The notes below the pieces were generated by a model. The model was not told the DNA's origin, searched no databases, and saw nothing but the letters and a program-made list of their open reading frames with translations. A program made the translations under genes and the position numbers. DNA of 50,112 nucleotides from Acidobacteriota bacterium (GTDB lineage: Bacteria; Acidobacteriota; Thermoanaerobaculia; UBA5066; Gp7-AA6): positions 1-50,112 of the forward strand of contig DAHUXD010000001.1 in assembly GCA_027307335.1 (NCBI GenBank). The letters are read 5' to 3'. Below are positions 1 through 50,112 of the stretch, piece after piece; within the stretch, counting starts at the first letter, position 1, and each line of letters starts with the position of its first letter.

Positions 1-1436
1 GCGGTCGGTGCGGCGGTGGGCGGAGCGGGCGCGGGCGACGGCTCCGCGGCCGGGGCGTTCGTGGGCGCGGGCGCGATCGTGGTCTCGGGCAGAGGCGTCG
101 ATGCGGCCGGGGCCATGCCGGGCGCCGCTTCCGTCCCCGGCGCTCTCGCGCTGCGGGCCCGGAAGACGAGCACGAGACCGACCGTCAGGAGGAGCCCGGC
201 GAGAACCCAGAGCAGCGGCGAAACGGGCCGGCGCCCGGGTCGGTCGGTCCCGCCGACGCCCGCCTCCGGGTCCAGCGGCGGCGCCGCGCCTTCCCCTTCT
301 CCAGGTCCGGCGCCCTCGAATCCTTCGTGGCGGCCGTCCTCGAATCCGGCGAGGGCCGCCTCGCCGGCGAGCCCCGTCGGCCTGCCGAAGGAGACGGCCT
401 CGAGATCGGGCTCGATGCGGGGGCGCGGCACGTCCCCGGTGGCGTCGTCGAGCGACGCGTCCGTGTCGGCCGACGTCCGAACGTCTTCCCAGTCCGGCTC
501 TCCCTCGAGCTCGGAGGGACCCTCCGACGCCGGAGCCGCGTCCTCGGTCTCCTCGACGACCTCTTCCTCGCCCCCCGGGAGCTCGGCCTCGACCTTCTCC
601 TCGCCGTCGCGCTCCTCGATCTCCGCGTCCACGAGTGCGGGTTCGTCCGTTGGCGGCGCGGCCTCCGGCCCGGCCTCGATGGCGGCCGGGGTCGCGATCG
701 CGCGGGTGGCCGTCGAGGCCTCGCCCGCGAATTCGGGATGCACGAGACCGAGCGTCACCAGCGCCGCCAGGAGCTTCTCGATCGCGAACGCCTCGGCGGG
801 GGCTTCCCGCGCGATGTCCTCGGCGCTCGCCCGGCCGTCGATCAGCCGGACGACCGACTCGGCGTCCGCGGTCAGGCCGAAGGTGGCGAACTCGGCGTCG
901 AAGTGCGGCGCGCGCGCCAGCGGCACGTCGGCGCCGCCCAGGTGCTTCACCACGAGGCTGCGGTCGCGCGAGCGGAGGAACAGCTCGAGCACCAGCCGCG
1001 GAATGGGCAGCCGCGCTTCGGAGACGTCCCGCTCGTCTTCGCTCTTGCGGAGGAACCAGTACTGGCCCTCGATCCACGTGAGGAGGTCCGAGAGGATCTC
1101 GACGCCGCGAATCTTCTCGCCCCATCGCCACTCGCGACGCGTGAGCACGCCGGCCTGCAGGGCGAGGAGCGCGCGGTCCGCGCCCTCCGGAGCCGCGAGC
1201 CGCTCGAGCGTGCGCGCGTCGAGCTTGCCGGCGCGCACCAGGATGGCTGCGGTCTCGAAGCGGGGATCCGAGGACGACGAGGCGAGGAGCTCGCCGCCGG
1301 CGATCTCGAACCCGGCGGTCGCGCCGGGCCGCGAGAACTGGAGCGAGCCGCTCGCGCCCTCGCGCCACAGCGCGACGAGCGAAGCGAGAATGTCGATGCC
1401 CCGGATGTCGCCTTCGTGTTCGAACGCCGTTCTCAT
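1..1436 (-). CDS. DUF4388-like (PATAN) membrane protein, 3' end cut by the left edge
   Basis: The reading frame opens at ATG 1434-1436 and stays open to base 1, giving about 478 codons without a stop, so the C-terminus lies outside the window. Residues 1-100 resemble the DUF4388/PATAN domain: a LASL helix, a GASGSLQF strand, a GELLASSS strand and a trailing helix. This domain is common in signalling proteins of Acidobacteriota and Myxococcota, but its ligand is not established. A strongly acidic Glu-rich linker (about residues 235-330) follows, then one hydrophobic segment (about 407-426, LLWVLAGLLLTVGLVLVF) and an Ala/Pro-rich tail. The likely topology is a cytoplasmic sensor part with a periplasmic tail. 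The start overlaps the uvrC stop as ATGA, so translation is probably coupled to uvrC. The specific function is unknown. Confidence 0.75.
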   Translation of the reverse strand, partial: MRTAFEHEGDIRGIDILASLVALWREGASGSLQFSRPGATAGFEIAGGELLASSSSDPRFETAAILVRAGKLDARTLERLAAPEGADRALLALQAGVLTRREWRWGEKIRGVEILSDLLTWIEGQYWFLRKSEDERDVSEARLPIPRLVLELFLRSRDRSLVVKHLGGADVPLARAPHFDAEFATFGLTADAESVVRLIDGRASAEDIAREAPAEAFAIEKLLAALVTLGLVHPEFAGEASTATRAIATPAAIEAGPEAAPPTDEPALVDAEIEERDGEEKVEAELPGGEEEVVEETEDAAPASEGPSELEGEPDWEDVRTSADTDASLDDATGDVPRPRIEPDLEAVSFGRPTGLAGEAALAGFEDGRHEGFEGAGPGEGEGAAPPLDPEAGVGGTDRPGRRPVSPLLWVLAGLLLTVGLVLVFRARSARAPGTEAAPGMAPAASTPLPETTIAPAPTNAPAAEPSPAPAPPTAAPT

Positions 1437-3244
1437 GGGGTCGCGGACCCTCCATGGCCGCTCAGGTACTCCGCCACGGCGCGCGCCGTCGCGGGGCCGA
1501 CCTCCGCCTCGATCTCCCGCGGGTCGGCGCCCTTCAGTCCCTTCACCGACCCGAACCGGCGCAGGAGCGCGCGCGCCCGCGCCGGGCCGATTCCGGGGAT
1601 CTCGGTGAGGCTCGTCTGGCGCATCCGCTTGCCGCGCCGTGCCCGGTGCCGGGTGATCGCGAACCGGTGGGCCTCGTCCCGGGCATGCTGCACCAGCTGG
1701 AGCGCCGGGTCCTTCCGCGACAGGCGCACGGGATCGGGGCGCCCCGGCACCCAGATCTCCTCCTCGCGCTTCGCGAGGCCGACCGCCGGCAGGTCGAGGC
1801 CGAGCCGGTCGAGCGCCGTGAGCGCCGCCTGGAGCTGGCCGCGTCCGCCGTCGACGAGGACCAGGTCGGGCATGTCCGCGCCCTCCTCCTTGCGCCGCCG
1901 GTACCGCCGTTCCACGACCTCCGCCATGCTGCGAAAGTCGTCCGGCTCGAGGAGCCCCTGCGCCTCGATGTTGAAGAGCCGGTACTCCGCCTTCTTCGGC
2001 TTGCCCTCCTCGAAGACGACCATGGAGGCGACGCTGTCGGTGCCCTGGGTGTGGGAGATGTCGAAGGCCTCGATCCGCCGGGGCGGCACGGAGAGGCCGA
2101 TCGCGCGCCCGAGGCGCTCGACGGCGACCGCCTCCTCGCCGCCGGTGCGCCGGAAGCGGACCCGGTGCCGCTCGCGCGCGTTCGTCTCGGCCATCTTCAC
2201 CCGTTCGGCCGCGGGCCCGCGCTGGGGAGCGCGGACGGCGACCTTCGCCCCGCGCTTGGCCGCGATGTATTCCTCGACGAGGCGGGCCCCGGGAATCGTC
2301 ATCGGCAGGTGGATCTCCGCCGGCAGGAACGGATTGGCGTCGTAGAACTGCGGCAGGAACGCCTCGAGGAACGGGGCGGGGTCGAGCTCCTGCGCCTTCT
2401 CGAAGAAGAAGTCGCGCCGGTCCTGGAGCACGCCGCCGCGCACCACGAGCACGCACACCGCCACGTCCTGTCCGGCCTCGAAGAAGCCGAAGACGTCCAC
2501 GTTCTCGCCCTTCAGCGACTGGACGACCTGGTGCTCGGAGACGTCGCGGACCGTGCGGAGGGCGTCGCGGTACGCCGCCGCCATCTCGAAGTTCTCGGCG
2601 TCGGAGGCGGCGCGCATCTTCTCGGTGAGGCTCGCCTCGAGCTCGCGGTTCTTTCCCTCCAGGAACAGGACGACGTCGGCGACCGCGCCGTCGTACGCCT
2701 CCTTCGTCGTCAGCCCGCGCACGCACGGGCCGAGGCACGCGTGGAGGTCGTAGTAGAGGCAGGGCCGCGGCAGATTGCCGTCGATCTCGATGGTGCAGGT
2801 CCGGATCTGGAAGTGGCGCGTGATCATCCGCATGATGCGGCGCGCCAGGCCGCCCCAGAACGGGCCGTAATACGAGTGCCGGTCGTCCTCGACCCGCCGC
2901 GTCACGAGCGCGCGGGGCCACGGCTCCCCCGTCGTCACCTTGATGTAGGGATAGGTCTTGTCGTCGCGGAGGCAGACGTTGTACCGCGGCCGGTGCTTCT
3001 TGATGAGGGTGTTCTCGAGGAGGAGCGCCTCGAGCTCGGTTCGCGTCGAGATCGTCTCCACCTCGCGGTGGAGGCGCCGCAGGGCCTCCTCCTTGGCGCC
3101 GCCGGCGGCGGGGTTGAAGTAGGAGGCCACGCGCTTCCGGAGCGACAGGGCCTTGCCGACGTAGAGGATCTTCCCCTTGTCGCCGCGGAAGAGATAAACG
3201 CCCGGCGAATCCGGCAGATTCTCCGGGCCGCGGCGTTCGACCAC
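1433..3244 (-). CDS. uvrC: UvrABC excinuclease subunit C
   Basis: UvrC makes both incisions flanking a bulky lesion after UvrB has been loaded. The 603-residue product is close to the E. coli length (610). The GIY-YIG nuclease is at the N-terminus (GVYLF, then ILYVGKA). A UVR motif for UvrB binding lies near residues 190-225 (NFEMAAAYRDAL). The RNase H-like 5' nuclease shows FDISHTQG and DLVLVDGGRGQ with the later DEAHRFA His. A helix-hairpin-helix (IPGIGPARARALL) closes the protein. I place the start at GTG 3242-3244 because homology begins there and a TACACT hexamer lies 7 nt upstream. Reading further upstream would run into the divergent gene at 3300. The stop overlaps the next gene as ATGA. 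uvrB is nearby at 3847-5919. Confidence 0.97.
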   Translation of the reverse strand: MVERRGPENLPDSPGVYLFRGDKGKILYVGKALSLRKRVASYFNPAAGGAKEEALRRLHREVETISTRTELEALLLENTLIKKHRPRYNVCLRDDKTYPYIKVTTGEPWPRALVTRRVEDDRHSYYGPFWGGLARRIMRMITRHFQIRTCTIEIDGNLPRPCLYYDLHACLGPCVRGLTTKEAYDGAVADVVLFLEGKNRELEASLTEKMRAASDAENFEMAAAYRDALRTVRDVSEHQVVQSLKGENVDVFGFFEAGQDVAVCVLVVRGGVLQDRRDFFFEKAQELDPAPFLEAFLPQFYDANPFLPAEIHLPMTIPGARLVEEYIAAKRGAKVAVRAPQRGPAAERVKMAETNARERHRVRFRRTGGEEAVAVERLGRAIGLSVPPRRIEAFDISHTQGTDSVASMVVFEEGKPKKAEYRLFNIEAQGLLEPDDFRSMAEVVERRYRRRKEEGADMPDLVLVDGGRGQLQAALTALDRLGLDLPAVGLAKREEEIWVPGRPDPVRLSRKDPALQLVQHARDEAHRFAITRHRARRGKRMRQTSLTEIPGIGPARARALLRRFGSVKGLKGADPREIEAEVGPATARAVAEYLSGHGGSATP

Positions 3245-3251
3245 GGTCTTC

Positions 3252-3257
3252 AGTGTA
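3252..3257 (-). promoter_or_regulatory. Putative -10 (TACACT) of uvrC
   Basis: The hexamer reads TACACT on the minus strand and ends 7 nt before the GTG of uvrC. It belongs to the TANNNT set described in the findings. The spacing would put the transcript start at or next to the start codon. Confidence 0.45.
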
Positions 3258-3287
3258 ACCCGAGAACGGCGTCGTGACCCGCGGCAG

Positions 3288-3293
3288 TATGAT
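3288..3293 (+). promoter_or_regulatory. Putative -10 (TATGAT) of the zinc-ribbon gene
   Basis: TATGAT is followed by 6 nt and then the ATG at 3300. No Shine-Dalgarno sequence fits in the gap, so a leaderless transcript is likely if this is the promoter. Confidence 0.5.
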
Positions 3294-3299
3294 CCCGAC

Positions 3300-3515
3300 A
3301 TGCCCATGTACGAGTGCCCGTACTGCTACACCCCGGTCGAGCCCGGCACTCCGGTCTGTCCGAAGTGCAATCGGGAGCTCGAGCGATGGCAGACGGGCTT
3401 CTACACGCGGCAGCGGCCGCTGCCGACCCGGTCGCGCACGGCGGTGTGGGCGGCGGCGCTCGCGGCGCTGCTGCTCGTGCTCGCGGGACTCGCCCGCGCC
3501 TGCCACTGGATATGA
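3300..3515 (+). CDS. Small zinc-ribbon protein with a C-terminal membrane anchor
   Basis: This 71-residue protein has two Cys pairs, CPYC and CPKC, within its first 30 residues, which is the pattern of a zinc-ribbon knuckle. One hydrophobic helix near the C-terminus (about residues 48-66, AALAALLLVLAGLARA) should anchor it with the ribbon in the cytoplasm. I do not recognise a specific family. It is divergent from uvrC across 55 bp. Its stop overlaps the start of the following exported-protein gene as ATGA, so the two are probably translated together. Function unknown; a scaffold or chaperone role for the ribbon would be speculation. Confidence 0.72.
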   Translation: MPMYECPYCYTPVEPGTPVCPKCNRELERWQTGFYTRQRPLPTRSRTAVWAAALAALLLVLAGLARACHWI

Positions 3516-3850
3516 GACGCGCGCTGCTCGCGGCCGCCGTCGGCGCCGCGATGTCCGGGGCTCCCGCGGAGGCGCAGCTCGTGCCTCTCGCGCGCTGTCA
3601 CGCCGCCTATCCCTGCAACATGCCGTACGCCCTGCTTCCCGCCGACGCGGCGAAGAACCTCCCGGACGCGCAGCTCGGCAACGCGCTGATCGGCGTCGCG
3701 GTGAACGGGGCGCTCCAGCCGCGCCTCGCGGCCTCCCCCGTCTCGAGCGATTTCGCGGCGGACGCGGCGCGGCTGTACGTGCTGAAGCACCCGCTCCCGC
3801 CGCCCGCGAAGCCGACGCCCCTGCCCGCGAAGCCGGACCCGTCCCCCTAG
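3512..3850 (+). CDS. Small exported hypothetical protein
   Basis: The product is 112 residues. It starts with [16 protein letters not shown] and a likely signal-peptidase site after APAEA (about residue 21). The mature part has two Cys ([13 protein letters not shown]) that could form a disulfide, and it ends in a Pro/Lys-rich tail ([15 protein letters not shown]). I chose ATG 3512 because it overlaps the upstream TGA as ATGA and gives a clean signal peptide; extending the frame upstream only adds low-complexity out-of-frame residues. The stop TAG shares a palindromic CTAG with the convergent uvrB stop. No family recognised. Confidence 0.65.
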
Positions 3851-5919
3851 GTCCGGAAGATCTCGAGCTCCCGCAGGCCGCGGAGCTCGTCGCGCAGCTC
3901 GGCCGCCTTCTCGAAGTCGAGATCCTTCGCCGCCGCCTTCATCTGCTTCTCGAGGTCCGCGATCCGCCGCCGGAGCGACTCCGCGTCCGGAAGCTCCGGC
4001 CGGACGGCGGCCGGCGCCTCGTAATAGTCGAGGTTGGACATCCGCACCAGCGGCGAGTTGACCTCCTTGACGATCGAGGCCGGCACGATCCCGTGCTCGA
4101 GGTTGTACGCCTCCTGCAGCGCGCGCCGACGCGCCGTCTCCTCCATCGCGCGGCGCATGGAGTCCGTCACCGCGTCGGCGTAGAAGAGGACGCGGCCGCG
4201 GAGGTTCCGGGCCGCGCGACCCGCCGTCTGGATGAGGGAGGTCTCGCTTCGGAGGAAACCCTCCTTGTCCGCGTCGAGGATCGCGACGACGGCGACCTCG
4301 GGCAGGTCGAGGCCCTCGCGCAGCAGGTTGATGCCGATCAGGCAGTCGAAGACGCCGCGGCGGAAGTCGGTGAGGATCGCGACGCGCTCCATCACCTCGA
4401 TGTCGGAGTGGAGGTACCGGCAGCGGACGCCGACCTCGGTGAAGTAGTTGGTCAGCTCCTCGGCCATCCGCTTGGTCAGCGTGGTCACGAGCACGCGCTC
4501 GCCGGCGGTCGCCGCGGTGCGCACGACCGCCAGGAGGTCGTCGACCTGTCCCTTGACCGGCCGCACCTCGATCGCCGGATCGACGAGGCCGGTCGGGCGG
4601 ATCACCTGCTCCACGACCTCGCCGCCGGCGCGGCCGAGCTCCTCGGGCCCCGGCGTCGCGCTGACGGCGATCACCTGGTTCAGCCGGGTTCGGAACTCGT
4701 CGTAGGTCAGGGGCCGGTTGTCGAGCGCGGACGGCAGGCGGAAGCCGTACTCGACCAGCACCTCCTTGCGGGACCGGTCGCCGAAGTACATCCCGCGGAC
4801 CTGCGGCAGCGTGACGTGCGACTCGTCGACCACGAGCAGGAAGTCCTTCGGGAAGTAGTCGATGAGCGTCGGCGGCGGCTCGCCCGGCGCGCGGCCCGAG
4901 AGGTGGCGCGAGTAGTTCTCGATCCCGTTGCAGTAACCGAGCTCCTTGATCATCTCGAGGTCGAACATGGTGCGCTGGTGCAGCCGCTGGGCCTCGAGGA
5001 GACGGCCGGCCTGCGTCAGTTCCGCGAGCCGCTGGTCGAGCTCGATGCGGATCGTCCCGATGGCCCGCTCGAGCGTCTCCTTCGGCGTCGCGTAAAAGGT
5101 CCGCGGGTAGAGCGCGAGGCGGTCGACCCGCTGCAGCGGCGTGCCCCGGAGCGGGTCGGTCTTCGTGATCCTCTCGATCTCGTCGCCGAAGAACTCGACC
5201 CGCACGGCGGCGTCCTCGTAGGCCGGCTGGATCTCGAGCACGTCGCCGCGCACGCGGAAGCTCCCGCGCGCGAGGTCCATGTGGGTCCGCTCGTACTGCA
5301 TCGCGACGAGCCGCGCGAGGAGGGCCGGCATCCCCTGCGTGTCGCCGACCTCGAGGTAGGCGAGCATGTCGTAGTAGGAGTCGGGAGCGCCGAGGCCGTA
5401 GATGCAGGAGACGGAGGCCACGACGATCACGTCGCGCCGTTCGAAGAGCGCCTTGGAGGCGGCGAGGCGCAGCTTGTCGATCTCCTCGTTCCGGGACGTC
5501 TCCTTCTCGATGTACGTGTCGGTCTGGGGCACGTACGCCTCGGGCTGGTAGTAGTCGTAGTACGAGACGAAGTACTCGACCGAGTTCTGCGGGAAGAAGG
5601 ACCGGAACTCCTGGTAGAGCTGGGCGGCGAGGGTCTTATTGTGCGACAGGACGAGCGTCGGCCGGTTCACCGCCTCGACGACCTTGGCGATCGTGAACGT
5701 CTTGCCGGAGCCGGTCACCCCGAGGAGGACCTGATCGCTCCGTCCCTGGCGGAGGCCGTCCACCAGCTTCTCGATCGCCTGAGTCTGGTCCCCCTGGGGC
5801 CGGAAGTCGGTCTCCAGCCGGAAGGTGCCGGTCGCGCGGGCCTGCGCGTCCTGGTACGTCCTGGGCTTGGGGCCGGAGGAGGACTCCTGGGGAGGCCGGG
5901 GTTGAGTGGCACGCGGCAT
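3847..5919 (-). CDS. uvrB: UvrABC excinuclease subunit B
   Basis: UvrB is the damage-verifying helicase-like subunit that hands the lesion to UvrC. The 690-residue product has Walker A GVTGSGKT (about residues 67-74), the damage-probing beta-hairpin ([20 protein letters not shown]), helicase motifs DESHVTLPQ and [13 protein letters not shown], and a C-terminal UVR coiled coil ([11 protein letters not shown]) that contacts UvrC. The N-terminus carries about 35 extra Pro/Gln-rich residues before the conserved [11 protein letters not shown] region. The gene diverges from the PBP gene over 35 bp and converges with the exported-protein gene, overlapping by 4 bp. Confidence 0.98.
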
Positions 5920-5933
5920 CGGGTGAAGGGCCG

Positions 5934-5944
5934 CTTATAGCATA
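5934..5944. promoter_or_regulatory. Shared divergent promoter core between uvrB and the PBP gene
   Basis: The 35-bp gap holds TAGCAT on plus (5938-5943), 11 nt before the PBP ATG. On minus it holds TATAAG (14 nt before the uvrB ATG) and TATGCT. The plus TAGCAT and minus TATGCT overlap in one 7-mer, TAGCATA, so a single AT-rich core may serve both directions. Inference from sequence only. Confidence 0.45.
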
Positions 5945-5954
5945 AGAAGTCCGA

Positions 5955-8348
5955 ATGCCTCACAATCCGGCCGTGAGGGGATTCGCCCGCGCCGCCGCGC
6001 TCGTTCTGCCGCTCGCCCTGGTGGCGTTCCTCGGCTCGGTGGTCGGCTCGTTCGCCACCAACTTCATCCGCGTGCCGCGGGTCTCGGAGCTCGCCAACTA
6101 CCGGCCCGACATCGTCACCCAGATCTTCGCCCGCGACGGCTCGACGATCGCCCGCTACGCGATCGAGCGCCGCACGCTGATCCGGCGCGAGGACATCCCG
6201 CCGGTCCTCGTCCACGCGCTCGTCGCCACCGAGGACAAGAACTTCTTCATGCACGGCGGCGTGGACGTGCGGCGGACGTTCTCGGCGCTCGTCGCGAACA
6301 TGCGGCAGGGAGGCTATGCGCAGGGCGGCTCGACCCTGACGCAGCAGCTCGCTCGCGCGATCTTCCTCTCCCCCCGCAAGACGCTCTCGCGGAAGGTCAA
6401 CGAGGCGCTCGTGTCGTTCGAGATCGAGCGGCGCTACTCGAAGGACCAGATCCTCACGATGTACGCCAACGAGATCTACCTCGGGCACGGCAATTACGGC
6501 TTCGAGGCCGCGAGCCGCTACTACTTCGGCAAGAGCGTGAAGGACCTCGACCTGGCGCAGGCCGCGCTCCTCTCCGGCATCGTGCAGCGGCCGGAGGACC
6601 AGTCGCCCTTCCGCAACCCGGCGCTCGCCCGGGCGCGGCGCTCGACCGCGCTGCGGCGGATGCGCGCCGAGGGGTACATCACCGACGCGGAGCAGCGAGC
6701 CGCGGAGGCGGAGCCCCTGCCGTCCGCGCCGTCCCTGCCCGAGTCGATCGTGGGGCCCTACTTCTCCGAGGAGATCCGGCAGTACCTCGAGAAGACGTAC
6801 GGCGAGAAGGACCTGTATCGCCGCGGGCTGCGCGTCGAGTCGACGCTCGACCCCGAGATGCAGGCCTGGTCGGAGGAGGCGCTCGGCTGGGGGCTGCGCC
6901 AGGTGTCGCACCGCCACGGTTTCCACAAGCCGCGCCATCTCGCCGAGTCGGGTTCGGCGAACTTCGACGCGTACGTGGATCCGTCCTGGGAGAACCTCAC
7001 GATCGCCGAGGATGCATCGACGATCGCGGTCGTGACGAGGACGACGGCGTCGGGCGCCGAGGTCCGCATCGGCAAGACCCTCCTGACGATGCCGAACGCG
7101 ACGGTGGCCTGGACCGGCGCGGCGGCGGCGTCGAAGATCCTGAAGCCCGGCGACCTCGTCGTCGTCACGCTCCAGAAGGCCCGGGACGGCTCGCTCGTCG
7201 CGGCGCTCGACCAGGAGCCCCGCGAGCAGGGCGCCGTGCTCATCCTCGAGAACTCGAGCGGCGCCGTGCGGGCGATGGTCGGCGGGCTGGACTGGTCGAA
7301 GTCCAAGTTCAACCGGGCCACGCAGGCGCTGCGCCAGACCGGCTCGGCGTTCAAACCGTTCGTCTATCTGACGGCTCTCGAGCAGGGCTACACCGGCTCG
7401 GACACCGTCTTCGACGGCCCCCTGACGATCTTCATCGATCCGCACCAGCCCCCGTACAAGCCGGTCAACTACGACGGCAAGTTCCACGGGATCGTCACCT
7501 TCCGTAAGGCGCTCGAGCACTCGTACAACATTCCGGCGATCCGCGTCGCCGAGATGGTCGGCCTGTCCCGGGTCATCGAGACCGCCCACCGCCTCGGCGT
7601 GCGGCAGAACCTCGACGCCTATCCCTCGCTCGCGCTCGGGGCGTTCGAGGTCACGCTCGAGGAGCTCGCGTCGACGTACATGGTCTTCGCCAACCAGGGT
7701 CTCGCGTTCACGCCGTACCTGATCGAGCGCCTCACGGACGCGAACGGCGACGTCCTCGAGCAGAGCCACCCCGACCCGCGCGAGGTCGCGAGCCCGCAGG
7801 CCTGCTTCCAGCTCCTCCAGATCCTGCGCGGCGTGACTGTTCGCGGCACCGCGGCACCGGCCGTCACGCGGGCCGGGCTGAAGCTGAACATCGCCGGCAA
7901 GACGGGGACGACGAACGACTTCACCGACGCGTGGTTCGTCGGCATGACGCCCCGTTACACGGTCGCGGTCTGGGTCGGCAACGACATGAAGACGCAGTCG
8001 ATCGGAAAGGGCGCCGAGGGCGCCCGGATCGCGCTGCCGATCTGGATCCGCATCCTCGAGCGGATGCGCGACCACGGGCGGATCGATCCGCAGGAGGACT
8101 TCGACGTGCCGCCGAACGTCACGCTGGTGCCGGTCGACTACGACACCGGTCTGAAGGCGACGGCCGACACACCCGTTCCGGTGCTCGAGGCGTTCGTCAG
8201 CGGCTCGCAGCCGACGGAGGAGTGGACGGCCCGCTCCGGGGAGGTGGCGAAGCTGCCCTGGTCCCTCCAGCAGCCCTTCTACACGCCGAAGAAGGGCGAG
8301 CTGCCGGAGGAGGGGCCGGCTCCGCCTGCGGAACCCTCACAGCACTGA
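5955..8348 (+). CDS. mrcA: Class A penicillin-binding protein (PBP1a type)
   Basis: This bifunctional peptidoglycan synthase polymerises lipid II and cross-links stem peptides at the outer face of the inner membrane. Of its 797 residues, about 16-38 form the membrane anchor (ALVLPLALVAFLGSVVGSF). The GT51 glycosyltransferase follows with catalytic ATEDKNFF (about 91-98) and GGSTLTQQ. An inserted OB-like region (about 345-425) precedes the transpeptidase, which has the SxxK motif GSAFKPF (Ser about 462), the SxN motif HSYNIP and the KTG motif AGKTGTTND (about 648). All catalytic motifs are intact. It ends in a short Pro-rich tail and is followed by two hairpins that could end transcription. 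Confidence 0.96.
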   Translation: MPHNPAVRGFARAAALVLPLALVAFLGSVVGSFATNFIRVPRVSELANYRPDIVTQIFARDGSTIARYAIERRTLIRREDIPPVLVHALVATEDKNFFMHGGVDVRRTFSALVANMRQGGYAQGGSTLTQQLARAIFLSPRKTLSRKVNEALVSFEIERRYSKDQILTMYANEIYLGHGNYGFEAASRYYFGKSVKDLDLAQAALLSGIVQRPEDQSPFRNPALARARRSTALRRMRAEGYITDAEQRAAEAEPLPSAPSLPESIVGPYFSEEIRQYLEKTYGEKDLYRRGLRVESTLDPEMQAWSEEALGWGLRQVSHRHGFHKPRHLAESGSANFDAYVDPSWENLTIAEDASTIAVVTRTTASGAEVRIGKTLLTMPNATVAWTGAAAASKILKPGDLVVVTLQKARDGSLVAALDQEPREQGAVLILENSSGAVRAMVGGLDWSKSKFNRATQALRQTGSAFKPFVYLTALEQGYTGSDTVFDGPLTIFIDPHQPPYKPVNYDGKFHGIVTFRKALEHSYNIPAIRVAEMVGLSRVIETAHRLGVRQNLDAYPSLALGAFEVTLEELASTYMVFANQGLAFTPYLIERLTDANGDVLEQSHPDPREVASPQACFQLLQILRGVTVRGTAAPAVTRAGLKLNIAGKTGTTNDFTDAWFVGMTPRYTVAVWVGNDMKTQSIGKGAEGARIALPIWIRILERMRDHGRIDPQEDFDVPPNVTLVPVDYDTGLKATADTPVPVLEAFVSGSQPTEEWTARSGEVAKLPWSLQQPFYTPKKGELPEEGPAPPAEPSQH

Positions 8349-8350
8349 GG

Positions 8351-8374
8351 CCTACCGGGAGAGGACCCGGTAGG
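8351..8374. terminator. Candidate bidirectional terminator hairpin
   Basis: A perfect 9-bp stem (CCTACCGGG / CCCGGTAGG) with a 6-nt loop starts 2 bp after the PBP stop, between convergent genes. The following tract is pyrimidine-rich but not a U-run, so an intrinsic terminator is plausible rather than certain. Confidence 0.5.
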
Positions 8375-8395
8375 AACTTTCCCTCTCTCTCCGTC

Positions 8396-8412
8396 GGCCC
8401 GCGTGGCGGGCC
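8396..8412. terminator. Second GC hairpin before the rplI stop
   Basis: A perfect 7-bp stem (GGCCCGC / GCGGGCC) with a 3-nt loop lies immediately beyond the rplI stop codon. It may end the ribosomal-protein transcript arriving on the minus strand. There is no clear U-tract. Confidence 0.42.
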
Positions 8413-8413
8413 G

Positions 8414-8866
8414 CTACTGGATCTGAGTCGCTTGCACTTCCACCGTCAGCGTCGCGACCACGTCCTTGTGCAGCCGCACGTGGACGGTGTGGGAGCCGAC
8501 GCGGCGGATGGGCTCGGCGAGCTCGATGCGCCGGCGGTCGACCTCGACCTTCTTGGCCGCCAGGGCGTCCGCGATCTCGGCCGCCGTGACCGAGCCGTAG
8601 AGCTGGCCCTCTTCCCCGGCCTTCTTCGCGATCGTCACGGTCAGGCCCTCGACCTTCGAGGCGGCCTCGCTCGCGACGGCCTTCTCGCGGAGCATCTTCT
8701 CGTCGTACTTTTTCTTCTCCTCCGAAAGGCGGCGCACGTTCGCGTCGGTCGCCTCGTACGCCACGCCCTGCGGGAAGAGGAAGTTCCGCGCATAGCCGGG
8801 CTTGACCGTCACGGTCTCCCCGCGGTGCCCGAGCCCGCGGACGTCGTCGGCCAGGATCACTTTCAT
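8414..8866 (-). CDS. rplI: 50S ribosomal protein L9
   Basis: L9 binds 23S rRNA near the L1 stalk base. The 150-residue product matches the family length (149 in E. coli). The N-terminal domain has the signature GLGHRGETVTVKPGYARNFLFPQG. A long connecting helix (EEKKKYDEKMLREKA) and the C-terminal domain (GQLYGSVTAAEIADAL, then GSHTVHVRLHKDV) follow. The start is ATG 8864-8866, which overlaps the DUF2232 stop as ATGA. Longer upstream frames are not homologous. It is the last gene of the rpsF-rpsR-DUF2232-rplI group. Confidence 0.97.
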   Translation of the reverse strand: MKVILADDVRGLGHRGETVTVKPGYARNFLFPQGVAYEATDANVRRLSEEKKKYDEKMLREKAVASEAASKVEGLTVTIAKKAGEEGQLYGSVTAAEIADALAAKKVEVDRRRIELAEPIRRVGSHTVHVRLHKDVVATLTVEVQATQIQ

Positions 8867-9858
8867 GAGCTCTCTCTCACTCCCTCGCCCCGTCGGCGAA
8901 AATCCACGTACCAGTCGAAGAGGCCCAGGAGCGCGACTCCCAGGTTGATCGGAAAGTACGACGCCAGCGTGTACAGGCCGACCCGGAGAATGCGGACCCG
9001 GAACCACCTGCGAAAGAAGTGGCAGATGATAGAGAGGCCCGCCACGAAATACAAGGCCGACAGAGGCAGCAGCAGATTGGCCGCAAGGCGGCGGCCCTCC
9101 CCGGGGAGCAGCCCGAAGGCCGCGCCCGCGGCGACGAACACCGCCGCCCCGGTGGCTGGAACCCGCAGGGTCTCGAACCGCGCCGCGTCGGCCGTCGGTC
9201 CCGGCCGGGCCATGAGGGCCCCGAGGTAGAACGCCACCGCCCCGCCGACGACCCAGAGCGCCCCGAAGATTCCCCAGAGGCACCCCTTCGCGAACTCGCG
9301 GGCGGCCTCGAGCGTCTGGCGCATGCGCGCGACCGATTCGGCGTCGGCGCCCGAGCGGGCGTAGGAGTCGACGGCCGTCGGAATGATCCGGTCGAAGCTC
9401 GCGCCGACCTCGGCCGACAGAGACATGCCGGGCGCATTCACGGAAGCGGCGAAGCACGCGGCGAGCAGCGCGCCGCCGGCCAGGCACAGGCCCACGTAGC
9501 ACCGCGAGGGGTCCACGCCGGCCCGCAGGAACCCGACCGACGCGATCGGGAGTGCCGTGACCGCGAGCGCGGCGAGCGCGAGGCCGACGCCCGCGCCGAG
9601 TCCTCCCCCGGCCCAGCCGAGGCCGAGCAGGAGTCCGACGAGGATCCCGCACGCCGCGAACGCCGCGGGGAGCCCGTGCCGGTGAGCGAGACGCACCAGC
9701 GGCACGGCCGCGAGCGGCACGCCGATCACGCCGACGAGGGGCAGCAGGAAAGCGGCGAAGAACGCCGCCGATCCCGCCAGCGACGCGAGCGGGATCTCGT
9801 ACCGCGAAAGCGGCGGCGCCGCCGGCTCGGATTCGGCTCCCGGCAATGGCACGTTCAT
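8863..9858 (-). CDS. DUF2232 (YybS-like) multi-pass membrane protein
   Basis: The 331-residue protein has roughly eight hydrophobic segments, for example AAFFAAFLLPLVGVIGVPLAAVPL near the N-terminus and AANLLLPLSALYFVAGLSII near the C-terminus. It ends with the family-like WFRVRILRVGLY. DUF2232 (YybS) genes often sit next to rpsR and rplI in other phyla, and that neighbourhood supports the call here. The start is ATG 9856-9858. The stop overlaps rplI as ATGA, so the two are coupled. The role of the family is not established. Confidence 0.8.
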   Translation of the reverse strand: MNVPLPGAESEPAAPPLSRYEIPLASLAGSAAFFAAFLLPLVGVIGVPLAAVPLVRLAHRHGLPAAFAACGILVGLLLGLGWAGGGLGAGVGLALAALAVTALPIASVGFLRAGVDPSRCYVGLCLAGGALLAACFAASVNAPGMSLSAEVGASFDRIIPTAVDSYARSGADAESVARMRQTLEAAREFAKGCLWGIFGALWVVGGAVAFYLGALMARPGPTADAARFETLRVPATGAAVFVAAGAAFGLLPGEGRRLAANLLLPLSALYFVAGLSIICHFFRRWFRVRILRVGLYTLASYFPINLGVALLGLFDWYVDFRRRGEGVRESS

Positions 9859-9874
9859 TTCTCGCCGATGGTCC

Positions 9875-9926
9875 GTAGAGGCGGCCCCTGCGGCCGCCCG
9901 CGGGCGGGGTCGAGCCCCGCCCCTAC
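9875..9926. repeat. Nested palindrome between rpsR and DUF2232
   Basis: This 52-bp dyad fills most of the 84-bp gap. The outer arms GTAGAGGCGG and CCGCCCCTAC match at 9 of 10 pairs. Inside are two hairpins, one around GGCGGCC/GCGGCCGCC and one GCGGGGTCGAGCCCCGC. It looks like a REP/MITE-like intergenic palindrome or an attenuator for the downstream DUF2232-rplI part. No second copy was found by eye in this window. Confidence 0.6.
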
Positions 9927-9942
9927 GAGCGGCTTCCGTGCC

Positions 9943-10242
9943 CTAGTCCGTCGCGTACGGCAGGAGCGCGATCGAGCGCGCGCGCTTGATCGCCGTCTGG
10001 AGCTTACGCTGGTGCAGCGCGCAGGTCCCCGAGATCCGCCGAGGAAGAATCTTCCCGCGCTCGGGGATGAAGCCCTGGAGCAGCTTCACGTCCTTCCAGT
10101 CGATGTATTCGAGCTTCTCCGCGCAGAACTTGCAGACCTTGCGCCGGCGGACGAAGAACTTCTTGCGGGGCCCGCCCTTGCCGTCGCGCCCGGCCGCTCC
10201 CCGGGCTCCCCCCGGCCGCCCCGAACCGCCGCCCATCCTCAT
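9943..10242 (-). CDS. rpsR: 30S ribosomal protein S18
   Basis: S18 pairs with S6 on the platform of the small subunit. The 99-residue product has a Gly/Arg-rich N-terminal extension of about 30 residues, then the core: [26 protein letters not shown] and [14 protein letters not shown]. The CxxC plus CxxH set looks like a zinc-binding (C+) version of S18. I chose ATG 10240-10242: it overlaps the rpsF stop as ATGA and has AGGAG at normal distance. A second in-frame ATG lies two codons later. Confidence 0.96.
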
Positions 10243-10652
10243 GACTCGCTCCTTTCGGGCGCGGCCGCTGCGGCTTCCGGCGCGGGCGCAGTGGGCGCCG
10301 GCCGCGGCGGCCGTTTCGCCGCCTTCTTCTTCAGCCGCTCGGCCATCTTGGCGCTGCGCTTCAGCTCCTCGTCCACCCGGACGGCGAGGTGCCGCAGGAC
10401 CTGGTCCGAGAGGCCCATGCGCCGCTCGGCCTCGGCGACCGCGGCCGGCTCGGCCTGGACCTGCCAGTAGTGGTAGTGGGCGTCGCGCTTGCGCTGGATG
10501 GGAAAGGCGAGCCGGCGCTTGCCCCACGGCTCTTCCTTCACGACGGTCGCCCCGCCGTCCGTCAGGACCTTCTTGTATTCGGCCGCGACCTTCGTCGCGT
10601 CCTCGTCGTTCAGGTCGGGCGTGACCAGCACGACGATGTCATAGAGCCTCAT
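10239..10652 (-). CDS. rpsF: 30S ribosomal protein S6
   Basis: This 137-residue S6 opens with [14 protein letters not shown] and has the core [26 protein letters not shown] and [11 protein letters not shown]. The last 40 residues are a Lys then Ala/Pro-rich extension typical of high-GC lineages. A strong GAGGAGGAG ribosome-binding site precedes the ATG. It lies 18 bp after pth and is coupled to rpsR by an ATGA overlap. There is no ssb between rpsF and rpsR; ssb is at 23386. Confidence 0.96.
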
Positions 10653-10670
10653 CGCTCCTCCTCATGGATG

Positions 10671-11270
10671 TCAATCCGGATCCTTCGGGTCCGGAGAGGA
10701 AGGTTGTTCGTTCGTCCGCCGCATCGCGGCGTCGATCCCCTGCGTCAACCAGATTCTCAGGGCCTCCACGGCCCTCTCGACGGCTTCGGCGTACGCCGTG
10801 CGCTCGGCCTTCGCCACGGGCTCGAGCACGTAATCGGCGAGGTCGCGCTCCCGCGAGTACCGCTCCCCGCGGATGCCGACGCGCAGCCGCGGGAACTCGG
10901 TCGTTCCGAGATGGGCAACCACCGACCGGAGTCCCTTCTGCGTGCCGCCCGAGCCGCTCCGCCGAAGGCGCAGCGCGCCGAGCGGCAGATCGATCTCGTC
11001 GACGACCACGCAGAGGTCCGCGGGTTCGACGCCGTACTTGTGACAAAGAGCCGAGACCGCCTCGCCCGAGGCGTTCATGTACGTCTGGGGCAGCGCGAGC
11101 AGCAGCGAAATGCCCCCGACGCTGCCCCGCCCGACCCGGGACGCGCACTCGCGCGACCGGATCCGGATCCCTTCTTCCGCCGCCAGCGCCTCCACCACTC
11201 GGAATCCCGCGTTGTGGCGGGTCTCGGCGTACTCGTCTCCCGGGTTGCCGAGCCCGACGATGGCGCGCAG
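10671..11270 (-). CDS. pth: Peptidyl-tRNA hydrolase, apparent CTG start
   Basis: Pth recycles peptidyl-tRNA released by stalled ribosomes and is normally essential. The catalytic N-terminus GLGNPG then TRHNAG (E. coli N10 and H20 equivalents) is encoded only from about 11255 down, where no ATG, GTG or TTG exists upstream. The frame reads TAG (the rplY stop, 11274-11276), CTT, then CTG at 11268-11270. AAGGAG sits 9 nt before that CTG, so CTG is the best start and gives 199 residues. The first GTG (11198) would delete the active site. The DEIDLPLG Asp is present, but the GGHNGL region reads GGTQKGL, so the Asn114 position is changed. The gene is in the same frame as rplY, one sense codon after its stop. 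Confidence 0.88.
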   Translation of the reverse strand: MRAIVGLGNPGDEYAETRHNAGFRVVEALAAEEGIRIRSRECASRVGRGSVGGISLLLALPQTYMNASGEAVSALCHKYGVEPADLCVVVDEIDLPLGALRLRRSGSGGTQKGLRSVVAHLGTTEFPRLRVGIRGERYSRERDLADYVLEPVAKAERTAYAEAVERAVEALRIWLTQGIDAAMRRTNEQPSSPDPKDPD

Positions 11271-11273
11271 AAG

Positions 11274-11978
11274 CTACTTCTCCTTTTCCTTCTCCTTCTT
11301 CTCGGGCTTCTCCTCGCCGCCTTCCTCCTCGGCGACGGCCTTGCCCTTCTTGAGGACCTCGGGCTCGGTCGGCTCCGCGGCACCCTCGGCCGCGGCGGCC
11401 GCGGGCTCCTCCTCGCGAGCCGGGTGCACGACGTGAACGACGATCTTCTCCGGGTTGTCGACGATCCGCACGCCCTCGGGCGCCGGGATCTGCGCAATGC
11501 GCAGCGCGTCGCCGATCGCGAGCTCGGTCACGTCCACGGCGAGGCCGGCGGGGATGTTGCCCGGGAGGCACTCGATCTCGACCTCGCGGGTGACGGTGTC
11601 GAGGATGCCCCCCTCGGTCTTCACTCCCTTGGCGACGCCGACCACCTCGATCGGAACCTTGAGCGTGATCTTCACGTCCATCAGGACGCGCACGAAGTCG
11701 ATGTGGAGCGGCCGGCGCGACACCGGGTCGCGCTGCATCTCGCGGATCATGGCGTGCCGGCTCTGATCCGAGCCGCCGAGCTTCAGCAGGAAGATGGTGT
11801 TCTCGCCCGCGCCCTCGCGGAAGACGTCCGAAAGGGCCTTCCGGTCCACCGTGATGGGGACGTTCGGCTTCCCCGCCCCGTAGACCACGGCCGGGATGCG
11901 GCCGGCCGCGCGGGAGCGGCGGGCCTCGTTCTTCCCGTTCGTCGAGCGCTTCTCGACGGTCAGTTCGATCGTTTTCAT
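11274..11978 (-). CDS. rplY: 50S ribosomal protein L25, long CTC form
   Basis: This protein binds 5S rRNA. The 234-residue product is the two-domain TL5/CTC type. The L25 domain (ELTVEKRSTNGKNEARRSRAAG then IPAVVYGAGK) is followed by the C-terminal beta domain (KVPIEVVGVAKGVKTEGGIL then VEIECLPGNIPAGLAVDVTELAIGD). A 60-residue Ala/Glu/Lys tail (KPEKKEKEKEK) completes it. The Lys-Glu codons at the end also create the AAGGAG used by pth. The ATG follows AGAGG at about 10 nt. rplY-pth adjacency is common in bacteria. Confidence 0.95.
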   Translation of the reverse strand: MKTIELTVEKRSTNGKNEARRSRAAGRIPAVVYGAGKPNVPITVDRKALSDVFREGAGENTIFLLKLGGSDQSRHAMIREMQRDPVSRRPLHIDFVRVLMDVKITLKVPIEVVGVAKGVKTEGGILDTVTREVEIECLPGNIPAGLAVDVTELAIGDALRIAQIPAPEGVRIVDNPEKIVVHVVHPAREEEPAAAAAEGAAEPTEPEVLKKGKAVAEEEGGEEKPEKKEKEKEK

Positions 11979-12017
11979 GCGTTTCGTACCTCTTTTCGAA
12001 CTCCGGCCCTCGCTCTA

Positions 12018-12187
12018 TTCTCTTTCGAACCCGGGCCCTCGCTTCGCTCGGCCCCGGTTTCGACGCGGCGTACTCCCGCCGCGGGTCGGCCCAGGCTCGA
12101 CGCGGCGTTCCCTCGCCGCCGTTCTCTTTTCGAGCCTGGCCCTCGCTCCGCTCGGCCCAGGCTCGACGCGGCGTTCCCTCGCCGCGG
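12018..12187. repeat. 66-bp-period array of double hairpins between prs and rplY
   Basis: The 229-bp prs-rplY gap (11979-12207) contains no gene. It holds two full units (about 12018-12084 and 12122-12187) and a half unit between them. A perfect 34-bp direct repeat is at 12086-12119 and 12152-12185. Each full unit has a TCGA-flanked dyad (TCGAGCCTGG/CCAGGCTCGA in unit two; TCGAACCCGG/CCGGTTTCGA in unit one) and a second hairpin (CGCGGCG/CGCCGCG in unit two). Differences between units largely preserve pairing in the dyad. It resembles a BIME/REP-type element; a role in the mRNA between prs and rplY is possible. Confidence 0.7.
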
Positions 12188-12207
12188 TTCGCGCAAAGAG
12201 GCGGATT

Positions 12208-13167
12208 CTACACAAAAAGCGACGAAACGGAAGCCCCGTCGTGGATGCGCTGGATGGCCTCTCCCAGGAGAGGGGCGACCGAAAGGGCCCGGATCCGGGG
12301 GCACTTGGCCGCGGCGGCCTCGACCGGGATCGTATTGGTCACGAGCAGGGTCTGGAGCCGGGACGCCTCGATCCGCTCGAGGGCGGGGCCGGAGAAGACG
12401 CCGTGGACGGCCGCGGCGTACGTCCGGCGCGCGCCCTGGCGGCGCAGGGCCGCCTCGGCCTGGACCAGCGTCCCGGCCGTGTCGATGATGTCGTCCAGGA
12501 TCAGGGCGTCCTTCCCTTCCACCTCGCCGACGACGTTCAGGATCTCGGTCTCGTTCTTCCCCGTGCGCCGCTTGTCGATGACCGCGAGCGCGGCGTCCAG
12601 CCGTTTCGCGATCGCCCGGGCGCGCGTCAACCCGCCGACGTCGGGCGACACGATCACGAGCTCCTCCGTCTCGATCTTGCGGATCGCGTCGAGGATGACG
12701 GGAGCCGCGAACAGGTGATCGACCGGGATGTTGAAGAAGCCCTGGATCTGGGCCGCGTGGAGGTCCATGGTCAGGATGCGGTCGGCGCCCGCAGCCGTCA
12801 GGAGGTCGGCCATGAGCTTCGCCGCGATCGGCACCCGCGGCTTGTCCTTCTTGTCCTGGCGGGCGTAGCCGAAGTACGGCATCACGGCGGTGATGCGCGA
12901 CGCCGACGAGCGCCGGAACGCGTCGAGGAGGATCAGCAGCTCCATCATGGAGTCGTTGACGGGCGAGCACGTCGGCTGCACGACGAAGACGTCGGCGCCC
13001 CGCACGTTCTCGTCGATCTGGCAGTAGTCCTCGCCGTCCGAGAAGTTGTAGAGCGTCAGCTCGCCGAGCGGAATGCCGAGGTACGCGCAGATCTCGCGCG
13101 CGAGCCCCGGGTGCGCGCGGCCGGAGAAGATCTTGAGGTCCCCGTAATTGAATGCGTGAGAGGTCAA
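12208..13167 (-). CDS. prs: Ribose-phosphate pyrophosphokinase
   Basis: The enzyme makes PRPP from ribose 5-phosphate and ATP for nucleotide, His and Trp synthesis. The 319-residue product has the family blocks MELLILLDAFRRSSASRITAVMPYFGYARQDKK, the MDLHAAQIQGFF loop, VIVSPDVGG and the PRPP loop LILDDIIDTAGTL. The usual FSDGEI stretch reads FSDGEDYCQI, a mild variant. No ATG fits the N-terminus, so I use TTG 13165-13167, 9 nt downstream of a TAGAAT box. E. coli also has prs next to ispE and lolB, and that order is kept here with spoVG and a tRNA inserted. Confidence 0.96.
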   Translation of the reverse strand: MTSHAFNYGDLKIFSGRAHPGLAREICAYLGIPLGELTLYNFSDGEDYCQIDENVRGADVFVVQPTCSPVNDSMMELLILLDAFRRSSASRITAVMPYFGYARQDKKDKPRVPIAAKLMADLLTAAGADRILTMDLHAAQIQGFFNIPVDHLFAAPVILDAIRKIETEELVIVSPDVGGLTRARAIAKRLDAALAVIDKRRTGKNETEILNVVGEVEGKDALILDDIIDTAGTLVQAEAALRRQGARRTYAAAVHGVFSGPALERIEASRLQTLLVTNTIPVEAAAAKCPRIRALSVAPLLGEAIQRIHDGASVSSLFV

Positions 13168-13176
13168 GCGACCGGG

Positions 13177-13182
13177 ATTCTA
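13177..13182 (-). promoter_or_regulatory. Putative -10 (TAGAAT) of prs
   Basis: TAGAAT on the minus strand ends 9 nt before the TTG of prs, in the 53-bp gap after tRNA-Gln. It suggests that prs has its own start site inside the larger cluster. Confidence 0.45.
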
Positions 13183-13220
13183 TTCGGGAACGCCGCGCGC
13201 GTCGACCGCAGGGGCGTGGC

Positions 13221-13292
13221 TGGGGCGGGAGGACTCGAACCTCCAGATGGCGGCTCCAAAGGCCGCTGCCTTACCAGTTTGGCGACGCCCCA
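13221..13292 (-). tRNA. tRNA-Gln (anticodon UUG)
   Basis: On the minus strand the 72-nt sequence folds as a full cloverleaf. The acceptor arms TGGGGCG and CGCCCCA pair perfectly. The anticodon stem GCGGC/GCCGC closes the loop CTTTGGA (anticodon TTG), and the T arm is GGAGG-TTCGAGT-CCTCC. The 3' CCA is not encoded. The gene begins 12 bp after the spoVG stop, so it is probably processed from the spoVG-prs transcript. Confidence 0.96.
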
Positions 13293-13304
13293 ACGCTCTC
13301 GATT

Positions 13305-13637
13305 TTACTCTCCGGTGGGCCCGAGCTCGGCCGATTCGGCCGCGCCCTCCGCGGCCGCGGCCGGCGGCGGCATGGGAGGCGCCGTCGCCTTGACGCGCTC
13401 GTACTCGCCGAGCACGTGCTTCTCGAGCAGCTCGCGCGTCTCGCGATTGAGCGGATGCGCGACGTCCTTGAACTCGCCGTTCTTCTTCCGCTTGGACGGC
13501 ATCGAAATGAAGAGCCCGTTCGGGCCCTGGATGATCTTCAAGTCCGAGACCAGGAAGCAGCCGTCGATGACGATCGAGACGTAAGCCTTGAGCTTCTCCT
13601 CGTTGACCGGAAACACCTTGACCTGCGTGATGTTCAT
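13305..13637 (-). CDS. spoVG: SpoVG-family RNA/DNA-binding regulator
   Basis: SpoVG is a small nucleic-acid-binding protein first known from Bacillus sporulation but widespread in non-sporeformers. The 110-residue product has the conserved body MNITQVKVFPVNEEKLKAYV, then VSDLKIIQGPNGLFISMPSKRKKNGEFKDVAHPLNRETR. A Pro/Ala-rich tail of about 25 residues follows. ATG 13635-13637 has GGAGG 7 nt upstream and overlaps the ispE stop as ATGA. Its presence here does not imply sporulation; no spore genes are in the window. Confidence 0.95.
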   Translation of the reverse strand: MNITQVKVFPVNEEKLKAYVSIVIDGCFLVSDLKIIQGPNGLFISMPSKRKKNGEFKDVAHPLNRETRELLEKHVLGEYERVKATAPPMPPPAAAAEGAAESAELGPTGE

Positions 13638-14491
13638 GAGGAACCTCCGTTGGGATCGATCCGGCGTTGGTAGGCGTCGCGGGTGAGCGTGGTGCAGGTG
13701 TAGAGCCGCGCCTCCGGATGGCGCCGCGCGAGCGTCTCTCGCGCCCGGGCGTCGGCCCGGAGCACGATCGTCGCGCCGGAGCCGCTGACGGCAAAGTCGT
13801 CGGTGACGAGCGCCGCGGATGCGAGGTAGGCCTCCATCCTGGGCTCCACTTGTAGCACGGCGGGAGTCAGATCGTTCGGGCCGAGATAGCGGTCCCGGCC
13901 ATTCCCCGCGGTCTCGAGGCGCTCCGGCAGCCGGCCGCGGCCGGCGTAGGCGCGATAGACGGCGGCGGTCGAAACCGGAAACGGAGGCAGCAGGAGCAGG
14001 AGCGGCGTCGGCGGTCCGTCGGCCACCGGCCGGACGGTTTCGCCGCGGCCCGAGACTTCCGCCTCGCCGCCCGCGAGGAAGAACGGCACGTCGCTGCCGA
14101 GTTCCGCGGCCAGCGCGGCGAGGGCGCCGACCCGTTCCTCGCAGTCCCACAGCCGGGAGAGGAGCCGCAGCGCGACCGCCGCGTCGGCGCTGCCGCCGCC
14201 GAGCCCGCCCCCCATCGGCGTGCGTTTCTCGAGCCGGAGGCGCGCCCCGGCCCGCACCCCGGCGCGCGCGGCGAGGCGCCTCGCGGCGCGCACGACGAGG
14301 TTGTCTTCTCCCCCGGGGACCGCGGGATCGTCGCAGGAGAATTCGAGCGCGTCCGAAGGCTCGGCCGTGAGGCGGTCGGCGAGGTCGATCGAGACCATCC
14401 GCGACAGGATCTCGTGGTGCCCGTCGGGGCGGAGGCGGCCGACCCGCAGCTCCCGGTTGATCTTGGCGGGCGCCTCCGCCGTGAGCCTCAT
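13634..14491 (-). CDS. ispE: 4-diphosphocytidyl-2-C-methyl-D-erythritol kinase
   Basis: This GHMP kinase phosphorylates CDP-methylerythritol in the MEP isoprenoid pathway. The 285-residue product starts with MRLTAEAPAKINRELRVG, has the ATP loop PMGGGLGGGSADAAVAL (about residues 90-106), DVPFFLAGG, and the C-terminal SGSGAT motif. ATG 14489-14491 overlaps the lolB-like stop as ATGA, and the ispE stop overlaps spoVG as ATGA, so three genes are translationally chained. No other MEP-pathway gene is in the window. Confidence 0.95.
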   Translation of the reverse strand: MRLTAEAPAKINRELRVGRLRPDGHHEILSRMVSIDLADRLTAEPSDALEFSCDDPAVPGGEDNLVVRAARRLAARAGVRAGARLRLEKRTPMGGGLGGGSADAAVALRLLSRLWDCEERVGALAALAAELGSDVPFFLAGGEAEVSGRGETVRPVADGPPTPLLLLLPPFPVSTAAVYRAYAGRGRLPERLETAGNGRDRYLGPNDLTPAVLQVEPRMEAYLASAALVTDDFAVSGSGATIVLRADARARETLARRHPEARLYTCTTLTRDAYQRRIDPNGGSS

Positions 14492-15162
14492 CGGCCGCTC
14501 CCGCCCGCGGCGTTCTCGACGGCGAGGAGCTTGAGCGACACGCGGCGATCGGTCGTCTCCTCGCGCGCGTCGACGCGCGCGGGCCACGGATCGGCCGCGC
14601 CGGCGTAGTCGACGAACAGGTGCCCGTCCGGTCCCTGCACCTCGAGCGAGACCGGAGCCCGCGTCGCGAGGTCGAGCACCACGCTGACGCGGGCGTCTCC
14701 CCCGGGCTCGAAATCGAGCCGGGCCTGCCCGGCATCGACGCCCACGACGGACGGCGCGACACCGGGCCATGCGCCGCCCGCGAGCACGGCCCGCATCGCC
14801 TGGGGCTGGATCAGGAGGGCGGCGCGATCCTCCCCGGTCAAGCGCCCGTCGCGGTACTCCGCGACGCGCGCGCCGAAGGGTCCGGTCAGCGAGGCGGTCA
14901 CCACGGCGCGCCCATCGTAGGTCACCGCGAGCGTCCCGGGAACGGCCGGCGCGCCGCCCCGGGACATCCGGGCGTCGTACAGGAGCCGGGACGCGGGCAG
15001 CGCGTCGGCGCGCTCGAGCGAAGCCCGCCACGCGGCGAGGGCCTCCCGAGCCTCGGCGTCGCTCGCGGGAGAGAAGCGCCGCGCGGGCCGGGTCGTCGCA
15101 CAGGCGGCGAGAACGGCGAGCGGAAGAGCGGCGGCGAAAAGTCGGAGCCGCCCGGGCGTCAA
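14488..15162 (-). CDS. LolB-like outer-membrane lipoprotein
   Basis: The 224-residue product starts at TTG 15160-15162, which overlaps the upstream TPR stop as TTGA. It has a lipoprotein signal peptide with lipobox LAAC (Cys about residue 20). The mature protein has the beta-rich pattern of LolB/DUF4292-type lipoproteins (LLYDARMSRGG, GTLAVTYDGRAVVTASLTGPFGARVAEY, RVSVVLDLATRAPVSLEVQG). LolB receives lipoproteins from LolA and inserts them into the outer membrane. The position just before ispE matches the proteobacterial lolB-ispE-prs order. Similarity is weak, so the LolB assignment rests partly on context. Confidence 0.7.
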   Translation of the reverse strand: MTPGRLRLFAAALPLAVLAACATTRPARRFSPASDAEAREALAAWRASLERADALPASRLLYDARMSRGGAPAVPGTLAVTYDGRAVVTASLTGPFGARVAEYRDGRLTGEDRAALLIQPQAMRAVLAGGAWPGVAPSVVGVDAGQARLDFEPGGDARVSVVLDLATRAPVSLEVQGPDGHLFVDYAGAADPWPARVDAREETTDRRVSLKLLAVENAAGGSGR

Positions 15163-17066
15163 CGCTGCGAGACCGGAGCTCCGGCGCGCCGCAGCTTCTC
15201 GCGCACGCGGTCGGGCTCCTCGTGCTTGAGCTCCAGCGCCTTCTCCCAGTGGCGGATCGCGCCTTCGACGTTGCCCTGACGTGCCTCGAGGTCGCCGATG
15301 TGCTCCTCGATGGTCGGATCGGCGGGCTCCCGCCGATACGCCTCGCGCAGCTTCTTCTCCGCCTGCGGGAGCTCGCCGAGGCGGAAGTACGCCCAGCCGA
15401 GCGAGTCGAGGTACGCGGCGTTGCGGGGCTCCCGGGCGACCGCCTTTTCGAGCATCTCTCGCGCGCGCTGGAGCTGGACGCCCTGGTCCGCCCACATGTA
15501 TCCCAGGTAGTTGAGCGTCGCGGCGTCGTTCGGGCGCATCGCGAGCAGCTGCAGGAACACCTTCTCGCCCGCGGCGGAGTCGCCGGCCCGCTCGAGGCTC
15601 GAGCCGAGCCGGAAGAGCGCCTCGCTCGACTCGGGGTACTTGGCCGCGGCCTGCCGCGAGATGCGGACCGCCGCGTCGTACTTCTTGAGGCGGGCGTAAG
15701 AGTCGGCGGCGGCGAGCATCTTGTCGAGCTGTCCCGAGGACCCGAGGCGGTCGAGCACCGCGGTGGCGTCGGCCGTCTCTCCGAGCTGGTATCGGAACTC
15801 CGCGTTCTGCGCCTCCCACTCCGGATCGGAGGGTTTCGCCGCCGCGAACGCCTTCGCCCGGTCCCTCCCGTCGGTCAGGTCGTCTCCGTCCCGATCCGCG
15901 GCGAGCAGGATCCGCGCCGCCCGGTCCTGAACCTGCCCGTCCTCGATCGAAAGCGGCGTCAGGATCTTCCGCGCCCCCGCGTAGTCGCGCTCCAGATAGG
16001 CGATGAAGCCGAGCTCGACCTGGGCCGCGCGGCGGGCGTCGGCCTTGTGCGGATCGTCGCCCGCGCGCTTGCCGAGATCCTCGTACATCGCCTTCGCCTC
16101 GTCGAAGCGGCGCTCGCGCACGAGCTCGGAGGCGAGCGCCCGGCGCGTCATGGGATCGTCGGGGTCCGCCTCGAGGAGCGCGCGCAGAATCTTCTCGCCC
16201 TCCGCCGGGTTGTCGCGTTCGAAGAGAACCGTGGCGAGGAGGCGCTGCCCGGCCCGATTCTCGGGCCGCTTCGCGACGAGCTGCCGGGCGCGCTCCTCCG
16301 CCTCCGGGAAACGGCCCGCGCGCGCCAGGTCGAGCACGATGCGTTCGGAGATCGCCGCATTGTCGGGATCCCGCTCCGCGAGCTTCTCCAGCACGCCGAG
16401 CGCGTCGTCGAGCTTGTCCTCGTCCTCGTAGAGGTCGATGAGCGCCGCGGCGATCTCGCGGTCGGCGGGATCGGCCTCCCACAGGCTCTGGTAGATCTGC
16501 TCCGCCTCGTGGTACTGGCCGCTCTTCGCCTTGGCCTCGGCCGTGAGGCGCTGGATGGCGGGCTGCCCCGAGAGCTCGGTCAGCTCGTCGAGGATCGCCG
16601 CCGCCTCCGCGGAGCGCTCGGCGGCGAGCAGCGCCCGGGCGAGCGCGACCGACGTCCCGACGTCCGCCGGCGCGAGGCGGTGCGCGGCGGACAGCTCGAC
16701 GATCGCCGCCGGAAGCCGGGTCGGGTCCTTCTCCGCCGACGCCAGCTCGAGCGTGCCGAGCAGCCGGCGCGCCTCCGCGAGCTTCGGGTCGAGCCGCACG
16801 GCGTCGCGGGCCTGGCGCGTCGCCTCCTCGCCGACGTTCAGGTCGCGCAGCAGCTGCGCGTATTCGAGGTGGACGATCGCGTCGTTGGGCAGGACCGTCA
16901 GGACCTGGCGATAGAGGGAGAGGGCCTCCTGGTAGCGGCCGTCCGCGACGGCCATGCGAGCCGCCAGGAAAGCCTTGCGGCTGGCCAGCATCGGGTCGGC
17001 CGCACCGGGCGCGGCGGGACTCGCGAGCGAGAGGACGGCGAAGAGCACCGCGCCGGACAGCGTCAC
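15159..17066 (-). CDS. Large exported TPR-repeat protein
   Basis: This 635-residue protein has an N-terminal signal sequence (TLSGAVLFAVLSLASPAAPGAA) and then tandem tetratricopeptide repeats through almost all its length, for example YQEALSLYRQVLTVLPNDAIVHLEYAQLL and AAYLDSLGWAYFRLGELPQAEKKL. TPR arrays are protein-interaction scaffolds. The export signal and the coupled lolB-like gene suggest a periplasmic or outer-membrane-associated role, similar to TPR proteins found beside lolB in other genomes. The start is GTG 17064-17066, with TAGATT 6 nt upstream. It is the first gene of the minus-strand cluster. Confidence 0.85.
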   Translation of the reverse strand: MTLSGAVLFAVLSLASPAAPGAADPMLASRKAFLAARMAVADGRYQEALSLYRQVLTVLPNDAIVHLEYAQLLRDLNVGEEATRQARDAVRLDPKLAEARRLLGTLELASAEKDPTRLPAAIVELSAAHRLAPADVGTSVALARALLAAERSAEAAAILDELTELSGQPAIQRLTAEAKAKSGQYHEAEQIYQSLWEADPADREIAAALIDLYEDEDKLDDALGVLEKLAERDPDNAAISERIVLDLARAGRFPEAEERARQLVAKRPENRAGQRLLATVLFERDNPAEGEKILRALLEADPDDPMTRRALASELVRERRFDEAKAMYEDLGKRAGDDPHKADARRAAQVELGFIAYLERDYAGARKILTPLSIEDGQVQDRAARILLAADRDGDDLTDGRDRAKAFAAAKPSDPEWEAQNAEFRYQLGETADATAVLDRLGSSGQLDKMLAAADSYARLKKYDAAVRISRQAAAKYPESSEALFRLGSSLERAGDSAAGEKVFLQLLAMRPNDAATLNYLGYMWADQGVQLQRAREMLEKAVAREPRNAAYLDSLGWAYFRLGELPQAEKKLREAYRREPADPTIEEHIGDLEARQGNVEGAIRHWEKALELKHEEPDRVREKLRRAGAPVSQR

Positions 17067-17283
17067 CGACGCAATCTAGCACGGCCCGGGCCCGGGAAAT
17101 TCCCGCGAGCCCCGAGGCGGCCGGTTCATTTCCGATTTACGCGGCGCTGGCATCTCCGAGCGCGCGACCTCGCGGGACGCTTCGCGAACCTCGGGCCGAC
17201 GGCGCGCTTTCCCGCATCGGGACAAGGACATGGCGCGTTCGCCGGTTCTTTTGGGAGCCGGGTACGCGATAATCAACGCGTTC
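17067..17283. promoter_or_regulatory. Divergent intergenic region with two -10-like boxes
   Basis: This 217-bp gap separates the TPR gene (minus) from the first MshEN gene (plus). TAGATT on minus (17073-17078) lies 6 nt before the TPR GTG. GATAAT on plus (17268-17273) lies 10 nt before the MshEN ATG. An in-frame ATG at 17230 would lengthen the plus gene, but the paralogue at 19059 begins at the equivalent of 17284. I see no other gene or structure in the gap. Confidence 0.5.
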
Positions 17284-18609
17284 ATGCCGCGACTCGGCGT
17301 TCTGTTGGTCCGGGCCGGTGCCGTCAGCGAAGAGAGCGTCCATCGGGCGCTCGCAGTCCAGGGCTTCACGGGCGGACGGATCGGCACGCTGCTGCTCGAA
17401 AAGGGATCGGTTTCCGAGGACGACGTCGGCAAGGCCCTCGCCGAGCAGCACGGCTGCACGTACGTCTCCTGGAGTGCCCTCGGCGCCGTGCCGGCGCCGG
17501 TGATCGCCGCGCTGCCGGCGAAGTTCGCGATCCGTCATTCCGCCGTTCCGGTCGAAATCGGCGAGGGCTTCGTGCGCGTCGTCCTTCGCGACCCGTCGAA
17601 CCTGAGGATCCTCGACGAGCTCTTCTTCGTCACCGGGAAGAAGATCCTGCCGGCGGTCGCGCCGGAGGTCCGCATCTACCAGGCCCTCGAGAAGTGGTAC
17701 GGGGAACGGCGCACTCCCCGCTTCGCCATCCTGGCGGAGAAACTGTCGCGGCCCGTCGCGCCGGCGGTCGTGCGCAAGCCGCTGCCGCCGCCGCCCGATT
17801 TCTCGACCCCCGTCCCTCCGCCGATGCCCGGCGCGCCGCTTCCGGTCGCTCCGTCTCGGGAAACCGGCGAGACGCCCCCGACGCCCGCATGGGCCGCGCC
17901 GGATCTGCCGCCCGTCGGCTGGGGCGGGCTCCCGCCGCCTCCCGTCGGGACGGAGGAACACCTCGAGTCGATCCCGTGGGAGGAGATGCCCGGCGCCGAC
18001 TCCCGCCCCGCTCCGGCACCCTCTCCCGTCCCCCGCGCCCCCGCCGTCCGCGTCGCGGCCGGCCCCGGTGAGTGGCGGAGGACCGGAGCGCCGGCGCGCG
18101 ACGCCGCACCGGCGTCGGGCATGCCGTCGGCGGCGGAGTTCGCGGAGATGCTCGCAGCGCGCGACCGGGACGGTGTCTTCGACGCGTCGCTGCGGGCGCT
18201 GCGGCGCCGCTTCGCGCGCAGCGCGGTCTTCGTGGGGCGCTCGGACGGCGTGGTCGGCTGGAGCGGCGCCGGGGAGCGCGTCGACATCCGGGCGCTGCGC
18301 GACGTTCATGTCCCGTGGACGGAACCCTCCGTCTTCCTGAATCTGCGCACGGGCCAGGCGTTCTATCTCGGCGCGCTGCCGCCGCTGCCCCGGCACGAAG
18401 CCCTCGCGGCCGCCCTCGGGGGCTGGCCCTCCGAGTGCGTGGTCCAGCCGATCCGGATCCGGGAGAAGACGGTGGCTTTTCTGTACGCCGAATGCGCGGG
18501 CGCCCAGGGGGCGAGCCCGGCCGACCTGACCTACCTGCGGGAGCTCGCCGGGGCCGCTGCGGCGGCGCTCGCCGCCTCCATCCGATTGAAAAAACAGAAG
18601 GTTATATAA
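17284..18609 (+). CDS. MshEN domain / Pro-rich linker / GAF-like protein (paralogue 1)
   Basis: The 441-residue product begins with an MshEN (GspE N-terminal) domain, residues 1-142. It carries two tandem 24-residue motifs, RLGVLLVRAGAVSEESVHRA and RIGTLLLEKGSVSEDDVGKA, the pattern that binds cyclic di-GMP in MshE. A Pro/Ala-rich linker (about 150-285) joins a C-terminal GAF-like domain (about 290-438; SAVFVGRSDGVVGWSG, CVVQPIRIREKTVAFLYAE). There is no Walker ATPase, so it is not a secretion ATPase. ATG 17284 is chosen by alignment with the paralogue at 19059. The most likely role is a c-di-GMP-responsive adaptor; binding is inferred from motif only. Confidence 0.8.
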   Translation: MPRLGVLLVRAGAVSEESVHRALAVQGFTGGRIGTLLLEKGSVSEDDVGKALAEQHGCTYVSWSALGAVPAPVIAALPAKFAIRHSAVPVEIGEGFVRVVLRDPSNLRILDELFFVTGKKILPAVAPEVRIYQALEKWYGERRTPRFAILAEKLSRPVAPAVVRKPLPPPPDFSTPVPPPMPGAPLPVAPSRETGETPPTPAWAAPDLPPVGWGGLPPPPVGTEEHLESIPWEEMPGADSRPAPAPSPVPRAPAVRVAAGPGEWRRTGAPARDAAPASGMPSAAEFAEMLAARDRDGVFDASLRALRRRFARSAVFVGRSDGVVGWSGAGERVDIRALRDVHVPWTEPSVFLNLRTGQAFYLGALPPLPRHEALAAALGGWPSECVVQPIRIREKTVAFLYAECAGAQGASPADLTYLRELAGAAAAALAASIRLKKQKVI

Positions 18610-18610
18610 T
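18605..18610 (+). promoter_or_regulatory. Consensus -10 (TATAAT) of the HU gene
   Basis: A perfect TATAAT overlaps the TAA stop of the upstream gene and ends 24 nt before the HU ATG. TTGAAA lies upstream, but only 13 bp away, so the -35 is poor. GGAGGAAGG gives HU a normal Shine-Dalgarno site. Confidence 0.55.
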
Positions 18611-18634
18611 CGGGGCCAATCCCGGAGGAAGGTC

Positions 18635-18904
18635 ATGATCAAAGCGGACATCGTGGACCGGGTGGTCGATCTCGCTCAGATCCCGCGGGCCAAGGCGGCG
18701 ACGGCCGTCGAGACCGTGATCGAGGCGATGCGCTCGGCGCTCGGCGCCGGCGACCGGATCGAGCTGCGCGGCTTCGGCGTGTTCCAGGTCAAGCGCCGCA
18801 AGCGCGGTATCGGCCGCAATCCGAAGACCGGTGTCGAGGTCTCGATTCCGCCGGGCAACACGATCCGCTTCAAACCGGGAAAGGATCTGCGCGACCTGCC
18901 CTGA
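18635..18904 (+). CDS. HU/IHF-family DNA-binding protein
   Basis: This 89-residue nucleoid protein starts MIKADIVDRVVDLAQIPRAKA. It has the dimer core GDRIELRGFGVFQVKRRKRG, the DNA-binding arm RNPKTGVEVSIPPGNTIRFKPGK, and the intercalating Pro of the arm. The length is that of HU; HU, IHF-alpha and IHF-beta cannot be told apart by eye, but a single homodimeric HU-like protein is likely. A strong SD (GGAGGAAGG) and TATAAT precede it. It is flanked on both sides by paralogous MshEN proteins. Confidence 0.94.
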   Translation: MIKADIVDRVVDLAQIPRAKAATAVETVIEAMRSALGAGDRIELRGFGVFQVKRRKRGIGRNPKTGVEVSIPPGNTIRFKPGKDLRDLP

Positions 18905-19046
18905 GGCTCTTCGTTTACGGCGCGAACGGCGGCCGGGAGTTTTCGGGCCGGTTCGCCGACGCGTTCCGTCCTTCCGTCACCGCTTCGGCCATCCCGCTCG
19001 CGCACGCTCCGAAGTCCCTCTCCGGCGCGCGCCTTCGGAAAGAAAG

Positions 19047-19052
19047 TAGAAT
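19047..19052 (+). promoter_or_regulatory. Putative -10 (TAGAAT) of MshEN paralogue 2
   Basis: TAGAAT is followed by 6 nt and the GTG at 19059. It lies in the 154-bp gap after HU (18905-19058), which otherwise shows only a weak GC-rich dyad and no gene. The spacing implies a leaderless transcript starting at or next to the GTG. Confidence 0.5.
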
Positions 19053-19058
19053 CGCCTC

Positions 19059-20342
19059 GTGCCGCGCATCGGCGAACTGCTCGTGGCGGATGGCGTCGTG
19101 TCGGAGAAGGCCGTGCAGAGCGCGCTGGGGTTCCAGCGCCATACGGGCGAGCCGTTCCGTCTCGGCACGATCCTGCTCGACCGCGACCTCCTCGACGAGG
19201 AGAACCTCCTTCGCGCGCTCGCGGCGATCCACCGGTGCGACTCCGTCACGTGGGCGGAGATCCTCAAGGCGCCCCCGCAGGTCGTGCGTCTCCTCCCCGA
19301 GCGCGCGGCGGTCCGCCTCGCCGCAGTGCCCTACGCGCTCGAAGGCCGCGGCGTCCGCGTGGCGTTCAAGAACCCCTCGAACCTGGCGGCGGTGGACGAG
19401 GTCTCGGCGGTCACGAATCGCCCCGTGATACCGGCGGTGATTTCGGAGGTGCGCCTGCTGCAGGCGTTCCACCTCTTCTACGGGCGGCCCGTGCCGATCG
19501 AGTTCCGCGGCGTGCTCCACAAGCTCGAGCGCAACGAGGAGCGCCGTCTGTATCGCCAGCGCGCCACGAAGGAGGCGCCGGAGGCCGTCGAGACGCCGTT
19601 CGAGGGACGCTTCGTCAACACACGCGGGCAGCGCATTCCGGTTGCGGGCACGCCGCCGGCGTCGCGGCCCACCCGGTACGCCGCGCCGTTCCTGTCGGCG
19701 GAGGAGCCGGGGGGCGAGCTCGCGGATGCGCCGGATCTTCTCCCCGACTTCACGCCGGCCCCCGCGTCCGGCGACGAGGAAGTGGCGGAGGGCATGTGGC
19801 GGCCCGCGCCGCTCGACGCGGACGACACGGCCGTGTCCGCCATGTGGGCGGCCCGGCCCGCGGCGCGCCGCCGCGAGAAGCCTTCGGTGCCCGCGCGCGA
19901 CCGCCTCGCCGAATCGACCCTCGAGACGGTGTGCGCGCGCCTGCCGCGCGCAGTGCTGCTGACGTCCGCGCAGGACGCCGTCCTCGGCTGGACCGCGAAG
20001 GGCTCCGGACTCAACCGGGATCAGGTCGCGGGCATCCGCGTCCAGTGGGGCGAGCCGTCCATCTTCGCGTTCGTCAAGCTCTCGGGATCGCCGCACCGCG
20101 GCCCGCTCTCGCGCATCCTCATGCCCCCGAAGCTCGCCGCGCTGCTCGGCGACAAGGCGAGCGCCTGCTGCGCCGTCTATCCGGTGCGGATCAAGGACCG
20201 GCTGGTCGCGTTCCTCTACGCCGACCGGCTGGGCGCGCCGCTCTCCGAGGAGGACTACCGCAACCTCGAGATCGCGTCGAGCGCGCTCGGGAGCTCTCTC
20301 GCGCGGCTCCTCCTGGAGCTGCGGCGTTCCCTTCCGTCCTAG
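19059..20342 (+). CDS. MshEN domain / Pro-rich linker / GAF-like protein (paralogue 2)
   Basis: The 427-residue product has the same architecture as the gene at 17284. An MshEN domain (1-150) has motifs RIGELLVADGVVSEKAVQSA and RLGTILLDRDLLDEENLLRA, where the second lacks the usual Gly before the hydrophobic pair. A linker (about 185-275) leads to a GAF-like domain (about 285-427; VLLTSAQDAVLGWTAKG, CAVYPVRIKDRLVAFLYADR). The shared VFLYA-like strand and GW motif make the two proteins clear paralogues. There is no ATPase domain. The start is GTG with TAGAAT 6 nt upstream. The M50 protease gene begins 1 bp after its stop, so the two are probably co-transcribed. Confidence 0.8.
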   Translation: MPRIGELLVADGVVSEKAVQSALGFQRHTGEPFRLGTILLDRDLLDEENLLRALAAIHRCDSVTWAEILKAPPQVVRLLPERAAVRLAAVPYALEGRGVRVAFKNPSNLAAVDEVSAVTNRPVIPAVISEVRLLQAFHLFYGRPVPIEFRGVLHKLERNEERRLYRQRATKEAPEAVETPFEGRFVNTRGQRIPVAGTPPASRPTRYAAPFLSAEEPGGELADAPDLLPDFTPAPASGDEEVAEGMWRPAPLDADDTAVSAMWAARPAARRREKPSVPARDRLAESTLETVCARLPRAVLLTSAQDAVLGWTAKGSGLNRDQVAGIRVQWGEPSIFAFVKLSGSPHRGPLSRILMPPKLAALLGDKASACCAVYPVRIKDRLVAFLYADRLGAPLSEEDYRNLEIASSALGSSLARLLLELRRSLPS

Positions 20343-20343
20343 C

Positions 20344-21249
20344 GTGGAGGAATTCCCCGGTTCTTTTCCGCCGTCGGTGGCTCCCCCGCGGACTCGCTGG
20401 CGGTTCCTCGAAAATCCGCTCTTCCACGCGGCGCTTCTGGCCGCGACGTTCGTGACGACGACGCTCGCCGGCGGCGCCGCGTTCTCGACCGGCGGCGGCC
20501 CGCTGCTCGGCGGGCGCTTCGCCGACGGCCTCGCGTTCTCCGTGCCGCTCCTCCTGATCCTCGGCATCCACGAGCTCGGCCACTACGCGATGTGCCGGCG
20601 TTACGGGATCGCGGCCACGCTCCCGTACTTCATCCCCTCACCCTTTCTGAACCTGATCGGCACGTTCGGCGCGGTCATCCGCATCAAGGAGCCGATCCGG
20701 CGCAAGAGGCAGCTTCTCGACGTGGGCGCCGCCGGTCCGCTCGCCGGCTTCTTCACCGCGATCCCCTTCCTGCTCTACGGCGTCGCGCGCCCGAAGCCCT
20801 CGACGACGCCGCTCGGCGAGGGCACCGTGCTCTTCGACTATCCCCTGCTCGTGCGCTGGGCGCAGCGCTGGGTCCACGTGGGGCCGTACACGAGCGCGAC
20901 GGTCCACGAGCATCCGACGTTCATGGCCGCGTGGTTCGGCCTCCTGGTCACGTGCCTGAACCTCCTTCCGATCGGGCAGCTCGACGGCGGCCACGTGCTC
21001 CGCGCCGCGGTCGGCCGCCGCCAGCCGATCGCGTCCGGGATCGCGCTTGCGCTCTGCATCGTCGCGGGCGTCACCCATTCCGCGGTCTGGCTCGTGCTGC
21101 CGGTCGCGATCGTCGTCGTTGCCGGCCTCGCCCACCCTCCCGTGGAAGACGACGATCAGCCGCTCGACTTCGCGCGCACGCTGGTCGCGCTCCTCTGCGT
21201 GGCCGTCTTCCTCGTCTGCTTCAGCCTGACGCCGATCCGGATCGTCTAG
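20344..21249 (+). CDS. M50-family site-2 protease-like membrane metalloprotease
   Basis: This 301-residue multi-pass protein has the zinc motif HELGH (about residues 76-80) inside a membrane helix ([18 protein letters not shown]). The third ligand motif is [12 protein letters not shown] (about 209-220). These mark an active intramembrane zinc protease of the M50 group. The order resembles plant EGY/S2P-like enzymes without a PDZ domain. The start is GTG 20344, 1 bp after the MshEN paralogue stop, with GGAGG absent. The stop lies inside the convergent dtd gene (29-bp overlap). The substrate is unknown. Confidence 0.88.
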
Positions 21250-21703
21250 GCTCGGGTCCCGCCGCGCGGATCTCCAGCAGAAACGTCGCCGGCCCGTCGT
21301 TGACGAGCTCGACCTCCATCGAGGCGCCGAAGACTCCGGTCTCGACCGGCGGCCCGGCGGCGCGCAGGGCGGCGACGAAGCGCTCGTAGAGGGGCGCCGC
21401 GTCCGGACCGCGGAGCGCGCGCTTGAAGCCGGGCCGCCGCCCCCGCGACAGGTCGGCGGCGAGCGTGAACTGCGACACCGCGAGCACGGCGCCGCCCACG
21501 TCCTCGAGCGCGAGGTTCATCTTGCCGTCCGCGTCCTCGAAGACCCGGAGCCCCGCGATCTTGCGCGCGAGCTCGTCGGCCGCGGCCGGGACGTCGCCCG
21601 TTTCGGCGCCCACCAGCACGAGGAAGCCGCGGCCGATGCGTCCCACCGTCTCGCCTCCCACGCGGACCTCCGCGCGGGAGACCCGCTGGACGACGGCCCT
21701 CAT
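21221..21703 (-). CDS. dtd: D-aminoacyl-tRNA deacylase
   Basis: Dtd removes D-amino acids (and glycine mischarged on tRNA-Ala) from tRNA. The 160-residue product opens [13 protein letters not shown], carries the active-site [17 protein letters not shown] and ends with the cross-subunit motif [14 protein letters not shown] (NxGP type). The length is about 15 residues above the E. coli enzyme because of a C-terminal tail that overlaps the M50 gene. The start is ATG 21701-21703, 16 bp after murJ, so it is likely in one transcript with murJ. Confidence 0.95.
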
Positions 21704-21719
21704 CCCCGCGCGGCGGCTC

Positions 21720-23303
21720 TCATGCGCGCGCCCGGCGGCGTCCCGCGAGCCGCCGGAGCTCCTTCGCCTCGGGGGCGCCGAACCAGTGGGCCGCGGCCCA
21801 GTACGCGAGCGTCGCCACGATGATCACGGCGGAGAGGACCGCCGCGCCCCGCCATCCGCGGAAGGCCTCGAGGGGCACGACGCGGAGCGCGGCCCAGAGG
21901 AGCGCCCCCATCGCGGCCGAGGCGGCGGCGATCCGGGCGACGGACGCCGCGATCGCGCGGCCGCGCAGACGGCCCTCGCGGCGCCGCAGCACGACGAGCA
22001 GCACGCCGACGTTCACCGCCGCGGCCGCCGAGCTTGCGAGGCCGATGCCCGGGAGTCCCATCGCCGGCGTCAGCGCCGCGCACAGCGCGACGAAGACCGA
22101 CGCATCGGCGAGGGCGGCCGCGACCGGCAGCGCCGTGCTCTTCAAGGCATAGAACGCGGGGACGACGACGCGCACCGCGGCGAAGAAGAACAGGCCGAGC
22201 GAGAGCGTCGCGAGCACGCCGGCGGTCGCGCGCGTGTCGGCCGCGCCGAAGCGCCCGCCCTCGAAGAGGACGCGCACGATCGGCGTCTGCAGCGCGACGA
22301 GGCCGACGGTCGCCGGCAGCGTCACGAAGGCGATCAGGCGCAGGGCGAAGGACAGGTGGTCCTTGAACGGCTCGCGGTCCGGCGACAGCGCCTGGCGCGA
22401 GAGCGTCGGCAGGATCGCGGTCGCGATCGACACGGCGAAACCGCCGAGCACGAGCTCCTTCAGTCGATTCGCGTAGTAGAGGTAGGAGACGCTCGCGTCG
22501 CCGAGGCCGGCGGCGAACCGCGTGGCGACGACCGTGTTGACGCTGTTGATCCCATAGGCGAGGAGCCGCGGCGACATGAGCACGAGGACCGACCGGACCG
22601 CGGGATCCCGCCACCCGAGCGCCGGCTTTCCGACGGCTCTCAGGCGCCGGAGCTGCGGCACCTGGACGGCGATCTGGAGCACGCCGCCCGCGAGCACGCC
22701 CCCGGCGAGCGCGTACGTCGGCTCCGCGAGCCGCGGCGCGACGAGCCATGCGGCCACGATGAGCGCCACGTTCATGAGGATCGGCGCCGCGGCCGGCGCC
22801 GCGAACCGGTGGTGCGCGTTCAGCACGGCCTGGCAGAGGGCCGCGAGCGAAACGAGCAGGATGTACGGGAAGATCCAGCGGTTCAGGACCACGGTGAGCG
22901 CGAACTTCGCCGGGACCGCCCGGAACTGGCCCGCGAGGAGGGCGACGAGCCAGGGCGATGCGAGGATGCCGGCGGCGGTGATTCCGGTCAGGATGAGCGC
23001 GAAGGTTCCGGCGACGCGGCCGAGGAAGGCGCGCGCCGCCTCTTCCCCGCGCTCGTGGGAGACCTCCGTGTACACCGGGATCACGGCCGAGGACATCGCG
23101 CCTTCCCCGATGATCTCGCGCAGCATGTTCGGGATCCGGAAGGCGACGAAGAACGCGTCGGTCCGCATCCCGGCACCGAGCGTGAGCGCGACCACCTTGT
23201 CGCGGACGTAGCCCGTCACGCGCGAGAGCAGGGTGAGCGGCGTAATCGTCGAGGCCGACCGGACCAGGCGCCCGCGGACCTCGTCCCTGTCGCTCGCCGA
23301 CAT
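21720..23303 (-). CDS. murJ: Lipid II flippase MurJ
   Basis: MurJ (MviN) moves lipid II across the inner membrane for peptidoglycan synthesis. The 527-residue product has about 14 hydrophobic segments. Its conserved N-terminus includes [55 protein letters not shown], which contains the family's Arg and Glu signature. ATG 23301-23303 lies 11 nt downstream of a TAGAAT box. It faces ssb across an 82-bp gap and shares the peptidoglycan theme with the PBP (5955) and nagZ (23832). Confidence 0.95.
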
Positions 23304-23314
23304 GTCGTTCCCCG

Positions 23315-23320
23315 ATTCTA
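23315..23320 (-). promoter_or_regulatory. Putative -10 (TAGAAT) of murJ
   Basis: TAGAAT on the minus strand is 11 nt before the murJ ATG, in the 82-bp murJ-ssb gap. A separate TATGGT (23353-23358, plus) could serve ssb, which has a strong AAGGAGG at 23371-23377. Confidence 0.45.
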
Positions 23321-23385
23321 CCCGGACATCAATTGTCCTCCGGGATTTGGAATATGGTTTCAGCACCTGAAAGGAGGGCGAACAC

Positions 23386-23820
23386 ATGGCCAGCGTCAAC
23401 AAAGTGATCCTGATCGGAAACCTCGGCAAGGACCCGGAGATCCGGACGACGCCGCAGGGAACCACGCTCGCGCGCTTCTCGCTCGCGACCACGACCGCAT
23501 GGAAGGACGCCTCGGGCGCCAAGCAGGAGCGCACCGAGTGGCACGACATCGTGGCGTGGGAGAAGCTCGCGCAGATCTGCGGCGAGTACCTGCAGAAGGG
23601 CAAGCAGGTCTACGTCGAGGGCAGCCTCCAGACCCGGAGCTGGGAGGACCAGAACGGCCAGAAGCGCTACAAGACGGAGGTCAAGGCCTCCAACGTCGTG
23701 ATGCTGGGGCGCCGCGAGGACGGGATGCGCTCGAGCGCGAGCGCAGGGCGCGAAGTCGCCGAGGCGCCGGAGCCCGCGACGGCGGGCGCCGGCACCTACG
23801 ACGACGACGTGCCCTTCTAG
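23386..23820 (+). CDS. ssb: Single-stranded DNA-binding protein
   Basis: SSB coats single-stranded DNA in replication and repair. The 144-residue product has the OB fold (VNKVILIGNLGKDPEIR, RFSLATTTAW, TEWHDIVAWEKLA, QVYVEGSLQTRSWEDQNG). A disordered linker and the acidic partner-binding tip DDDVPF end it. AAGGAGG sits 8 nt before the ATG, an exception to the short-leader pattern seen nearby. It is separate from rpsF-rpsR, where ssb lies in many bacteria. The stop is 11 bp from the convergent nagZ stop. Confidence 0.97.
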   Translation: MASVNKVILIGNLGKDPEIRTTPQGTTLARFSLATTTAWKDASGAKQERTEWHDIVAWEKLAQICGEYLQKGKQVYVEGSLQTRSWEDQNGQKRYKTEVKASNVVMLGRREDGMRSSASAGREVAEAPEPATAGAGTYDDDVPF

Positions 23821-23831
23821 CCCGGACGGCC

Positions 23832-24827
23832 TCACGCGAGCGCCGCGAGCTCGGCGCGCACGTCGGCGAGCGTCTCGCGCGGCGGCCCGGCCGCCGCGCG
23901 GAGCCTCTCGAGGCGGGAGGCGTAGGCGCCGACCCGGGCGGCCGCTTCGTCCCGCCGGGTCGCGGGCACGCGGCGCTCGACGGCGTCGACGCAGGCCGGG
24001 TAATCCTCGATCCGGCGGCAGACCAGCAGGAGATCGCATCCCGCGGCGCTCGCGCGGACGCAGCGATCCGGGAGATCCCCGAACCCGGCGAGCGCCCCCA
24101 TCTCGAGGTCGTCGGAGAACGTCGCGCCCGTAAAGCGCAGCCCGCCTCGGAGCCACCGGGTGGCCACATCGGGAGAGAGCGACCCCGGCGTTCCGTCCGG
24201 CCCCGCCGCGTGGGAGACCATGACGGCGCCCGCGCGGTCCATCAACGTCCGGAACGGCTCGAGATCCCGGATCTCCTCCACGGGGTCGCGGGGGACGATC
24301 GGCAGCGCCGCGTGCGTGTCGAGGGTCGCGCGGCCGAGACCCGGAAAGTGCTTGAGACATCCGCCGACGCCGCGTGCGTGCAGGCCGTCGAGGAAATCCC
24401 CCGCCGCCCGCACGACCTCCTGCGGGTCCTCGGACGCGCAGCGCTCCCCCAGCACGAGCGAGCCGGCCCCGGGCACCGCGCGGTCCACGACCGGGGCGAG
24501 GTCCACGTCGAAGCCGAGCCGCGCGAGCATCGCCCCGGTCGCGAGTCCGGCCCGGCGCGCGCCGCCCGAATCCGCGAGGCGCCGCAGCGCCGGCGCCGGC
24601 GCCACGAGGGCTCCCAGCCGGTCGACCGGCCCTCCCTCCTGATCGACCAGAAGATGATCGATGCCGAGGCCGCGCAGGTCCCTGACGAGGCGGTCCAGCC
24701 CGGCGAGGCTCTCGAGGTTGCGCCGGAAGAGGATCACGCCCCAGGGGGGCGCGGCGGACAGGATCTCGCGCTCCCCCGCCGAGAGGCGGGGTCCCTCGAG
24801 GCCCACCCCGAAGAGGCGCGCGGTCAC
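23832..24827 (-). CDS. nagZ: Family 3 beta-N-acetylhexosaminidase
   Basis: NagZ-type GH3 enzymes release GlcNAc from cell-wall muropeptides. The 331-residue product has the loop carrying the His/Asp acid-base dyad (KHFPGLGRATLDTH, residues about 160-173), which fits the GH3 NagZ pattern KH-F/I-PG-H/L-G...D-S/T-H. The nucleophile segment is TFSDDLEMGAL. No signal peptide is visible, so it should act in the cytoplasm. GTG 24825-24827 overlaps the mutS stop as GTGA, so expression is coupled to mutS. Confidence 0.92.
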   Translation of the reverse strand: MTARLFGVGLEGPRLSAGEREILSAAPPWGVILFRRNLESLAGLDRLVRDLRGLGIDHLLVDQEGGPVDRLGALVAPAPALRRLADSGGARRAGLATGAMLARLGFDVDLAPVVDRAVPGAGSLVLGERCASEDPQEVVRAAGDFLDGLHARGVGGCLKHFPGLGRATLDTHAALPIVPRDPVEEIRDLEPFRTLMDRAGAVMVSHAAGPDGTPGSLSPDVATRWLRGGLRFTGATFSDDLEMGALAGFGDLPDRCVRASAAGCDLLLVCRRIEDYPACVDAVERRVPATRRDEAAARVGAYASRLERLRAAAGPPRETLADVRAELAALA

Positions 24828-27370
24828 TTCCCTCTGAGCCGCTCCTGGAGCGCGGCGAGCAGCGACAGCGCGGCGATCGGCGTCAACTGGTCGAGGTCGA
24901 CGGCGCGGAGCTTCTCGAGCGCGAGCTCTTCGCCGCCGGAGAAGAGCAAGTACTGTCCGGCGCCGGCGCTCTTTCCCTCCCTGCGCGCGAGGATGGGCGC
25001 GCCCTCGACGTCGAGCTCCTGCCGCTCGAGATTGGCGAGGACCTCGCGCGCCCGCGCGATCACCACCTCGGGCAGCCCGGCGAGCTCCGCGACGTGAATC
25101 CCGTAACTGCGGTCGGCCGCGCCCGGGACCACCTTGCGGAGGAACACGACACGTCCGCCGACTTCCTTGACCGCCATCGTCGTGTTGACGACCGCGGGGC
25201 GCACGAGCGCGATCTCCGTGAGCTCGTGGTAGTGAGTGGCGAAGAGGACGAATCCGGCGCGCTCCCGCTCGTCGTGGAGGTGCTCGAGCATCGCCCAGGC
25301 GATCGAGAGGCCGTCGAAGGTGGACGTGCCCCGCCCGACCTCGTCGAGGACGACGAGGCTCCGCGCGGTCGCCTCGCGCAGGATCGCCGCCGACTCGAGC
25401 ATCTCGACCATGAACGTGGACTCGCCCCGCGACAGGTGGTCGGCGGCGCCGACCCGGGTGAAGATGCGGTCGACGAGCGACAGCTCCAGGGCGTCCGCCG
25501 GCACGAACGAACCGGCCTGCGCGAGGAGGACGATGGTCGCGACCTGCCGCAGGTAGGTCGACTTGCCGCCCATGTTCGGTCCGGTCACGAGCTGGATGCG
25601 CCGTTCCTCGGCGAGGTCGGTGTCGTTCGGGACGAAGGGCTCCTCGCGCCGGAGCCGCTCGACGATCGGATGCCGCCCGGCGACGATCCGCAGCCGGGGC
25701 TTCTCCGACAGGCGCGGGCGCGTCCAGCGTCCGGAGCGCGCGACCGCGGCGAGCGAGAGCTGGACGTCGAGCTCGGCGAGCGCCGTCGCCGTCCGCGTCA
25801 CGCGGTCTCCCGCCGCGGCGAGGTCCGCGAGGAGCTCGCCGTAGAGGCGCGTCTCGATCGCGCCGATGCGGTCTTCGGCGCCGAGAATCTTCTCCTCGAG
25901 CTCCTTCAGCGCGGGCGTGACGAAGCGCTCCGCGTTCGCGAGCGACTGCCTCCGGATCCAGTCGGCGGGGACCTTCTCGCGATGCGCCGCGCCGACCTCG
26001 AGCGAGTAGCCGAAGACGCGATTGAACTTCACGCGCACGGAGGCGATGCCGGAACGGCGGCGCTCCTCGGCCTCGATCGCGAGCAGCGCGCCCTGCGCAT
26101 CGCGGCGCAGGCCCCGCAGCGCGTCGAGCTCGGCGTCGGCGCCCTCGCGGACGACCGCGCCCGCGTTGGCGAGGGCGGGAGGATCGTCCGCGAGCGTGCG
26201 GGCGATCCGCCCCACGCAGTCCGCGGTGTCGGGGACGGCCTCGCAGACCGACCGGAGCCGCACCGCCTTCAGGTCCGCCGCGGCGGCGAGCACGCCGGGA
26301 ACCGCCCGGAGGCCCGCGCCGAGCGCCGCCACGTCCCGCGGTCCCGCGGTGCCGACGGCGACGCGCGCGAACCGCCGTTCGAGATCGCCGACGGGTTCGA
26401 GCGCCGCGGCCACCGCCTCCGCCGCATCCTCCCGGGTCACGAGCTCCTCGACGGCGTCCCAGCGCGCCTCGAGCTCGAGCGGATCGAGCGACGGATGCGC
26501 GAGCGTCTCCCGCAGGGCCCGGGCGCCGGGCGGCGTGCGGGTGCGGTCGAGCAGCGCCAGGAGGCTGCGCTCGCGCGCCCCCTCGGTGGACTCGAAGAGC
26601 TCCAGCGTGGCGATCGCCGAGGCGTCGAGCCCCATTCGGGAACCGAACGCGAGCGCCGACGGCGGCCCGACGTGGTCGAGCCGTCCCGGCCGCATCTCGC
26701 GGGCGTAGGCGAGCGCCGCGGCGGCGGCGGCCCGCGCGGGAGGGGCGAAACTCTCGGGCGCCGTCCCCGCCGCCAGACACCCGTCCCACCACGCGTCCGG
26801 CCGCCGCGTCGTCGCGCCGGCCGCCGCCGCGCCCTCGGGCAGGAGGATTTCACGGGGGCGGAGCAGCGCGAGCGCGTCCGCGACGCGGGCCTCGCGGATC
26901 GTGCCGGCGAGGAACCGCCCGGTCGAGAGATCGAGGAACGCCGCGCCCCACTCCGGCTCCGCCGGGCGGAGCGCCGCGAGGTACGAGGGCGCGTCCGGCA
27001 CCAGCGACTCCGGATCGAGCACGGTGCCGGGGGTGACGACCCGCGTGATGTCCCGGCGGACGAGTCCCTTCGAGCCCCGGGCCTCCTCGACCTGGTCGCA
27101 GATCGCGACCTTCCGACCGGCGGCGACGAGCCGCGCGACGTGGTGATCGACGCTGTGGAACGGCACGCCGCACATCGGCGCCTCGATGTCGGAGTCGCGG
27201 TGGCGGCGCGTCAGCGCGATGCCGAGGAGGGGCGCGGCCTCCTTCGCGTCGTCGAAGAACATCTCGTAGAAGTCGCCCAGCCGGTAGAAGAGGATCGCGT
27301 CGGGCACGCGGCTCTTCATCTCGAAGTACTGGCGGAGCATCGGAGTCACGCGCGCGGTGGGGACGCTCAC
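24824..27370 (-). CDS. mutS: DNA mismatch repair protein MutS
   Basis: MutS recognises mismatches and starts repair. The 848-residue product matches the family length. The mismatch-reading motif is DFYEMFFDDA (about residues 32-41; Phe-x-Glu present). The ABC ATPase has Walker A TGPNMGGKSTYLRQ, the signature SRGESTFMVEM and Walker B LVVLDEVGRGTSTFDG, with ATHYHEL as the H-loop. The start is GTG 27368-27370, 8 nt downstream of TATGCT. It diverges from tsaB over 53 bp and is coupled to nagZ. No mutL is in the window. Confidence 0.98.
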   Translation of the reverse strand: MSVPTARVTPMLRQYFEMKSRVPDAILFYRLGDFYEMFFDDAKEAAPLLGIALTRRHRDSDIEAPMCGVPFHSVDHHVARLVAAGRKVAICDQVEEARGSKGLVRRDITRVVTPGTVLDPESLVPDAPSYLAALRPAEPEWGAAFLDLSTGRFLAGTIREARVADALALLRPREILLPEGAAAAGATTRRPDAWWDGCLAAGTAPESFAPPARAAAAAALAYAREMRPGRLDHVGPPSALAFGSRMGLDASAIATLELFESTEGARERSLLALLDRTRTPPGARALRETLAHPSLDPLELEARWDAVEELVTREDAAEAVAAALEPVGDLERRFARVAVGTAGPRDVAALGAGLRAVPGVLAAAADLKAVRLRSVCEAVPDTADCVGRIARTLADDPPALANAGAVVREGADAELDALRGLRRDAQGALLAIEAEERRRSGIASVRVKFNRVFGYSLEVGAAHREKVPADWIRRQSLANAERFVTPALKELEEKILGAEDRIGAIETRLYGELLADLAAAGDRVTRTATALAELDVQLSLAAVARSGRWTRPRLSEKPRLRIVAGRHPIVERLRREEPFVPNDTDLAEERRIQLVTGPNMGGKSTYLRQVATIVLLAQAGSFVPADALELSLVDRIFTRVGAADHLSRGESTFMVEMLESAAILREATARSLVVLDEVGRGTSTFDGLSIAWAMLEHLHDERERAGFVLFATHYHELTEIALVRPAVVNTTMAVKEVGGRVVFLRKVVPGAADRSYGIHVAELAGLPEVVIARAREVLANLERQELDVEGAPILARREGKSAGAGQYLLFSGGEELALEKLRAVDLDQLTPIAALSLLAALQERLRGK

Positions 27371-27377
27371 GGAGTGC

Positions 27378-27384
27378 TAGCATA
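27378..27384. promoter_or_regulatory. Shared divergent promoter core between mutS and tsaB
   Basis: The 7-mer TAGCATA contains TATGCT on minus (8 nt before the mutS GTG) and TAGCAT on plus (40 nt before the tsaB ATG). The same 7-mer sits between uvrB and the PBP gene at 5938-5944. Confidence 0.42.
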
Positions 27385-27423
27385 GCCCGAGGGCGCGCGG
27401 ACTCGCGGCGCCCGCCGACGACG

Positions 27424-28068
27424 ATGATCGTGCTCGCTCTGGACACCGCCGGCCCGCGTCCCTCGGTCGTCATCCGGCTCGCGGACGCGGCCTTCGAGGA
27501 GGCGCTTCCCCGAGACCGCCGCGCCTCCGAGGAGCTCCTGCCCGCGATCCGCCGCGCGCTCGGGCGCGCCGGCATCGGGCTCGAACGCTGCGAGCGCATC
27601 GCCGTCTGCGCCGGCCCCGGCTCCTTCACCGGCGTGCACGTCGGCCTCGCCACGGCCTGGGGACTCTCGCGGGCGCGCGGGATCCCGCTCGAGGCGGTCT
27701 CCACGCTCGAGGCGCTCGCGGAGACCACTCGCGGTTCGGGGACGGCGTCGGTCGCCGCGTTTCTCGACGCGGGACGCGGCGAGCTCGTGGCGGAGCGGTT
27801 CGACCTGACCGGGCCGCGCGCGCGCTCCCTGGCGCCGGCGTCGCGGTGCCGCGCGGATGAGGCCTCGGCCTTCGCCGGCGCCTCGCGAGTTGCGGCCCTG
27901 CCGGAATCGCTCGTCGCACCGGCCGCTCCCCCGCCGCCGACGAGTCTCGCCGCCGCGCTCGCCGCGGCCGTGGCTCGCGATCCCGGCCGCGTCGTGCCGC
28001 TCGACCGGCCCATCCCCGCGCTCTATTCGCGCCCGAGCGCCGCCGAGGAGAAGCGTGGCGCTGCGTGA
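27424..28068 (+). CDS. tsaB: tRNA t6A biosynthesis protein TsaB
   Basis: TsaB is the scaffold partner of TsaD in making threonylcarbamoyladenosine (t6A37) in ANN-reading tRNAs. The 214-residue product has the ASKHA fold start VLALDTAGPRPSVVI and the family motif AVCAGPGSFTGVHVGLATAWGLS. As usual for TsaB, no metal site is visible. It lacks a clear Shine-Dalgarno sequence. Its 3' end overlaps rimI by 14 bp, and tsaB-rimI is a common pair. tsaD is not in the window. Confidence 0.92.
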   Translation: MIVLALDTAGPRPSVVIRLADAAFEEALPRDRRASEELLPAIRRALGRAGIGLERCERIAVCAGPGSFTGVHVGLATAWGLSRARGIPLEAVSTLEALAETTRGSGTASVAAFLDAGRGELVAERFDLTGPRARSLAPASRCRADEASAFAGASRVAALPESLVAPAAPPPPTSLAAALAAAVARDPGRVVPLDRPIPALYSRPSAAEEKRGAA

Positions 28069-28543
28069 GCCCCGGCCCCGCCCGTACCGCATCCGGGCGC
28101 CGGGGCCATTCGACCTCGACGAGATCGCGCGGATCGAGTCGGAGTCGTTTCCGATTCCGTGGAAGCGGGAGTTCTTCGCGAGCGAGCTCGCGGAGCCGCA
28201 CCGCTACCTCCGGGTTCTCGCGAGCGAGGACGGATCGGAGCCGCGCATCGGCGGCTATGTCTTCGCGGTCGCGCTCTACGAGGAGTTCCACATCAACAAG
28301 ATTGCGACCGACGCGCGCCTGCGGCGGCTGGGCTACGGGCGGCTGCTGCTCGAGGACGCGCTCGCGCACGCGCGCGCGGCCGGCGCCTCCTCGGTCACGC
28401 TCGAGGTGCGCGTCACCAACGGCGCGGCCCGAGCGTTCTACGGTTCCTACGGATTCACGGACGCTTACCGCCGCCGCGCGTATTACCAGGACGGCGAGGA
28501 CGCGATGGTTCTCGTCCTGCCGCTCTCGTCCCGCGGCGGCTGA
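28055..28543 (+). CDS. rimI: Ribosomal-protein-alanine N-acetyltransferase-like GNAT
   Basis: This 162-residue GNAT protein acetylates N-terminal amines in the RimI family (S18 in E. coli). Its fold shows FDLDEIARIESESFPIPWKREFF, the acetyl-CoA site NKIATDARLRRLGYGRLLL and the C-terminal motif NGAARAFYGSYGFTDAYRRRAYY with the catalytic Tyr region. GTG 28055 has AGGAG just 4 nt upstream and lies inside the end of tsaB. Homology starts at about residue 10. Whether S18 (rpsR, 9943) is its substrate cannot be told from sequence. Confidence 0.88.
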   Translation: MALREPRPRPYRIRAPGPFDLDEIARIESESFPIPWKREFFASELAEPHRYLRVLASEDGSEPRIGGYVFAVALYEEFHINKIATDARLRRLGYGRLLLEDALAHARAAGASSVTLEVRVTNGAARAFYGSYGFTDAYRRRAYYQDGEDAMVLVLPLSSRGG

Positions 28544-28562
28544 AATGGCCTCTTTGGGTCGG

Positions 28563-28591
28563 TTGAAAGACCCCGGACGGGCGGCTAGACT
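28563..28591 (+). promoter_or_regulatory. Sigma-70-type promoter of the DUF465-psd-pssA operon
   Basis: TTGAAA (28563-28568) and TAGACT (28586-28591) are spaced by exactly 17 bp, the best complete promoter in the window. The transcript start should be near 28597, giving a leader of about 60 nt before the SD AAGGAGG of DUF465. This lies in the 114-bp gap 28544-28657. Confidence 0.65.
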
Positions 28592-28657
28592 TAGGCCGTG
28601 ACTCGCCTCGCCCCCTCTTTCCCCGAGCACAAAGCAACCACAAGGAGGATTGACCCG

Positions 28658-28879
28658 ATGGAACACGGGAACAGCGCGATTGCCGTGACCGACCCGGAGT
28701 TTCTCCGCCTCCGCGAAGAGCACCGACATCACGAGGAGCGTCTCCATCAATTGGCCGGCAAGTCCCGTCTCTCCGAGGACGAGGAACTGGAAGAGAAGCG
28801 CCTGAAGAAGGAGAAGCTCCTTCTGAAAGACCGCATGGAAGCGATCGCCCGCCATCGCCGAGAGGAGCTTCCCAGCTGA
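28658..28879 (+). CDS. DUF465 (YdcH-like) small helical protein
   Basis: The 73-residue product is almost all charged helix: FLRLREEHRHHEERL, then SEDEELEEKRLKKEKLLLKDRMEAIARH, the hallmark LKKxKLxLKD motif of DUF465/YdcH. Such proteins are predicted helical hairpins of unknown function. ATG 28658 has an AAGGAGG 8 nt upstream. A GTG at 28598, 6 nt after TAGACT, would add 20 poorly conserved residues; I prefer the ATG. The stop overlaps the psd start as CTGA. Confidence 0.85.
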   Translation: MEHGNSAIAVTDPEFLRLREEHRHHEERLHQLAGKSRLSEDEELEEKRLKKEKLLLKDRMEAIARHRREELPS

Positions 28880-29511
28880 GGGTCCCCATCGCCCGAGGGG
28901 GCTGGGCCTTCATTCTTCCACCGCTCGCCACCGGGCTGGTGGCCGCGCTCACGGGCCATCCGCTGGCGGCGGGCGTGTTCTTGGGAGCCACGCTCTTCCT
29001 CCTGCAGTTCTTCCGCGATCCCGAGCGGCGGCCCCAGGGCGGCGAGGACACGATCGTGTCGCCGGCCGACGGCACCGTCCTGTCGATCGGGGACGCGACG
29101 GAGTCCCCCGCGGGCGCCCGGCGCCGCCTCTCGATCTTCATGTCGGTGTTCAACTGTCACGTCAACCGCGCGCCGGTCTCCGGCCGGCTCGGCGACTACG
29201 TGTACGTCCGGGGCTCCAAGCGCGTCGCGTACCACGACAAGGCGTCGCTCGAGAACGAGCAGAACCGCATCACGCTCGTCACGGCCGCCGGTCCCGTCAC
29301 CTTCAAGCAGATCGCCGGCGCCCTCGCGCGCCGCGTCGTCTTCTACCCGCGGGTCGGCGACACGCTCGTCCGGGGACAGCGCATCGGCATGATCCGGTTC
29401 GGCTCGCGTTGCGACCTGTTCGTGCCGGACGGCGCGGAGGTGCTCGTGAAGATCGGGGACAAGGTCAAGGCGGGGCTGACGGGCATCGCGCGCTGGCCGC
29501 GCGGAGGCTGA
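28876..29511 (+). CDS. psd: Phosphatidylserine decarboxylase proenzyme (short form), apparent CTG start
   Basis: Psd makes phosphatidylethanolamine from phosphatidylserine. The 211-residue product is the short pyruvoyl type: PFILPPL-like start (AFILPPLATGL), PADGTVLSI, FNCHVNRAPVSG, and the self-cleavage site FGSR (Gly176-Ser177), whose Ser becomes the pyruvoyl group. Family members begin near MRxPIAREGW; here that stretch (RVPIARGGW) follows CTG 28876-28878, with GAGGAG 8 nt upstream and overlap with the DUF465 stop as CTGA. No ATG, GTG or TTG lies nearby; GTG 28939 would remove the first conserved helix. pssA follows directly. Confidence 0.9.
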   Translation: MRVPIARGGWAFILPPLATGLVAALTGHPLAAGVFLGATLFLLQFFRDPERRPQGGEDTIVSPADGTVLSIGDATESPAGARRRLSIFMSVFNCHVNRAPVSGRLGDYVYVRGSKRVAYHDKASLENEQNRITLVTAAGPVTFKQIAGALARRVVFYPRVGDTLVRGQRIGMIRFGSRCDLFVPDGAEVLVKIGDKVKAGLTGIARWPRGG

Positions 29512-29512
29512 C

Positions 29513-30259
29513 GTGGCCCGCCTGTCGCGCGAGCGGCTCTCCCGCGGGCTCTTCATCCTGCCGACGCTCTTCACGGTCGGCAACCTGTTCTGCGGCTACC
29601 TGTCGATCTGGTGCACCATCCGGGGCACGTTCGAGATCGCGGCGGTTCTGATCGTCGCCGCGGCGGTTCTCGACGCGCTCGACGGTCGTATCGCCCGGAT
29701 GACGAACTCCACCTCCGAGTTCGGCGAGGAGTACGACTCGCTCGCCGACCTCGTCTCGTTCGGCGTCGCCCCGGCCGTGCTCGCCTACTCCTGGGGACTC
29801 GCCGACTTCGACCGCCTGGGATGGATGGCCTCGTTCCTCTTCGTCGTCTGCGGTTCGATGCGGCTCGCGCGGTTCAACATCCAGACGCACGTCGTCGACA
29901 AGCGCTACTTCGTCGGGCTCCCGATCCCCGCGGCCGCCGGAACCGTGGCGACGATCGTCCTCGCGACGCCGGAGCGCCTCGTCTCCCGGATGTGGATGGC
30001 GGGCCTGCTCGGGCTCACGTTTCTCCTGTCGTTCCTGATGATCTCGACGATCCGCTACCGCTCGTTCAAGGACCTCGACCTGAAGCGGCGGCGTCCGGCC
30101 TGGATCCTGCCCGCGATCGCGATCGCCTTCATGGTCATCGCGTACCGGCCCGAGCTCGCGCTCGCGACCGTCGTGCTCGTCTTCGTGGCGTCGGGACCCG
30201 TCGGCAAGCTCGTCGGGTTCTTCCGCCGCCGCGAGCCGGTCAGCCCCGCTTCGCCTTAG
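29513..30259 (+). CDS. pssA: CDP-diacylglycerol-serine O-phosphatidyltransferase
   Basis: This integral membrane enzyme makes phosphatidylserine, the substrate of Psd, and the two genes are 1 bp apart. The 248-residue product has the CDP-alcohol transferase signature DALDGRIARMTNSTSEFGEEYDSLADLVSFG (D-x2-D-G-x2-A-R ... D-x3-D, about residues 55-85). About seven hydrophobic segments follow the short N-terminal helix. The start is GTG 29513. The last 20 bp overlap the convergent DUF3142-like gene. psd and pssA together suffice for PE synthesis from CDP-DAG. Confidence 0.95.
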   Translation: MARLSRERLSRGLFILPTLFTVGNLFCGYLSIWCTIRGTFEIAAVLIVAAAVLDALDGRIARMTNSTSEFGEEYDSLADLVSFGVAPAVLAYSWGLADFDRLGWMASFLFVVCGSMRLARFNIQTHVVDKRYFVGLPIPAAAGTVATIVLATPERLVSRMWMAGLLGLTFLLSFLMISTIRYRSFKDLDLKRRRPAWILPAIAIAFMVIAYRPELALATVVLVFVASGPVGKLVGFFRRREPVSPASP

Positions 30260-31739
30260 GACCGGACCTCGACGGCCGCGCGGGCTCCGGCGGCGGCGCC
30301 GGCTCGATCCAGTCGCCCGCGACCTCCGGCCCGGCGGCTGCGACGGCATGGACGCGGTACCGGCAGCAGGACTTGGGAAGGGCGCCCCTCGCGACGATCC
30401 GCGCCGGCGTCACGGTCTCGTGCGGGGCGACCAGGGTCTCGAACAGGCGCACCACCGTCGCGCGTCCCGGGGTGACCGGTCGGCCCGCCGCGTCGTAGAC
30501 CTCGTAGCGGTCGAAGCCCCCGACCTGCACGTCCGCCGGATGCGCGGGCGCGAGGTCGATCTCCACCCAGTTGTCCACGCGGGAAGCCGTGGACGCGTGC
30601 GCCGAGCGGTTGGCGAGCTCGACCGCGATGGCATTGCGCCCGGCCGAATCGACGGAGGCCTCGAGCGCCGGCGCGAGCGCGCGCCCGAGCAGCACGTCCG
30701 CAAACGCCGCGAGCTCGAACAGGCGCTCGGTCTCGGAGGCGCCGCCGAAGAGCAGCGCGCGGCCGAGGGCCCAGCGCTTGCCCGCCATGTTCGAGCCGAG
30801 CTGGAAGAGCATCTCCGAGATCGCCGGCAGCCGGAAGGCGAGTCGGTCTCCCGGCTGCAGCACGAGCCCGTCCTGCCGGACGGGAGAGCGGGCGGTCAGC
30901 GTGAAGGCCCAGATGGCGGCGTCGTTGACCGAGAGGTCGTTCTCGAAATCGAAGCGGGGGCTGCCCGAGAGGGGCTCGATCAGGCGCTCGGGGACCTCCG
31001 GCGGCGGCTCCGCGCCGGCCGTCAGGGCGCGGCCCGTCGGGCGCGTGTCGTAGCCGGCCCACCACGGCCGGTGGAGCGCGTCGGTCGCGATGGGGTCGAG
31101 CCGCGCGCCGACGCCGAAGACGACCGCGAGGAGAGCGTCCGCCGCGCCGAGAAGCGGCGCGACCTTCTTCCGGTCCTCCTCGGACGACGGCAGAGAATGG
31201 AGCGAGATCGAAACGAAGATTCCCGGGGGCAGGCCGCGCCGCAGCGCAGCCACGAAGGCCGCGTATCGCGCCGCTCCCGCCGGCGTGAACGCGAAGTCGA
31301 GGTGCACGCCGATGATCCGGCCGTACGAGCCGTCCGAGACCGCGCGGGAGAGCGCGGTTGCGGCGGCCCGCGCCAGCGGGTCGGGGTCGGGTCCTGCGGC
31401 GGCGCTCCACGCGGCCTCGAGCGACGCGTCGGGCTCGACCACGAGCACGACGGGAACCCGCAGAGGTTTCGACGGAGGCGACGAGCCGTGGAAAGCGTCG
31501 GGACCGGCCGCCGCGCCGAGGCGCCCGGCCTCGACGAAGACGGCCGCCGCACCGATCGGCTCGAGGGAGGCGTCGAGCCCGGCGTCGCGGGTCGCGGCGG
31601 GATCCGTCAGCCAGATCACGTCGCCCTTCGGCGGCTTCGGCGCGGCAGCGGCCGCGCGCGGCGCCTCGCTTCGGCACGCGGCGGCGATGGCCAGGACGGC
31701 GGCGAGCGCCAACCCGCTCGGCGAACGAAGCGGCTTCAC
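30240..31739 (-). CDS. DUF3142-like lipoprotein
   Basis: The 499-residue product has a lipoprotein signal peptide (KPLRSPSGLALAAVLAIAAAC, lipid Cys about 22). The mature part resembles DUF3142 proteins: a TIM-barrel-like segment YGRIIGVHLDFAFTPAGAARYAAFVAALRRGLPPGIFVSISLHSLP, with a later WWAGYDTRP block. The last 200 residues look like a beta-rich module ending in a Pro/Lys tail. GTG 31737-31739 overlaps the sensor-kinase stop as GTGA, so the lipoprotein is translated in step with the kinase. DUF3142 function is not established; a periplasmic partner for the kinase is a guess from context. Confidence 0.72.
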   Translation of the reverse strand: MKPLRSPSGLALAAVLAIAAACRSEAPRAAAAAPKPPKGDVIWLTDPAATRDAGLDASLEPIGAAAVFVEAGRLGAAAGPDAFHGSSPPSKPLRVPVVLVVEPDASLEAAWSAAAGPDPDPLARAAATALSRAVSDGSYGRIIGVHLDFAFTPAGAARYAAFVAALRRGLPPGIFVSISLHSLPSSEEDRKKVAPLLGAADALLAVVFGVGARLDPIATDALHRPWWAGYDTRPTGRALTAGAEPPPEVPERLIEPLSGSPRFDFENDLSVNDAAIWAFTLTARSPVRQDGLVLQPGDRLAFRLPAISEMLFQLGSNMAGKRWALGRALLFGGASETERLFELAAFADVLLGRALAPALEASVDSAGRNAIAVELANRSAHASTASRVDNWVEIDLAPAHPADVQVGGFDRYEVYDAAGRPVTPGRATVVRLFETLVAPHETVTPARIVARGALPKSCCRYRVHAVAAAGPEVAGDWIEPAPPPEPARPSRSGPKAKRG

Positions 31740-34700
31740 GAGGCCGAGGCCTCCGCCGCCGGCAGATCGAACCGGACGCGGAGGCCCGCGGGAATCCGGT
31801 TCTCCGCCGCGATCGTGCCGCCGTGCTCCTCGACGATCTTCTTGGCGATCGCGAGGCCGAGGCCCGTGCCGCCGCTCTTGGCCGAGAAGTACGGTTCGAA
31901 CAGCCGCGGCAGGATCTCCGGCGCGACGCCCGGGCCATCGTCGTCGATGGTGACGACGACGCGGCGGTCGCGCCGCTCCGCGGCGAGGAGGACCGAGGAG
32001 CCCCGTTCGCCGAAGGCCTCGACCGAGTTGCCGAGGAGGTTCGACAGGACGCGGCCCAGGAGGCGCGCGTAGCCCTCGGCCTCGAGCCCCGGAGCGGCGG
32101 CCACCGAAATGCGGACGCCCGGCGCGCCGGCCCACGCTGCCGCCGCCTCCCGGAGGAGCCGCCCGACGTCGAGGCGCCGCATCTCCGGCCGCGGCAGCCG
32201 CGCGTAATCCGCGAACTCCGCCGCCGAGTGCCGCAGGACCTCCGTCTGACGCAGGACGTTCACCACGCACTCCTCGAGGACGCGCTCGAATCCCGGGTCG
32301 CCGCGCTTCCAGACTTCCCGCAGATGTTCCACGGAGAGTCGGATGGGAGTCAACGGATTCTTGATCTCGTGCGCGATCATGCGCGCCATCTCCGCCCACG
32401 CGGCGAGGCGGTTCGACCGGACGAGATCGGAGACGTCCTCGATGACCGCCATGCGCGCTCCCGCGCCTCCCAGGGGCAGGGGCACGGTGACGACGCGCCA
32501 GCGCTCCCCCGCCCGCGGCTCGAACTCGTCGGACTGGCTCTCGGCGCCGCGCCGCACGAGGGATGCCCGCAGTGGCGCCATGGCGTCGCCGGGAAAGACG
32601 TCCGCGATCGTTCGCCCGTCCGGCCTCCCCCCGCCGAGACGGGCGGCGGCGGGATTCGCGAGCAGGACGCTGCCGTCATCGGCATAGGCGACGACGCCCG
32701 CCGTCAGCTGCGCGAGCAGGGTCGCGAGGCGTTCCTTCTCTCGCGACAGCGCCTCCGTCTGCTCGGCCAGGCTGCGCGACATGAAGAGGAATGCCCGGAC
32801 GAGCTCTTTGAGCTCCTCGTCCGGCGGCTCCGCGAGCTTCGGCGCGAAGTCGCCCCGCGCGACGGCCCGGGTCCCCTCGACGAGGTCGGCCACGGGGCGC
32901 GCGACGCGCACCGCCAGCCGGCCCGCGATCGCCGCCGACAGCACGAACACGAGCAGGCTGAACGCGGACACCGCCGCGGTCAGCTGCGCGGCCTCGGCCT
33001 CGGCCAGACGCTGCTGGGGCAGGAGCAGAAGCGAGAGGAGGCCCGGGCTCGTCACGCCCGGAACGCCGGGCAGCGACGCGAGCTCCGTCGTCATCTCCTC
33101 GAAGCGGCTGCCCGCGATCAGCCGGGCGTCGGTCCGCTCGCGCGCGGCGCCGAGGCCGATGGCGGCATAGGTCGCGCCCGGGACGCGCCGGGGCAGGAGG
33201 CCCGCCTCGTAGAGGTCGCGGCGCGAGGTCGCCACGAGACGCGCCTCGGGCGAGTAGACGGACAGGTCGTACCCGACGGCGTTGGCGAGCCAGGACAGCA
33301 GCGTGTCGTCCACGAGCCCCAGCCGGCCGAGCGCTGCCTCGGCGGTGGGCAGGTAGTCGTCGAGCACGCGCCGCGCCGTCTCGAGCGCCGTCGTTCCGTG
33401 ATCGAGGGTGTCCTGCCGCGAACGCGTCGAGATGGAGGAGCGCAGGAAGAGCGTCACGGCGACCAGGGGAACCATGACGGACAGGAGGAAGAGCGCCACG
33501 AGCCGGCCTCGAAAGCTGCGGAGTCCCTTCGGCCAGAGCTCCGCGAGCGGACGCCGTCGCGTGACGTGGCGCCACACCGCGATCAGCGCGCCGAAGACGT
33601 AGAGCGCCGCCGCGGGCGCGAGGAGCTGCGTCGACGCGAGGAGGCGCTCGAGGAACTCCGGGGTCGGGACGGCGACGAGCCGGAACCCGTCCTTCAGCGG
33701 CCGGAGCTCCCCGCGCAGTTCCTCGCCGCGGTAGGCGGTCCGAATCGCCACGGGCGCGCCCGATCCCCGCGCTCGCTCGAAGACGGCCGCCTCGAGCTCC
33801 GGGCCCTCGTCGCGCCGCGCCCCGTCGGGACCGTAGAGGGCGAGGACCGGCCGCGCGCTCTCCTCGAGGGTCTCGCCGCCCACGAGGCGCAGGTACACCG
33901 CCAGCCGGGCGGGCAACGGGTCCCACGAGGGCCAGTCGGCGATCGCGACGACGACGTGGCCCCAGGTCGAGTCGCCGTCCGAGAGACTCGTGCGCCGGCG
34001 GACGATCGCGACGTCGTGGCGATCGATCCGCGCCGAGGACGCGGCCCCCGCCGAGAGGAAGTCGACCTCGGGAATCAGCGAGAAGCGGCTGCGGAGGGAG
34101 CCGACGCCGTCGTAGACCTCGTACGCGATGAGCGGGGCCGAGGCGCCGCCCTCCTCGCCCTCGCGCCACAGCCGGTACGCGAGATCGGACAGGTCCACCT
34201 CGGGCCACGGTGCCGGCAGGTCCCGGGCGAGATCGAAGCGCTCGACGCGCTCGATCGAGCGCCGGAGCGCGACGACCGCGGAGGCGGAGATCCGCTGGGG
34301 ATCGGGAAGGCGGATCGCCGACGCGGTGCGCGACGCCGCGAGCGCCCGAGCGTGAGCGTGGCACGGGGCGGCCACCAGGACGAGGAGGAGCGCCGCCGCC
34401 GCGGTCAACCGGAACGGACCGAGCGCGCCGCGCGGACCCGCGGAGGCGATCGAGCGGCGCCAGAGCTCGTAGGCGACCACGGCCGCCGCCGCCACCGCGA
34501 CCGGAAACCAGGCGCCACGGCCCGGCGCGAGAAGGGCGAGCACGACGAAGACACCGGTCGCGAGGACCGCGAGGCCCGTCGACGAGGCCCGCTGCCCGGG
34601 GCCCGCGGAGGCCCCGAGCGCGAGGGCGGCGCCGAAGAGCGCGGTGAGCGCGACGAGGTCGACGAAGGTCTCGCTCGCGACCGCCAGGCCGGGAACGAGA

Positions 34701-35644
34701 TCCGGCGCGCTCGCGCGGGACGCGAGGACGATCGCGAGCCCGAGCAGGACGTATGCGACCGGCAGCCGGCGCCGCGCCGAGACGGACTCCCGGCCGCGCG
34801 CCAGCGCGGCGAGCGCGAGCGGCAGCAGGAGCGGTCCGGCCGCGAGCATCCACGTTCGCGGCTCGGACAGCGTCCGTCCGCCGCCGCGCGCGAGCGCCGA
34901 AGTGCCGAGGAAGAGGACGGCCAGCCCGGCGCCCACCCAGGCCGGTCCCGCCGCGACGAGCGGCAGGCAGGCGGCGGCGAGCACGACGAAGAGGGCGAGG
35001 CGCGCTCTCGCGTCGACCGAGGCCGGCGCGCCGCGGCGCGCGGCGACGACCGGCCGATGTCCGTCGGCGAGCAGCAGTGGAAGATCGCCCGCGGGCGCCA
35101 TCGCGTCCCACTCGCGGCTCCGCGCGCCGAGGCCGAGCGTCTGACCGAAGGCCGGAGCGTCGACGGGGAGCGACCGGGCGGCGCAGATGATGCCGGGGAA
35201 CGCGTCCGAGCCCGCGCGATGCCAGCGGTCGAGCTCCATGCGGGTCGCCGACCAGCGCACCGACAGCGCGCCCTCGGCGGGCGGCGCGGGCATGCGCGTG
35301 GGCGCCACTCCCCACCACGCGAGGAGGTTCCCGGCGGGATCGGCGAGCGCGATCCAGCTGCCGGGCGCGGCGTCCGCCATCGCGACCCGCGCTGCCGCGA
35401 AGAGGCGCTGGCGCTGGATCGCGATGCCGCCGCCCTCGAGCGACCGCCGGACCTCGCCGTCGGCGGCGAACGTTTCCGCGCGACGCCCGAGGTCGTCCGC
35501 GACGGACGCGAGCGACCGGGCGAGCTCCGGAGGCGGCGCGGCTTCCGGCGTGGCGGTTCCCGGGAGCACGGCCCATCCGTCGAGCCACGGCAGGCAGGCG
35601 AGCGCCACGAGCAGGGCCGCGACGAGGAGAAGCGGGCGGCGCAC
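31736..35644 (-). CDS. Very large NtrY-like membrane sensor histidine kinase
   Basis: At 1302 residues this is much longer than NtrY (about 750). The N-terminus has one membrane segment (3-22), an extracytoplasmic domain to about 225, a cluster of hydrophobic helices (about 225-460), a second soluble region, then helices near 680, 715 and 890. HAMP (about 914), PAS (about 981, AQLTAGVVAYADDGSVLLAN), HisKA with MIAHEIKNPLTPIRLS (His about 1090) and HATPase with FEPYFSAKSGGTGLGLAIAKK follow. The HEIKNPLTPIRLS block is NtrY-type. No response regulator is nearby. It lies 46 bp after hutU and is coupled to the DUF3142-like lipoprotein. The signal sensed is unknown. Confidence 0.9.
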   Translation of the reverse strand: MRRPLLLVAALLVALACLPWLDGWAVLPGTATPEAAPPPELARSLASVADDLGRRAETFAADGEVRRSLEGGGIAIQRQRLFAAARVAMADAAPGSWIALADPAGNLLAWWGVAPTRMPAPPAEGALSVRWSATRMELDRWHRAGSDAFPGIICAARSLPVDAPAFGQTLGLGARSREWDAMAPAGDLPLLLADGHRPVVAARRGAPASVDARARLALFVVLAAACLPLVAAGPAWVGAGLAVLFLGTSALARGGGRTLSEPRTWMLAAGPLLLPLALAALARGRESVSARRRLPVAYVLLGLAIVLASRASAPDLVPGLAVASETFVDLVALTALFGAALALGASAGPGQRASSTGLAVLATGVFVVLALLAPGRGAWFPVAVAAAAVVAYELWRRSIASAGPRGALGPFRLTAAAALLLVLVAAPCHAHARALAASRTASAIRLPDPQRISASAVVALRRSIERVERFDLARDLPAPWPEVDLSDLAYRLWREGEEGGASAPLIAYEVYDGVGSLRSRFSLIPEVDFLSAGAASSARIDRHDVAIVRRRTSLSDGDSTWGHVVVAIADWPSWDPLPARLAVYLRLVGGETLEESARPVLALYGPDGARRDEGPELEAAVFERARGSGAPVAIRTAYRGEELRGELRPLKDGFRLVAVPTPEFLERLLASTQLLAPAAALYVFGALIAVWRHVTRRRPLAELWPKGLRSFRGRLVALFLLSVMVPLVAVTLFLRSSISTRSRQDTLDHGTTALETARRVLDDYLPTAEAALGRLGLVDDTLLSWLANAVGYDLSVYSPEARLVATSRRDLYEAGLLPRRVPGATYAAIGLGAARERTDARLIAGSRFEEMTTELASLPGVPGVTSPGLLSLLLLPQQRLAEAEAAQLTAAVSAFSLLVFVLSAAIAGRLAVRVARPVADLVEGTRAVARGDFAPKLAEPPDEELKELVRAFLFMSRSLAEQTEALSREKERLATLLAQLTAGVVAYADDGSVLLANPAAARLGGGRPDGRTIADVFPGDAMAPLRASLVRRGAESQSDEFEPRAGERWRVVTVPLPLGGAGARMAVIEDVSDLVRSNRLAAWAEMARMIAHEIKNPLTPIRLSVEHLREVWKRGDPGFERVLEECVVNVLRQTEVLRHSAAEFADYARLPRPEMRRLDVGRLLREAAAAWAGAPGVRISVAAAPGLEAEGYARLLGRVLSNLLGNSVEAFGERGSSVLLAAERRDRRVVVTIDDDGPGVAPEILPRLFEPYFSAKSGGTGLGLAIAKKIVEEHGGTIAAENRIPAGLRVRFDLPAAEASAS

Positions 35645-35690
35645 GGGAGCTCGCTCTAGCCGGCGGCGGAAGAACGTCGCCGCACCCCGG

Positions 35691-37358
35691 CTATTCCAGG
35701 AAGGGCAGATCCACTCCGCGCTCGCGCGCCGCCCGGATCGCCTCCGGGTACCCGGCGTCGGCGTGGCGCATCACGCCCGTCCCGGGATCGGTGGTCAGCA
35801 CCCGCCGCAGCCGGCGCGCCGCGCCCTCGGTGCCGTCGGCCACGACCACCATCCCGGCGTGAATCGAGTAGCCGATGCCGACGCCGCCGCCGTGATGCAC
35901 GGAGACCCACGTCGCGCCCGCGGCCGTGTTGAGCAGCGCGTTCAGAATGGGCCAGTCCGCGATCGCGTCCGATCCGTCGCGCATTCCCTCCGTTTCCCGG
36001 TTGGGCGACGCGACCGAGCCGGCGTCGAGGTGGTCCCGCCCGATCACGATCGGCGCCTTCACGGCCCCGGTGCGCACGAGGTCGTTGAACCGGAGACCGG
36101 CGCGGTGACGCTCGCCATAGCCGAGCCAGCAGATCCGCGCGGGCAGGCCCTGGAACGCGATGCGCTCCTCGGCGAGCGCGAGCCAGCGTCGGAGGCCCTC
36201 GTTCTCGGGAAACAGCTCGAGGAGCGCGCGGTCCGTCGCGCGGATGTCCTCGGGATCGCCGGAGAGCGCCGCCCACCGGAACGGCCCCTTTCCCTCGCAG
36301 AACAGCGGACGGATGTAGAGCGGCACGAACCCGCCGATCCGGAACGCGTCGGCGACGCCGGCCTTCTGCGCCTGTCCCCGGAGGTTGTTGCCGTAGTCGA
36401 ACACGACGGCGCCGCGCCGCTGCAGCTCGAGCAGCGCGCGCATGTGCTCGGCCATCGTGGCGTACGAACGCGCGATGTAGCCGGCGGGGTCGTCGCCGCG
36501 CAAGCGCAGCATCTCGGCGTAGGGGCCCCGCGGGACGTAGCCGCTCAGCTCGTCGTGCGCGGAGGTCTGGTCGGTGACGACGTCCGGCGTGATCGAGCGC
36601 GCGAGGAGACGGTCGAGGAGCTCGACGGCGTTGCACTCGACGCCGATCGAGACGGCGCGCCGCGCGTCGCGCGCCTCGAGGGCGCGGTCGATGGCGCGGT
36701 CCGGATTCGACTCGCGGACGTCGAGGTAGCGCGTGCGGAGGCGCTTCTCGATGCGCTCCGGATCCACCTCGGCGACGAGCGCCACGGCGCCGTTCATCGT
36801 CGCGGCGAGCGGCTGCGCCCCGCCCATCCCGCCGAGCCCCGCGGTGACGACGAGGCGTCCGGCCAGATCGCCGCCGAAGTGCCGGCGGCCCGCCTCGGCG
36901 AACGTTTCGAAGGTGCCCTGCACGATGCCCTGGCTCCCGATGTAGATCCAGGAGCCCGCGGTCATCTGGCCGTACATCGTCAGGCCGAGTGCCTCGAGGC
37001 GCCGGAACTCGTCCCCGGTCGCCCATGCGGGCACCAGCATCGAGTTCGAAATCAGGACGCGGGGAGCGTCCTCGTGCGTCTCGAAGACCCCGACCGCCTT
37101 CCCCGACTGCACGAGCATCGTCTCGTTGCCCTCGAGCCGCCGGAGGGTCTCGACGATCGAGTCGAAGGCCTCCCAGCTGCGCGCGGCGCGGCCGGTGCCT
37201 CCGTAGACGACGAGTTCCTCGGGACGCTCGGCGTTGTCCGGGTCGAGGTTGTTCTCGAGCATCCGGAGCGCCGCCTCCTGGGCCCAGCCCCGGCACCGCA
37301 GGCTCGTGCCCCGGGCGGCCCGGATCGTGCGGACGGGGGCGGCGGCGCCGGCGCTCAT
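35691..37358 (-). CDS. hutU: Urocanate hydratase
   Basis: Urocanase converts urocanate to imidazolone propionate, the second step of histidine degradation. The 555-residue product has typical blocks: [38 protein letters not shown] (NAD site), [14 protein letters not shown], and the catalytic-Cys segment [14 protein letters not shown] 37356-37358 lies 6 nt downstream of TAGAAT, whose TAG is the hutH stop. So hutU could be read by coupling from hutH and also have its own start site. hutI and hutG are not in the window. Confidence 0.97.
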
Positions 37359-37364
37359 CCGCGG

Positions 37365-37370
37365 ATTCTA
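37365..37370 (-). promoter_or_regulatory. TAGAAT overlapping the hutH stop, before hutU
   Basis: TAGAAT starts with the hutH stop codon and is 6 nt before the hutU ATG. It matches the window-wide pattern, but may be a coincidence of the TAG stop. Confidence 0.35.
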
Positions 37371-38885
37371 CGCGAGCCCGGCGATGGCCGAGGCGACGGC
37401 CTCGCCCCGCAGGAACCGGGTCGCCTTCTCGATCTCGGGGTGCATCTCCCGGTCGCGGTGCCAGGGGCGAACCGTCCGGCGGAAAGCCCGCCGCACCGTC
37501 TCGATCGCCGGCGACGGCGCGAGCGGGCGCAGGAACTCCATCGCCTGGAAGGCGGCGATCGCCTCGATCGCGAGCACGCGCTCGAGATTGTCGACGACGG
37601 CGGCGAGCTTCCGCGCCGCGATCGGCGACATCGAGACATGGTCCTCTTTCGCGGCGGAGGTGGGGATCGAGTCGACCGAGGCGGGATGGGACAGCACCTT
37701 GCACTCGGACACGAGGGCCGCCGCCGTCACCTGCGCCATCATGAGCCCCGAGTGGAGCCCGCCCTCCCGCACGAGGAATGCGGGGAGCTCCGAGAGGGCG
37801 GGGTTGACGAGCTTCTCGACGCGACGCTCGGAGATCGACGCCAGATCGGTCGCCGCGATCGCCGCGTAGTCGAGCACGAGCCCGACCGGCGCCCCGTGGA
37901 AGTTGCCGCCGGAGAGGATGTCGCCGCGCTCGGCGAAGACGAGCGGATTGTCGGTCGCGCTGTTCATCTCGCATTCCAGGACCTCGCGGGCATGGGCGAA
38001 GGCGTCGCGCGCGGCCCCATGAACCTGCGGCATGCACCGCAGCGCGTAGTTGTCCTGGACCCGGCCGCATCCGCGGTGCGACTCGCGGATGGCGCTCCCC
38101 CGGAGCAGCGCGCGGAGGTTCCGGGCGCTCGCCGCGGCGCCCGGATGCGGCCGGGCGGCGACGATCCGCGGGTCGAACGCCGTGTCGGAGCCGCGGGACG
38201 CGTCGAGCGACGCCGCGCCGACGAGGTCGGCGACGCGCGCGAGCTCGATCGCCCGCGCCAGCGCGAGCCCGCCGACAGCGACGGACATCTGCACGCCGTT
38301 GATCAGCGCCAGCCCCTCCTTCGCCGCGAGATCCACCGGACGCACCCGGGCGCGGCGGAGGGCGCGCGCGGCCGGCATCGGCGTGCCCCGCACGCGCACG
38401 CGTCCCTCGCCGATCAGCGCGAGGGCGAGGTGGGAGAGGGGCGCGAGGTCGCCGGACGCCCCGACCGAGCCCTGGGACGGGATGACCGGCAGCACGTCGG
38501 CCGCGAGCAGGCGGAGCAGCGCTTCGACCGTCGAGACGCGGATCCCCGAACGGCCGCGCGCGAGGGCGTTCGCGCGCAGGACCATCGTGGCGCGGACCGC
38601 GTCGTCCGGCAGCGGCTCGCCCACGCCGGCCGCGTGGGACCGCACGAGGTTGCGCTGGAGCTCCCGGAGCTCCTCCGGCGGAATCGCCACGTCGGCGAAC
38701 TTGCCGAAGCCGGTCGTGACGCCGTAGACCTTCGCGTCCGCGCGCACCGCGCGGTCCACGACCCGGCGCGAGGCCGCCATGGCGCGGCGCGCCGCCGGCG
38801 CGAGCACGACCCGCGCCTCCCGGCGCGAGACCGCGACCAGGTCCGGCAGCCGCAGATCCAACCCCGAGAGCCGGAGGATTTTCAT
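37368..38885 (-). CDS. hutH: Histidine ammonia-lyase
   Basis: HutH removes ammonia from histidine to give urocanate. The 505-residue product carries the MIO-forming ASG triad in SVGASGDLAPLSHLALALIGEG (residues about 143-145) and the active-site Tyr in VYGVTTGFGKF. ATG 38883-38885 is 9 nt after TAGAAT. hutU follows after 9 bp, giving a hutHU pair; the kinase and DUF3142-like genes continue on the same strand. It diverges from purA over 170 bp (38886-39055). Confidence 0.97.
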   Translation of the reverse strand: MKILRLSGLDLRLPDLVAVSRREARVVLAPAARRAMAASRRVVDRAVRADAKVYGVTTGFGKFADVAIPPEELRELQRNLVRSHAAGVGEPLPDDAVRATMVLRANALARGRSGIRVSTVEALLRLLAADVLPVIPSQGSVGASGDLAPLSHLALALIGEGRVRVRGTPMPAARALRRARVRPVDLAAKEGLALINGVQMSVAVGGLALARAIELARVADLVGAASLDASRGSDTAFDPRIVAARPHPGAAASARNLRALLRGSAIRESHRGCGRVQDNYALRCMPQVHGAARDAFAHAREVLECEMNSATDNPLVFAERGDILSGGNFHGAPVGLVLDYAAIAATDLASISERRVEKLVNPALSELPAFLVREGGLHSGLMMAQVTAAALVSECKVLSHPASVDSIPTSAAKEDHVSMSPIAARKLAAVVDNLERVLAIEAIAAFQAMEFLRPLAPSPAIETVRRAFRRTVRPWHRDREMHPEIEKATRFLRGEAVASAIAGLA

Positions 38886-38894
38886 ACGCGGCGA

Positions 38895-38900
38895 ATTCTA
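38895..38900 (-). promoter_or_regulatory. Putative -10 (TAGAAT) of hutH
   Basis: TAGAAT on minus lies 9 nt before the hutH ATG, in the 170-bp hutH-purA gap. The 17-bp upstream position reads CCCGCT, so there is no -35 match. The rest of the gap holds no gene that I can see. Confidence 0.5.
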
Positions 38901-39055
38901 TTTCGGCCCGGATTCCGAGCGGGTCGCTGCGCGGCCCGACCCGAGAGAGCGGGAATGTCGATTCCGGATTCTCTCCCATGGATCCGTCCTCGTCGCTCGC
39001 ACCACCCGGCCGTGCTAGGCTGCGCTGTTTTTCGACGCGAGGGAGGACAGGTTCC

Positions 39056-40366
39056 GTGCAGGTTCTGGCCGTTCTCGGCGGACAGTGGGGCGACGAAGGC
39101 AAGGGCAAGGTCGTCGATCTGCTCGCCGAGCGCTTCGACATCGTGGCCCGCTACCACGGCGGACACAACGCCGGCCACACGGTCAAGTTCGGCTCCCGGC
39201 ACTTCGCGCTGCACCTCCTGCCGGCCGGGATCGTGCGGGGCCGCCCCTCGGTGATCGGTCCCGGGGTCGTCGTCGACCTCGACGCGCTCGAGGCCGAGAT
39301 CGAACAGGTCGCGGCCGCCGGCGTGCCGGTGGGCGATCAGCTGCTCCTCTCGGACCGCGCGGTCGTGATCCTGCCCTACCACCGGCTCGTCGACGCCGCG
39401 CGGGAGCGGGCCGCGGGCGCCGCGAAGATCGGCACGACCCTGCGCGGCATCGGACCCGCCTACGAGTCGCTCGCGGCCCGCACGGCCATCCGCGTCGCGG
39501 ACCTCTTTCGGGCCGAGACGCTCGCGGCCCGCGTGGCCGCCGTCCACGCCGAGACCGGCGCGCTCCTCCGGGCGCTCGGCGAGCCCGGCGTGCCGGAGCC
39601 CGAGACGGTCACGGCGTCGTTGAGAGCCGCCGCGGCGCGCCTCGAGCGGCACGTGGTCGACACGGGAAGATTCCTGCGCGACCGGCTGCGCGCCGGGGCG
39701 ACCCTGCTCGCCGAGGGGGCGCACGGCGCGATGCTCGACCTCTCGGCCGGCACGTACCCGTTCGTCACGTCCTCCCACTGCACGTCGGGAGCGGTGGCGT
39801 GCGGCCTCTCGATCGCGCCCCGGGCGCTCGACGCGAGCCTGCTCGTGCTGAAGGCGTACTCGACGCGGGTCGGCTCGGGACCGTTCCCGACCGAGCTGCT
39901 CGACGCGACCGGAGAATTTCTCCGGAAGCGCGGCAACGAGTACGGCACGTCGACCGGCCGCCCGCGCCGCACCGGCTGGTTCGACGCGGTCGTCGCGCGC
40001 ACGGCCGTCGAGCTCTCGGGCGCCGAGGCAGTCGCGATCACGAAGCTCGACTGCCTCGACGAGCTCGACGAGATTCCGATCTCCGTCGCCTACCGCCTGG
40101 ACGGCCGCACCGTGACCGACATTCCCCCGCTCGCCGAGGACGTCGCGCGGCTGGAGCCGGTGCTCGAGACCCTGCCAGGGTGGAAGACGACGACGACGGG
40201 GGTCACCCGATACGAGGACCTCCCATCGGCCGCGCGACGCTACGTCGCCCGCCTCGAGGACGTCGTGGGCGCGCCGGCCGTCCTGGTCTCGACCGGCCCC
40301 CGGCGCGAGGAAACCGTCTGGCGCGGCGACCTCCCTTTCCTTCAGGGACTTCCTTCGCCTCGCTGA
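39056..40366 (+). CDS. purA: Adenylosuccinate synthetase
   Basis: PurA joins IMP and aspartate with GTP, the first step to AMP. The 436-residue product begins at GTG 39056, just before VLAVLGGQWGDEGKGKVVDLLAERF (P-loop and catalytic Asp). It has HGGHNAGHT, TTLRGIGPAYESLAARTAIRV, EGAHGAMLDL and STGRPRRTGWFDAVVAR. GGAGG lies 9 nt upstream. A longer frame upstream is not homologous. A TAGGCT at 39016 may be its -10. It gives a leader of about 30 nt. Confidence 0.97.
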   Translation: MQVLAVLGGQWGDEGKGKVVDLLAERFDIVARYHGGHNAGHTVKFGSRHFALHLLPAGIVRGRPSVIGPGVVVDLDALEAEIEQVAAAGVPVGDQLLLSDRAVVILPYHRLVDAARERAAGAAKIGTTLRGIGPAYESLAARTAIRVADLFRAETLAARVAAVHAETGALLRALGEPGVPEPETVTASLRAAAARLERHVVDTGRFLRDRLRAGATLLAEGAHGAMLDLSAGTYPFVTSSHCTSGAVACGLSIAPRALDASLLVLKAYSTRVGSGPFPTELLDATGEFLRKRGNEYGTSTGRPRRTGWFDAVVARTAVELSGAEAVAITKLDCLDELDEIPISVAYRLDGRTVTDIPPLAEDVARLEPVLETLPGWKTTTTGVTRYEDLPSAARRYVARLEDVVGAPAVLVSTGPRREETVWRGDLPFLQGLPSPR

Positions 40367-40475
40367 GCCCCTTCTCTCGGAACTCTCCCGCCTCCGAGCT
40401 CTGGCCCGATTCTTGAAACAGGCCATCGGAGCGGAAGGGTGGGGGTGGAACCGCACCGCCAGGAGGTCCGTTTCC

Positions 40476-40718
40476 ATGATGACCGAGGATTTCACGAAGC
40501 TTCCGATCGGGTCCGTCGTCTCTCAGTCACGGACGATCGTGCGATGTTCCGTCTGCCGGCGACGCGGGGCACTCGACGTGCGCCTCCGGCGTTGCGTTCA
40601 CCTCGAGGGCTCCGAGATCAGTGCCGACGGAATGATCGTGGAACCGATCGACTCCTGCGCGCCGGTCGTTCTCGGCGAGCTCGGAGCGTTCGGCAGCCTC
40701 CGGCCCTCCTTCGGTTAG
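40476..40718 (+). CDS. Small Cys-containing hypothetical protein
   Basis: The 80-residue product starts at ATG 40476 (or 40479), with AGGAGG 9 nt upstream. The centre has CSVCRRRG, a later Cys-His pair (RRCVHLEG) and a Cys near the C-terminus (DSCAP), which could bind a metal. No family recognised. It lies alone between purA and the convergent GT-C gene, overlapping that gene's stop by 4 bp. A sequence like a sigma-54 site (TGGCCCG-N4-TTGAA at 40402-40417) precedes it, but the -12 GC is GA. The remaining 40367-40475 gap is empty. Confidence 0.6.
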   Translation: MMTEDFTKLPIGSVVSQSRTIVRCSVCRRRGALDVRLRRCVHLEGSEISADGMIVEPIDSCAPVVLGELGAFGSLRPSFG

Positions 40719-42199
40719 CGCGCCTCGCCGGATCTCTCGTAGAGTCGGACGCGGAGCGGTCCGTTGTGCCAGATCTCGCGCCCGGCGAAGCCCCGCGCCG
40801 AGGCCAGACCCTCCACCCACTCCACCCTCGAGCCCAGTCGGGAGGCTCGCTCGATCAGCACGAACCGGCGGCCGGAGAGCGCCGGCCCCGCCAGGCGTCC
40901 GGCGAGCGCGTCCGCCCCCGGAGCGGAGCCGAGCGGCAGCGCGATCGCGGCCGTCCGCGGGGCGTAGTAGCGGACGGGCTCGGTCAGGTACTCCTGGTGC
41001 CGGGGATCCGCGGCGAGCGCCGGGTCCCGCGCCTCCGCGAACGAGCCCGCGAGGAGGACCGGCGCTCCCGGAGCCGCTCCCTCCGCGGCGGCGAGCGCGC
41101 CCCTCCAGTCCTCGCGTCCGTGGCCGATCGGCAGGCGCGCCAGCTCGCCGCGGACGAGGAACACGGCGAGGAGTGCTCCCGCGAGGGAGAGCCGCCCGGC
41201 GGCGGGAGGCTCGACCCGGGCGAGGGCGCCCCCGAGGAGCGCCGCCCAGGCCGGAGCGGTCTCGAGCAGGTATCGACCCTGAAAGAGAGGCGTCGAGAAC
41301 GTGCGGGATACGGCGAAGAGGACGAGGGGCGGTGCGAGCGCGGCGGAGAGCAGGAGCACGAGCCCGTCCGGAACGCTCGAGGGCGCTCCCATCGCGCGGG
41401 CGATCCGCGCTCGGCACAGGACGAAGGCGACGAGGACTGCCGGGATCAGGAACCCCAGCACGCGCACCGGCACGAGCGCATTGAAGAGCCCCATGGCGTC
41501 GGGCAGCGTGCCGAACTCGTGCGAACGGCGGTTCGCGGCCATGGCGGCGACGCGCTTCGCGGCGGGGACGAGCAGCAGGATGAGCCCGGCCGCCGCGGAA
41601 GCGAAGGCCTGCAGGGAGACCGGCGCGCCACGCCGCCGCCGGTACGCCGCGTAGATCGCGTGTCCGGCAAGCGCGGCCGCGAAGAGATAGTGGAAATAGA
41701 TCGCCATCGCGGTGGCGAGGACATACCCGAGCGCGTCGCGGGTGCGCCCGGCCTGGAGCCACGCCCGCAGGGAGAGGAGCGCCGCGGTGGCGGCGAGAAC
41801 GCCGAAGGCATAGGGCCGGGCATCCGCCGCCGCGAACTCCACCCCGGGAAACAGCAGGAACGCTCCCGCCGCGAGTCCCCCCGCGCCCGCGCCGAAGCAC
41901 GCGCGCCCGAGCCGCGCGACGAGGAGGGCCGCGGCGAGCATCGCCAGAAACGAGGGCAGCCGAAGGCAGAGCTCGGTCGATCCGAACCCGCTCCGCGCGA
42001 CCGCGACGACCGCGGCGTACGGAATCGACTGCGGAAACAGACGCGTCCGTTCGACGACGCCCGAGAGGCCGCCGCCGGTGACCCAGACCGTGCCGAACTC
42101 GTCGAGCCAGAGGCTCGCGGCGAGCGGCATGGCCCAGAGACGCGCGAGGACCAGCGCGGCCGCCGCGGCGAGAACCCCCGAGGCGGCGCGGAGTCTCAC
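40715..42199 (-). CDS. GT-C (family 39-like) membrane glycosyltransferase
   Basis: The 494-residue product has a first periplasmic loop with the acidic motif LWLDEFGTVW (about residues 31-40), which is typical of PMT/ArnT-like GT-C enzymes that use lipid-linked sugars. About 11 hydrophobic segments and a C-terminal soluble domain follow. The start is GTG 42197-42199, overlapping the acyltransferase stop as GTGA. Sugar donor and acceptor cannot be predicted. The coupled OafA-type acyltransferase suggests that both act on a surface glycan or lipid. It converges with the small Cys protein gene (4-bp overlap). Confidence 0.8.
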   Translation of the reverse strand: MRLRAASGVLAAAAALVLARLWAMPLAASLWLDEFGTVWVTGGGLSGVVERTRLFPQSIPYAAVVAVARSGFGSTELCLRLPSFLAMLAAALLVARLGRACFGAGAGGLAAGAFLLFPGVEFAAADARPYAFGVLAATAALLSLRAWLQAGRTRDALGYVLATAMAIYFHYLFAAALAGHAIYAAYRRRRGAPVSLQAFASAAAGLILLLVPAAKRVAAMAANRRSHEFGTLPDAMGLFNALVPVRVLGFLIPAVLVAFVLCRARIARAMGAPSSVPDGLVLLLSAALAPPLVLFAVSRTFSTPLFQGRYLLETAPAWAALLGGALARVEPPAAGRLSLAGALLAVFLVRGELARLPIGHGREDWRGALAAAEGAAPGAPVLLAGSFAEARDPALAADPRHQEYLTEPVRYYAPRTAAIALPLGSAPGADALAGRLAGPALSGRRFVLIERASRLGSRVEWVEGLASARGFAGREIWHNGPLRVRLYERSGEAR

Positions 42200-43365
42200 G
42201 GGTGGAGCGCGGCGGGACGCGCCACGAATGCCCGTTTCCATGCGAGGAACCGCTTCTCGTAGAGGTTCCAGGAGACGAGGGCGATCCCGTACGAAATCGC
42301 GATCCCGGCGCCGACCGAGAGGATCCAGATGCCGGTCGCCGCCGCGGGCGACGCGCCGAGCGACGCCTTCCGGGCGAGGCCCACCGCGACGAGCGAGACC
42401 GGATAGTGGAAGACGTAGATGCCGTAACTGTACTTCCCGAAGGCGCGCAGGATCGGACTCCGCAGCCGCGTCGCGAGCCATGTGGGAGAGCCCGCGGCAT
42501 CGAACGCGGCGAAGACCAGGACGGCGTACGCGATCGCGAAGAGCGTGTACCCGACGCCCGTCATGACCGGCGACGTCGCTCCCCGGCCCGCGACGAGAGT
42601 GGCGGCCAGGACCGCGACGGAGGCGAGCCCGATCCCGCGGAGCCGCGACCGGGCGCGCCGGCGGAGCCCCGGGTCCACCGCCACGGCCGCGACGAAGCCG
42701 CCGATCGCGAGCGCGTCGATGCGAAAGATGGTCAGACGATGGAGCGCCTCGGCGGGAGCTCCCGCGGCGCCGGCCGCGAACCGCGCCGCGGCGGAGGCGC
42801 CGGCGACCGCGGCGCAGACCCCCGCGAGCCGCCGGGGCGGCGTGAGGAGAACGACGAGCGGCCACACCGCGTAGAACTGCTCCTCGATCGCGAGCGACCA
42901 GAAGTGGGACACCGGGGGCACGTCGCGGCCGAACGCGGTCGCCCAGTTGGAGACGTGCAGCCAGAACCAGGGCTCGAGCCCCGGGTCGGCGGCGATCGAA
43001 GCGCCGAGCCGCGCGGCCACGGGAAGGCCGATGCGGAAGCACAGGAAGACCGCGAGCAGGTAGAGCGGCAGTATGCGCAGCGCGCGCCGCGCGTAGAACG
43101 CCGCGAAGTAGTTCCCGCTGCCGCGCGTCGCGATCAGGATCCGCGTGATCAGGAATCCGGAGAGGACGAAGAAGAGGTCGACGCCGGACCACCCGATGAC
43201 CATCGGGTACGTCAGCGCCTTCGGCACCCAGGGAGGCCGCACTCCCTGGAAGTGGAAGAGGAGGACGAGCAGGATCGCGACGCCGCGCACGCCGTCGAGC
43301 TCGGGGATCGGCGGCGCGCCGGTTTCGTCGGTCCGCGGCGGGGAGGGGCTCCGGAGATCCACCAC
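42196..43365 (-). CDS. Acyltransferase 3 (OafA/YrhL-like) membrane protein
   Basis: The 389-residue product has the family N-terminus LDGVRGVAILLVLLFHFQG with the catalytic His, then GWSGVDLFFVLSGFLITR and FYARRALRILPLY. These motifs mark acyltransferase 3 enzymes that O-acylate surface polysaccharides or lipids. About ten transmembrane segments are visible. GTG 43363-43365 starts 3 nt after the TPR stop. The stop overlaps the GT-C gene as GTGA. The substrate is unknown. Confidence 0.92.
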   Translation of the reverse strand: MVDLRSPSPPRTDETGAPPIPELDGVRGVAILLVLLFHFQGVRPPWVPKALTYPMVIGWSGVDLFFVLSGFLITRILIATRGSGNYFAAFYARRALRILPLYLLAVFLCFRIGLPVAARLGASIAADPGLEPWFWLHVSNWATAFGRDVPPVSHFWSLAIEEQFYAVWPLVVLLTPPRRLAGVCAAVAGASAAARFAAGAAGAPAEALHRLTIFRIDALAIGGFVAAVAVDPGLRRRARSRLRGIGLASVAVLAATLVAGRGATSPVMTGVGYTLFAIAYAVLVFAAFDAAGSPTWLATRLRSPILRAFGKYSYGIYVFHYPVSLVAVGLARKASLGASPAAATGIWILSVGAGIAISYGIALVSWNLYEKRFLAWKRAFVARPAALHP

Positions 43366-43368
43366 GGC

Positions 43369-44247
43369 TCAGCGCTCGAGGCGCGCGAGGCGCAGGCGCC
43401 AGTCGCTCCGGCCGGGCTCGAGCCGCAGCGCCGCCTCGAGCTCCGCCGCGGCCTCGGGCCGGCGGCCGAGCTTCGCGTAGAGCGCTCCGAGCCTCTCGTG
43501 GCATTCGGCCGGTCCCGGCGCGCCGCTCCACGCGGGCCGCTCGAGGACGCGGCGGAGTCTCTGCGCGGCCTCGGCGACTTCCTCATCCGACGCGAGCGCC
43601 ACGCCGCCCAGCCCGTATGCCGCGAGCGCCGCGCCCCCGCCCGTCTCGGCGGCCTCCTCCCAGACCAGGCGGGCATCGCCGAATCGGCGGCGCGCGACGA
43701 AGAAGGCCGACAGGGCGCTCCAGCCCTCGTCGGAGCGGGGGTCGGCCGCGATGGCGGCCCGGAACTCCGCTTCGGCCCGGGCCGGATCCTTCTCGATGTC
43801 GGCGAGCTCGCCCGCCAGCACGCGGCCCCGAGCCAGTGCGAGCGCCTGCACCCGCTCGATCAGCGCCCGCGCTTTCTTCCGGCCGCCGCCGAGGACGCCC
43901 GGCGCCCGCATGTCATACCGCGCCAGGTCGGAGAGTGCGGCCACGTCGTCCGGATCCAGCTCGACCGCGCGCGCGAAGCAGGCTCGGGCCTTCTTCGCGA
44001 ACCGGATCTGGTCGAAGAGCGGCGCGTGCTCCGCCGTCAGACCGTAGGCGCGCCCGAGCAGGTCGTTCGCCTCGGGGCTCGACGGCTCGGAGGCGACCGC
44101 GGCCTCCCCCGCCTTGACGGCCCTCGGCAGGTCGCGGGCCTCGAGCGCCTCGCGCAGGTCCTCGAGCGGCGTCGGCGCGGTCCCGGATGCGGCCGCGAGC
44201 GCCGCCGCGCGGAGGACGGCCGCCGCGGCGAGGAGCGCCGCCCTCAG
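43369..44247 (-). CDS. Exported TPR protein, apparent CTG start
   Basis: The 292-residue product begins with a signal-like stretch (RAALLAAAAVLRAAALAAASG). TPR-like repeats follow (DLPRAVKAGEAAVASEPSSPEANDLLG; ACFARAVELDPDDVAALSDLARYD; RPEAAAELEAALRLEPG). The only start near this N-terminus is CTG 44245-44247, which overlaps the POT-transporter stop as CTGA. No ATG, GTG or TTG in frame lies within the signal or just before it; the next ATG would remove several repeats. There is no SD, so coupling to the transporter is likely. Function is unknown. Confidence 0.7.
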   Translation of the reverse strand: MRAALLAAAAVLRAAALAAASGTAPTPLEDLREALEARDLPRAVKAGEAAVASEPSSPEANDLLGRAYGLTAEHAPLFDQIRFAKKARACFARAVELDPDDVAALSDLARYDMRAPGVLGGGRKKARALIERVQALALARGRVLAGELADIEKDPARAEAEFRAAIAADPRSDEGWSALSAFFVARRRFGDARLVWEEAAETGGGAALAAYGLGGVALASDEEVAEAAQRLRRVLERPAWSGAPGPAECHERLGALYAKLGRRPEAAAELEAALRLEPGRSDWRLRLARLER

Positions 44248-45545
44248 ACGCCGGGCATCGCGCGCTTCAGCGGCTTCAGCACGAGAACGAGCAGGAACGC
44301 CGTCGCGAGCGACATCCCCCCGAGCACCGCGAAGAACGTCGAGTGCTTCCATTCGGTCCAGTAGACGCCGATCTGCGTGAGCTTGCCGCCGAGCCCGGTC
44401 GCGACGAACCAGAGGCCCATCATGAGCCCGCGCACCTTCGCGGGCGCGACCTTCGACACGAGCGAGAGGGCCATGGGCGACAGCGTGATCTCGGCGAGTC
44501 CCATCAGCGCGTAGCAGCTCACGAGCCACCACGGCGACACCTTCCCCGTGTCGCCGCCCGCCTTCCCGGCGAAGTACATGACGAAGTACGCGAACGCCAT
44601 CAGGAACATCCCCATGGCGATCTTGGTCGTCGTCGACGGCTCGAGACCCTTCTCGTCGAGCTTCTTCCAGAGCCACACGAGGGGCAGCGAGAAGGCGATC
44701 ACGAAGAAGGGCTCGATGGCGTTCGAGATGATCCCCGAGAATTGCCAGTCGGTGTTGTCATTGGCGAAGTAGGTCAGCGTCGAGCCGTTCTGGAAGAAGA
44801 GCATCCAGAACACGACGGAGATCAGGTAGATCACCACCAGCGCCACGATACGGCGGCCGGCCGGCACGGCGTCGATCGCCGTCGGCGGGCTCGCGTCCTC
44901 GACGTCCTCGTGGCCCTTGCGGCGGTCACCCGGCTCGATGTCCTTGCGGAAGACGATGACCGTGAGCACCGAGATCGCCATGCCGACCGCGGCGACGGCG
45001 AACGAGGGATGGAAGCCGTAGTACCGATGCACGAACTCGACGACGATGGGTCCCACGGTCGCCCCGAGGTTGATCCCCATGTAGAAGATGTTGTAGCCGC
45101 GGTCGCGGAGGTGGCTCCCCTTCGGATAGAGATTGCCGACGATGGTCGAGACGTTCGGCTTGAACAGCCCGTTGCCGATCACCAGGCAGACGAGGGCGGC
45201 GTACACGATGCCGATCGTCGGGAACGCGAGCAGGAGGTGGCCCGCGATGAAGAAGACGCCGCCGATCATGACCGCGCGGCGATATCCGAGGAACCGGTCC
45301 GCGAGCCAGCCTCCGACGATCGGCGAGAAGAAGACCGCGCCGAGGTAGTTCGCGCGGAGCGTGGTCGCCTGGGCCGCCGTCCACCCGAACCCTTCCGCCT
45401 TGTCCTGCAGATAGAGCGTGAAGAGCGCGAGCATCGTGTAGAAGCTGAAGCGCTCCCACATCTCGGTCGCGAAGAGAACGTAGAGGCCGCGCGGGTGGCG
45501 GGCGGGCGTCGCGCCCGCCGGGGAGTGTGCGGCTTCGCGGCTCAT
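44244..45545 (-). CDS. POT-family proton-dependent oligopeptide transporter
   Basis: This MFS transporter imports di- and tripeptides with protons. The 433-residue product has the ExxERFxxY motif EMWERFSFYTM near residue 30, then GGWLADRFLGYRRAV, LFKPNVSTIVGNLY and YMGINLGATVGPIV, all POT signatures. About 12-14 membrane segments are present, with a charged loop after the sixth. I use ATG 45543-45545; upstream frames are not homologous. It diverges from the CPA2 antiporter gene over 50 bp. Confidence 0.92.
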   Translation of the reverse strand: MSREAAHSPAGATPARHPRGLYVLFATEMWERFSFYTMLALFTLYLQDKAEGFGWTAAQATTLRANYLGAVFFSPIVGGWLADRFLGYRRAVMIGGVFFIAGHLLLAFPTIGIVYAALVCLVIGNGLFKPNVSTIVGNLYPKGSHLRDRGYNIFYMGINLGATVGPIVVEFVHRYYGFHPSFAVAAVGMAISVLTVIVFRKDIEPGDRRKGHEDVEDASPPTAIDAVPAGRRIVALVVIYLISVVFWMLFFQNGSTLTYFANDNTDWQFSGIISNAIEPFFVIAFSLPLVWLWKKLDEKGLEPSTTTKIAMGMFLMAFAYFVMYFAGKAGGDTGKVSPWWLVSCYALMGLAEITLSPMALSLVSKVAPAKVRGLMMGLWFVATGLGGKLTQIGVYWTEWKHSTFFAVLGGMSLATAFLLVLVLKPLKRAMPGV

Positions 45546-45583
45546 GACGGGTCGCGCGAGGCTACCAGAGATGCCGCATCCCG

Positions 45584-45589
45584 CATAAT
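45584..45589 (+). promoter_or_regulatory. Putative -10 (CATAAT) of the CPA2 gene
   Basis: CATAAT is followed by 6 nt and the ATG at 45596. The spacing is the same as for the zinc-ribbon gene and MshEN paralogue 2, and no SD fits. Confidence 0.45.
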
Positions 45590-45595
45590 CCACGC

Positions 45596-47305
45596 ATGCC
45601 GGCGCCGGCCTTCCTCGGACCGCTCGCCCTGATCTTTCTCGCCGCTCTCGGCGCCGCGTATCTCTTCCATCGCCTCCGGCAGCCGCCGCTGATCGGCTTC
45701 CTCGTCGCGGGAGCGGTGCTCGGCCCGTACGGACTCGGCCTCGTGCACGACGTCGGCGTGGTCGAGTCCCTCGCGGACCTCGGGGTCGTGCTGCTCCTCT
45801 TCACGATCGGCCTCGAGCTCTCGTTGCGAAACCTGCGCCGTCTCGGGCCCGTCGTCTCGATCGCGGCGCCCGTCCAGATCGTCGCCACGATCGGACTGGT
45901 ATTCCTGGTCGCGTGGTCCCGCGGGGTCCCGCCGGGCGCGAGCCTCTTCGCGGGCTACCTCGTCGCGCTCTCCTCGACCGCGATCGTCCTGAAGCTCCTC
46001 TCGGACCGGCGCGAGGTGGATGCGCCGCACGGGAAGTTCCTGATCGGCATCCTCATCGTGCAGGACCTCGCCGTCGTGCCGATGCTCCTGTCGCTGGAGT
46101 TCCTCGCCGCATCCTCGGGACGGGGCACCGGATCCGCGCTCCTCGCGCTCGTCAAGACCGCCGCCGCGGCCGCCGGGCTCGTCGTCGCGGCCCGCGTGGT
46201 CGTCCCCCGGTTCATCGGCGCCCTGGCCGGGACCCGGCAGAAGGAGATCTTCGTCATCGCCGTGCTCTTCCTCGTTCTCGGCTCGGCGCTCGCGACGTCC
46301 TGGGCGGGACTGTCCGCCGCGCTCGGCGCGTTTCTCGCCGGGCTCGTGCTCGCGGAATCCGACTACGGCCACCAGGCGCTTGCCGACGTCGCCGGCTTTC
46401 GCGACGCCTTCAGCGCCCTCTTCTTCGTCTCGATCGGCATGCTCTTCCAGCCGCGGATCGTGGTCGAGCAGCCCCTCGCCGTGGCGACGCTCCTCGCCGT
46501 CATCCTCGTGGGGAAGACGGTCACGGGAGGCCTGCCGGTGCTGCTCCTCGGCTATCCCGCGCGCGTCGCGCTCGTCGTCGGAATCTCCCTCGCTCAGATC
46601 GGCGAGTTCTCCTTCGTTCTGCTGCGCCAGGGATCGGCGGCCGGCCTCGTGTCGCCGGCCGGCCATCAGCTCTTCCTCGCCGCCGCGATCATCACCATGA
46701 TCGCCACCCCGCTGCTCTCGGAGGCGAGCCACGGGATCGCGGAGCGGGCCGCGCCGCGCCCGCGCGCCCGCCCGCAGACCGAGTCCGCGCCGGCCGCCGC
46801 CGAGAATCACGTCCTCGTCTTCGGGTACGGCCACATGGGTGTCACCGTGGCCCGACTCCTCCGCCAGACACGCACCCCGTTCCGGGTCCTCGACCTCGAC
46901 CCCGACCGCGTGCGGCGCGGCCGGAAGCAGGGAGTGCCGATCGAGTACGGCGATTCGACGAGCGATCACGTCCTCCGGCGCGTCGGCGTCGAGAAGGCCC
47001 GCGCCGCGATCGTGCTGCTGCCGGACGCGCGCACGACGCGGCAGACGCTGAAGCATTGCCGGCGTCTGGCGCCGAAGCTGATCCTCGTCGCCCGGACGCG
47101 CTACGGCGCCGACGTCCCCGCCCTGGTCCGCGACGGCGCCGACGAAGTGGTCGCCGAGGAGATCCAGAGTTCGCTCGAGATCGCGAACCGGACGATGGAG
47201 CGCCTCGGTCTCCGGACGCCATGGCTCGAGGCCGAGACGGAGGAGCTGCGACGCGCGCGCCAGGAGGTCTTCCGCCGGTTCCGTCAGCCCGGCGGCGACT
47301 CCTGA
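45596..47305 (+). CDS. CPA2-family cation/proton antiporter with RCK domain (KefB/YbaL-like)
   Basis: The 569-residue product has a CPA2 membrane domain (about 1-380; RQPPLIGFLVAGAVLGPYGLG, LFTIGLELSLRNLRRLGP, SSTAIVLKLLSDR) with about 12 helices. A TrkA-N/RCK domain (about 403-520; HVLVFGYGHMGVTVARLLRQ, DLDPDRV, YGDSTSD) binds nucleotide. A C-terminal TrkA-C domain is not evident. It resembles KefB/C or YbaL K+ efflux systems, usually gated by ligands such as glutathione adducts, although the regulating ligand here is unknown. It diverges from the POT transporter and converges on hemL with 3 bp between stops. Confidence 0.9.
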   Translation: MPAPAFLGPLALIFLAALGAAYLFHRLRQPPLIGFLVAGAVLGPYGLGLVHDVGVVESLADLGVVLLLFTIGLELSLRNLRRLGPVVSIAAPVQIVATIGLVFLVAWSRGVPPGASLFAGYLVALSSTAIVLKLLSDRREVDAPHGKFLIGILIVQDLAVVPMLLSLEFLAASSGRGTGSALLALVKTAAAAAGLVVAARVVVPRFIGALAGTRQKEIFVIAVLFLVLGSALATSWAGLSAALGAFLAGLVLAESDYGHQALADVAGFRDAFSALFFVSIGMLFQPRIVVEQPLAVATLLAVILVGKTVTGGLPVLLLGYPARVALVVGISLAQIGEFSFVLLRQGSAAGLVSPAGHQLFLAAAIITMIATPLLSEASHGIAERAAPRPRARPQTESAPAAAENHVLVFGYGHMGVTVARLLRQTRTPFRVLDLDPDRVRRGRKQGVPIEYGDSTSDHVLRRVGVEKARAAIVLLPDARTTRQTLKHCRRLAPKLILVARTRYGADVPALVRDGADEVVAEEIQSSLEIANRTMERLGLRTPWLEAETEELRRARQEVFRRFRQPGGDS

Positions 47306-47308
47306 GGC

Positions 47309-48658
47309 TTACGCGAAGGCGGCGTCGAGGCTCTCGCCGGCCAGACGCGCGGTCCGCCGGAGGTCCGCGTCCGAGTGGGCCGTCGACACGAACCAGGCCT
47401 CGTACTGCGCGGGCGGAAGGAAGACGCCGCGCTCGCGCATCGCGTGGAAGAAGACCGCGTAGCGCCGCGTGTCCGAGCGCTTCGCCTCCGCGAAGTTCCG
47501 CACGGGACCTTCCGCGAAGAAGAGCGTCAGCAGCGAGCCGAGGCGCGCGAGGTGGAGGCGGTCGGCGAACCCCCGCTTCCCGATCTCGGCGCGGAGCAGG
47601 CGTTCGAGGAGGGCGCCCTTCGCGTCGAGCGCCGCGTAGGGCGGACGCCGCGCGATCTCGTCGAGCATCGCGATCCCCGCCGACATCGCGAGCGGGTTGC
47701 CCGAGAGCGTCCCGGCCTGGTACACCGGGCCGACGGGGGCCATCCGCTCCATCAGGTCGCGCCGTCCGCCGTAGGCGCCGACAGGCAGGCCGCCACCCAG
47801 GATCTTGCCGAGGGTCGTCAGGTCGGGCGCGATGCCGTAGAGCTCCTGCGCTCCCCCGGCCGCCACGCGAAAACCGGAGATGACCTCGTCGAACACGAGG
47901 AGCGCGCCGTGCTCGGTGGTGAGGCGCCGCACGGCGGCGAGATAGCCCTCCTCCGGCGGCACGAGTCCCATGTTCGCGGCCACCGGCTCGAGGAACACGG
48001 CCGCGAACTCGCCGGGGAAGCGGGCGAACGCCTCCTCGAGCGCCGCCACGTCGTTGTACGGCACGACGGTCGTCAGCGCCGCGAGCTCTTCGGGCACGCC
48101 CGGACTGCCGGCGATCCCGAGCGTCGCCAGCCCCGATCCGGCCGACACGAGGAACGCGTCGCCGTGGCCGTGATAGCCCCCGTCCGCCTTGATCAGGCGC
48201 TTCCTCCCGGTCGCCCCTCGGGCGAGGCGCGCCGCGCTCATCGTCGCCTCGGTGCCGGAGCTGACGAACCGGACCATCTCGATCGAGGGAACGAGGCGCG
48301 TCACCCTCTCGGCGAGGCGGACCTCGAGCTCCGTCGGCGCCCCGTAGGAGGTGCCGCGCCGCGTGGCGCGGGCGAGCGCGCGCTGGACGAATCCGGGGAC
48401 ATGGCCGAAGAGGTGCGGGCCGTAGGACCCGACGAAGTCGAGGTACGAGCGGCCGTCCACGTCCCGCACGCGCGCTCCCCGGGCCGAGGCGACGAAGAAC
48501 GGCTCGCCGCCGACCGAGGCGAAGGAGCGGACCGGCGAGCTGACGCCCCCCGGCATCAGGGTCTTCGCGCGTCCGAACAGGCGGCGCGAGTTCGAGGAAC
48601 GCGGCTCCCGCCGCCCCTTCCCCGCCGTCTTCCGGCGGGGCGCGGTCTCGACCGCCAC
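47309..48658 (-). CDS. hemL: Glutamate-1-semialdehyde 2,1-aminomutase
   Basis: HemL makes 5-aminolevulinate from glutamate-1-semialdehyde in the C5 route. The 449-residue product has about 20 extra N-terminal residues, then LFGRAKTLMPGGVSSPVR, FVSSGTEATMSAARLARG, LVFDEVISGFR and the PLP lysine in TTLGKILGGGLPVGAYGG. I start at GTG 48656-48658, 2 bp after the hemB stop, with GGAGG about 10 nt upstream. Together with hemB and hemD it forms a tetrapyrrole operon running hemD-hemB-hemL. hemA is not in the window. Confidence 0.96.
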   Translation of the reverse strand: MAVETAPRRKTAGKGRREPRSSNSRRLFGRAKTLMPGGVSSPVRSFASVGGEPFFVASARGARVRDVDGRSYLDFVGSYGPHLFGHVPGFVQRALARATRRGTSYGAPTELEVRLAERVTRLVPSIEMVRFVSSGTEATMSAARLARGATGRKRLIKADGGYHGHGDAFLVSAGSGLATLGIAGSPGVPEELAALTTVVPYNDVAALEEAFARFPGEFAAVFLEPVAANMGLVPPEEGYLAAVRRLTTEHGALLVFDEVISGFRVAAGGAQELYGIAPDLTTLGKILGGGLPVGAYGGRRDLMERMAPVGPVYQAGTLSGNPLAMSAGIAMLDEIARRPPYAALDAKGALLERLLRAEIGKRGFADRLHLARLGSLLTLFFAEGPVRNFAEAKRSDTRRYAVFFHAMRERGVFLPPAQYEAWFVSTAHSDADLRRTARLAGESLDAAFA

Positions 48659-48660
48659 GC

Positions 48661-49644
48661 CTATCCCCCCTCCTTCAGCCAGCGCGCCGCGTCGCCGGCG
48701 TGGTACGTGAGGATGAAGTCGGCGCCCGCGCGGACGATCGAAGTCAGCGTCTCGAGCACGATCCGCCGCTCGTCGATCCAGCCGTTCTGCGCGGCGGCCT
48801 TGACCATCGCGTACTCGCCCGAGACGTTGTACGCGGCGATCGGCAGGTCGAACCGCTCGCGCGCGTCGCGGATGATGTCGAGGTACGCCAGCGCCGGCTT
48901 GACCATGACCGCGTCCGCGCCCTCCTCGACGTCGAGGGCGATCTCGCGCATCGCCTCGCGGCGATTCGCGCCGTCCATCTGGTAGCTGCGGCGGTCGCCG
49001 AACTTCGGGGCCGAGTCCGCGGCCTCCCGGAACGGTCCGTAGTAGGCCGAGGCCGCCTTGGCGGCGTACGCGAGGAGCGCGACGTGCCCGAAGCCGGAGC
49101 GGTCGAGCTCGCGGCGGATCGCGGCGACCCGGCCGTCCATCATGTCGGACGGGGCGACGACGTCGGCGCCCGCCTTCGCGTGCGAGAGCGCCGTGCGGGC
49201 GAGCAGCGGCAGCGTCGCGTCGTTGTCCACGTCGCCGCCCTTGACGATGCCGCAGTGGCCGTGGGACGTGTACTCGTCGAGGCAGACGTCGGTCATGACC
49301 GCGAGGTCGGGGACGTCGCGCTTCAGGCGACGGACCGCCTCCTGCAGCGCGCCCGCCTCGTTCCAGGCCTCGGTGCCGTCCTCGTCCTTGCGGTCCGGGA
49401 TTCCGAACAGGATCACTGCGCCGACGCCGTCGGCGTGCAGGCGCTGCGCCTCGGCGACCGCCTCGTCCGGCGACAGGCGCGAGACCCCCGGCAGGGAGCC
49501 GATCGGCTCGCGCAGGCCGCGGCCGAGGCGGACGAAGAGGGGGGCGACGAACTGCTCGGCCGACAGGCGGGTCTCGCGGACCAGCCCGCGCAGGGCGGGC
49601 ATACGGCGCAGACGGCGCAGACGGAGCTCGGGGAATCCGGCCAT
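48661..49644 (-). CDS. hemB: Delta-aminolevulinic acid dehydratase
   Basis: HemB condenses two aminolevulinates to porphobilinogen. The 327-residue product has the metal-site stretch [14 protein letters not shown], which keeps two Cys but has Asp where the all-Cys zinc type has the middle Cys. Schiff-base lysines lie in [18 protein letters not shown] and in [16 protein letters not shown] 49642-49644 is 9 nt after TAGGCT, whose TAG is the hemD stop. It sits between hemD and hemL. Confidence 0.97.
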
Positions 49645-49653
49645 TCGCGATCG

Positions 49654-49659
49654 AGCCTA
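49654..49659 (-). promoter_or_regulatory. TAGGCT overlapping the hemD stop, before hemB
   Basis: TAGGCT on minus is 9 nt before the hemB ATG. Its first three bases are the hemD stop, as with TAGAAT at hutU, so this may be a real internal start site or a coincidence. Confidence 0.3.
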
Positions 49660-50112
49660 TTGCGCCGCGATCCCGGCGGCAAGAGCCGCCAGCATCCGGA
49701 GCGCGCCGCGGAAGCCAGCGTCGGGCGTGATCTCGATGCGCGAAATGCCCCGTCCGGCGAGCGCCGCTCGCGTGGAGGCTCCGAGCGCCGCCGCGGGCGT
49801 TTCGCGCAGCCGGGCGCGCTCGGCCTCGCCGAGGCCGTCCCAGAGCCACCGGACGGCGGCCGGCGAGGTCGCGGCGAACGCGGCGAACGGCCGTTCGAGG
49901 ATCTCGCGCGCGAGCGCGGGGTCGAAGGGCACCGGGACCTTGCGGTACACGACGCGCCGCTCGACGCGCGCGCCCCGCCGCGCGAGCTCCCGCTCGAACG
50001 ATGCCTCCGCGTCCTCCCCGCAAGGCCACAGCACTCGCGTCCCGGCCATCGCGGCGGGCAACGCTGCGAGCAGCGCCGCCGCGGAGCCGCGGCCGACGAC
50101 CTCGGGTTCGCG
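49657..50112 (-). CDS. hemD: Uroporphyrinogen-III synthase, N-terminal part beyond the right edge
   Basis: HemD closes hydroxymethylbilane to uroporphyrinogen III. About 151 C-terminal codons are present and the frame stays open to the edge. Visible family features are LWPCGEDAEASFERELARRGARVERRVVYRKVP (the inter-domain stretch) and FAAFAATSPAAVRWLWDGL. The family is very divergent, so the name rests on this pattern plus the hemB and hemL neighbours. A TTG at 50061 is only an internal possibility; homology continues upstream of it. Confidence 0.82.
   Translation of the reverse strand, partial: REPEVVGRGSAAALLAALPAAMAGTRVLWPCGEDAEASFERELARRGARVERRVVYRKVPVPFDPALAREILERPFAAFAATSPAAVRWLWDGLGEAERARLRETPAAALGASTRAALAGRGISRIEITPDAGFRGALRMLAALAAGIAAQ

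Follow-up and report, generated by a model that had tools for sequence, protein, structure and literature searches.

The window, by which we mean the whole 50,112-nucleotide stretch of DNA analyzed, carries on its minus strand an rplY gene followed directly by pth (Table 1). The junction reads ...AAGGAG AAG TAG CTT CTG CGC GCC ATC GTC GGG CTC GGC AAC CCG..., and the two genes share one reading frame, with one codon separating the rplY stop from the CTG. An earlier note on this DNA had proposed that pth starts at this CTG, and re-reading of the minus strand upheld both its coordinates and its 9-nt spacing from AAGGAG. It had also reported that no ATG, GTG, or TTG lies ahead of the catalytic motifs, and this proved correct, as none is found in the window between the rplY TAG and the catalytic Asn and His motifs. 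The first such codon of the pth frame is the GTG at 11198, which would give a product of 175 residues lacking both GLGNPG and TRHN. Only two start-like codons are located between the TAG and GLGNPG, the CTG five codons before the motif and an ATC two codons before it.

Table 1. Features of the rplY-pth region, in window coordinates
Feature	Position	Strand	Remarks
pth, peptidyl-tRNA hydrolase, 199 aa	10671..11270 (CTG 11270-11268, stop 10673-10671)	-	Matches PF01195 and TIGR00447
CTG, inferred start codon of pth	11268..11270	-	Kept in 3/3 species of family f1; TTG/GTG in relatives
CTT, lone spacer codon from stop to start	11271..11273	-	CGC in f1 relatives, not conserved
TAG, stop codon of rplY	11274..11276	-	TAG or TAA within family f1
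AAGGAG, Shine-Dalgarno-like, in the Lys/Glu tail of rplY	11280..11285	-	9 nt upstream of CTG
rplY, ribosomal protein bL25/Ctc, 234 aa, ATG start	11274..11978	-	TIGR00731, 167.5 bits

The gap of +3 nt from stop to start, with AAGGAG placed 9 nt before the CTG, is the arrangement expected of a termination-reinitiation pair. The fold of the junction in the window was no better than those of shuffled sequences (z -0.4); folds of two relatives began just after the rplY stop, so that the Shine-Dalgarno site was outside the folded region. A pattern search of the source genome for the 3' end of 16S rRNA, the source of the anti-Shine-Dalgarno sequence, returned no match. Upstream of rplY, the gap separating it from prs (11994-12190) contains direct repeats, degenerate and about 40 nt long, with inverted arms (GGCCCAGGCTCGA / TCGAGCCTGGCCC), and TTG is the first possible start codon of prs itself (12208-13167, minus strand).

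The pth product

Peptidyl-tRNA hydrolase (Pth) is an essential enzyme with a clean-up function in translation. The product read from the CTG scored 174.7 bits against TIGR00447 (cut-off 100) and gave a full-length match of 204 bits to PF01195, and 36 solved sequences of the Pth family align to it from residue 2-4 onward. When the protein was instead begun at the GTG at 11198, the NCBIfam pth match started at profile position 45 rather than at position 2. The catalytic Asn of GLGNPG and His of TRHN, as aligned to the solved structures, are retained only with a start located upstream of 11198. Gene finders restricted to ATG, GTG, and TTG would thus cut Pth to 175 residues and lose both catalytic residues, Asn and His. 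Since the E. coli gene starts with GTG, there is nothing exceptional about a weak start codon on pth as such.

This is the sole Pth gene of the source genome, and Pth2, a second hydrolase that would ease the need for Pth, was not found in the three genomes of family f1. An archaeal-type Pth2 (PF01981) is present beside Pth in two genomes of family f3 (G004 C155:10466-10801 and G006 C244:5086-5418), and none was found in the rest of the order.

Conservation of the CTG codon in family f1

Our sample of family f1 comprised three species, the window included, and the Pth of the window is 67% and 72% identical to those of the two relatives, which belong to different genera. One further locus, L032 (JAIVJS010000023.1, Acidobacteria bacterium MAG7), is identical to L003 and was not counted as independent. 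The junctions of the relatives read TAG CGC CTG CGC GCG ATC GTC and TAA CGC CTG CGC GCG ATC GTC, with AAGGAGAAG preceding the rplY stop in both. In all three species, therefore, the junction takes the form stop-NNN-CTG and AAGGAG lies 9 nt ahead of the CTG, which is constant while the spacer codon and the stop vary. Judged from these alignments, the CTG is an inherited, fixed trait of family f1. The earlier note had named an ATG in close relatives, with an error in this sequence, as the finding that would speak against a CTG start; we looked for such relatives in f1 and found none.

Across the f1 pth genes, the amino acid is kept in 122 of 210 alignment columns and the codon in only 47 of those 122; by this comparison pth is under purifying selection. 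Two of the eight other CTG codons of pth are also CTG in all three species, and conservation of the CTG is for this reason weak evidence by itself.

We call the CTG a start mainly because of the codon found at the homologous position in relatives. When the junction was aligned more widely, as the earlier note had advised, the codon five before GLGNPG was CTG in f1, TTG in the sister family f3, and GTG or TTG in many Aminicenantes. In the Aminicenantes with GTG or TTG the distance from the rplY stop to GLGNPG is likewise 18 nt, and the start falls 3 nt past the stop. From the sequences compared, pth almost certainly begins with CTG. The codon is one base away from either TTG or GTG, and it was probably derived from a start of that type.

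Non-canonical pth starts behind rplY

We surveyed the class, which is probably Thermoanaerobaculia (Acidobacteriota) to judge from the labels of L032 and L071, and obtained 90 readable pth loci. Similarity placed 57 of these adjacent to rplY, and G015, where the tail of rplY is visible at the contig end, was counted with them to give 58; the other 32 are non-adjacent. Nine loci, all among the 58, are devoid of ATG, GTG, and TTG between the in-frame stop and GLGNPG, and a plausible canonical start is missing from 20 of the 58 adjacent loci versus 0 of the 32 non-adjacent ones. Fisher tests gave p = 0.024 for the strict count of nine and 4e-5 for the count of 20, values that are indicative only, as the loci are related by descent.

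The 20 loci are spread over families f1, f2, f6, f9, f14, f15, and f18. A CTG candidate is present in f1, two genomes of f14, one genome of f18, and L071 (a Thermoanaerobaculia MAG), and such candidates often overlap the rplY stop in the form CTGA. Family f2 belongs to the same order as f1; there pth is mostly out of frame with rplY and the alternative starts overlap the rplY stop: ATT in G008 (as TAATT), ATC in G007 (as TAATC) and in G015 (right after an in-frame TAA), ATA in six genomes (as ATAG or ATAA), and TTG in three. The six genomes with ATA are ambiguous, a GTG two codons before GLGNPG being also possible. Two loci, in f15 and f9, have no obvious start candidate. At L150 (G088) and L166 (G108), pth lies directly behind rplY with neither a canonical codon nor a CTG, ATT, ATC, or ATA candidate at the junction.

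Non-canonical pth starts (CTG in f1, apparently CTG, ATT, ATC, and ATA in related families) are thus found only behind rplY, which suggests that reinitiating ribosomes may be less strict about the start codon.

Start codons of infC and other control genes

Wherever its start was read in the order, infC, encoding IF3, begins with ATT, ATC, or CTG and never with a canonical codon; the start in G001 is masked by N. Most of these genomes have ATC or ATT, and three of genus g4 have CTG (L121 in G018, L122 in G009, and L124 in G003, e.g., AAGGAGGAAAACACC-CTG-GCA), the fourth, L120, having ATC. Within the order, CTG would therefore have replaced ATC as a start codon, which offers a precedent for initiation of pth at CTG. 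The flanking rplY and rpsF begin with ATG, GTG, or TTG wherever their starts were readable in the order, and rplY has ATG in f1.

We also compared 69 ortholog-like pairs between the source genome, of which the screen spanned 309 kb, and G001/G002, and inspected the flagged cases by hand. Only infC and pth were without a canonical start in both. About a dozen more flagged pairs were dropped, because the frame was wrong in high-GC DNA, the N-terminus was of low complexity, or the start lay just inside the match, and the gene at C63 24205-25177 was without a canonical start in G002 only. Also among those dropped was a BCP-type peroxiredoxin gene interrupted by TGA. The in-frame TGA occupies the position of the peroxidatic cysteine in G000 C63 at about 20645-21100 (L203, FYPKADTPG*TAEGCGF), and the same form is found in G002 C78 at about 26300-26900 (L209, FYPRANTPG*TREGSGF). 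The protein is probably a selenoprotein, as SelA is encoded in the genome and the TGA falls at the cysteine position in both genomes.

Alternative readings of the junction

A 30S subunit might bind AAGGAG and initiate at the CTG independently of rplY translation. Both the Shine-Dalgarno-like site and its distance of 9 nt from the CTG are invariant in f1, which favors this reading, but the site lies inside rplY and would be traversed by translating ribosomes, and the restriction of non-canonical starts to loci where pth abuts rplY (20/58 versus 0/32) is hard to reconcile with uncoupled initiation, which we regard as improbable.

Far less probable is readthrough of the TAG to yield an L25-Pth fusion acting as the functional hydrolase, the second option raised in the earlier note. 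The common frame of the two genes in the window and the single codon between stop and CTG would allow it, but neither the frame nor the stop context is kept in relatives. One f1 relative has TAA, the spacer residue varies, pth of f2 is in a different frame, and several Aminicenantes have two successive stops (TGA-TGA or TAA-TAA) before a GTG. Readthrough was accordingly set aside.

An equally slight chance attaches to initiation at the ATC located two codons ahead of GLGNPG, by which the product would lose three residues. This codon is conserved and could serve as a start, as ATC does for infC in family f1, but it lies 18 nt from AAGGAG, which is too far, its use would cut the first beta strand, and the TTG or GTG of relatives falls at the position of the CTG. 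A start within rplY is impossible in f1 owing to the in-frame stop. An error concealing an ATG, GTG, or TTG, conceivable since the window comes from a draft assembly, was rejected as having next to no probability, because the CTG is identical in three independent genomes.

Discussion

Of the options in the earlier note, initiation at CTG by reinitiation is well supported by the CTG in three species and the TTG or GTG at the homologous codon. We consider it likely that pth is translated from the CTG, read as formyl-methionine, by termination-reinitiation after rplY with the aid of AAGGAG, the CTG being fixed in f1 and probably derived from TTG or GTG. Ribosomes would terminate on rplY and reinitiate at the CTG 3 nt downstream, the AAGGAG encoded by the Lys/Glu-rich tail of rplY holding the terminating ribosome 9 nt before a CTG that would be decoded as formyl-methionine. 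Reinitiation in E. coli is confined to short gaps and falls sharply with distance (PMC10666635), and the pairs galT/galK and rplK/rplA, with the same +3 spacing, are proven to be coupled (PMC12548453).

Among bacterial start codons CUG accounts for 0.024%, and its output in E. coli is 0.86% of that of AUG (PMC11497404). Such an efficiency counts against a CTG start, being low for an essential enzyme. Switches from an ancestral AUG start to CUG number 2 of 61,358, and non-AUG starts tend to come with strong Shine-Dalgarno motifs (PMC5622118). The weak CTG would presumably keep Pth output well below that of bL25, and the CTG start may be of benefit through this low Pth:bL25 ratio.

IF3 represses non-canonical starts (PMC5472188), and drop-off of fMet-tRNA results from unfavorable codon-anticodon pairs or low IF3 (PMC10158994). 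A link between initiation fidelity and the supply of Pth is therefore conceivable. More speculatively, and in our view unlikely, pth and infC could form a small regulon in the class, in which selection keeps starts that IF3 discriminates against (CUG, AUU, AUC, and AUA). Translation of both would rise when fidelity or IF3 falls, clean-up would scale with initiation errors and drop-off, and the coupling to rplY would tie pth to ribosome production.

Like pth, infC has a conserved non-canonical start (AUU or AUC) on an essential gene of translation. It is autoregulated through IF3; we know of nothing comparable that connects Pth to the start codon of its gene. To our knowledge, conserved non-canonical start codons are documented for few genes (infC and sigR), and the pth of f1 most likely joins them, with coupled reinitiation at a CTG. 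The sigR gene of Streptomyces resembles pth in its conserved non-canonical start and strong ribosome binding site, and its output is kept lower than that of the partner gene in its operon, as would be the case for pth (PMC5472188). It differs in that sigR starts with GTC, comes first in its pair, and is under proven IF3 control, whereas pth starts with CTG, comes second, and is known from sequence. The galT-galK and rplK-rplA pairs share with rplY-pth an upstream stop 3 nt before the downstream start (PMC12548453), but their coupling is proven where that of rplY-pth is inferred, and rplY-pth has CTG as its downstream start. In Aminicenantes and related bacteria, the rplY/ctc-pth pair is alike in gene order, 18-nt spacing, and the Shine-Dalgarno-like site in the Lys/Glu tail; there pth starts with GTG or TTG, in contrast to the CTG of f1.
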